Positions 1 through 38,096 of a stretch of DNA of 38,096 nucleotides are shown here, piece by piece. Where the stretch lies: assembly GCA_022562515.1 (NCBI GenBank), contig JADFPB010000002.1:1-38096 (forward strand), in the 5' to 3' direction. This stretch comes from Chloroflexota bacterium. GTDB lineage: Bacteria > Chloroflexota > Dehalococcoidia > Lucifugimonadales > Lucifugimonadaceae. Below the pieces are notes generated by a model. The model was not told the origin of the DNA. It saw only the letters and a list, made by a program, of their open reading frames with translations, and did not search any database. Made by a program: the position numbers and the translations under genes. Within the stretch, counting starts at the first letter, position 1. Each line of letters begins with the position of its first letter.

Positions 1-345
1 CGTCTCGTCGTTTCCTTCCAGCCCACTGTTGCGGCCGCCTTTATCGTCACCGAACGACCGTATCAGGGCCGATTACCTGTATACGTGTACATATATGGAC
101 ACGCGCGCTCGCGACGAGGCCGAGGGGATCGGATTTATTTCACGTGACAGCTAGTGAGGTGTACGAGCGTCTGACCAGCCCGGACCCGCCATCGTTCTTG
201 CCAGCCTTCCTGGCGTGAGTGGACACAGTATGGGGTAGTCAGGACTTATCCCGGAAAGGCTGCTGCTTTGGAAACGGTTGAGCCGCGGCAACCCGGTCGT
301 TATTCGGAGGTATTTCGGAGACTGATTCTGGACCGGATTTTAGCG

Positions 346-374
346 TTGACACTGTTATGCATCCCTGATACCTT
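346..374 (+). promoter_or_regulatory. candidate sigma70-type promoter upstream of ABC transporter operon
   Basis: TTGACA (346-351), 17-nt spacer, TACCTT (369-374); located in the ORF-poor leader about 210 bp before the substrate-binding protein. Confidence 0.35.
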
Positions 375-585
375 GCTTCGCCAGCACACGGAGAGGACGT
401 ACCGTGTGCGGCTGGGTGTTTGCCCGGGTTATTACGTCCTGCGCGAGAAAAGACCGGCGTTGCGATAGTGCTGGTCAAAGAACATGGAAGCAAAGGCTTA
501 CCTGAGGAAGTGGAGTCTGTGTGCCGATCCATCATGGAGAGGCCAGGACGGCTCCCAGAAAGCCTAGGCATTTGGAGGGCAGAGT

Positions 586-2631
586 ATGACGTATCGCATG
601 CGTAAAGCTCACCTGGCAAAGCTAGCACTTTTGCTTGGCGGGCTCGTTCTGACCGTGGCTATTGCCTGCGGTTCAGATGATGATGATGTGGCTCCGGCTC
701 CTGCCGCCACATCCGCACCTGCGGCGGTCGCAGCAACTGCTGCGCCCGCAGAGCCCGCAGCGACAGCCGCTTCCGCGGCCACCGCTACGGCACGTCCGGC
801 GGCAGTAGCCGAGGCCACTACGGCTCCGGCGAAGACCGGCGGTCCGGAAGGCGACGTGACCTACGCCATCCGGCGTGTGAACTCGATCTACGGTGTGGCC
901 TACACGGGCCCGTACCGTGGTTCCGCCCACCAGCAGACTGGTGGCATTGAAGAGTACATGTTCATCATGGGCTCGGACGGCAACGCCATGACGCCGCAGC
1001 TTGCGGAATCATGGTCGGTAGACCCGGCCGGTACTAAGGTGACCCTTACGGTCAAGTCAGGTATCCCGTGGCACGCGCCGTTAGGCTCGGAGAACCTTGA
1101 CGCGACCTTTGGCGACTTTATTGCCGATGACGTGACACTGTGGATGAACACCGGAAACTCGACGACGAACCCGGAGTCCACTTACCCGGACGCCGGTGAC
1201 TTCGCCGCCGTCTTCCTTGAAGCGAAGACGATTGACACGAGCACCCTTGAGGTTGGGCTTGTGAGCCCGCTCTTCTTTGGATTGCCCCTTTCGCAATTCG
1301 GAATTCTTGGTGCGGCTCGTGGCCCGCAATTCATTCGGGCAGTTGACATCATGGGTTTGAACTGGGCGCAGGCCAACGCTGTTGGCACCGGCCCGTTCCG
1401 CCAGGGCCTTTGCATCCCTGGTGACCGCTGCACGGCACATGCGCTGACTGATCACTGGCGCAAGGTAGCTACGATCGCCTCGATCACGGTTATCCAGGTT
1501 CCGGAGCCGCAGACCCGTATTGCCATGCTCCGCAATGGCCAGATCGACATGTCGGAGATGGACTTCAAACTGGTTCCCAGTCTGATCGGCGAGGGCTTCC
1601 AGTTCCTCGACACGCAGCCTGGCAACTTTGTTGGCCAGTCGATTGTCTATTCAGGCAACCTCTGGGAAGAGTTCCACGCCCGCACGGGCGAGGCGCTGAA
1701 CCCGTGGGACGCTCCTCCTTACGATGAGGACTTCGCATGGATCGGCGACCCGTGGCAGGAATCCGACCCGAGCAAGGTTCGCTACACGGACACGAACAAC
1801 CCGCCTGGCATGACCGACATGGAGCAGGCTCGCCTGGTCCGTCTCGCTCTCGGCACGGCGATTGACCGCAACCAGATCAACGACGTTCTGCTTGGCGGCC
1901 TTGGGGTTCTTCTATACTCCGAGTACATGGGCCCTGAATACCCCGGCTGGGATCCGACCCGCGACAGCGGTGTATGGACGGCCGACGGTGACAGGATTCC
2001 GGCTTCCGGAACCCAGCAGTCAATACCCTACGTGCTGGCTGATGGCGACCTTGTAGAGGCCAGCCGACTCCTGACTGCTGCCGGCTTCCCGGAGTCAACG
2101 CGCAAAGCGGACTTCGGCGACAGCCTGACTCTGCAGAAGTATGCTGCAGAAGCTGGTGAAGTCGGTCTTGAGATTGGTGACACCATCAACTCGACATGGG
2201 AGCGACTTGGCATCAATGTCTCGCAGCTCGTCGAGGACTACGGTGGTGTGATCAGCCCGAGATTGCGGAAGCGTGAGCAGTTCCTGCCCGTTCTGAAGAA
2301 CGGTGACGTGAACGCGAACGTGTTCCCACTGGACTGGCCTTACCCGCCGGTTGACAGTTCGATAAGCCGTCCGGGTTGGGGCATTGGTTTCGAGACTACG
2401 TACCTCTCGACCCAGCACTTCTCAATCCGTGGCTCGCAGGACAGAGCCTTCCGCGAGGAAGAGCACATGAACACAGCTGACTACATGATCTACTGGCAGC
2501 TGTACAACGGTGTCTACCAGATCCCGCGTGGCGTAGTCGCTACAGACAGGATCGCAACTTGGGCCAACCCGGCAACCCACTACGGTGGAGCGACGGGGGC
2601 TCACGCTCCTGAGTTCATGAGACTCCAGTAG
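586..2631 (+). CDS. ABC transporter substrate-binding lipoprotein, peptide/nickel (SBP_bac_5-like) family
   Basis: 681-aa ORF; N-terminal signal with lipobox-like ...LTVAIAC; Ala/Thr/Pro-rich linker; extracellular solute-binding family 5 style body; followed by two DppB/DppC-type permeases. Confidence 0.9.
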   Translation: MTYRMRKAHLAKLALLLGGLVLTVAIACGSDDDDVAPAPAATSAPAAVAATAAPAEPAATAASAATATARPAAVAEATTAPAKTGGPEGDVTYAIRRVNSIYGVAYTGPYRGSAHQQTGGIEEYMFIMGSDGNAMTPQLAESWSVDPAGTKVTLTVKSGIPWHAPLGSENLDATFGDFIADDVTLWMNTGNSTTNPESTYPDAGDFAAVFLEAKTIDTSTLEVGLVSPLFFGLPLSQFGILGAARGPQFIRAVDIMGLNWAQANAVGTGPFRQGLCIPGDRCTAHALTDHWRKVATIASITVIQVPEPQTRIAMLRNGQIDMSEMDFKLVPSLIGEGFQFLDTQPGNFVGQSIVYSGNLWEEFHARTGEALNPWDAPPYDEDFAWIGDPWQESDPSKVRYTDTNNPPGMTDMEQARLVRLALGTAIDRNQINDVLLGGLGVLLYSEYMGPEYPGWDPTRDSGVWTADGDRIPASGTQQSIPYVLADGDLVEASRLLTAAGFPESTRKADFGDSLTLQKYAAEAGEVGLEIGDTINSTWERLGINVSQLVEDYGGVISPRLRKREQFLPVLKNGDVNANVFPLDWPYPPVDSSISRPGWGIGFETTYLSTQHFSIRGSQDRAFREEEHMNTADYMIYWQLYNGVYQIPRGVVATDRIATWANPATHYGGATGAHAPEFMRLQ

Positions 2632-2670
2632 GTAGATTCTGGCCTGTAAAGGCGAGTAGATAGCGCTTAC

Positions 2671-2704
2671 TCAGGGGGGCTGAGGCAAACCTCAGCCCCC
2701 CTGA
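2671..2704 (+). terminator. intercistronic hairpin (attenuator / mRNA-stabilising element) between SBP and permease genes
   Basis: Perfect 15-bp inverted repeat TCAGGGGGGCTGAGG-caaa-CCTCAGCCCCCCTGA; no U-tract follows. Confidence 0.65.
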
Positions 2705-2870
2705 TGGCGATAAGGCCCGGTAAGAAGACCCACTTACTTTGGGGTCCGTTATTGTTGAATCTCTGGGTTGCCTCAGTCGTTTGTGAAGTTGACACAGGGG
2801 ACTTTTGTTACGGAAGCGTCGGCCCTAAAAGGGCAGAGGCGCTTTGCGGGGTGTCTGGAAGGGAATCGAT

Positions 2871-3824
2871 ATGGGAACGTTCCTCCTTCGGAGATTGTTC
2901 TCCTCACTGATCTCAGTATTTGGCGCAACTATGGTGGTGTTCTTCCTGATCCAGTTGCACAATGACCCGCGCGAGTTATTCGTGCCGGATACCGGGTACG
3001 GGATCACGCAGGCGCAATGGGATAACCTGGGCGAAAAGCTTGGCTTCAACCGCCCGGTGGTGGTTCAGTATCTTGTATGGATTGGCCGCGCCCTCCGTGG
3101 CGATTTCGGTGTGTCCCTGGCCCAGCAGCGTCCGGTTACCACGATCATCAAGGGTAAGATCGGAGCAACCGTCCAATTGGCTGTAGGCGGCTGGATTTTC
3201 GCCGTGATGTTAGGCATCCCAACAGGAGTGATTGCCGCGGTCTACCGCGGCGGCATCTGGGACTACGTTGCCAGAGGAGCCGCCATTATTGGCATTGGCG
3301 CGCCCGCGTTTGTCACAGGTCTGATCTTAATAATCGTCTTTTCGACCTGGTTAAACTGGTTCCCGGCCGGCACTAGATCGCTCGAATTCAACTGGAAGGA
3401 TTATGTTCTTCCCTGTGTGGCACTGGGCTGGCCGGCCGCGGCGGGCCTTATGCGGCTTACCAGATCGTCAATGCTTGAAGTCCTTGACTCCGAGTTCGTT
3501 AAGCTGGCGAGGGCCAAGGGCGTTCCCTGGCGGACGGTGGTCTTCAAGCACGCTCTGCGGAACGCGATCATCGCTCCGCTGACATCAATGCTTTTGCTGT
3601 TCTCCGGCTGGCTGAACGGCGCCCTCGTCATTGAAACGGTGTTCTCATGGCCCGGGATCGGATTTGAAGCGTTGTTCACGGCGGTCAACGATAACGACTT
3701 CCCGTTGTTGCTCGGCACAGTGTTTATCTTCATTCTGATCTTCCTGGTGTTCGCCTTTATCGCAGACGTGCTTTACACGATCGTGGATCCTAGAGTTCGC
3801 CTGAGCGGATTCAAGGGCGCATAG
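2871..3824 (+). CDS. ABC transporter permease, DppB/OppB-like
   Basis: MGTFLLRRLFSSLISVFGATMVVFFLIQL...; multiple TM segments; EAA-like loop SEFVKLARAKGVPWRTVVFKHALRNAIIAPLT. ATG at 2871 preferred over the ORF-track start at 2844. Confidence 0.9.
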   Translation: MGTFLLRRLFSSLISVFGATMVVFFLIQLHNDPRELFVPDTGYGITQAQWDNLGEKLGFNRPVVVQYLVWIGRALRGDFGVSLAQQRPVTTIIKGKIGATVQLAVGGWIFAVMLGIPTGVIAAVYRGGIWDYVARGAAIIGIGAPAFVTGLILIIVFSTWLNWFPAGTRSLEFNWKDYVLPCVALGWPAAAGLMRLTRSSMLEVLDSEFVKLARAKGVPWRTVVFKHALRNAIIAPLTSMLLLFSGWLNGALVIETVFSWPGIGFEALFTAVNDNDFPLLLGTVFIFILIFLVFAFIADVLYTIVDPRVRLSGFKGA

Positions 3825-3839
3825 GGGAGGCGGATAAGC

Positions 3840-4787
3840 ATGGCAACAGCAACATCTGACATCCCGATTCCAGGGACGAGAAGAAACACCAGCGGCGTGC
3901 TGGGGAAAGCCTCCTATGTGTGGTGGTTCTTCCGCCGCTACCCGGTGTTTCCGATCTTCATCCTGACGGTTCTCGTGATTACCGCAGTCATCGGCCCCTG
4001 GGTGGCGCCGTATCCCAGGGACCAGGGGTGGTTGCCGGACCGGCATCTGCCCCCGTTTTCAACATCGGATCAGGTAGAAGAGGCCCGCGCAAACGGTTTT
4101 AGAACCGGCTTCCATCTCCTCGGGACCGACCATATCGGCCGGGACGTGTTTACGAGAGTTTTGCACGGAGCACGGATCTCCATGATGGTGGTGGCCGTGG
4201 CGCTTGGCGTTGGCTTCACCATTGGGACGACGCTCGGCATCGTCTCCGGGTTTTACGGAGGATGGATCGACGAGATCATCACACGAGCCGTGGACATATG
4301 GTTCGCCTTACCGTTCTTATTAATAGCGCTGATCATGACGCTAATCTTCGGAAGGGGGTTAACGATCTTGATGATCGTTTTAGCCCTCATATCGTGGACG
4401 GCGTTTGTGAGGATCTTGAGATCACAGGCGCTGATACTGCGAGAGATGGACTATGTAGCGGCTTCGCGCATCGCCGGCGCCGGTTCGATCAGGATCATGT
4501 GGAAACACATCTTTCCAGGCCTCCTGAACACGGCTATCGTGGTAGCGACGCTGAACGTTGGCGGGCTGATCATTGCCGAGGCGACGTTGAGTTTCGTCGG
4601 CGCAGGTATCCAGCCACCTACACCGGCGTGGGGCGTCATGGTCTCAGAAGGCCGTGATTATCTGCAATCGGCATGGTGGCAGATTGTGATGCCTGGAGCG
4701 TCCATTTTCCTCGTGGTGATCTCGCTGAACTTCCTTGGCGACTGGCTTCGAGACCGGCTGGACCCGAGGCTGAGGCAGGTCGACTAG
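3840..4787 (+). CDS. ABC transporter permease, DppC/OppC-like
   Basis: HLLGTDHIGRDVFTRVLHGARISMMV and EMDYVAASRIAGAGSIRIMWKHIFPGLLN are hallmark DppC-type sequences. Confidence 0.92.
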   Translation: MATATSDIPIPGTRRNTSGVLGKASYVWWFFRRYPVFPIFILTVLVITAVIGPWVAPYPRDQGWLPDRHLPPFSTSDQVEEARANGFRTGFHLLGTDHIGRDVFTRVLHGARISMMVVAVALGVGFTIGTTLGIVSGFYGGWIDEIITRAVDIWFALPFLLIALIMTLIFGRGLTILMIVLALISWTAFVRILRSQALILREMDYVAASRIAGAGSIRIMWKHIFPGLLNTAIVVATLNVGGLIIAEATLSFVGAGIQPPTPAWGVMVSEGRDYLQSAWWQIVMPGASIFLVVISLNFLGDWLRDRLDPRLRQVD

Positions 4788-4821
4788 CCGATACCTGCCC
4801 GCCTATAGGCGAGTTTCAAAT

Positions 4822-4846
4822 ACAGGCCCCGCACAGCGGGGCCTGT
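4822..4846 (+). terminator. hairpin terminator after ABC permease operon
   Basis: ACAGGCCCCGC-aca-GCGGGGCCTGT perfect 11-bp stem, 35 nt after the stop; weak U-tract. Confidence 0.6.
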
Positions 4847-5195
4847 TGGCGTCTAATCCGAGTAATCGCCGTCCACAAATTGCGGGTTCGGTTAGCAGCG
4901 GCGTACGGGGACCAGGCGTGTGCCCGAATCCTGGGGCTCCGCACCAGTCGAGAGATCAGCCCGTCTCCCCGGATGTACGCTGACGCCTCGGCCTGGCAAG
5001 TATCGCGATCGACCAGACTGGGGCCCCATTCGGACAAGATGACGCGATGCGGCGGTGTTCAGGGGACTGCCGCCCTGGAGAACGGTTGTCCGGCGAAGCG
5101 CGGGCGGATTCTCGGGCAACCTATGGCCATGGTTGATTAGCCGCGCCGGCCGGACCCTGCGGCGCGGATTCGCCCCTCGCCATAAGGGGCCAACA

Positions 5196-5230
5196 AAGAA
5201 GGGGCAATCCTGAGCGGATTGCCCCTTCTT
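5196..5230. terminator. bidirectional intrinsic terminator
   Basis: Perfect 15-bp stem AAGAAGGGGCAATCC-tgagc-GGATTGCCCCTTCTT followed by tttacttcc on + and tttgttgg on -; sits 3' of the minus-strand cupredoxin-like gene. Confidence 0.8.
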
Positions 5231-5262
5231 TTACTTCCTTCCGAAAGCGCTGGTTGTCGCCA

Positions 5263-5949
5263 CTACTCCTCGACGACGAAGACCACAGCCAGGCTTGAGT
5301 CACCGAATATCCTTGATCCGTATGTGTACCGGCCTGGAATGGTGAATGTGTACGTGAACGTCTTGTTTTCCCGCTCCAGGGGGCTGCGGGCCATGGATTC
5401 CGAATCCCACTCTTCCGCCTGGCCCGGGTCGGACTTCGTCGAGTGTCCGGTCCGCTCTGTGTTGGTCCAGGTGACTGTTGTGCCGCTAGTAATCTTGAGC
5501 ACAGATGGAATCATTTTCCCGGTAGTCATGATATTCACGGCGACCTCACCACTTGCCGCAGGGCCATCGGGCGCATTGATCGGCTGATCTTCAGTGCCAA
5601 ACTCGGCGATTTCCGTGGCCTGCGCGGCTGTCACGAACTCGCCGTTGGGCAACTCGACCAGCGCCGCTTGGTCCTCGGATTCACCAGCGGCTATCCTCTC
5701 CAGGCGCTCCGCTTCCTGGGTCTGCACAACTTTCTCGGCCAGGCTGCCCTTGCCGATCGCGACGTTCCGGGCGCTCGGGTCGATACCCGCGGCGATCAAC
5801 ACTTCCGCCGTGGCGGTAATGTTGCCTATTTTCTGCTCAGCAGTCGTCGTCTGGACGACGGAGTTGAAGTTTTGCACGCAGGCTATGCTTACCAGCGCCA
5901 CCAGGAAAGTGCTTCCAAGTATCAGCGGTGCGGCCATTCGAAGTCGCAT
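5263..5949 (-). CDS. lipoprotein with C-terminal plastocyanin/cupredoxin-like domain (metal ligands apparently lost)
   Basis: Signal peptide MRLRMAAPLILGSTFLVALVSIAC; C-terminal SGTTVTWTNTERTGHS...FTYTFTIPGRYTYGS resembles cupredoxin. Start at 5949 preferred: GAGGAG SD precedes it (ORF track starts at 5973). Confidence 0.7.
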   Translation of the reverse strand: MRLRMAAPLILGSTFLVALVSIACVQNFNSVVQTTTAEQKIGNITATAEVLIAAGIDPSARNVAIGKGSLAEKVVQTQEAERLERIAAGESEDQAALVELPNGEFVTAAQATEIAEFGTEDQPINAPDGPAASGEVAVNIMTTGKMIPSVLKITSGTTVTWTNTERTGHSTKSDPGQAEEWDSESMARSPLERENKTFTYTFTIPGRYTYGSRIFGDSSLAVVFVVEE

Positions 5950-6122
5950 CAAACACTCCTCTGCGTAAGTCAAGGCGGCTCACAAAGGTGAGCCGTCTGG
6001 TCAATCTGGGTGCGGATTCTAACATGCGTCCGGCATGTAAGCCGACGGCGCGTGGGAACCGGTATCCGCGGGCCCGCATCGGCCGTGGGGGCGATGTCGC
6101 GGAGCCGCGTCTGTGCGAGGCG

Positions 6123-6326
6123 CTAACCGCCCCCGATGGGGCGCACCACCTCCACTCTGTCGCCGTCTCCAATGAGGGTCTTCTCGTACTCGTCTTCGTG
6201 CAGGACTTCCGAGTTGACGGCGACGGCTACCCTGCGGCCGCGGAGGCCGATGTGCTCCAGATAGGCGTTGATCGACATCGCGCGTTCCAGTTCAATGTCT
6301 TTGCCATTGACGATGATCTGGATCAT
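6123..6326 (-). CDS. thiS: sulfur carrier protein ThiS
   Basis: 67 aa, MIQIIVNGKDIEL..., C-terminal VVRPIGGG diglycine; adjacent to thiE and thiG. Confidence 0.9.
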   Translation of the reverse strand: MIQIIVNGKDIELERAMSINAYLEHIGLRGRRVAVAVNSEVLHEDEYEKTLIGDGDRVEVVRPIGGG

Positions 6327-7000
6327 CGATTCGTTCGATCGCCCACTGGCGCCACGCTCAGGCCGATTTCCGCTGCGAGCGCCTCCGCCGCTTCACGAGA
6401 GTTGCTCGTATCCAGCATCGCTCCTATGACGGCGATTCCGGCGGCGCCTGCGGCGATCACGCCGGCTGCGTTGGATGCGGTTATGCCGCCGATGCCGAGT
6501 GTTGGGGTGGAGACGCTTCCGGATATCTCCGAGATAAGGGCAGTGCCTGCGGAGCCCATGCCGGGATGGGATTTTGAAGCGAAGATCGTGCCTGCGATGA
6601 GAAAGTCGGCGCCATCTCTCTCCGCGTCCTGCGCGCCGTACATGTCGTGTACGGACCTGCCGATGAGAAGATGGTCGCCACAGACGTATTTTGCCGCGCT
6701 GACCGACATCGACTGCTCGCCAAGCTGAACGCCGTCGGCGCCTGCGGCGATGGCTATGTCAACGCGCTCGTTCACGACGAAGAGGGCGCGGTCCTGTGTG
6801 ATCCTGCGCAATTCCAGCGCCAGGGAGAGAAGATCGCGCCCTGCCAGGCCTCTTTCGCGGAGCTGGACCATGTTTGCGCCGCCGGAGACGGCGCCCCGGA
6901 CGGCATCTATCAGCCTGGGTTCCGGCGGGGCGCCGCCCGTGTCGAAGATAGTGCGGTCGGTTACCACGCAGAGGATCTTGTCGGGAAGCGCGGCGGCCAT
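6323..7000 (-). CDS. thiE: thiamine phosphate synthase
   Basis: VQLRERGLAGRDLL, LFVVNERVDIAIAAGADGVQLGE, IGRSVHD, FASKSHPG motifs. Confidence 0.95.
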   Translation of the reverse strand: MAAALPDKILCVVTDRTIFDTGGAPPEPRLIDAVRGAVSGGANMVQLRERGLAGRDLLSLALELRRITQDRALFVVNERVDIAIAAGADGVQLGEQSMSVSAAKYVCGDHLLIGRSVHDMYGAQDAERDGADFLIAGTIFASKSHPGMGSAGTALISEISGSVSTPTLGIGGITASNAAGVIAAGAAGIAVIGAMLDTSNSREAAEALAAEIGLSVAPVGDRTNR

Positions 7001-7005
7001 GGCGC

Positions 7006-7812
7006 TCAGACCTTTGTCCCAGAAGGTGTCTCAGATGGCTCGGGACCCAGGCCTGCGCCGGGGCTGGAGGCAGATGCGTGAGCGCGCTCGGGAATCCGGC
7101 CCGCAAGGTGGGCCTTGCGCCCGGCCTCCACGCCAAGGCGGAATGCCTCTCCCATCAGTGCCGGGTTGGCAGCCTGGGCGATGGCGGTGTTGACCAGGAC
7201 CGCGTCGGCGCCCAGTTCCATCACCAGGCTGGCATCGGACGGCACTCCGAGGCCGGCATCGACCACGACGGGAACCTCAGCGCGTTCGATGATTATTTCG
7301 ATCTCCTCGCGCGTGCGCACGCCTTGGCCGGAGCCGATTGGCGATCCGAGCGGCATGACCGTTGCGCAGCCGATATCCTGGAGCCGGTCCGCCAGGATTA
7401 CGTCCGCGTGGATATAGGGCAGTACGGTGAAACCGTCGTCTATGAGCGTCTTGCATGCCTCAAGCGTCCCCACAGGATCGGGGAGAAGGTACTTTTGATC
7501 GGGGATGACTTCTACTTTGATCCAGTTGGATCCGGTGACCTGCCGTGCGAGGCGCGCCGTCAAAACTGCCTGTTCCGCAGTCGCGCTTCCGGCGGTGTTC
7601 GGGAGAATCGTGTATCTGTCCCAGTCGATATGATCCAGGACCGTCTTTTCGTTTGGATCGTCAAGATTCAGCCTGCCGATCGCCACGGTGATGATCTCGC
7701 AGCCGGAAGCTTCTATCGACGATTTGAGGTCTTCCACACTGCGGTGTTTGCCGGTTCCCGTCATCAGCCTTGATGAGAACTCTTTTCCGGCGATGACTAA
7801 CTTGTTTTCCAT
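7006..7812 (-). CDS. thiG: thiazole synthase
   Basis: LVIAGKEFSSRLMTGTGK, PNTAGSATAEQAV, WIKVEVIPDQKYLLPDPVGT, MPLGSPIGSGQG, VVDAGLGVPSDASLVMELGADAVLVNTAIA. Confidence 0.96.
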   Translation of the reverse strand: MENKLVIAGKEFSSRLMTGTGKHRSVEDLKSSIEASGCEIITVAIGRLNLDDPNEKTVLDHIDWDRYTILPNTAGSATAEQAVLTARLARQVTGSNWIKVEVIPDQKYLLPDPVGTLEACKTLIDDGFTVLPYIHADVILADRLQDIGCATVMPLGSPIGSGQGVRTREEIEIIIERAEVPVVVDAGLGVPSDASLVMELGADAVLVNTAIAQAANPALMGEAFRLGVEAGRKAHLAGRIPERAHASASSPGAGLGPEPSETPSGTKV

Positions 7813-7964
7813 TTGCTTCAGTTCCGGATCCTGTGATTATCGCTTTCGCGCTGGATCAGCGACTCAGGATTTCCATGTTGGGCGTTTGCTCTGATGTTTT
7901 CGGGTTGGCGGCACGCCCCGCACAGGTCATGGACGGGGGGGGTGGGGAGTCTGCTGAAAACAGA

Positions 7965-7997
7965 GGCGGCACCGTCCGGTGCCTGGACGCCGCCGCC
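7965..7997 (-). terminator. candidate terminator of the TPP riboswitch expression platform
   Basis: On the minus strand GGCGGCGGCGTCC-aggcacc-GGACGGTGCCGCC followed by TCTGTTTTC; between the TPP aptamer and thiG. Confidence 0.5.
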
Positions 7998-8021
7998 ATT
8001 TTTTGCCGTTTTTGCCGGGTG

Positions 8022-8112
8022 TTCCCTCCGCTGGCATTATCCAGATCAGGTATTCGGGTCGGCGGCATACGTGACCACCCTCTCAGCCCGGCGCAACCGA
8101 GCTCCCCGTCTG
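8022..8112 (-). promoter_or_regulatory. TPP (THI-box) riboswitch aptamer
   Basis: Minus strand contains GGGCTGAGAGGGTGG...ACCTGATCTGGATAATGCCAGCGGAGGGA, a near-consensus THI element, upstream of thiG. Confidence 0.95.
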
Positions 8113-8331
8113 ATGCTTGACCCAATTGTATGAGCCGTCTCCGCGCAAGACTAATTCGGGGAGTGTTGCCAGTCAATGATTGGCCTGTATACCTGGTGCG
8201 ATGTCGAGGGCGCCCGGGCATGCCCGCACACGAAAGGTGTATATTCTGCCGCGGCTTCGTTGGGGGGCGCTGAGCCCGCCAATCTGCGATTTCGGAAAAA
8301 CCCCAGATAACCAGGGAGCGCCAGATCAGCC

Positions 8332-9303
8332 ATGGGCAATCGAGTCGTCTATTACGGACCACCGGACAATGCCCGGACCAGGATGGCCGTTGAGATCGCG
8401 CCGGACGATCTCGACTTCGGCGTTGTTGACCCGTCTCTCTCGTGGGATGATCGGCTGGAGCAGCTTGAGAATACGGAGACGCTGATCCTTGGCGGACTGT
8501 CTCTCTCCACGGACGAGATAGCGGCGCTCCCCTCGATTCGGTTGCTCCAGCTCATGAGCGCCGGGTACGACAGGGTAGATGTTCCCGCGGTCAGGGAACT
8601 GGGCGTATTCGTTTCCAACTCTTCCCCGCAAGTGGCGCCGGCTGTTTCTCAGCACACTGTGGCCCTGATGCTCATGGTCTTGAATCGAATCGTGCCCGGA
8701 GTAGACGGAGCGCGCGACGGATCCTGGGCAGACAAGGCCCGGTCCAGGTCTCTGTTCGAACTCATGGACCGGACAGTTGGCATTGTGGGACTCGGCAACA
8801 TCGGCAGCCTTGTTGCGCGACGGCTTTCCGGATTCGACTGCGAGCTCATCTATCACGATGTTCGCGCGATTCCCGAGGTCGTCGAACGGGAGCTCAACGT
8901 AAAGCGGGTGTCGTTGGAGGAGTTGCTGGCAACCTCGGATGTGGTTACCGCCCACGTTCCTCTTTACTCGGGAACGCGAAGGATGTTTGACGCCGCCGCA
9001 TTCAAGCGGATGAAGGACACGGCCGTGTTCATCAACGCTTGCAGGGGGCCAGTACACGATGAGGCGGACCTGATTCAGGCATTGGAGAGTGGCGAGATCG
9101 CCGGTGCTGGACTGGACGTTCTGGAGGATGAGCCGACCGATCTCAATAACCCGTTGCTCGGCATGGACAACGTGGTGGTGACTCCCCACATGGCCGGCAG
9201 CACAGAAGAGCGAGTAGAGCGAGCTTTGCTCTTGTCGTTCGAGAACGCCCGCAGAGTGATGCGAGGCGAGGAGCCGGCGCAGCAGATTGATCCCCTCGTC
9301 TGA
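8332..9303 (+). CDS. D-2-hydroxyacid dehydrogenase (NAD-binding)
   Basis: LMDRTVGIVGLGNIGSLVARRLSGF Rossmann motif; FINACRGPVHDEADLIQALESGEIAGAGLDVLEDEP; TPHMAG. Confidence 0.9.
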   Translation: MGNRVVYYGPPDNARTRMAVEIAPDDLDFGVVDPSLSWDDRLEQLENTETLILGGLSLSTDEIAALPSIRLLQLMSAGYDRVDVPAVRELGVFVSNSSPQVAPAVSQHTVALMLMVLNRIVPGVDGARDGSWADKARSRSLFELMDRTVGIVGLGNIGSLVARRLSGFDCELIYHDVRAIPEVVERELNVKRVSLEELLATSDVVTAHVPLYSGTRRMFDAAAFKRMKDTAVFINACRGPVHDEADLIQALESGEIAGAGLDVLEDEPTDLNNPLLGMDNVVVTPHMAGSTEERVERALLLSFENARRVMRGEEPAQQIDPLV

Positions 9304-9307
9304 CCAG

Positions 9308-9351
9308 GCGTCCGGCCAAGCGTCCGGCCAAGCGTCCGGCCAAGCGTCCGG
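9308..9351. repeat. 12-bp tandem repeat, 3 full copies plus one partial
   Basis: (GCGTCCGGCCAA)x3 + GCGTCCGG; between convergent dehydrogenase and accDA. Confidence 0.9.
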
Positions 9352-9364
9352 AAAGAGGGCAGGG

Positions 9365-11239
9365 CTACTTTTTCCGGCGGGTGGCGCGCCCTGCCTGCCG
9401 GCCGCCCGAACGCGGTCGTCCGGCCGCTTTTTTCTCTTCATCCGATGGCTTGCGCATGGCGCGAACTGTGGCGCTTACGGCGGCCCGCACGGTGCGCAAC
9501 TCCCTGCGTACAGAGTTTCTGAACTGGCTGCCGAACTCACCTATGTTCCTGTATTTGCGCTGCCGGCGTCTAACAAGGGTTCTTGGGTAAATGCCTGAGA
9601 CGTTGATCAGTTCCTGCATGAGCGCCCGCCTCAGCAGCCTTGCAGCTTCATCAGGGCTTCTGTGTGCGCCACCCTCCGGCTCCGGCACTATAACGTCTAC
9701 GATGCCCATTTCGCGGCAATCTACCGAAGTCAGCTTCAGCGCCCTCGCCATTTCGGCGGCCCGCGCCGAGTCCCGCAGCTCTGTCTCAGCTCCCACTTCC
9801 GGCGCGATGGGCGAATAGATCGCGTTCTGGAGCATCAAGACCCGGTCCGCAACGCCGAACGCCAGCGCCGCTTCACTGCCGCCCTCTCCGATCAGTACTG
9901 AGATTGATCCGACGGGCACCTTTGTCATTGCCGAGATCATCCCGGCGATGGCGCCCCCAAGGCCCCGTTTTTCAGCTTCGAGGTGGATGTCGACTCCGGG
10001 GGTGTCAATGAAAGCGATTATCGGCAGCTTGAACCGGCCCGCGAGTTCAACTGCACGCTGAGCTTTCCTGAAACCCTCCGGCCCGATGCCCGTTCGTTCT
10101 CCCAGTTCACTGTCCGGCGGGTCCGGCTGTTTCTCTTGAGCGATCACGATGCAGGACGTGCCTGCCAGCCGGCCCATTCCAATGATTACTGTCTTATCGT
10201 CGGCGCCGAGTCGATCTCCGTGGAGTTCCACGAAATGGACGAACATGCGATCGATGTAATCGGAGGCTTTGGGGCGGTCGGGGCGGCGCGCCATCTGGAC
10301 CATCTCCCACGGCTCCAGATGTTGAATCGGCGTATTTGCCTGCCGCGTGCGCCGGGTGCCGCTCAACCGGAAGTCCGGGTTGAGGAGGTCAAGGAATGTG
10401 GACAGGATGTGTTTGACTTCGCGCCGGTCCGCAACGCCGTCGATCAGCCCGAATTTCTGGTAGTTCTCGGCTGTGTACTCTTCCGTAGCAGCTTGCCTGT
10501 CCGCTGTATTCTGGATAGCTCGGAAGGGTGCGAAGCCGATGTGGGCGCCTGGCTCGGCAAGGATGATGTCAGCGAGAGAAACGAAGCTGGCGTAGACCTG
10601 TCCTGTTGAGGGATTGCCGAGCACTGCGATGAGCGGCATTCCTTTGTCGTGGAGGTTATTCATCGCCACAGTCGTTTTTGCCATCTGCATCAGGGAGAGG
10701 ACGCCTTCTTGAATACGCGCCCCTCCGCTGGTTATGACCGCCACGGCAGGCAGCTTCTTGCGTGCGGCCAGTTCAAGAGCAAGGGCGACCTTCTCGCCCA
10801 CGACCAGGCCCATACTGCCGCCGAGGAAGCCGAAGTCCAGGACGATAAGAATCGCTTCAGTACCACCGATGGTGCATGTCCCAGTGATGGCTGCCTCTTC
10901 CAGTCCGGTCCGTTGCTGGTCAGCCAGCAGGCGGACCCTGTAGGAGACGCGTGGAGAGAACGACAGTGGGTCGATGGACTGTACCCAGCGGTTGGTTTCC
11001 TGGAAACTTCCGGAGTCCGCCACGGCCGCAACTCGCTCTCGAGCGGACATGTTGTAGTGGAAGCCGCAGTGTGGACAGACGAGGTAGCGGGCGTACGTCT
11101 CGGAATCGCGGAGCTTACCGCCGCACATCAGGCATGACGCGCGCCGGTTCTCCAGATTAAGTTCATGGATGTTGGCGTTAGCCCCGCTCTGCGAATCGGG
11201 GCCGATCTCATCAGGAAATAGCGGTGTAACGTTGGTCAA
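9365..11239 (-). CDS. acetyl-CoA carboxylase carboxyltransferase, fused beta (AccD) and alpha (AccA) subunits
   Basis: N-terminal zinc finger CLMCGGKLRDSETYARYLVCPHCGFHYNMSARER, then AccD core; second half RPKASDYIDRMFVHFVELHGDRLGADD... = AccA; basic C-terminal tail. One 624-aa frame. Confidence 0.93.
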   Translation of the reverse strand: MTNVTPLFPDEIGPDSQSGANANIHELNLENRRASCLMCGGKLRDSETYARYLVCPHCGFHYNMSARERVAAVADSGSFQETNRWVQSIDPLSFSPRVSYRVRLLADQQRTGLEEAAITGTCTIGGTEAILIVLDFGFLGGSMGLVVGEKVALALELAARKKLPAVAVITSGGARIQEGVLSLMQMAKTTVAMNNLHDKGMPLIAVLGNPSTGQVYASFVSLADIILAEPGAHIGFAPFRAIQNTADRQAATEEYTAENYQKFGLIDGVADRREVKHILSTFLDLLNPDFRLSGTRRTRQANTPIQHLEPWEMVQMARRPDRPKASDYIDRMFVHFVELHGDRLGADDKTVIIGMGRLAGTSCIVIAQEKQPDPPDSELGERTGIGPEGFRKAQRAVELAGRFKLPIIAFIDTPGVDIHLEAEKRGLGGAIAGMISAMTKVPVGSISVLIGEGGSEAALAFGVADRVLMLQNAIYSPIAPEVGAETELRDSARAAEMARALKLTSVDCREMGIVDVIVPEPEGGAHRSPDEAARLLRRALMQELINVSGIYPRTLVRRRQRKYRNIGEFGSQFRNSVRRELRTVRAAVSATVRAMRKPSDEEKKAAGRPRSGGRQAGRATRRKK

Positions 11240-11374
11240 AATGGCCTACCGGGCATCGCCGGCGCCCCGCCGGCTTGCGAATGCCATCCAGGGGAATCAT
11301 ATCTGACCGTGCTTCCCGGCGTACGGGCCACTTGCCCAGGTTCACGGTGGGACAGTTACAAGATTAGATGGCGT

Positions 11375-13771
11375 TCAGCCAATGACGACGCGGGGCTTGC
11401 CGGGCTCTCCGGGGCCGACGACGCCGGCATCTTCCAGGTCATCCATCAGCCGCGCGGCGCGCGGGTACCCGATTCTGAGCCTGCGCTGGAGCAGAGAGGT
11501 GGACAGCCTTGTCTGTGTGTGGGCCAGCTCAAGCGCCCGGTTGAACATCTCGTCGGTACCGCCGCCGCCGATCTCAGCCGCTGCACCCTCTTCCATGGCT
11601 TCCGGGATGTCGAGCTGGGGCATTCGCGGCCCACCGGCGTTGCGCCAGAATTTGACTACGCCTTCGACTTCACTGTCAGCGAGAAAAGCACCCTGGACGC
11701 GCAATGGTTTCGGGCGGTCGATGGGCAGGAAGAGCATGTCTCCCCTGCCAAGCAGCTTTTCGGCGCCAGGGGAGTCGATGATCGTTCGGGAGTCGACCTG
11801 CGAGGTGAGGCTGAAACTGATCCTGCTTGGGAAGTTCGCCTTGATGAGGCCTGTGACGACGTCGACGGACGGGCGCTGGGTGGCGACTATGAGGTGGATG
11901 CCCGTGGCCCGGCCAAGCTGCGCGAGGCGAACGAGCAGACGTTCGACTTCATTGGCGGAGGTCAGCATCAGGTCGGCCAATTCATCGATGGCGATTACGA
12001 TATAGGGCAGTTCAACGTCCGCCTTCTCGTTGTAGGTAGCGATGTTTTTCGCGCCGGCCTTCTCAAGAAGCTGGAATCGCAACATCATCTCTGTCACGAC
12101 GGCGCGCAAGGCCGCTACAGCCACGTCGGCCTCCACGATGGGTGGAATCATGAGATGCGGCACGCCCGCGTACGGAGTGAGCTCGACCCGCTTCGGGTCT
12201 ATCAGGATCATTCTGACCTGGGCTGGCGTCCGCAGAAGCAAAAGGCCGGTGATTATGCTGTTCATGCAGACGCTTTTGCCGGAGCCTGTGGCGCCGGCGA
12301 CGAGCGTGTGGGGCATTCTGGTCAGATCGGCGAATATGGCATCGCCGCCGCTTCCAATGCCAAGTGAGATGGGAAGCGCGGCCTTCTTCTCGAACTCCTT
12401 GAACGCATCTGTCTCCATCACCGAACGCAGGGCGACTCCAGTAGGGTTGGCGTTTGGCACCTCGATACCGACCAGTGACGCTCCCGGGATCGGCGCCTCA
12501 AACCTGAGATTGGGCGAGGCAAGCGCCAGGGCGAGGTCTTTCTCCCGGTTGAGGATCGTGTCGACGCGGACCCGTTTGGCGGCGCGCTGGGGCTGGCCAT
12601 CCGGCGCTGCAGATGAGCCCCGGCCCACGCTATATCCCGGTGAGACGCCATACATGGTGACTGTTGGCCCGGCCCGTACCTGATCGACGCTGACATCCAC
12701 TCCGTGATCGGCAAGAGTCTGGACGATGAGGTCGCTGGTGGCCTCGATCTCTGTCTTCGTGATGCCGCCCGTTTGCCCCTTTTTCAGTTGGTCAAGCGGC
12801 GGTAGTTTCCACTCGAACCGTGGGATCTCGGGAATTTCGTCGCCTTCGTTTTCAGATTCTGCGATCAGGGTATCGGCGGCCGCGGCGCTTGCTGCGGCGG
12901 TCGTCCCGCCGCCAGCGGCTTGCGCTACTGCCACCAGCGCCGCGACTGCTGCCGCTTCGCCGCCTGTCCAGAGCTCTTCACGGGAGGGCGTTGGCAGGAC
13001 CTCCTGCACAATCTCGGCGGCCTCTTCAGCGACGGTTCCGGTGATCTCCGGCTCAGACTTCCCAATGCGTCCAACGTGATAGGAGGGGTTTTCCTGCAGA
13101 GACGCTTCTGTTTCTACGGCGGCTGTGCGGGTGGCTCTGGCCTTTGCGGCCTCTCTCCGGGCCTTCAGACGGGCATTCAGGCCATCGTGCAACCGAGCTG
13201 TCCATCTCCTGGCCGTCCGGTACAGGGCTTTGCCGACAGCAACGTAGAACGCCCACAGGCGAGCGTAGAAGATTCGTGAGCGGCCGGGCCACATGGCGGT
13301 TGTGGCGAGACCGAGGAGTTCCAGGACGCGAAGTGAGCCGAGCCCCAGCTGAAGGTTGGTGGCGTTCTCAAAATCCCACTCTGCCGGCTCTCGAACAAGG
13401 ATGTCGCCAACGTAGCCGCCCAGAGTGCTTCCCGCCAACAGCCCGGGATCGCTAAAGATTTGTTCAGGACCGTCAATTATGCCGAGGGCGCCAATGGCTG
13501 CGCCCGCCACGAAAAATGCGGCGACTATCGGCTTCCAGTATTGGAAGAGAAGCCGCGGACGGGTGAGTCCGATGAGCATGGTGCCGCCGACCCATGCGGC
13601 CGCGGGGGCGATGCCCCATCCCAGCGCCTCGATCAACTGATCCCTGAGCAGCAGGCTGAGGACCAGGCCGATGGCGATTGCGACTGCGCCGAACCGCCCC
13701 TCCGGGCGTTTCGCCAATTGAACAACGCGTTTCATAGCGAATGTTGCGGCGTTTGCGAGGCTGGCAGCCAT
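11375..13771 (-). CDS. DNA translocase FtsK/SpoIIIE family
   Basis: N-terminal TM region; LVAGATGSGKSVCMNSIITGLL Walker A; LPYIVIAIDELADLML Walker B; HLIVATQRPSVDVVTGLIKANFPSRISFSLTSQVDSRTIID; C-terminal winged helix (STSLLQRRLRIGYPRAARLMDDLEDAGVVG). Confidence 0.95.
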   Translation of the reverse strand: MAASLANAATFAMKRVVQLAKRPEGRFGAVAIAIGLVLSLLLRDQLIEALGWGIAPAAAWVGGTMLIGLTRPRLLFQYWKPIVAAFFVAGAAIGALGIIDGPEQIFSDPGLLAGSTLGGYVGDILVREPAEWDFENATNLQLGLGSLRVLELLGLATTAMWPGRSRIFYARLWAFYVAVGKALYRTARRWTARLHDGLNARLKARREAAKARATRTAAVETEASLQENPSYHVGRIGKSEPEITGTVAEEAAEIVQEVLPTPSREELWTGGEAAAVAALVAVAQAAGGGTTAAASAAAADTLIAESENEGDEIPEIPRFEWKLPPLDQLKKGQTGGITKTEIEATSDLIVQTLADHGVDVSVDQVRAGPTVTMYGVSPGYSVGRGSSAAPDGQPQRAAKRVRVDTILNREKDLALALASPNLRFEAPIPGASLVGIEVPNANPTGVALRSVMETDAFKEFEKKAALPISLGIGSGGDAIFADLTRMPHTLVAGATGSGKSVCMNSIITGLLLLRTPAQVRMILIDPKRVELTPYAGVPHLMIPPIVEADVAVAALRAVVTEMMLRFQLLEKAGAKNIATYNEKADVELPYIVIAIDELADLMLTSANEVERLLVRLAQLGRATGIHLIVATQRPSVDVVTGLIKANFPSRISFSLTSQVDSRTIIDSPGAEKLLGRGDMLFLPIDRPKPLRVQGAFLADSEVEGVVKFWRNAGGPRMPQLDIPEAMEEGAAAEIGGGGTDEMFNRALELAHTQTRLSTSLLQRRLRIGYPRAARLMDDLEDAGVVGPGEPGKPRVVIG

Positions 13772-13798
13772 GGTTCTGCCTGTGTGATTGGGTGACCG

Positions 13799-15475
13799 TT
13801 AGACGTCGATAGCTACCGGGACTACAAGCGGGCGGCGTCTGGTGCGCTTGTGCAGAAACTTTTCCACGGTGCCTTTGACGCTCGCCTCAAGCTGGGTCCA
13901 CTCTAGGTTTTCGGTGCGCGCGCGGTCAAGGTATTTTTGAAGCTCCTCAACGGTATCTTCGAAGAGTTTCGCCGCGTCTTTATCTGAAACGAACCCGGCG
14001 GAGGTGATGTGCGGAGCGCCCATGATCCTCCCGGTGACGGCGTTCCTGGGGATGATGACGTTGACGATTCCATCTTCGGAAAGCATCCGGCGCTCATCTA
14101 TTACATTGGTTTGCTCGTCCCACAGGCCCAGTCCGTCAACGAATACGTGACCGGCGTCTATTCGGCCGTTGACGCGCCCGCGATCGTGGTCGAGTTCCAG
14201 AACGTCACCATCTGTGATGACGAAGGCATCATGCTCATCAACGCCCTGGTCTACGGCGAGTTCGGCATGTGTTTTGAGCATCCTGTACTCACCGTGGATC
14301 GGCACGAAATATTGCGGGCGGACCAGGTTGATCAGCCCCCTGAGTTCTTCTCTGCGCGCATGCCCATGGACGTGGACGGCATTCGACTTGTGGTGGATCA
14401 GCTTGGCGCCGAGTTTGACCAGATCGTCCTGTGCGCTGTAAATGGCCGTCTCGTTGCCGGGGATCGGCGTTGCGGAGATGATGACTGTGTCGCCCGGCTT
14501 GATGCGCACTTCGCGGTGATCCATCCGGGCGAGTCTCGCCAGCGCTGCCCTCGGCTCACCCTGGCTCCCGGTAGTCAGGAACAAGACTTCCCGGTCCGGC
14601 AGCGAATTCGCGGTCGCCGGCGAGACGATCTGGTCGCCTGGAACTTCCAGGTGGCCCAGCTCCTGAGCTATCCGGATGTAGTTTTGCATGCTGCGGCCGA
14701 GCACGGCGATCTTCCTGCCGCACGCCTCAGCGCTATCGACGGCAATCTGAATTCGCGCGATCTGAGAGGCGAACGACGATAGGAAGACCCTGCCTTCTGC
14801 ATCGGCGATGAGCCTGTGAAGGCTATCCACGATGGTCCGGTCGGAGTCCGAGTGGCCCTCTTCTTCGGCGTAAGTTGAGTCGGCCATGAGAAGGAACACG
14901 CCATCGCCGGCGATGCGGGCGAGCGCTCCGAAATCAGACGGATTACCCACTATGGGGTCATGGTCGATCTTGAAGTCACCGCTATGAATGATCTTTCCGA
15001 AAGGTGTGTCCAGTGCGATGCCCATGGCGTCCGGAATGCTGTGGCATACGCTGAACCACTCCGCCTCGAAATCGCCAAGCGACAGGCGCTCACCCGTGGC
15101 GATCGTGTTGATTTTCGGCGCCGCTGGGAGCTTGTGTTCGCGCAGTCTTGCGCGGATGAGGGCTTCTGCCATTGGCGGCGCGTAGATCGGCACGTCCAGT
15201 TCCTTGAGCAGGTACGGAACTGCACCGATGTGGTCCTCATGCCCATGGGTTATCAGCAGGCCGCGGATCTTTTCAGCGCGTTCAACCAGATAGCTGATGT
15301 TGGGTATGACGACGTCGACACCCATCATCTCGGCGGCCGGAAACAGGACGCCCGCGTCGATGATCACGATGTCCTCAGCCAATTCGAGGATCATCATGTT
15401 TTTGCCGATCTCCCCGAGCCCTCCCAGGGGAATGACGCGCAGGGCCTGTGGGTTGGAGTTATTTCTTGGTGACAT
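13799..15475 (-). CDS. ribonuclease J
   Basis: PLGGLGEIGKNMMILE, LLITHGHEDHIGAVPYLL, HVHGHARREEL, YFVPIHGEYRML; 558 aa metallo-beta-lactamase/beta-CASP. Confidence 0.95.
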   Translation of the reverse strand: MSPRNNSNPQALRVIPLGGLGEIGKNMMILELAEDIVIIDAGVLFPAAEMMGVDVVIPNISYLVERAEKIRGLLITHGHEDHIGAVPYLLKELDVPIYAPPMAEALIRARLREHKLPAAPKINTIATGERLSLGDFEAEWFSVCHSIPDAMGIALDTPFGKIIHSGDFKIDHDPIVGNPSDFGALARIAGDGVFLLMADSTYAEEEGHSDSDRTIVDSLHRLIADAEGRVFLSSFASQIARIQIAVDSAEACGRKIAVLGRSMQNYIRIAQELGHLEVPGDQIVSPATANSLPDREVLFLTTGSQGEPRAALARLARMDHREVRIKPGDTVIISATPIPGNETAIYSAQDDLVKLGAKLIHHKSNAVHVHGHARREELRGLINLVRPQYFVPIHGEYRMLKTHAELAVDQGVDEHDAFVITDGDVLELDHDRGRVNGRIDAGHVFVDGLGLWDEQTNVIDERRMLSEDGIVNVIIPRNAVTGRIMGAPHITSAGFVSDKDAAKLFEDTVEELQKYLDRARTENLEWTQLEASVKGTVEKFLHKRTRRRPLVVPVAIDV

Positions 15476-15544
15476 AAAAGGGGAAGTCCGTCTCTACTGG
15501 GTACTGGTGGGTGTTGGATTATCGAAGTGTTGGTTTTTCGGTTC

Positions 15545-16225
15545 TCAGAAAAGCGAGATCTGCGGGTCATCCCCGCCATCAAGCTCATCAAGGCTATCGT
15601 CGTTTTCGCCGCTGGTTTGCGAGGCCCCTCGTGAGCTGTCGAGGGCGGCGATGACGGCCTGGGGCAGTTTCACGAAATCTTCCTGCAACGCCTCTTTCAG
15701 CCGGGTGGATCTCAGCCCCGCAGCCGGATGGTAGAGCGGAAACACAATGATCCCGTCCCGCCACTTCATTATCGTGCCGTGGCGGTCGGATATCCGTGCG
15801 TCCGGAAACAGGCGCATGAGCGAGTGGCGGCCCAGGGTTGCTATCACCCTGGGTTGCAGAAGCCGGATCTGAGCCTCCAGGAACGGCCAGCAGGCCTTCA
15901 CTTCATCCGGTGACGGATCACGATTTTCTGGCGGCCTGCATTTGACCACGTTGGTTATGTACACGTCCTCACGCCTGAGCGGCACTAGCGCCAGCAACTC
16001 TTCAAGCAGTGCGCCTGCCCGGCCCACAAACGGCCGTCCCTGTTGATCCTCGTTGAACCCCGGTCCCTCGCCGATAAACATGATGGAGGGGAATTGGGAG
16101 CCTTCCCCTGGGACGGCCAGGGTGCGGCTTTCCGACAGGGTGCAGCGGGTGCACGAGCGAACGTAGCTTGCGATGGCGTCAAGAGACCCCCATTCGGAGG
16201 CCTTCGGAGCATCGCCGGGCGCCAC
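15545..16225 (-). CDS. uracil-DNA glycosylase, type-4-like (Fe-S) family
   Basis: CTRCTLSESRTLAVPGEGSQFPSIMFIGEGPGFNEDQQGRPFVGRAG; VYITNVVKCRPPENRDPSPDEV; HPAAGLRS. Confidence 0.9.
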   Translation of the reverse strand: MAPGDAPKASEWGSLDAIASYVRSCTRCTLSESRTLAVPGEGSQFPSIMFIGEGPGFNEDQQGRPFVGRAGALLEELLALVPLRREDVYITNVVKCRPPENRDPSPDEVKACWPFLEAQIRLLQPRVIATLGRHSLMRLFPDARISDRHGTIMKWRDGIIVFPLYHPAAGLRSTRLKEALQEDFVKLPQAVIAALDSSRGASQTSGENDDSLDELDGGDDPQISLF

Positions 16226-16408
16226 GTCGTCGCCGGCCTAGCCGGTACTAACGCCGGCATGGTGGCTGAAATGGCGGTAGGACCGGTATCCGAGCCACCG
16301 GTAGTCCTGGAGTGTGGAACCCATTTGCGTCGTGGCCATATCCCCGCCTCACGGCCCCATCTCCCCCGTATCCTCCGGGGGGCGGCCGAGCGGCGTGCCA
16401 GGTCGCTT

Positions 16409-16666
16409 TTAGTCGCTGATTCCCTTGGTTTTCAGGAACGAAAGAACGTCATTGATCGTATTGAGGCCTTCAGCCTCTTCATCTGAGATCTCTACTTCTT
16501 TGCCGCCTACACTGAACTCTTCTTCCAGCGCCATGATTAGCTCGACAACGTCAAGGGAGTCGGCGTTCAGGTCGTTGGTAAATGAAGATTCGGGCTTGAT
16601 CTCTTCGGTTTCAATGCTGAGTTTGTCCGCTGCTATGTCGCGGACCCTCTCAAACACGGTGGTCAT
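16409..16666 (-). CDS. acpP: acyl carrier protein
   Basis: 85 aa with [21 protein letters not shown] phosphopantetheine-site motif. Confidence 0.96.
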
Positions 16667-16739
16667 TCAAAACCTCCGGAAGTGGGATGGATAGTCTTTT
16701 ATCGGTTTTCAGTTCAATTCAGCGTGTCCGACGCAGAGC

Positions 16740-17189
16740 CTATCCTAGCACCGTGCCAAGCACACCGTTTACAAATTTTTGCGAGCCCTCGGAGCCGAAT
16801 AGCGTGGCGAGGTCAACGGCCTCGTTAACGACAACTTTTTCCGGGGTCTTCCCTTCGCCGTAGTCAAGTTCAGCGATGGCAATTCTGAGGACATTTCGAT
16901 CGATGGGCGAAAGTTGGTCGATCGGCCAGGCCGGCGCCAGTTCCTGGAGGCGTTCGTCCAGCGCAACGCGATTCGCCTCCACCGTCTCCGCCAACCATAC
17001 TGCAAATTCGCTGTGCTGTGCGCCTATGCCCGCCTCATCGGCAAGCCTCTGCGCTATCGGATGGCCTGCGTGGCCCGTGACGTCCGCTTCGTAAAGGGCC
17101 TGGACCGCAACGGCGCGCGCGAGGCGCCTGCGGCCGACGGCGTCGCGCGGGATCGTGCCGGCCGGTGAGCCGTCGTCGTTACGCCACAC
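16740..17189 (-). CDS. nusB: transcription antitermination protein NusB
   Basis: RRLARAVAVQALYEAD...; SPIDRNVLRIAIAELDYGEGKTPEKVVVNEAVDLATLFGSEGSQKFVNGVLG. Confidence 0.93.
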   Translation of the reverse strand: MWRNDDGSPAGTIPRDAVGRRRLARAVAVQALYEADVTGHAGHPIAQRLADEAGIGAQHSEFAVWLAETVEANRVALDERLQELAPAWPIDQLSPIDRNVLRIAIAELDYGEGKTPEKVVVNEAVDLATLFGSEGSQKFVNGVLGTVLG

Positions 17190-17260
17190 GGGATTTTGGC
17201 GCTCCGGAGCATGCGAACCAGTTTGAGGCCGGTTCGGATAGCTGGCTGGGGGAGGGATTA

Positions 17261-18202
17261 CTAGGCGGCAAACGCCTTGATCGACTCCATATCGTCGAGT
17301 GCGGTCATGGGCATATCACGGTTGATCCGCTTGATCATTCCGCACAGCACTTTGCCGGGCCCTATCTCGACGAACTTCTCTACGCCTTGCTCAATCATGA
17401 ATCCGATCGAACGCTGCCACTGGACACAGGAGGTCAGCTGTGACTGCAACTCGGTCTTCACCTGTTCCCCGGTAGTGAGGGAGGTGGCTCCGCAGTTGCC
17501 GACGAGCGGGACGACAGGGTCATTGAAATGGATTGAGTCGATCACTTCGTTCAGGCCAACCTGGGCCGGTTCCATCAGGCCGGAGTGGAACGCTCCGCTA
17601 ACCTGGAGGGTAATGCACTTTCGTGCGCCTCTAGCGGCTGCCAGGTCAATGGCCTGGGCAAGCGAGCGGTGTGTGCCGCTGATGATGATCTGCTCCGCCG
17701 TGTTGACGTTGGACAGTTGAGCGCCGGTTTCTCGGCAAACGTCTTCGACAGCGAATTCGTCTATGCCGATAAGGGCGACCATTCCGCCCGGCGTCTCGTC
17801 ACAGGCCTTTTGCATGAGGCGTCCGCGTTCTACGACGAGGCGGACCGTGTCACTGACGCTCAGCACTTCTGCTACGGCCAGTGCGGAGTATTCTCCAAGA
17901 CTGTGGCCCGCAACCATGATTGGTCGAGGCGCGCGGCCAAGAAATTCGCTCAGGGCGGCATGTGTAGCGAGTGAAACTGCTGCAACGGCCGGCTGTGCGT
18001 TCTGAGTGTCTGTCAACTCCTCGATGGGGCCTTCGAACATCAGCTTTGTGAGGGGTCTGCCAAGGGTGTCGTCTACCTCGTCCAGGACCGCCCTGGCGGC
18101 GGCGGACTGTTCGTACAGATCCTTTCCCATACCAACGACCTGGCTGGCCTGGCCCGGGAATACGAAACCCAGTTTTTCTGCTGTCACAGTGTCAGATCCC
18201 AT
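17261..18202 (-). CDS. fabD: malonyl CoA-acyl carrier protein transacylase
   Basis: LGFVFPGQASQVVGMGKDLYE; MVAGHSLGEYSALAVAEVLS (GHSxGE); QVSGAFHSGLMEPA. Confidence 0.95.
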   Translation of the reverse strand: MGSDTVTAEKLGFVFPGQASQVVGMGKDLYEQSAAARAVLDEVDDTLGRPLTKLMFEGPIEELTDTQNAQPAVAAVSLATHAALSEFLGRAPRPIMVAGHSLGEYSALAVAEVLSVSDTVRLVVERGRLMQKACDETPGGMVALIGIDEFAVEDVCRETGAQLSNVNTAEQIIISGTHRSLAQAIDLAAARGARKCITLQVSGAFHSGLMEPAQVGLNEVIDSIHFNDPVVPLVGNCGATSLTTGEQVKTELQSQLTSCVQWQRSIGFMIEQGVEKFVEIGPGKVLCGMIKRINRDMPMTALDDMESIKAFAA

Positions 18203-18228
18203 CCCGTGGTGCCTGCTCCTGTTGATGC

Positions 18229-18438
18229 CTAGGCCTCAGGCCCGGCAGCTGCGGCTTCCATTACTTCACCGGTGATCTGCCGACCATCGTATGTGCCGCA
18301 TATTTCACAGACACGGTGGGGGAGCTTAGCAGATCGGCAGTGGGGACACACAGAGAGTCCCGGTGCAGAAATGAACTGATGTGCTGCGCGTCCGCCGCGC
18401 CGTGAGCGTGAGTGCTTTTTCTTTGGTAGGGGTGTCAT
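18229..18438 (-). CDS. rpmF: 50S ribosomal protein L32
   Basis: MTPLPKKKHSRSRRGGRAAHQ...; CPHCRSAKLPHRVCEICGTYDGRQI. Confidence 0.95.
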   Translation of the reverse strand: MTPLPKKKHSRSRRGGRAAHQFISAPGLSVCPHCRSAKLPHRVCEICGTYDGRQITGEVMEAAAAGPEA

Positions 18439-18444
18439 GGTATT

Positions 18445-18984
18445 TCACTTAATCTCAATCGACCTGAGGCTTTTGGCCCATTCGGGGATTTCTTCTTGCG
18501 GGCTGCACTGGCACGCCTCCTCATTGAGGTCGGCCGAACAGGTCGGGCACAGGCCCTTGCAGCCATCCCGGCAAACGGGCGCAAGCGGTTTCACGCTTAC
18601 GAATGCCTGCCGTACAGGTTCACGCATATCGAGGATGTTGTCCTCGTTGATGAGCAGCGCTGGATCATCGATACCGCCGCCGTTATCCCCATCCCTCTCC
18701 GTGAAGCCCTCGAAGTAGTTGGTCGGGTAAAACTCTTCTTCCAGGTAGGCCTCAACTTCAACCTCTGCATCGCCGAGACATCGGCTGCACAGGTCGTGTG
18801 TCAGGCCATGAACCTCCGTTTGCGCCAGGATCCCTCTATCTGTCCTCAAGAGTCGAACAACCCCCGCGACGTGGCGGAAGTTCTCACCCGGCGTCATGAT
18901 CTCTTCGTTTTCGAATGCGAAGTTGCGCCTGGCGCCGACATCGTCTTTCAGGAGGCCGGCAGCGTTGTATTGCATCTTAGCCAT
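18445..18984 (-). CDS. DUF177 / YceD-family protein
   Basis: CSRCLGDAEVEVEAYLEEEFYP...; LINEDNILDMREPVRQAFVSVKPLAPVCRDGCKGLCPTCSADLNEEACQC; directly upstream of rpmF. Confidence 0.9.
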   Translation of the reverse strand: MAKMQYNAAGLLKDDVGARRNFAFENEEIMTPGENFRHVAGVVRLLRTDRGILAQTEVHGLTHDLCSRCLGDAEVEVEAYLEEEFYPTNYFEGFTERDGDNGGGIDDPALLINEDNILDMREPVRQAFVSVKPLAPVCRDGCKGLCPTCSADLNEEACQCSPQEEIPEWAKSLRSIEIK

Positions 18985-19022
18985 CCGCTGATCAGAGCGC
19001 TACATTCTGCACACAAGGGAGA

Positions 19023-19052
19023 ATTCTCGCGCTCCGCGTCCGATAGTGTCAA
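19023..19052 (-). promoter_or_regulatory. candidate sigma70 promoter for DUF177-rpmF-fabD operon
   Basis: Minus strand TTGACA (19052-19047), 18-nt spacer, GAGAAT (19028-19023); about 40 bp upstream of the DUF177 start. Confidence 0.4.
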
Positions 19053-19343
19053 TAATCACAAATGGTCTCTTTCAGGGGGGTTTCGCCTTGATTTCCGGGG
19101 GTAGCCTCCGAGATTTCCTGGATGTCTCTGGGTGTTTTGCGCAACCGAATCTGCCATGGGCGCGGGATTGTCCGCTACACAAATCCGGTCCAGCGGCCAA
19201 CGCAGGGCAACGGCAACGGGCGTGCTAGAGTGCCACGATAGTTCACTTTTCATTCATGCTGTGCGAATGGGGGTGGATTGGGTAATGAACGGGCGCGCTT
19301 TCGCGTGCGCGAGCGAGCGTGATCTGGGAAGGAGCCGTCCGCT

Positions 19344-20366
19344 ATCACTGGCAGCATCACAGATGTGCCCGGCGTGAGAGTGGGCCACTATACCGATCTG
19401 GAGCACGCGACCGGCTGCACCGTCGTGCTCACCGAGAGCTCGGCAGTCGGGGGCATTGATGTGCGCGGGGCGGCGCCGGGAAGCCGTGAGACGGAGATTC
19501 TGCATCCGCTGACGAGTGCCGAGTTGATCACCGGCTGTTTGCTGACCGGCGGAAGCGTGTGGGGGCTTGCGGCGGCTGACGGAGCGACCCGGTATCTGAC
19601 TGAGCGCGGCATCGGCGTCAAGTTCGCCAACAGGACAATCCCGCTGCTGCCCGCCGCGGTAATTTTCGATCTGGGCCTGAAGAGCGACGTCTGTCCGGAC
19701 GCGGACGCAGGGTATGCCGCATGCGAGGCGGCTTTTGAGCCAGCGCTTGAGTCAGCTTCAGGGGAAGTGCCACAGGGCAGCGTCGGGGCGGGCACCGGGG
19801 CGACGGTGGGAGGAATGTGCGGGTTGCGGAGGCGCATCAAGGGCGGTCTTGGCACGGCGTCCGTGAGTTTTGATGGGCCTGGTGATGACGCTGTCGTGGT
19901 GGGCGCCATCGTCGTGGTCAATGCCGTTGGTGGCGTCGTTGACCCGGATACAGGCGAGATAGTGGCGGGTCCGCGTACAAGTCGTGTAAATGGTGGTTTC
20001 GAGGACTCCAACCGGATTCTGCTGGATAATCCACCGGAGAGCCTCGTGAGCGGCTGGGAACAGCAGCCTCATACGGTCATTGGCGCGATCGCAACGAATG
20101 CCCGCATGAATAAAAAAGCGGCGATTCGGCTCGCCGGCGCCGGGCAGGACGCCATTGCGATGGCCATCCGTCCGGCGCATACCGAATCAGATGGCGACAT
20201 AGTTTTCACCCTTGCCACCGGGCATCACGAGCCGGTTCATCCCGACCGCCTGCGCGCAGCAGCCACGCGAGCCATGGTGGGCGCCATACTTTCCGCTATA
20301 GGGCATGCCACCGGGCTGGGTGGCATTCCGTCAGCCGCCGAGTATCTTCGTTCGCCAGAAGCCTGA
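19344..20366 (+). CDS. P1 family peptidase (DmpA/S58-like)
   Basis: ITGSITDVPGVRVGHYTDLEHATGCTVVL; GSVWGLAAADGATRYLTERGIGV; GSVGAGTGATVGG. Start is uncertain: GTG at 19365 (ORF track) or ATC at 19344 with GGAAGGAG SD (see finding). Confidence 0.88.
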   Translation: MTGSITDVPGVRVGHYTDLEHATGCTVVLTESSAVGGIDVRGAAPGSRETEILHPLTSAELITGCLLTGGSVWGLAAADGATRYLTERGIGVKFANRTIPLLPAAVIFDLGLKSDVCPDADAGYAACEAAFEPALESASGEVPQGSVGAGTGATVGGMCGLRRRIKGGLGTASVSFDGPGDDAVVVGAIVVVNAVGGVVDPDTGEIVAGPRTSRVNGGFEDSNRILLDNPPESLVSGWEQQPHTVIGAIATNARMNKKAAIRLAGAGQDAIAMAIRPAHTESDGDIVFTLATGHHEPVHPDRLRAAATRAMVGAILSAIGHATGLGGIPSAAEYLRSPEA

Positions 20367-20367
20367 C

Positions 20368-21318
20368 ATGCAGCCTGAGATGGGGATCAACACATCGACT
20401 GTCGTCGGATTCATCGGCGCGGGCAGGCTGGGGGCCAGTCTGGCCGTTGCGATGAGCCGCTGCGGCTACCGGGTCGGGGCGGTCCACCGGCGCTCCACCG
20501 CCGCTGCCGAGGCCGTGGCAAACCGAATACCCGGCGCGATCTCCACGACCGACGCGCAGCGGATCGCCGGGCAGTGCGGCATCGTGTTCGTCACGACCGG
20601 AGACGCGGCAATTGAGTCTGTGGTGGATTCGCTGGACTGGGGCGGCGTGGATGCGGTGGTCCACTGCTCGGGCGCAACGCCGGTTTCGTCACTCGCTTCC
20701 GCGGCCGGCCTGGCTGCCGCCACTGGCGGGTTTCATCCGATGCAGACGTTCCCGAACGAGCACGGGGATGCCCGGTTTGAGGGCGTCACCGTGGCGATCG
20801 AGAGCGAATCGTCCGAACTCAGGGCATGGCTCGCCGGGCTCGCGGACGCGCTCGGCGCTCACCACATCTTCCTCACACCGGAGATGCGGCCTCCGTATCA
20901 CGCGTCGGCAGTGATGGCCTGCGGGCTCGTCGCCGGCCTGGTGGGCCTTGCCGCCGACATGTGGCAGGAGATGGGCCTCACACGGGAGGACGGGCTGCGG
21001 GCGCTTTCGCCCCTCGTATCCGCCACCGCGGAGCAGATTGGGGATCTGGGCATCCCGGCCGCCATCACCGGCCCGTACGCCAGAGGCGATGTTGAAACCG
21101 TCCAGGCGCATCTCGATGCGACCAGACGCCGGGGACGCGACGTGTTTCGCGCCTACGCAGGGCTCGCTCTGGCACAGCTCCCGATCGCCAGGGAACAGGG
21201 GAACATTTCTGAAGAAGAGTACGCGACAATAGAGGCTCTTCTTCGAGGAGTCATAGACTCACTAAATAATGTTTCAGGTTCGATAGGCGTCGACCCGCAG
21301 GGCGGCGACCGGAGGTAA
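20368..21318 (+). CDS. Rossmann-like and DUF2520 domain-containing protein
   Basis: VVGFIGAGRLGASLAVAMSRCGYRVGAVHRR; GGFHPMQTFP; precedes panB. ATG at 20368 (or 20380) preferred over 20305. Confidence 0.88.
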   Translation: MQPEMGINTSTVVGFIGAGRLGASLAVAMSRCGYRVGAVHRRSTAAAEAVANRIPGAISTTDAQRIAGQCGIVFVTTGDAAIESVVDSLDWGGVDAVVHCSGATPVSSLASAAGLAAATGGFHPMQTFPNEHGDARFEGVTVAIESESSELRAWLAGLADALGAHHIFLTPEMRPPYHASAVMACGLVAGLVGLAADMWQEMGLTREDGLRALSPLVSATAEQIGDLGIPAAITGPYARGDVETVQAHLDATRRRGRDVFRAYAGLALAQLPIAREQGNISEEEYATIEALLRGVIDSLNNVSGSIGVDPQGGDRR

Positions 21319-21324
21319 GAACCG

Positions 21325-22194
21325 ATGGCGAGAACCACGACCCGGGACATCCGGGCCATGAAGACCGCGGGTACACCAATTCCGATGGTGACGGCCTATG
21401 ACTACACCGCCGCCCGCCTGGTTGAAGAGGCCGGAATCCCCATCATCCTGGTGGGCGATTCGATAGGCCAGACGACCCTGGGTTACGAGAACACGATACC
21501 GGTAACCGTGGATGAGATATCCAGTGCCACAGCGGCCGTCGTTCGTGGCTCGCGGAACGCCCTGATCGTCGCCGACATGCCTTTCATGAGTTATCAGGCC
21601 AGCGTTGAAGACGCGATGCGCACGGCAGGACGGCTGGTCAAGGAAGGTGGCGCCCAGGCGGTGAAGTTGGAGGGCGGCGCGCCGGTTGTCGAAACAGTGC
21701 GGCGCCTGACAGGAGCCGGGTTCGCTGTCATGGGCCATCTTGGCCTTACACCGCAGTCTGTTCACCACATGGGCGGCTACCGAGTGCAGGGCCGGGCGGA
21801 AGACGCGGCGTCAGGCATGATCGCGGACGCGCAGTCCCTGGAGGAAGCGGGGGCGTTTGCCATCGTCCTCGAGCTCGTGCCGTCCACACTCGCGCAGGCG
21901 ATAACCGAGCGGCTCGAGATTCCCACGATCGGCATCGGCGCCGGCGTGGAGTGTGACGGCCAGGTGCAGGTGTTGCACGATATTCTGGGCCTCTCGCTCG
22001 ATTTCACTCCCCGGCACGCAAAGAAGTATGCGGAAGTGGGCCAGGTGATCGTAGACGCTCTGTGCCAGTACGTTGACGAGGTTGAGAGCCGGGATTTTCC
22101 GGGTGAGGCGCAAACGCCGCGCGAGCGGGCAAATTCTCCGGCGGGCGCCCCGGTGAGTAAAGTGACCGAGATGAACATCGCCGACGGTGCGTGA
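21325..22194 (+). CDS. panB: 3-methyl-2-oxobutanoate hydroxymethyltransferase
   Basis: PIPMVTAYDYTAARLVEEAGIPIILVGDSIGQTTLGYENTIPVTVDE; AVKLEGG; GHLGLTPQSVHHMGGYRVQG. Confidence 0.97.
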   Translation: MARTTTRDIRAMKTAGTPIPMVTAYDYTAARLVEEAGIPIILVGDSIGQTTLGYENTIPVTVDEISSATAAVVRGSRNALIVADMPFMSYQASVEDAMRTAGRLVKEGGAQAVKLEGGAPVVETVRRLTGAGFAVMGHLGLTPQSVHHMGGYRVQGRAEDAASGMIADAQSLEEAGAFAIVLELVPSTLAQAITERLEIPTIGIGAGVECDGQVQVLHDILGLSLDFTPRHAKKYAEVGQVIVDALCQYVDEVESRDFPGEAQTPRERANSPAGAPVSKVTEMNIADGA

Positions 22195-23038
22195 GCGCTA
22201 TTTGCGCATTATAGAGACCGCGTCTGAGATGGTCGCGCTACGGGCTGACATGCCCGAGCCGGTAGCGCTTATGGCCACGTTGGGCGGAATGCACAGGGGC
22301 CATGAGGCGCTTTTGCATCGCGCTCGCAGGCTCGGCACAACTCTCGCGGCCTCCCTGTTTCTGAACCCCACTCAATTTGGCGAACTCGAGGATCTCGACG
22401 CCTATCCCGTCGACACTGAACGAGACCTCCGAATCTTCAGGGAACACGGCGTTGATTATGTCTTCAAGCCGTCTGTCGATGAGATGTATCCGCCCGGCGG
22501 CTACCGGACGGTTGACCCCGGTCCAATCGGGCAGGTGCTGGAGGGTAAACGACGGCCGGGACACTTCGTAGCGGTGGCAACGGTAGTGGGAAGGATCCTC
22601 ACCATAATTCGGCCCAACATGGCGGTGTGGGGTGCCAAGGATGCGCAGCAAAACCTTGTGATCAAGAAGGCCACTGAAATGCTGGGACTCGACGTGGTTC
22701 ATCACATCGAGCCGACCGTGAGAGACCAATCGGGCCTCGCGCTGAGCAGCCGAAACGCCTATTTGAGCGCCGCCGAGCGCAGAGCCGCGGCCGGCCTCTA
22801 TCGCGGCCTCAAAGAGGCTGCCGAAGAGTTTGCCCACGGAGGCGATGACGCTAATTTGCTGCGGAATATCGTCCGCTCGGTAGTGGCCCGTGAGCCGCTC
22901 ATAGACCTGGATTATGTGAGCGCCGCAGACCCGGTGACGCTCGCTGAGCTGGAGACGGCATCAGACGGAACGTTACTATCTCTGGCGGCAATTGTGGGCC
23001 GGTCTCGACTGATCGACAATGTGGTTCTTGGAGAGTGA
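22187..23038 (+). CDS. panC: pantothenate synthetase
   Basis: MATLGGMHRGHEALLHRAR; SLFLNPTQFGELEDLDAYPVDTERDL; VWGAKDAQQNLVIKK; GLALSSRNAYLS. GTG start overlaps panB stop by 8 nt. Confidence 0.96.
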   Translation: MRERYLRIIETASEMVALRADMPEPVALMATLGGMHRGHEALLHRARRLGTTLAASLFLNPTQFGELEDLDAYPVDTERDLRIFREHGVDYVFKPSVDEMYPPGGYRTVDPGPIGQVLEGKRRPGHFVAVATVVGRILTIIRPNMAVWGAKDAQQNLVIKKATEMLGLDVVHHIEPTVRDQSGLALSSRNAYLSAAERRAAAGLYRGLKEAAEEFAHGGDDANLLRNIVRSVVAREPLIDLDYVSAADPVTLAELETASDGTLLSLAAIVGRSRLIDNVVLGE

Positions 23039-23050
23039 TGAAAATCTCGG

Positions 23051-23890
23051 ATGCGAATACTGGTAACTAATGATGACGGAATTAGCGCGCCCGGCCTCTG
23101 GGATCTTGTGCGTGCTGTTCAGCCGCTCGGCGAGGTGGTGGTATCGGCCCCGGACAGGGACCGGAGCGGTGTGGGCGCGGGCCTGACATTGCATAGCCCG
23201 CTGCGGATCCAGAATTACGCGTCCCCGGTAGAGGGCGTCGCTGCCCACGCGGTGGACGGCACGCCCGGCGACGCCGCGATCATGGGGATTCACGAGATCT
23301 CGGACGGGCCGGTGGACATTGTCGTCAGCGGTTTCAACTCCGGCAACAATCTTTCCGCTGACGTGCTGCTCTCCGGCACCGTTGGCGCGGCTCTGCATGG
23401 ATTCACCAACGGCGTCAGCGCGATAGCGTTTTCCGTCCACCACGTATCGGAGGCCGGTTCGCCCCTGTTGGCCGATCTCGTGCGGGCCATGGTCACCGCG
23501 ACTGCTGCTGCGGACGCCGGAAAGCCGGCGCTGCTGAATATCAACTTCCCGCTGTTGGACGCGGCCAACTGTCCATATGACCAGCACGACCATTCCCTCA
23601 CTGACGCTGGGCCGGATGGCGTGATTGCAGACGTCGTTGAAACCGCGCTCGCTCCGCGGCTTATGGCAGATCGGATCGTGATGGAACACAGGGCGAACCG
23701 CACGATGTACTGGAACACCAGGGAGTCCGTGTGGAAGCCTGGCGATCCGGTGTCCGAGGAGTCGGACCTGGGAGCGCTGCTGTCCCGGAAGGTTTCTGTG
23801 ACCCCTCTGGGCGGGCTGCTTGAAGACGGCGCGTCATATCCCGCGACGCCGGCAGTTATCGCCGCCGCGCGGGCCGTGTTGCGCCGCTGA
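23051..23890 (+). CDS. surE: 5'/3'-nucleotidase SurE
   Basis: MRILVTNDDGISAPGLWDLVRAVQPLGEVVVSAPDRDRSGVGAGLT; VDGTPGDAA; VVSGFNSGNNLSADVLLSGTVGAALHG. Confidence 0.95.
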   Translation: MRILVTNDDGISAPGLWDLVRAVQPLGEVVVSAPDRDRSGVGAGLTLHSPLRIQNYASPVEGVAAHAVDGTPGDAAIMGIHEISDGPVDIVVSGFNSGNNLSADVLLSGTVGAALHGFTNGVSAIAFSVHHVSEAGSPLLADLVRAMVTATAAADAGKPALLNINFPLLDAANCPYDQHDHSLTDAGPDGVIADVVETALAPRLMADRIVMEHRANRTMYWNTRESVWKPGDPVSEESDLGALLSRKVSVTPLGGLLEDGASYPATPAVIAAARAVLRR

Positions 23891-24176
23891 TCGGGAGTTC
23901 CCCTGAAACACCCTGTAATCATGCGCACAGGCTTATGGGGTAAACACCTAAACGCCTTCGCCGTATCTCCATGACCGATCGGACCGCGGCTGCCTAGGCT
24001 TTGATGAAGGTTCCGTCACGGAATGCCACGGGTGCGGGGGCACCCGGTGTTCGTAAACGGGCGGAACGCTTGCCGGGTAATCGGGGGATCTCCTGCGGAA
24101 TCCCAGTTGCGGCACGAACGCATCCGGCTGATCAGGGCGTCAATATCCGCAGCAGAATATACGGGGGGCATCATTA

Positions 24177-24656
24177 ATGTCTGATATCACAGGATCCGCT
24201 GAATTGCAGCTGGTCGTCTTTGATTTGAACGAAGAGGCCTACGGCGTAGAAATCGAATCTGTTCGAGAGATCATTCGCCTGCAGGAGATCACCCGCGTGC
24301 CTCGCACGCCGGACTTCGTGGAAGGTGTCATCAACCTTCGGGGCAAGGTGATTCCGGTGGTCGAATTGCGCAAGCGATTCGGTCTGCCCGTCGCGGAGCG
24401 TAATTCCGAAACTCGGATCGTCAACGTTGACATCGGCGGCCAGGAGATCGGAATGGTCGTCGACGCGGTGACAGAGGTCCTGCGCATTACCAGTGACTCA
24501 GTCGAGCCGCCGTCTTCGGTGATCACCACCGCGGATTCGGGATACCTCAAGGGCATCGCGAAACTGCCCGACCGACTGATCATCATGCTGGACCTGGACC
24601 AGGTACTCAGCACGGATGAGCAGAAAGCGCTTTCCGGCACCGATCTCGCCGCGTAG
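24177..24656 (+). CDS. cheW: chemotaxis protein CheW
   Basis: QLVVFDLNEEAYGVEIESVREIIRLQEITRVPRTPDFVEGVINLRGKVIPVVELRKRFGLP. Confidence 0.96.
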   Translation: MSDITGSAELQLVVFDLNEEAYGVEIESVREIIRLQEITRVPRTPDFVEGVINLRGKVIPVVELRKRFGLPVAERNSETRIVNVDIGGQEIGMVVDAVTEVLRITSDSVEPPSSVITTADSGYLKGIAKLPDRLIIMLDLDQVLSTDEQKALSGTDLAA

Positions 24657-24827
24657 CCATTCACGCCCGGTCTCGGACCGGGACCGGATAGACCGCGCCC
24701 AGATTGAGACTCCCTTCGGGACCGCCTCAAGAGGAGCTCGCGTCTAATTCCGGCCGCACCGCGATCTTGAACTGACACCAGATACAGCGCCCGTTATGCG
24801 GGCGAAACCGGACCAAGGAACCACGGG

Positions 24828-26924
24828 ATGAACCTGGATCCTGACATAACCCAGGAGGACTTGCAGGTCTTTCTGGACGAGGCGGAAGAGCAACTCCAGT
24901 TGCTTGACACGAACATCGTCGGCATCGAAGGCCGTGATGATAATTCCGACCTGATACAGGAGATATTCAGGGCTGCGCATACTCTGAAGGGCTCTTCAGC
25001 GATGCTCGGCTATCGGGAGATGACCGACCTGGGCCACGCGATGGAGACATTGCTGGACAAGGTCCGCAAGGGTTCCCTGGCGCCGAGCACGAACGTCGTG
25101 GATGCTCTGCTGCACAGCCTCGACAAGCTTCGTCTTCTGAAGGACGCGCTTATCGAACCGCCTGAGGCGCCCATCGACGTGTCCGGCGTGGTGGCGGAAC
25201 TCATCGCGGCCGGCGGCGGGGAGAGCAGCGAGCCGGCGAAAAAGACCACCGTGGAGGGGCTGAGGCTGACCGATGAGGAACAGGCACACGTTGCCGAACT
25301 TCTGAAGGCCGACGTGAAGGCCAAAGCTCTCCTGGTGCGGGCGACCCTGATCGATGAGTGTGAATGGGGCGCGGTCCGCTGGTTCCAGGTACTTGGCGAA
25401 CTCGCCGAAGCGGGTCAGCTCATTGCCTCCAATCCAACTCAGCACCAGATCGAAGAGGAAGAGGCAGGCACGAGCCTTGAAGCTCTGGTCCTGGGCGAGA
25501 TCGACTCAGAGGAACTGGTTCAACGCGTGAGAGCGGTTGCCGACATCGCGACCGCCGAGATAGAGGAATACAAAGACGCGTCTGAAATCAAGGCTTCATC
25601 CGCTGGAGCGGGCGCCGGGACCAAGACGGCGCAGACAATCCGGGTGGATGTCGAGCGTCTTGATCTCATGATGAATGTCATCGGCGAACTGGTCATCGAC
25701 CGCGGCAGGATCACCCAGATCGGCCGGGACCTCGAGGCCAAGTACCGGGGCGAGCCGCTGGTGAAGGAACTGTCTAAGACCTCGGCCCATATCGTCAAGG
25801 TCGTGACCGAACTCCAGGATCGCGTGATGGAGATTCGGATGCTGCCCATCGGCACCGTATTTGGCGGATTCCCGCGGTTGGTCAGGGATCTGGCTCAAAG
25901 CCTGGATAAGAAAGTCGAGTTCGTGGTCACGGGTCAAGATACTGAGATAGACAGGACGGTCATAGAGCGGGTTCGAGACCCCATCGTCCACTTGTTGAGG
26001 AATGCGGTGGATCACGGTCTGGAAGCACCGGAAGAGCGGCGCAAGGCCAGGAAGAGCGAGAAAGGTGTTCTCACCCTGTCCGCGTACCACGAGCAGGGCC
26101 ACATAGTGATCGAGGTCGGTGACGATGGCAGAGGCATAGATCTGGACGCGCTGCGAGCTTCAGCCGTAAAGAATGGGTTCCTGACCCAGGATGCGGCCTC
26201 GAAATTGAGTGACCAGGAGGCACGCGAACTGATTTTCCTGGCCGGCAACTCCACCGCCAAAAAGACCACGGACGTTTCCGGCCGCGGCGTCGGCATGGAC
26301 ATAGTCAGGTCCAATATCGAAGTGATCGGCGGCTTCGTCAGCGTCGAGAGCGAAGTGGGCAGGGGAACCACGCTCAAGCTTCGGTTGCCGCTGACTCTTG
26401 CTACGGTCCAATCATTGCTTGTCCTGTCGGACGGAGACGTGTTCGCGGTCCCACTTGTCTATGTGCTGGAGACGAGGAGAGTGCCGAAGGATGAAGTCCA
26501 CATTGTGAACCACCACGAGGTTTTCAATCTTCGCGGGTCCGTCCTACCGCTTGTTCGGCTGACTGATGCCGTTGGCTGGGCGGATCGGCGAAGCCAGCGG
26601 GCGGACGACGAGTACGTCGTCGTGGTCCGGTCTGGAGAAACTCAGATCGGCCTTGTGGTAGACACGGTCATAGAGCCCCAGGAGATTGTTGTGAAGCCGC
26701 TCGGCGGCTTCATTGGCGACGTACGCGGCGTGGCCGGGGCGAGCATTCTTGGCGACGGGCGGGTGGCTCTCATCCTGGATATCGGGACGATGATCAACTC
26801 GGCCCGCCAGCAAGGCGCTTTCGCCGCCGCCCGCTCTCTGAAAGCGGAGAGTGCAGCTGAAGGCGGTGTTGAATCTGTCGAGACCCGGTCTGATGAGGAG
26901 CGAGTGGAATTGACGGCGGTATAG
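24828..26924 (+). CDS. cheA: chemotaxis histidine kinase CheA
   Basis: P1 HPt FRAAHTLKGSSAMLGY; H-ATPase HLLRNAVDHGLEAPEERRKARK, DDGRGID, GRGVGMDIVRSNIE; CheW-like C-terminus. Confidence 0.96.
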   Translation: MNLDPDITQEDLQVFLDEAEEQLQLLDTNIVGIEGRDDNSDLIQEIFRAAHTLKGSSAMLGYREMTDLGHAMETLLDKVRKGSLAPSTNVVDALLHSLDKLRLLKDALIEPPEAPIDVSGVVAELIAAGGGESSEPAKKTTVEGLRLTDEEQAHVAELLKADVKAKALLVRATLIDECEWGAVRWFQVLGELAEAGQLIASNPTQHQIEEEEAGTSLEALVLGEIDSEELVQRVRAVADIATAEIEEYKDASEIKASSAGAGAGTKTAQTIRVDVERLDLMMNVIGELVIDRGRITQIGRDLEAKYRGEPLVKELSKTSAHIVKVVTELQDRVMEIRMLPIGTVFGGFPRLVRDLAQSLDKKVEFVVTGQDTEIDRTVIERVRDPIVHLLRNAVDHGLEAPEERRKARKSEKGVLTLSAYHEQGHIVIEVGDDGRGIDLDALRASAVKNGFLTQDAASKLSDQEARELIFLAGNSTAKKTTDVSGRGVGMDIVRSNIEVIGGFVSVESEVGRGTTLKLRLPLTLATVQSLLVLSDGDVFAVPLVYVLETRRVPKDEVHIVNHHEVFNLRGSVLPLVRLTDAVGWADRRSQRADDEYVVVVRSGETQIGLVVDTVIEPQEIVVKPLGGFIGDVRGVAGASILGDGRVALILDIGTMINSARQQGAFAAARSLKAESAAEGGVESVETRSDEERVELTAV

Positions 26925-26952
26925 CCGAGCAGAGAGGGGAATCGGAAGCATC

Positions 26953-27573
26953 ATGTTCAGCGCTAATTCAACGGCCTCATCGGCCACCTCGTCCGAAATC
27001 TGGACGGGCCTGGTCGCGGGAGGCATCACGCACGCGATCTCAGGCCTTGGCGACCTGGTTGGTGAGGAAGTCAGAACGACGTTTCTTTCGCCAAGGACCA
27101 TGCCGGCTTCTAAGGTGAATGAACTTATCGGCGGTCCGGAGGCGGATGTGGTGGCTATCCACCTCGGGGTCAGCGGCGAGGCAACCGGCCACATTCTGTT
27201 GATGTTTAAACCCGTGACCGCCTTCGATCTGGTGAACATGCTGTTGGACCGGGAGCCGGGATCGGATTGTGAGCTGGACGAGCTCGCGATATCGACGATG
27301 GGCGAGATGGGCAACGTGATGGGGTCTTACTTCCTGAGCGCTCTGGGCGACACGACGGGAGTGCGGCTAATGCCGTCTCCACCGACAGTAATGATGGATA
27401 TGGCTGGCGCTGTGATCGACGCAGCCGTCGCCGACATCATGGCCGATACCGACGACATTCTGGTGGTGGAGACGCGTTTTGGGACGGCCAACCAGCAGAT
27501 CAACGGGATTTTCCTCGTCCTTCCCAATCCGAGACTAAAAGAGGTTCTGCTTGACCGATGGGCGAAGCAGTAA
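26953..27573 (+). CDS. cheC: CheC-like CheY-P phosphatase
   Basis: DELAISTMGEMGNVMGSYFLSALGD (S-x3-E-x2-N phosphatase motif); overlaps cheD. Confidence 0.82.
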   Translation: MFSANSTASSATSSEIWTGLVAGGITHAISGLGDLVGEEVRTTFLSPRTMPASKVNELIGGPEADVVAIHLGVSGEATGHILLMFKPVTAFDLVNMLLDREPGSDCELDELAISTMGEMGNVMGSYFLSALGDTTGVRLMPSPPTVMMDMAGAVIDAAVADIMADTDDILVVETRFGTANQQINGIFLVLPNPRLKEVLLDRWAKQ

Positions 27574-28082
27574 TGGTGGCGGTGGATAAAGCAACCGAAA
27601 AAAGTAGTGTTTCAGTGGGTCTTGGAGAGATGAAGGTTTTGAAGAACTCTGACGCCACACTCGCCTGCCTGGGGCTTGGATCCTGTGTGGGTGTTGCCGC
27701 ATGGGACCCCGTGGCGCGGGTCGCCGGGATGGCGCACGTAGTGCTGCCGTCCTCTGAGGGGAGAAGGCCCGACTCCGGCGCCAAATATGCAGATCGAGCT
27801 ATTCCGAAGTTGATTCAGGCCGTGAAAGATCAGGGGGGCCTCAAGTCCCGGCTGGTCATCAAGATCGCGGGGGGTGCGCAGATGGCGCTTTCGACAGCGA
27901 ATGATCCGATATTCAAGATCGGCGAGCAGAACGTCAACGCGGTTTTAGAGGCGATAGGTCGAGAAGGCCTCAAAGTTGAGGTTGAAGAGATTGGCGGTAA
28001 TCGCGGCCGGACGCTGCGACTGAATGCTGCCAATGGTGAGACACAAGTGTCGGTGGCCGGAGAGCCACCGCGAAAGCTGTAG
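27558..28082 (+). CDS. cheD: chemotaxis glutamine deamidase CheD
   Basis: LACLGLGSCVGVAAWDPVARVAGMAHVVLPSSEG with catalytic Cys/His context; alternative start ATG 27573 overlaps the cheC stop (TAATG). Confidence 0.93.
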   Translation: MGEAVMVAVDKATEKSSVSVGLGEMKVLKNSDATLACLGLGSCVGVAAWDPVARVAGMAHVVLPSSEGRRPDSGAKYADRAIPKLIQAVKDQGGLKSRLVIKIAGGAQMALSTANDPIFKIGEQNVNAVLEAIGREGLKVEVEEIGGNRGRTLRLNAANGETQVSVAGEPPRKL

Positions 28083-28095
28083 GGAGGAACGGGAC

Positions 28096-28452
28096 ATGCC
28101 AAGTGTCATGGTGGTTGATGACGCGGCGTTCATGCGCATGAAGGCGACAAAGATGCTCAGCGAAGTGGGCTACACCGTCTCCGAAGCGTCGACGGGCGCA
28201 GAGGCCGTTGAGGCCTACAAAGCTCAGGCACCTGACTGCGTACTTCTGGATATCACCATGCCGGACATGGACGGGCTCACCGCCCTGAAGCAGATCCGGG
28301 AGCATGATCCGAACGCTCGGATCGCGATGGTGACGGCCATGGGCCAGCAGTCGATCGTTATGGAAGCTCTGAAGGCCGGAGCGATGGATTTTGTTGTAAA
28401 GCCATTCACGGCGGACCGCGTCATTGGCGCAGTCAAAAAGATGATCGGGTGA
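28096..28452 (+). CDS. cheY: response regulator CheY (single receiver)
   Basis: MPSVMVVDDAAFMRMK...CVLLDITMPDMDGL...MVTAMGQQS...KPFTADRV; SD GGAGG before ATG 28096. Confidence 0.93.
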   Translation: MPSVMVVDDAAFMRMKATKMLSEVGYTVSEASTGAEAVEAYKAQAPDCVLLDITMPDMDGLTALKQIREHDPNARIAMVTAMGQQSIVMEALKAGAMDFVVKPFTADRVIGAVKKMIG

Positions 28453-28520
28453 TTCGATTGCCGCAAAAAAAACTGCAGCACTCAGGGGATCGTGAAGAAA
28501 AAAGGAGACGAGCCACCGTC

Positions 28521-29582
28521 ATGGTGAAAGTCCTTGTGGTAGATGACTCAGCATTTGCGCGCTCCAGGATCGTCAAAGTTCTTAGTGACTCGCCCGGCCT
28601 CCAAGTAGTGGGGCAGGCCGTTGACGGCGCCGATGCGATACGGCAGACGAAGGAGTTGCGACCTGATGTCGTGACGCTTGATATCGAGATGCCGGTGATG
28701 GACGGCTTGATGGCCCTCGAGCAGATGATGCGCGAGTGCCCCACGCCCGTCGTCATGGTGAGTTCTCTCACCGGGCCGCAAACGGACGCGACAGTTGCGG
28801 CTCTCCAGCTTGGCGCAGTCGATTTCTTCCTCAAGCCGTCTATTGCACTTCCGGCCGGCACTGGTGTGACGCAGAGCGACCTGTCGAAGACGGTCATGAA
28901 CGCCGCGACGGTAAAGGTCCGCCACCTGAACGGGAAAAGCCCGAAAAGCCTTATAAACCTGGAAGTGCGGCCCGTTACCATGCCGCCGCGTGAATCCAGG
29001 AGCAGCAGGCCGGGAAGTATTGACCAGGTGGTCTTGATCGGGTCATCGACAGGCGGCCCCAGGGCGCTCGCGGAAGTGATTCCAAGGCTTCCTCGCGATC
29101 TACCGGCTGCCGTGATGGTGGTACAGCACATGCCTGCGGGATTCACGAAATCCCTGGCCGATCGCCTCAACCGGACATCCGCGTTGCAGGTTTCCGAGGC
29201 CGCGGATGGCGATCGGATTGGCGCCGGCAAGGTGCTGCTGGCTCCGGGCGGTTACCACATGATCGTGGATAGGGCCGGGAAGATCTCACTGGACGAAGGC
29301 CCACCGGTTTGTGGCGTGCGGCCTTCGGTGGACGTTACGGCGCTATCAGCGGTTGAGGCCTTTGGCAAAAACATCAGGGCGATGATTCTCACGGGAATGG
29401 GCTCGGATGGAACGAACGGTGCGTCCGCCATCAAAGCGGCCGGGGGGAAAGTGTCCGTTGAGCACGAGTCGACGTGCGCGGTCTACGGCATGCCGAGAAG
29501 CGTTGTCGAGGCCGGCTGGGCCGACGATATCGTGCCACTGGACGAATGCGCCGACCAGATCGTGAAGATGTGCTCGGATTAG
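28521..29582 (+). CDS. cheB: chemotaxis methylesterase CheB
   Basis: Receiver MVKVLVVDDSAFARS... plus GSSTGGPRALAEVIPRLP, VQHMPAGFTKSLADRL, LLAPGGYHM, LTGMGSDGTNG. ATG at 28521 with GGAG SD. Confidence 0.96.
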   Translation: MVKVLVVDDSAFARSRIVKVLSDSPGLQVVGQAVDGADAIRQTKELRPDVVTLDIEMPVMDGLMALEQMMRECPTPVVMVSSLTGPQTDATVAALQLGAVDFFLKPSIALPAGTGVTQSDLSKTVMNAATVKVRHLNGKSPKSLINLEVRPVTMPPRESRSSRPGSIDQVVLIGSSTGGPRALAEVIPRLPRDLPAAVMVVQHMPAGFTKSLADRLNRTSALQVSEAADGDRIGAGKVLLAPGGYHMIVDRAGKISLDEGPPVCGVRPSVDVTALSAVEAFGKNIRAMILTGMGSDGTNGASAIKAAGGKVSVEHESTCAVYGMPRSVVEAGWADDIVPLDECADQIVKMCSD

Positions 29583-29601
29583 ACGCCGGCCCGGAGGCCA
29601 G

Positions 29602-30411
29602 ATGATAAGCGAAAGCGATTTCGAAATCCTGAAAGTCAAGATAAACCAGGTTCTTGGCATAGATCTTGGCTACTACAAGCCCCAGCAGATGCAGCGGCGC
29701 CTGTCTGGTTATCTCACGCGCTTGCATCTCGATACCCGCGGGCTTTGCGGCCTCATCGGCAGAGATCACGAAGCGGCTGCGGAATTACGAGAGTTCATCA
29801 CCATCAACGTTTCGGAATTTTTCAGAGACCCGGCGCAGTTCGATATTCTCAAGAAAGTCGCTTTACCAGAGATTCTCGACTCTTCGGGCCAGGTGAAGGT
29901 GTGGAGCGCGGGATGCTCGCATGGCGGCGAGCCCTATTCGGTGGCCATTCTCCTGAACGAACTGGCGCCGGATAAAAATCACCAGGTGTGGGCGACGGAT
30001 ATCGACCGCCAGATCTTGCGGCGCGCCCAGGCTGGTGGACCTTATGCGGAGGCCGATGTTCGCGCAGTGGGCAAGCATCTGCTCCTCAAATACTTCGACA
30101 AGAAGGACACGGAGTTCTGGGCGAAGGATGAGTTGCGGAATATGGTCAAGTTCAAGGAGCTGGATCTGTTGTCCGATCGATTCTCAGTGGGGCTGGACCT
30201 GATCATCTGCCGGAATGTTGTCATCTATTTTTCCGATGAGGCCAAGCGCATGCTGAACGAGCGTTTTTACAGCTCCCTCAAAATGGGAGGTTTCTTTTTC
30301 GTCGGGGGTACTGAGGCGTTGCTTGGCGCGGAGGAAATAGGGTTCAGACGGGTGCAGTCATCGCTTTACCAGAAGGTAACACCGGCAAGTGCAATGCGTG
30401 AGGCAGCGTAG
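29602..30411 (+). CDS. cheR: chemotaxis methyltransferase CheR
   Basis: FITINVSEFFRDPAQF; VKVWSAGCSHGGEPYSVAILL; DLIICRNVVIYFSDEAKRMLNERFYSSLKMGGFFFVGGTEAL. Confidence 0.96.
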   Translation: MISESDFEILKVKINQVLGIDLGYYKPQQMQRRLSGYLTRLHLDTRGLCGLIGRDHEAAAELREFITINVSEFFRDPAQFDILKKVALPEILDSSGQVKVWSAGCSHGGEPYSVAILLNELAPDKNHQVWATDIDRQILRRAQAGGPYAEADVRAVGKHLLLKYFDKKDTEFWAKDELRNMVKFKELDLLSDRFSVGLDLIICRNVVIYFSDEAKRMLNERFYSSLKMGGFFFVGGTEALLGAEEIGFRRVQSSLYQKVTPASAMREAA

Positions 30412-30432
30412 CGGCTACTGGAGGCCCGCGTC

Positions 30433-31512
30433 ATGAAGCGAATCGGTGCGGCATACGCCCGGGAAGGGATGGTCATCGGGTGGCCTATCTACGACACGGA
30501 TGGGCGGCTGATACTGGACACAGGCGACGAAGTGGACGCCGAAAGCCTGACGCGGATTTCTGAGAACGGAATCGCGGAACTGATCGTCGAGGACTGGCGC
30601 GTGATCGACGTGCCTGTAGAGCCGCTTGTCCCGCCGGCTGAGGAGGCGATGCTGATTCACGGTGTTCGGCAGACCATGGCAAGGCTCCGCGGGGGGAATT
30701 CCCTGTACCGCGAAAACCTGGAGCAGATGGTGCAACACCTCCACCGGATGATCAGGACGATGAGGGGGAGCCTGCTCGGGGAACCCAGCTCGGCCGGGTG
30801 CCTGAACGTGGAAACGTATGACTTCGTTCATCCGGCGAGGGTAGCCGGGCTGTCACTGATTCTTGGCATGGAATACGGCATCGAGGATTCCGAACTGGTT
30901 GTGATGGGCCTGGCGGCGCTGATGATGAACATCGGGTACGTCAAACTGCCGGAAGATGCCCTCATAGTGCCGGGGCCACTCAGTCCGGAAACCTGGCAAG
31001 ACCTCGCTCAACACCCAGAAGCAGGGGCGGAAATCATCGCCGCCATTGATGGAGTGGATGAGAAGGTCGTTCAGGCGATAGCTCAATCACATGAGCGGTT
31101 TGACGGGACCGGGTATCCGAACGGACTCAAAGGTGAGGACATATCGCTGTTCGCGCGGATCCTGGGAATAGTGGACACCTTTTACGCGCTCGTCTCGTTG
31201 CGGCCGCACCGAAAGCCGTTTCTGCCGCACGAGGCGATCGAGTTCGTGATGGCCTATTCGATGGAACTCTTCGATCCTGATCTCGTGGAGCTATTTTCCA
31301 GGAAGGTTCCGCTCTACTCCACTGGAGTCAGTGTGAAGCTGAGTAGCAACGAGACGGGCGTGGTCGCGGATGCGAATCTCGGCCACGTTGGCAGGCCGAT
31401 TGTGCGGATCCTGGTGGACAGATTCGGGGCCGAGGTCAAAAAGCCGTATGAGCTGGATCTGACAGCGCCCGACCAGCAAAGGGAACTGGTAGTTCAGGTG
31501 CTTGATTTCTAA
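30433..31512 (+). CDS. HD-GYP-like domain protein with degenerate HD motif
   Basis: FVHPARVAGLSLILG...MGLAALMMNIGYVKLPEDAL...HPEAGAEIIAAI...SHERFDGTGYPNGLKGEDISLFARILGIVDTFYAL: HD-GYP scaffold but HDIGK is replaced by MNIGY. Confidence 0.85.
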   Translation: MKRIGAAYAREGMVIGWPIYDTDGRLILDTGDEVDAESLTRISENGIAELIVEDWRVIDVPVEPLVPPAEEAMLIHGVRQTMARLRGGNSLYRENLEQMVQHLHRMIRTMRGSLLGEPSSAGCLNVETYDFVHPARVAGLSLILGMEYGIEDSELVVMGLAALMMNIGYVKLPEDALIVPGPLSPETWQDLAQHPEAGAEIIAAIDGVDEKVVQAIAQSHERFDGTGYPNGLKGEDISLFARILGIVDTFYALVSLRPHRKPFLPHEAIEFVMAYSMELFDPDLVELFSRKVPLYSTGVSVKLSSNETGVVADANLGHVGRPIVRILVDRFGAEVKKPYELDLTAPDQQRELVVQVLDF

Positions 31513-32465
31513 TGGCGGATGAAGGCAACAGCGTCCTGTCACAGAACGCCATCGATTCCCTTTTCGGGGATATTCCCGCGGGTGATCCGGTTGTTGACCC
31601 CGGAACGAGCGCGGACGGGGTGACGCGCACCCCGACCGTTGGCGACATGCCGGAGGGGCCGCCTGCCGCCGCGGCAGCCCCTGCGCCTGCTCCCGGGGCC
31701 ACTCCGGCGCCGGCCCCGGCTCAGCAGATGCCGAGTGCCAGGCCATGGCTGCAGGAAGAGCCGTCCGCCGCTGCGCCACCGGCCGAAGCGACTCCGGCCG
31801 CGCCCGCGCCTGGTCTGGCGATGACCGCTGCTCCGCCCGCGGCCCAACCGCCGCCTCAGGCAGTCCCCGTACCTGCCGTCCCGGCGCTCGCCGTCCCACC
31901 CGCCGCTGCAGCGCCGCCTCCCGCACCCGCGGTTCCCCTGGCAGTCGCGCCCAATGTGGCGGCTGTCGCGCCCGTTGCGGCGGGGATATCCGGAGATGAC
32001 GTTGAGGCAATGATCGCTCCATTGCAGGCCACCCTTGCCGCTTATGAGCAGCGGTTCGCCGGCATCGATTCAGCTCTGGCCAGGCTGACCGAAATCGAGA
32101 GCAAGCTCTCTGAACTGGAGAAGTCGTCCGGCCGAGGAGTGGAGCGTCGCGACCTGCAACTGCTCCAGGGCAAAATCATGAAACAGATGCGAAGCGTGAT
32201 AGACAACCTGCAAGCCACGCCCGCGTATGGACTACGGAAGACGTTTGCCTGTTCCGGCTGCGGCGAAGTCGGCAATGTGGCGGTTCGCGTGAAGTGCACG
32301 TCGTGTCAGCGTGAAACGCATGTTGGCTGGTTCCCCGGGGAGGCGGCAGCCCTGCACAAGCCTCAGGCCGGCCGAGGCGGCCGGTCGAACGCTCGGGTGA
32401 AGCCAGCGCCTAACGGCCGTAGGTCGCGGAGATCCCGGCCCGGGCAAGGGCGTGCTCCTCGATAA
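31512..32465 (+). CDS. uncharacterised Pro/Ala-rich protein with FliM-N-like peptide and C-terminal zinc ribbon
   Basis: N-terminus MADEGNSVLSQNAIDSLFGDI; long Ala/Pro linker; predicted coiled coil (ARLTEIESKLSELEKS); CSGCGEVGNVAVRVKCTSCQRETHVGWFP; basic tail. Start overlaps the preceding stop (TAATG). Confidence 0.8.
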   Translation: MADEGNSVLSQNAIDSLFGDIPAGDPVVDPGTSADGVTRTPTVGDMPEGPPAAAAAPAPAPGATPAPAPAQQMPSARPWLQEEPSAAAPPAEATPAAPAPGLAMTAAPPAAQPPPQAVPVPAVPALAVPPAAAAPPPAPAVPLAVAPNVAAVAPVAAGISGDDVEAMIAPLQATLAAYEQRFAGIDSALARLTEIESKLSELEKSSGRGVERRDLQLLQGKIMKQMRSVIDNLQATPAYGLRKTFACSGCGEVGNVAVRVKCTSCQRETHVGWFPGEAAALHKPQAGRGGRSNARVKPAPNGRRSRRSRPGQGRAPR

Positions 32466-32997
32466 GATCGAGAACACGTCCCTGGGACGAGCTGGCGGGA
32501 ATCTGAAGACGCGTATCCATAGCGAACAAGAACAACTGGTATTTGTGCGTCTCACCTTCTGGTGGGCACGGGCCGCCGTAGCCGCGCTTGCCGAAATCGT
32601 TTAGCAACTGGATCGCGCTTCCCGCAACCCGCTCGACTTTGTTGATCGACTCGCTCAGTTCGGTCGTTGCGGGCGGAATATCGAAAATGATCCAGTGCTT
32701 GAACGTTCCGCCGGGCGCATCGGGGTCATCAAATAGGAGTGCGAATGACTCGGTGCCATCGGGCGCCCCGCTCCACGACAGCGGGATGGACCTGTCGTCG
32801 CCATCACAGGTATGCCGGGCGGGGATCCTGCGGCCTTCCGCGAACGCGCGTGTGGTGAGTTCGAAGCCGCTGGAGTCAGTATCGGCGGCGATGCCCGCCA
32901 CTTCCCTGGAGTCGCCGCCACCGCACGCCGTGGCGGCGATAAGCATGAGGCCGGCCAGGGCGGCGATGTGCCGGGTGGTGACGTGTGGCGGAATCAA
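32410..32997 (-). CDS. PEBP / YbhB-YbcL (Raf kinase inhibitor-like) family lipoprotein
   Basis: Lipobox LMLIAATACGGG; RIPARHTCDGDDRSIPLSWSGAPDGTESFALLFDDPDAPGGTFKHWIIFDIP; GYGGPCPPEGETHKYQLFLFAMD. Confidence 0.92.
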   Translation of the reverse strand: MIPPHVTTRHIAALAGLMLIAATACGGGDSREVAGIAADTDSSGFELTTRAFAEGRRIPARHTCDGDDRSIPLSWSGAPDGTESFALLFDDPDAPGGTFKHWIIFDIPPATTELSESINKVERVAGSAIQLLNDFGKRGYGGPCPPEGETHKYQLFLFAMDTRLQIPASSSQGRVLDLIEEHALARAGISATYGR

Positions 32998-33210
32998 CAG
33001 TTATTTTCCAAGGTGGCCTGGCTCGCCCGGCCCGGTTTTCGCCGGATCATCTGAGTCCGGTGCATATTCCGGTAACCGGATCCGCCCGGCCCCGGGCGCC
33101 TGTTTGCGGAAACCGGAGCCGAAGCCCCCAATTTGCCCATCGGGCGGTCTGAATTTCCGGGCTTCGAAGATTGGCCGGGGGTACCGGCATCAGCATATTC
33201 TTCTGTTGAA

Positions 33211-33238
33211 TTTTCGCCAGAGCATCCTCTGGCGAAAA
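33211..33238. terminator. strong hairpin, bidirectional-type
   Basis: Perfect 12-bp stem TTTTCGCCAGAG-catc-CTCTGGCGAAAA. Confidence 0.55.
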
Positions 33239-33420
33239 CTCGTTTACCCTGCTGAGGATCGAAGATGAATTTTTCAGCGCTTTCGTTACTCATGTCAGTG
33301 CATCATGCCGGGGTACGGCGATTACCTCGTCGGCCGGCCCGATTGGGGGAAAGAACGCCGTAGATGCGGGTCGGCCGATTCTAGCATTGGGTCTCACGTT
33401 GATTGGATGCCGCGTGCCGA

Positions 33421-33449
33421 TTGACACCTGTTGTGGCCCTGCCTAGAAT
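33421..33449 (+). promoter_or_regulatory. sigma70-type promoter for pyrG transcript
   Basis: TTGACA (33421-33426), 17-nt spacer, TAGAAT (33444-33449). Confidence 0.65.
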
Positions 33450-33706
33450 CGAACTGTCGGGCAGATCCTTTCTGAATACGGGATCGTGCACAGGCACCTT
33501 CACGATTTGTGGGCGCGCGCCAGCGAATGGAGCGCTGCCCAGGTCGGGCGTTTGCACAGCAACCTGCAGCTAAACATAACCGGCGTGTTTGCCGAGCAGC
33601 GGACCAAGAGCCGACACTCCCGACGACCCCGTTTTTACGTCACCCCCATTTTTATGGTCGCGCGCCCAGAATACAGGGCCGCGGCTGAGGCAAAGGCTGC
33701 CACGGC

Positions 33707-35395
33707 ATGACTAAATATATCTTCGTGACCGGCGGGGTGGTCAGCTCACTCGGCAAAGGAATTGTGGTTGCGTCAATTGGCAGGATGCTGAAGAGCCGCG
33801 GGCTCTCTGTAGACGTGACCAAGCTTGACCCGTACCTGAATGTGGACCCGGGAACGATGTCTCCGTATCAACATGGCGAGGTGTTCGTTACGGTGGACGG
33901 CGCCGAGACCGACCTCGATCTTGGTCATTATGAGCGGTTCATAGATATCGAGACCAGGCGGCTTTCCAATCTGACAGCGGGCCAGGTCTACACGGATGTG
34001 ATCGACCGTGAGCGCAGGGGGAAATTCCTGGGGGGGACCATTCAGACTGTCCCGCACGTCACCGATGCCATCAAGGATCACGTCCGGCTGCTCGCGGATA
34101 CTTCGGGCGCGGACGTGGTCGTCGTCGAGGTGGGCGGCACGGTTGGCGATATCGAAGGCCAGCCGTTCCTGGAAGCGATTCGCCAGCTTCGCAATGACGT
34201 CGGCAGGGATAACGCCTTCTACGTCCATCTCACCCTGCTGCCTTACATTGGCGCGACGAAGGAGTTAAAGACCAAGCCGACTCAGCACAGCGTTCAGACG
34301 CTCAGGGGCATGGGAATTCAGCCGGACGCCATTGTTTGCCGGAGCGACTTCGAGGTTACCGAGGAAGCACGCCGCAAGATCTCGCTTTACTGTGACGTAC
34401 CGGTCGAAGCCGTAGTCGGACTTGAAACTCTCGACACCGTATACGCTGTGCCGCAGGTTCTGGAAGCTCAAGGACTGGGCGACTACATCACCCGTTACCT
34501 TGGGATTGAGTGCCCGCAACCGGACCTGGCAGCATGGATAGAGATGACGGAGGTGATCCGGGCGCCCAAGCCTCCCGTCAAAATCGCTGTGGTTGGCAAG
34601 TATGTGGACCATCCGGATTCATATCTCTCCGTGCACGAAGCATTGCGCCACGCGGGAATCCACCACGGCCGCGATATCGACATCCAGTGGATAGCGGCGG
34701 AGGATGTAGAGCGAGTCGGGCCGGATGAACTCCTGGCGGACGTGTCAGGAATCGTGGTTCCCGGCGGGTTTGGTCCGCGTGGAATCGAAGGGATGATTCA
34801 GACGGCTGCATACGCGCGCACACGCGGGATTCCATACTTTGGGCTCTGCCTTGGCATGCAGGTGATGGTCGTGGAGTTCGCGCGGTCCCAGCTTGGGCTG
34901 CCGGAGGCCAATTCGACTGAGTTCGACTCAGATACGCCGGATCCGGTGATCGCATATCTCCCCGGCCAGCAAGAATTGCTGGAGACGGGTGGGACCATGC
35001 GCCTTGGCGCATACCCGTGCAAACTCCGCGCCACAACGATCGCCGCAAGTGCTTACGGGGTTGATCTGGTGCAGGAGCGGCACCGGCATCGCTACGAGCT
35101 CAATAACGACTATCGAGCCCGGTTGGAAGAAGCTGGGCTCATCGCCAGTGGAGCGTCGCCGGACGATTCACTGGTCGAGATTACTGAGGCGCTGGGGCAC
35201 CCGTTCATGCTTGGCTCGCAGTTCCATCCGGAATTCGCGTCCCGTCCTGACCGGCCGCACCCGCTTTTCCGAGAGTTCATCGCCGTAGCTAAAGAGGTGA
35301 TTCGCGAGGGCGGCCAGCCACCGCTGCAGCTTGGCGATACCGTGCTCGCTCATGCCGACCGTGAAAAGGCACAATCCGGTAACGGCCGAGGCTAG
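33707..35395 (+). CDS. pyrG: CTP synthase
   Basis: MTKYIFVTGGVVSSLGKGIVVASIGRMLKSRGLSVDVTKLDPYLNVDPGTMSPYQHGEVFVTVDGAETDLDLGHYERF; GATase domain PYFGLCLGMQ. Confidence 0.98.
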   Translation: MTKYIFVTGGVVSSLGKGIVVASIGRMLKSRGLSVDVTKLDPYLNVDPGTMSPYQHGEVFVTVDGAETDLDLGHYERFIDIETRRLSNLTAGQVYTDVIDRERRGKFLGGTIQTVPHVTDAIKDHVRLLADTSGADVVVVEVGGTVGDIEGQPFLEAIRQLRNDVGRDNAFYVHLTLLPYIGATKELKTKPTQHSVQTLRGMGIQPDAIVCRSDFEVTEEARRKISLYCDVPVEAVVGLETLDTVYAVPQVLEAQGLGDYITRYLGIECPQPDLAAWIEMTEVIRAPKPPVKIAVVGKYVDHPDSYLSVHEALRHAGIHHGRDIDIQWIAAEDVERVGPDELLADVSGIVVPGGFGPRGIEGMIQTAAYARTRGIPYFGLCLGMQVMVVEFARSQLGLPEANSTEFDSDTPDPVIAYLPGQQELLETGGTMRLGAYPCKLRATTIAASAYGVDLVQERHRHRYELNNDYRARLEEAGLIASGASPDDSLVEITEALGHPFMLGSQFHPEFASRPDRPHPLFREFIAVAKEVIREGGQPPLQLGDTVLAHADREKAQSGNGRG

Positions 35396-35824
35396 TTGCC
35401 GTTCAGATTCTTGTGGTACGATTGAAGGCGAGTCGTACTCGGAACGGCTGAATAGAAGATCGTTTCGGGCGACGGGGGGTTCCCGGCCCAGCCGAGATGG
35501 CCCCACTCACTTCTCATTACCCGCAGCCCTGTTGTGCGGCCTTAACACGGCGCACGATTGATGGCTGTGACACTTACGGGAGATTGGCAACAAAGCCACA
35601 GGCGGCTCATTAGCTGCACAGGTCCCAGAACAGTTCGGCCCGCAACAGGGTCCGGGACCGCATTCCCCACACAGGTCTAAAGAGAGTCGAGCGTCCACGC
35701 ACAACATGCGGGGCGAGATTTAGAGACCAACCCCAAACCGCACATTACACACACGGGCGAATTCAGCAGACGCCTTCAGCCACCTTCACCGGGTACGGCG
35801 AAGCGTTGAAGTTGGAGCGCCACA

Positions 35825-35849
35825 TTAGCCAGCGCCAGACGCTGGCTAA
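35825..35849 (+). promoter_or_regulatory. perfect hairpin immediately upstream of SD in rho leader
   Basis: TTAGCCAGCG-ccaga-CGCTGGCTAA, then CGGAGGA. Confidence 0.6.
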
Positions 35850-35992
35850 CGGAGGATTTTCCACTGTCACCAGAAGCACGCACCCGATCACGACCAGGCG
35901 GCTCGCACCGGCGAAGGCGCTCGTCGAGTCACAGAGGACGCCGCGGGCCCACCAACGGCGCGCCGATACTCCCAGAACTCTCCGAAGAAGAG

Positions 35993-37279
35993 ATGAAGTC
36001 CCAGCTTGGCAACCTTGGCGCCAGGTCGACCGACGAACTTCGCGAGATGGCCATAACGGCCGGTCTAAAGAATGGCATCCCCACCCGCCGCGCAGACCTG
36101 ATTCTCAACCTGCTCACTGAGGCTGCCGAGAAAGAGGGATTACTCCTCGGCGCCGGGATCCTGGATGTGATGAAAGACGGCTACGGCTTCCTCCGCCCGC
36201 CGAGCGGCGAGTACGGCGGGCAGGATATCTACGTATCACAGTCGCAAATCCGCAGATTTGGCCTGCGCAACGGCGACATGGTAGCCGGACAGGTCCAGGC
36301 GCCAAACGAGGGGGACCGGTACTACGGTCTTCTCGGCATCGAGGTCGTGAACAGCACGGACCCGGAATCCGCGCGCCAGCGTCCACGGTTCGAGGACATG
36401 ACGCCGGTGTTCCCTGACGAGCAGTACATCCTTTCGACAACGCCCAAGCTTCTCTCGACCCGGATAATCGACATGGTCGCCCCGATTGGCCGCGGCCAGC
36501 GCGCGTTGATCGTATCGCCGCCCAAGGCCGGCAAGACGATTCTCCTCAAGCAGATCGCCGACGGCATCACGGCCAACCATCCGGAAGCGCACCTGCTGGT
36601 CGCGCTTATCGGCGAGCGGCCGGAAGAGGTCACGGATATGCGCCGGTCGATAAAAGGCGAGGTCTTCTCTTCCACATTTGATGAGCCGGTCGAGGATCAC
36701 TGCAGGGCGGCGGAAGTTGCGCTGGAGAGGGCGAAGCGAATCGTGGAGAGCGGCGAGGACGTCGTGATACTGGTGGATAGCCTCACCCGCCTCGCACGCG
36801 CCTACAACATATCGGTACCCAGCTCTGGACGGACGCTGTCCGGTGGAATGGATCCAAACGCCCTCTACCCGCCCAAGAGATTCTTCGGCGCGGCCCGTAA
36901 CTGCGAGGGGGGCGCCAGCCTGACGATCGTCGCCACGGCGCTTATCGACACCGGCAGCCGCCTGGACGACCTCATCTACGAGGAGTTCAAAGGCACCGGC
37001 AACATGGAGCTGCATCTCTCCCGATATCTGGCGGAGAAGCGGGTCTACCCCGCCATCGATATCCAGCGCAGCGGCACCAGGCGCGAGGAGTTGCTGATCA
37101 ACGAGTCCGACCTTCGGAAAGTCTGGTTGCTGCGAAGGATGGTCTCCATCATCTCCAGCGAGTCGGGCAAGCAGGAGGAAGGCACGGAGCGTGTCATCGA
37201 GCGGCTCTCGCGCACGCAGGACAATGCGGAGTTCCTGGCGTCGCTCATGAAACCGGAAGCGGAGATGGGCACGGCATGA
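35993..37279 (+). CDS. rho: transcription termination factor Rho
   Basis: [91 protein letters not shown]. In-frame extension to CTG 35864 possible (see finding). Confidence 0.97.
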
Positions 37280-37546
37280 GCGTAATTGGCCTGCCATTTC
37301 TCCGCATGATTCGCCGGTTATATTCACACGCTATGTTGACAACTGGCTCAGTGACCCCGGGTTATCGCCAATCGGTAATACATCGGTAATGTTGAGCGTT
37401 GAGACTGTTTTACGTTCGGGGATTTGTTTCCCGGGCGCGACTGCAACGTATCTGGTTCGAGGGGGAGACGTACAACCCACCCGTTACCGGATAGGACTGG
37501 TCCATAGGCCTTATGGATTAGGGCGTAAAACGCAGTGGATTCCTGC

Positions 37547-37575
37547 TTGACACGCCATCGGCGGAATGCAAGAAT
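37547..37575 (+). promoter_or_regulatory. candidate sigma70-type promoter for 3' secreted-protein gene
   Basis: TTGACA (37547-37552), 17-nt spacer, AAGAAT (37570-37575), about 210 bp upstream of the GTG start. Confidence 0.5.
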
Positions 37576-37784
37576 CGCTCTGTTTTGCGCAACCAGTGGT
37601 GGCGCGCTATGTGCTGCGCCATTTCTTGTTGCGGTAATCGAATAAAGGTTTTTCGCCTCGCGGGCACACTTCAGTGTTACGGGGCAAATAAGCAACGGAG
37701 ACTCTGGTCGGACCACGCTCCAGGTGATGGGACAATCCCACGCCGGTGGCCGGATGCAGAACCCAGGCAAGGGGGACTGACGCT

Positions 37785-38096
37785 GTGAAACTCTCAGCGA
37801 AACTGGTAACCGCTTTAGCAGCAATTGCGCTGTTGGTGGTCGCCCTGGCGGGCGTGGTATCGAATTCGTCGCAGACGTTTGCGGACGTGAACAGTGACGC
37901 CACCATCTCACTAGACAAGGCGTGGTACACAGATGAATCGCTTATAACTATTACGGTGACAGACCCGGACAGCGATACTACGGCCTTGGCCACAACTACT
38001 TTGAAATACGACGCGAGCAAGATCGGCGTAGAGCTCTTCCAGAACTTTACGTTGGCCGCCGACATTGGCGACACCAACGGTGACGGCGTCATCGAT
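37785..38096 (+). CDS. secreted surface/S-layer-like protein, 5' end only (truncated by window)
   Basis: GTG start after GGGGGA; signal peptide VKLSAKLVTALAAIALLVVALAGVVSNSSQTFA; beta-rich ISLDKAWYTDESLITITVTDPDSD...; DTNGDGVID Ca-binding-like motif at the edge; frame open to window end. Confidence 0.7.
   Translation, partial: MKLSAKLVTALAAIALLVVALAGVVSNSSQTFADVNSDATISLDKAWYTDESLITITVTDPDSDTTALATTTLKYDASKIGVELFQNFTLAADIGDTNGDGVID

Follow-up and report, generated by a model that had tools for sequence, protein, structure and literature searches.

The N-terminal peptide of the flagellar switch protein FliM (FliM_N; structure 1F4V) docks in the alpha4/alpha5 groove of CheY, whereas the archaeal protein CheF (PF04283), a PH-domain and CTD protein that carries the CheY-P signal to the archaellum switch, contacts CheY through alpha1 and loops, close to where it is phosphorylated (Altegoer et al., PMC9126983). 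In B. subtilis FliY, a FliM-type peptide is found beside a CheC-like phosphatase domain. Archaella are also encoded in the Chloroflexota, and the filament and arl genes have been described for Litorilinea aerophila and Candidatus Lucifugimonas marina, strain JH1073 of the latter being reported to encode archaella (PMC10444878); no chemotaxis adaptor is named in these papers. The Chloroflexota lack CheF, and it has been suggested that another component might have evolved to pass the signal (Nat Microbiol 2025; PMC12488501). We searched the open-access full-text literature and found no paper that names the component linking chemotaxis to the archaellum, although a prior description elsewhere is not excluded.

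Here we describe a gene within a 38,096-nucleotide stretch of Chloroflexota DNA (hereafter the window) whose product is the best candidate yet for this missing link and most probably is that component, with contact to the motor inferred from genomic context only. We refer to the product as the candidate adaptor, or simply the adaptor.

Results

The che operon and its last gene

The adaptor gene lies at the end of an operon with the order cheW-cheA-cheC/X-cheD-cheY-cheB-cheR-HD_5-adaptor (Table 1), confirming and extending the initial annotation, which had placed it last in an operon with cheY, cheC and cheD. The open reading frame begins with an ATG that overlaps the preceding stop codon (TAATG), and its position in the operon is the same in relatives, showing that ORF 31512-32465 is real. 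A survey for proteins combining the peptide with a zinc ribbon next to cheR had also been proposed, and this architecture recurs in relatives at the corresponding place in the operon. Scanning for promoters and terminators gave no signal above chance.

The HD-GYP-type protein encoded between cheR and the adaptor (window 30433-31512; homologues in L024-L035 and L074-L077) is conserved, and genomes G036 and G060 are without the gene. Its HD dyad is degenerate in all aligned homologues, reading MN, MD, EN, QN or KD, and the HHExxxGxGYP motif is largely retained; it is possibly an inactive or a c-di-GMP-sensing HD-GYP protein.

Table 1. Features of the che operon and of the candidate adaptor, in window coordinates.
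Feature	Coordinates	Strand	Basis or remark
cheW	24177..24656	+	Sequence, conserved gene order
cheA	24828..26924	+	Sequence, conserved gene order
cheC/cheX phosphatase	26953..27573	+	PF13690 above cut-off, PF04509 weak
cheD	27558..28082	+	PF03975
cheY, presumed ligand of adaptor peptide	28096..28452	+	PF00072, 7e-33
cheB	28521..29582	+	PF01339 match at 29031-29561
cheR	29602..30411	+	Sequence, conserved gene order
HD_5/HD-GYP-type protein, degenerate HD dyad	30433..31512	+	Gene upstream of adaptor
Candidate adaptor P0001, 317 aa	31512..32465	+	Last gene of che operon; same position in relatives
Putative N-terminal FliM_N-like CheY-binding peptide, residues 1-21, MADEGNSVLSQNAIDSLFGDI	31512..31574	+	Conserved in all orthologues; profile matches
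Linker, Pro/Ala-rich, poorly conserved, residues 22-157	31575..31982	+	Mean column identity 0.38
Coiled-coil region, residues 158-235	31983..32216	+	Two helices in low-confidence AlphaFold2 model; profile matches
4-Cys zinc-ribbon-like domain, residues 241-275	32232..32336	+	Alignment; beta strands in AlphaFold2 model
Arg/Pro-rich tail	32337..32462	+	Conserved only in the window's genus

A divergent family with a conserved N-terminus

Searching 149 relatives with the coiled-coil/ribbon part of the adaptor as query gave matches in 16 genomes. Thirteen are long forms, counting the window's own protein, to which they are 28-77% identical, and one is encoded by the cultured SAR202 strain Candidatus Lucifugimonas marina JH1073 (G014, CP046147.1). 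Columns that are invariant among the long forms include L9, Q11, I14 and D15 in the peptide, and C247, C250, C262, C265, G272 and W273 in the ribbon. Mean column identity is 0.86 over residues 7-18, 0.38 in the linker, 0.57 in the coiled coil and 0.65 in the ribbon, and the peptide is thus the best conserved region of a divergent family.

What the initial annotation had read from the sequence alone was upheld. The FliM/FliY-type motif is present in all 13 long-form orthologues, whereas its lack of conservation had been named as a refuting outcome; the descriptions given of the Pro/Ala linker, the coiled coil and the CxxC..CxxC ribbon hold; and there is no C-ring domain, with no FliM or FliMN_C match in the protein. 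The Arg-rich tail held for the window's protein, but within the family it is restricted to the window's genus.

An AlphaFold2 model of residues 158-277 contains two helices and beta strands at low confidence (pLDDT 63, pTM 0.38), and profile matches are to trimeric or GCN4-type coiled coils and, weakly, to ribbons including those of Rpb12 and uS14. Neither Pfam nor NCBIfam has a family that scores above cut-off for the adaptor or is consistent across its orthologues; matches to DUF1451, ZZ, DUF5402 and coiled-coil models were weak and inconsistent and were rejected. No plasmid homologue was found. Weak matches of the coiled-coil/ribbon profile elsewhere in the phylum proved on inspection to be short zinc-ribbon proteins (G395, G310 and G443), a coiled coil and a kinase (G251 and G366), and the remainder were dismissed on score and ORF length.

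Several variants of the architecture were seen. Four genomes (G001, G015, G024 and, as a second copy, G002) encode a shorter coiled-coil/ribbon paralogue that lacks the peptide (L034:5707-6189, L037:2208-2744, L038:9429-9998 and L039:5198-5626); all are archaellated, and two of the four paralogues have an archaellin gene within about 3 kb. In G014 and G071 a second gene in tandem stands between those for the HD protein and the adaptor (L031:8250-8594 on the plus strand, L032:10730-11089 on the minus strand); its product has a coiled coil and the FliM-like peptide MTSDSILSQDAIDALLAG but lacks the ribbon. Inspection of G036 and G060 revealed a peptide-bearing protein that lacks the ribbon, which therefore cannot be essential everywhere.

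Resemblance to FliM and the presumed CheY ligand

The adaptor N-terminus carries VLSQNAIDSLF, a FliM-type CheY-binding motif that matched none of 2,000,000 random 25-mers. The profile A2, built from 15 N-termini, was searched against 177,635 distinct PDB sequences with matches reported at E<=10, and the single match was to residues 2-17 of FliM (E=0.0017). In 301 Chloroflexota genomes the same profile gave 15 matches at E<=0.05, eleven of them to FliM/FliN N-termini in flagellated genomes (for example the FliM of G372, MASDNAVLTQREIDALLSADVS), two to the adaptor family (G000 and G230) and two to unrelated internal stretches. Within four adaptor genomes it found the adaptor genes only (E<=6e-9), the next match being at 0.15. 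The 22-aa peptides alone had no meaningful match in Pfam. The adaptor satisfies the LSQxEIDALL pattern of the FliM N-terminal peptide with one caveat: most SAR202-family members have Ala for the Glu of EIDALL, which the more distant members keep.

Beyond the peptide the likeness ends. We found in the adaptor no Pfam match to the FliM middle (CheC-like) domain, no FliMN_C domain, no CheF-arch domain (PF04283), and neither the CheC-like phosphatase domain nor the FliN domain of FliY-type proteins.

The nearest solved structures to the operon's CheY are the P. horikoshii and T. maritima CheY proteins. Across the adaptor genomes CheY keeps AMGQQ..V..A...GA.DF.VKPF, as in T. maritima (alpha4-beta5-alpha5), with one substitution (AMGQR) in G214; the archaeal protein has AVGQE and GY at the corresponding positions. 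Since this CheY sequence is of the FliM-binding type and FliM_N binds in the groove (PMC9126983), flagellum-type docking on an archaellum is predicted. There are no binding data, and that the peptide binds CheY-P is an inference, albeit a strong one.

Archaella, flagellar switch proteins and CheF

The window's own genome has no FliM/FliN, as judged by the absence of any FliMN_C domain in a genome search, and no archaeal CheF. CheF is also absent from the 148 relatives, in a search that did match three of the control archaea. The genome does contain 12 archaellin matches and, on contig C76, an arlB-CDE-G-F-F-H-I-J cluster comprising an archaellin, a protein at the ArlCDE position, ArlG, two ArlF-like proteins, ArlH (KaiC-like), ArlI (T2SSE) and ArlJ. 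ArlCDE has no Pfam match and was assigned by position and by resemblance to published loci. With an archaellum present and both FliM/FliN and CheF absent, the archaellum is the probable target of an output adaptor. The initial annotation had proposed a search for flagellar genes, and the outcome supplies a likely target that it lacked.

In several families the archaellum cluster has conserved histidine kinase and LuxR/receiver-type regulator genes at its sides (L040:3773-8671; L076/L077 next to arl), which may control archaellum expression. Two clusters contain two consecutive ArlI-like ATPase genes (G214:C5:13018-16563 in L074; G178:C1, L093:9275-12809).

Co-occurrence of che operon, archaellum and adaptor

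All 16 ribbon-family genomes encode archaellins; among the 148 genomes as a whole, 46 do (hypergeometric 9e-10, uncorrected for phylogeny). The che operon is intact in thirteen relatives, and archaellins and a peptide-bearing protein are present in 13/13; eleven of these proteins came from the family search, and two, the ribbon-less forms of G036 and G060, from inspection. CheB matches in G105, where no intact operon was seen on inspection, and in G115, which fell under the curated cut-off, were excluded. The peptide protein was confirmed in place behind cheR or the HD gene in 12 of the 13; in G068 the adaptor contig starts inside cheR. Two further CheC/CheX-like ORFs directly follow the adaptor in G133 (L030:145-1145).

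In the phylum sample, reduced for the archaellin test by about 14 genomes of duplicate genera, archaellins above cut-off occur in 4 of 76 non-flagellated CheB-positive genomes. Of these four, G000, G214 and G230 have a che operon, each with the adaptor; G178 combines an arl cluster with a CheB domain inside a 991-aa hybrid and has neither a che operon nor an adaptor. The distribution expected of an adaptor, present where che and arl coexist and absent without them, is thus what we see in a search that did not cover ribbon-less forms in che-less genomes, with G038 and G072 as exceptions. Both encode an intact adaptor with its peptide (L033:8815-9741, L036:1761-2549); the place expected for the che operon is taken by an ABC-transporter or MFS gene, and no CheB was detected. 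The che genes could be on unassembled sequence, or the adaptor might work with another CheY-like regulator.

G214 and G230 belong to different families of the same class, and in both the che operon, with the adaptor as its last gene, adjoins arlB-CDE-G-F-H-I-J. The order is cheW-cheA-cheC-cheD-(MCPs in G230)-cheY-cheB-cheR-HD-adaptor, with the adaptor at the arl junction. The two blocks converge in G214, and in G230 they share a strand and are separated by regulator genes.

Discussion

The adaptor shares with FliM the peptide sequence, its extreme N-terminal position and a flexible linker behind it, but lacks the middle domain and FliMN_C and is encoded in a genome that has archaella and no flagellar C-ring. 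Like FliY it places a FliM-type peptide on a different body, which in FliY is made of CheC-like and FliN domains and here of a coiled coil and zinc ribbon. With CheF it shares an inferred role, from CheY-P to the archaellum switch, but no sequence match, and the FliM_N mode of CheY binding differs from that of CheF (PMC9126983). We consider it likely that the adaptor represents a new protein family, homologous to neither CheF nor FliM outside the peptide and, by inference, working like them. The motor that it is proposed to serve is the system already described from Litorilinea aerophila and Candidatus Lucifugimonas marina.

The initial annotation had suggested a CheY-P-responsive output adaptor replacing the flagellar switch. 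This is supported, with CheY binding and motor contact both inferred. In the mechanism we propose, CheY-P from the same operon would dock on the FliM_N-like peptide and the long linker would act as a tether, as inferred from FliM biochemistry; the coiled coil and ribbon would bind the Arl switch, probably ArlCDE, a step inferred from context only. The adaptor would thereby set the direction of archaellum rotation, rotational switching being itself inferred, and the adaptor would take the role that CheF has in archaea while binding CheY as the bacterial flagellar switch does.

What we observed directly is the conserved peptide, the lack of FliM/FliN and CheF alongside archaella, the co-occurrence of the gene with che and archaellum, and the clusters in which che, adaptor and arl adjoin. 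Against the adaptor reading stand the lack of binding or motility data, the low confidence of the AlphaFold2 model, the Glu to Ala change, the ribbon-less proteins of G036 and G060, and the absence of adjacent che genes in G038 and G072.

Among other explanations, the least improbable is that the peptide does bind CheY-P but the protein serves as a CheY-P buffer or as a phosphatase scaffold toward CheC/CheX, with an unknown protein contacting the motor. The presence of cheC/cheX and cheD in the operon and the extra CheC/X-like ORFs of G133 favor this; however, the adaptor has no phosphatase domain, the output link would be left without a candidate, and the che-adaptor-arl junctions of G214 and G230 would be unexplained, so that we think it unlikely.

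We regard it as very unlikely that the adaptor carries the signal to a different output, whether type IV/Tad pili or transcription through the ribbon and Arg-rich tail. Pilus-type ATPases are encoded in nearly all of these genomes, many transcription proteins contain zinc ribbons, and Rpb12 and uS14 are among the weak matches to the ribbon; but ribbon-family matches among relatives are confined to archaellin-bearing genomes, and arl and che are adjacent in two families. Pili and nucleic acid were among the targets suggested by the initial annotation, and both are now less likely given that the gene tracks che and the archaellum and that the Arg-rich tail is not conserved; the tail being limited to one genus, nucleic-acid binding is rejected as a family trait. 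Less probable still is that the resemblance to FliM_N is convergent and that the peptide binds a partner other than CheY. The motif is short and most SAR202-family members have Ala in place of the conserved FliM Glu, but the only PDB match is FliM, the genomic matches are mainly FliM/FliN N-termini, and the peptide is at the extreme N-terminus of a protein encoded in a cheY operon.

On the preferred reading, that of an output adaptor to the archaellum, a bolder interpretation can be offered, toward which we lean only slightly: that the Chloroflexota took an archaeal rotary motor without keeping CheF, and that the CheY-docking peptide of a bacterial flagellar switch protein was transferred to a new scaffold of coiled coil and zinc ribbon, which connected bacterial chemotaxis to an archaeal motor. 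The question of how the bacterial archaellum is controlled by chemotaxis has already been posed in print (PMC12488501), and the adaptor provides one concrete gene, with the CheY at 28096-28452 as its predicted ligand and L9, Q11, I14 and D15 as residues to mutate. If this is correct, it shows how moving a docking peptide of roughly 15 residues can join two machines that are unrelated and come from different domains of life.

Follow-up and report, generated by a model that had tools for sequence, protein, structure and literature searches.

Several described systems resemble parts of the locus reported here. In the active HD-GYP phosphodiesterase PmGH (PDB 4MCW, 4MDZ), whose residue numbering we use for site comparison, each of the substitutions H221A, D222A, H276A and K225A abolishes or nearly abolishes activity, and residues Y285, R314 and K317 touch c-di-GMP (PMC4159591). 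DvhD of Desulfovibrio vulgaris (PDB 9RBZ, 9RC0) carries SQ in place of HD and MN in place of HH; it binds c-di-GMP without metal, does not hydrolyze it and is inactive with any ion tested (PMC13090378). For motility, CheY-P binds FliM and FliY of the flagellar switch at an EIDALL-type motif, and in archaea CheY is joined to the archaellum by the adaptor CheF (PMC9126983). Functional archaella were recently described in Chloroflexota by Sivabalasarma et al. (2025), who noted that CheF is absent and raised the possibility that a different component evolved to connect CheY with the motor (PMC12488501). Our literature search found no proposal for the CheY-archaellum link in this phylum.

The window analyzed here is a stretch of 38,096 nucleotides, contig C6 of a 2.66 Mb Chloroflexota MAG (G000) that is 82.9% complete. 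An earlier note on this DNA had described an HD-GYP scaffold within a chemotaxis operon. Both parts of this description hold, as the protein matches Pfam HD_5 with 107.5 bits (cut-off 27.2) and its gene sits between cheR and a gene that we refer to as the adaptor gene. The operon is co-directional, its che genes are confirmed by Pfam, and it reads cheW-A-C-D-Y-B-R-[HD-GYP]-[adaptor]:

24177-24656, + strand: cheW (Pfam CheW)
24828-26924, + strand: cheA (Pfam Hpt, P2, H-kinase_dim, HATPase_c, CheW)
26953-27573, + strand: cheC/cheX-type CheY phosphatase (Pfam CheX, 28.9 bits)
27558-28082, + strand: cheD (Pfam CheD)
28096-28452, + strand: cheY (closest solved CheYs: the archaeal CheY 6er7 and those of Thermotoga maritima, 1tmy and 4iga)
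28449-29582, + strand: cheB (Pfam CheB_methylest, Response_reg)
29602-30411, + strand: cheR (Pfam CheR)
30433-31512, + strand: HD-GYP protein, catalytically degenerate, of the clade that we call NxGY (profile, alignment, model and tree)
31512-32465, + strand: adaptor, 317 aa, no Pfam family, overlapping the HD-GYP stop codon by one base (TAATG)

The HD-GYP ORF encodes 359 residues from an ATG start with GGAGG upstream, and comprises an N-terminal domain (about 1-60), the core (about 67-294) and a C-terminal beta domain (297-359). Its AlphaFold model (pLDDT 92.6) matches solved HD-GYP structures with Z scores of 21-25, the closest being Bd1817, the DvhD domain with c-di-GMP bound and PmGH (Z 25, 23 and 21, respectively). 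The same fold search also returned E. coli RNA polymerase beta, chain residues 227-338, with a Z score of 8 and 1.2 A across 53 residues. The motifs of interest are:

30925-30939, + strand: MNIGY (residues 165-169), replacing the metal-binding H-D-x-G-K
31087-31095, + strand: S-H-E (residues 219-221) in place of H-H-E
31111-31119, + strand: intact G-Y-P (residues 227-229)

All the substitutions reported earlier (MN for HD, Tyr for Lys, Ser for the first His of HHE, with GYP intact) are present as described. The window protein has H133 (in VHPARV), M165-N166-I-G168-Y169, H194 (in HPEAG), S219-H220-E221, Y228 (in GYP) and D248, and compared with the octet and Lys of the enzymes it also has Tyr at the E185 position. 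It shares with PmGH and other active HD-GYP phosphodiesterases the fold (Z 21.4 with PmGH), the GYP loop and the HD_5 profile, but differs from them in the catalytic octet, four of the eight metal ligands being replaced together with Lys225.

To assess how general this loss is we surveyed orthologues in 294 genomes of one Chloroflexota class, 15 of which encode NxGY-group proteins, some in duplicate. HD is missing from all intact orthologues, and all but one read [M/Q/E/S]-N-x-G-Y, the exception being MDIGT in G190. The D position is Asn and the K position Tyr in 19 each of the 20 clade members counted, whereas D is retained by every one, and K by 22, of the 23 HD-GYP domains from outside the clade that were compared. 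In a core tree, a branch with 91/98 support separates all intact N-x-G-[YF] proteins from the HD-x-G-K enzymes. An 83%-identical orthologue from an independent MAG (L053) has MNVGY and SHE in the same operon, and comparison with it gives a dN/dS of 0.16, a sign of purifying selection on the gene. The orthologues, the tree and this ratio together indicate that the catalytic loss is an old trait of the clade, maintained by selection, and no accident. Since no intact orthologue retains HD, the isolated mutation or sequencing error that the earlier note had kept in view is ruled out. The change of HHE to SHE, on the other hand, is confined to the window and L053 and is not a family trait, as nearly all other orthologues keep HHE within QHHER (one has HEE).

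Related genes were found in several other arrangements. A decaying N-x-G-Y copy (L051), interrupted by two stop codons, is present in G013, whose genome is small and belongs to this class; it falls just outside the clade branch. Stand-alone N-x-G-[YF] HD-GYP paralogues lie outside che and arl clusters in archaellated genomes without CheB (L052 in G148; L101 and L117 in G051). In four genomes the N-x-G-Y gene is present in tandem or repeated copies (L038, L041, L043, L037), with CheY between the copies in one of them.

Across the clade, the residues at PmGH positions D183, H189 (variable), H221, D222, K225 and D308 have diverged, and H250 and most of H276/H277 are kept. In the window protein all four positions that proved essential in the PmGH mutants (H221, D222, H276 and K225) are changed, so that the loss of c-di-GMP hydrolysis proposed earlier is well supported; judged from its residues, we predict with high confidence that the protein lacks phosphodiesterase activity. 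The nucleotide contacts have fared differently. The Y285 position is conserved in 19 of 20 clade members, R314 is Arg or Lys in all 20 and K317 is Arg or Lys in 18, the other two having His, and the window protein keeps the corresponding pocket residues, namely the GYP tyrosine Y228, R257 and R260. This conservation of the c-di-GMP contacts, set against the loss of the metal residues, makes a role as a sensor plausible, and DvhD, a non-catalytic receptor that likewise lost its catalytic site and kept its nucleotide contacts, provides a precedent. With moderate confidence we therefore consider the HD-GYP protein a putative cyclic-dinucleotide receptor. DvhD and the window protein share the HD-GYP fold, the replacement of HD and HH residues and the retention of the GYP Tyr and Arg contacts. 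However, DvhD sits in the membrane as a PAS/dCache receptor that serves a biofilm protease, while the window protein has no such domains and belongs to a chemotaxis operon, and the NxGY clade is distinguished by N-x-G-Y with HHE mostly retained.

Cyclic di-GMP is likely to be made in these bacteria, as GGDEF proteins are encoded by 15 of the 16 clade genomes searched; none was detected in the remaining one, G090, which is 82% complete. This last genome would suit a protein that binds no nucleotide and acts purely as a switch scaffold, its fold being kept for contacts with the adaptor or the motor. Such a role would also agree with the loss of the metal site, with a first His that varies (H, L, Q, M) and with an HD-GYP gene that nearly always adjoins the adaptor gene. 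A scaffold alone, however, needs neither the guanine and phosphate contacts (Y228, R257, R260) nor the GYP loop, which are among the best-conserved features of the family, and the distribution of GGDEF proteins also speaks against it. We consider this explanation rather unlikely and favor the nucleotide receptor. The suggestion of the earlier note that the protein may be a sensor or scaffold tying c-di-GMP to chemotaxis pointed in the right direction, given the retained contacts and DvhD, but it was an inference that missed both the archaellum and the adaptor partner.

The more important result is this adaptor, encoded one gene downstream, which together with the HD-GYP protein forms a candidate chemotaxis-archaellum link in bacteria. 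It consists of a FliM-type N-terminal peptide, a disordered Pro/Ala linker, a coiled coil (residues 161-235) and a C-terminal zinc ribbon. Its AlphaFold model is weak (pLDDT 57.6), and the N-terminal helix, the coiled coil and the ribbon alone are usable. Two elements stand out:

31536-31565, + strand: L-S-Q-N-A-I-D-S-L-F (adaptor residues 9-18), matching LSQAEIDALL of E. coli FliM
32250-32330, + strand: zinc ribbon CxxC...CxxC...GWFP (Cys 247, 250, 262 and 265), the four Cys invariant in 14/14

The adaptor begins with MADEGNSVLSQNAIDSLFGD and E. coli FliM with MGDSILSQAEIDALLNGD (compared segment LSQAEIDALLNG); in G118, a flagellated relative, a FliM-like protein has MADNAVLSQREIDALLNAE. A FliM-type peptide is present in all 18 adaptor homologues and is in some nearly identical to that of FliM (for example MSDNAVLSQADIDALLNGN in G090). 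When 2340 ORFs of at least 100 aa were screened for the peptide pattern near the N-terminus, it matched the adaptors and one Pfam-confirmed FliM only. The adaptor matches include duplicate entries and, in G190, a second short ORF. The latter (L044:11251-11598; MTSDSILSQDAIDALLAG) lies between the HD-GYP gene and the adaptor gene.

Beyond this EIDALL-type peptide the likeness to FliM and FliY ends. The adaptor matches no Pfam family and contains neither the FliM middle nor the FliMN_C domain, both of which were detected in a control FliM (G065), and FliG is missing from the genome. As the remainder of the protein is made of the linker, the coiled coil and the zinc ribbon, the adaptor is not FliM; by its sequence it is an unrelated protein that carries the CheY-binding tag of FliM. 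In most adaptors the ribbon ends in WGWWP or similar. Ribbons of this type (FxCxCG..G.VA..IxCTxC..E.WWGWWP) recur in otherwise unrelated proteins, both membrane-anchored coiled-coil proteins and HTH or ParB-like proteins near integrase-like genes (L134, L138, L042:12333-13781, L135, L136, L137 and L140), and represent an unnamed zinc-ribbon family. Owing to this recurrence in membrane proteins and near mobile elements, we rejected the ribbon as an archaellum-specific feature. Within the class, an adaptor profile recovered the same genomes as NxGY, plus weaker or partial matches mostly to the ribbon alone. Phylum-wide, strong matches were restricted to this class, so that Litorilinea and other Anaerolineae with archaella may rely on a different solution.

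The host genome encodes an archaellum. We found 12 archaellin matches distributed over contigs C15, C70, C76, C87, C100 and C107, and on C76 a cluster encoding archaellins, ArlF/G-like proteins, ArlH (KaiC), ArlI (T2SSE), ArlJ (T2SSF) and a coiled-coil protein that has no Pfam match and that we assign as ArlCDE-like from its position and the resemblance of its N-terminus. In G190, which belongs to the same family as the window and is assembled in a single contig of 3.09 Mb, 12 archaellin matches were also found, six being arranged in tandem; for 'Ca. Lucifugimonas marina', a cultured isolate of SAR202, a genome of 3.08 Mb with 12 flaB genes has been reported (PMC10444878). The arl cluster directly adjoins the che-NxGY-adaptor cluster in G113, G012 and G145. 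One archaellum cluster of G113 contains two adjacent ArlI-like ATPase genes whose products are 56% identical (L039:3076-6567).

A hidden flagellum or flagellar switch was rejected as the target of the operon, FliG being found neither in the host nor in any other NxGY genome. We likewise rejected a CheF under another name, as no match to PF04283 was obtained at E<=0.001 in 18 genomes, host included, in a search that detected the positive controls. The job proposed for the adaptor, that of joining CheY-P to an archaellum motor, is the one that CheF has, but the build differs: CheF combines PH-like domains with a CheY site at its C-terminus, and the adaptor a FliM-type N-terminal peptide with a zinc ribbon.

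We then analyzed the co-occurrence of these genes across the 294 genomes. All 11 genomes that have both a stand-alone CheB and archaellin carry the HD-GYP/adaptor pair. Archaellin was found in 11 of 15 NxGY genomes versus 43 of 279 others (Fisher P=2.4e-6), and the association of NxGY with archaellin persists within the 52 CheB-positive genomes, among which we scored G212 because its contig stops shortly after the pair (P=1.5e-6), although these values overstate independence because the genomes are related. FliG occurs in 0/15 NxGY genomes and, conversely, NxGY in none of the 21 FliG-positive, flagellated genomes. The pair is missing from most archaellated relatives, but these are without a stand-alone CheB as well. 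Only two genomes positive for CheB and archaellin are without NxGY (G068 and G126), and in both CheB is found solely as part of larger hybrid proteins.

The co-occurrence has a clear exception in family f53, four genomes of which (G181, G213, G170 and G149) combine the che operon with NxGY and a FliM-like peptide, and no archaellum or flagellum was found in them. The adaptor is consequently not restricted to archaellated genomes. These bacteria may drive pili or descend from archaellated ancestors. In three f53 loci (L047, L048 and L049) the FliM-type peptide is borne by proteins of 165-170 aa without a zinc ribbon. Archaella and type IV pili have a common motor ancestry. The machine that the pair couples to chemotaxis could hence be a pilus-type one, of the type IV or Tad kind, and the co-occurrence of the pair with archaella would reflect shared motile lifestyles; f53 genomes do encode ATPases that belong, more distantly, to the type IV pilus/secretion superfamily. 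We find this improbable in view of the 11/11 co-occurrence and the three genomes with arl genes directly beside the pair; moreover, the absence of the zinc ribbon from the G170 and G149 adaptors suggests that these were reused once the archaellum had been lost.

The position of the HD-GYP gene, inside the che operon and directly after cheR, would also be compatible with a c-di-GMP sensor that acts on the receptor array, through methylation, CheA or CheD, and does not itself act at the motor. Against this, the gene is conserved next to the adaptor gene and overlaps it by one base, and chemotaxis alone does not need NxGY, because the 21 flagellated relatives have CheB and no NxGY member. We judge such a role to be about as improbable as the coupling to pili, and retain the archaellum as the likelier target of the pair.

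A residual or altered hydrolase, using the leftover His ligands and the Asn, could be imagined from the continued presence of H194, H220 and D248 and of both HH histidines in most family members, but this appears very improbable considering the PmGH substitutions and the inactivity of DvhD, with comparable losses, in the presence of every ion tried. That the ORF is a sequencing error or a pseudogene has a negligible likelihood, even in a MAG of this completeness with 5% contamination, given its open frame, its dN/dS, the same residues in an independent MAG and N-x-G-Y across the clade.

On balance we lean towards a model in which CheY-P is coupled to the archaellum through the adaptor, with the dead HD-GYP protein as the adaptor's nucleotide-sensing partner. 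The model draws on the catalytic-site loss as a clade trait, the conservation of the pocket, the peptide, the gene order, the archaellum genes, the absence of CheF and FliG and the co-occurrence; every step that follows CheA and CheY is what we infer from them, and this applies to each of the binding events, to the influence on rotation and to the nature of the ligand. CheA, as encoded in the che operon, would phosphorylate CheY, and CheY-P would dock on the LSQxxIDxLL peptide of the adaptor. The coiled coil and the zinc ribbon, with the HD-GYP protein, would relay the signal to the archaellum, probably to its ArlCDE-like cytoplasmic ring, and thereby change its rotation, while c-di-GMP or a related nucleotide in the HD-GYP pocket would tune the switch. 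The pair would in this way do the job of archaeal CheF. The fuller version of this model, in which a FliM-derived CheY-P peptide on a new zinc-ribbon adaptor and a dead HD-GYP receptor together form a c-di-GMP-controlled bacterial replacement of CheF for an acquired archaellum, is put forward more tentatively, as a possibility that we hold somewhat short of probable.

The locus therefore offers, in the HD-GYP/adaptor pair, named and testable candidates for the link between chemotaxis and the archaellum, and it predicts their biochemistry: FliM-like binding of CheY-P for the adaptor, and cyclic-dinucleotide binding without hydrolysis for the HD-GYP protein. If the model is true, a motor that moved between domains of life would have been rewired to the sensory circuit of its recipient through a borrowed peptide, in marine Chloroflexota that appear to swim by means of an archaellum.
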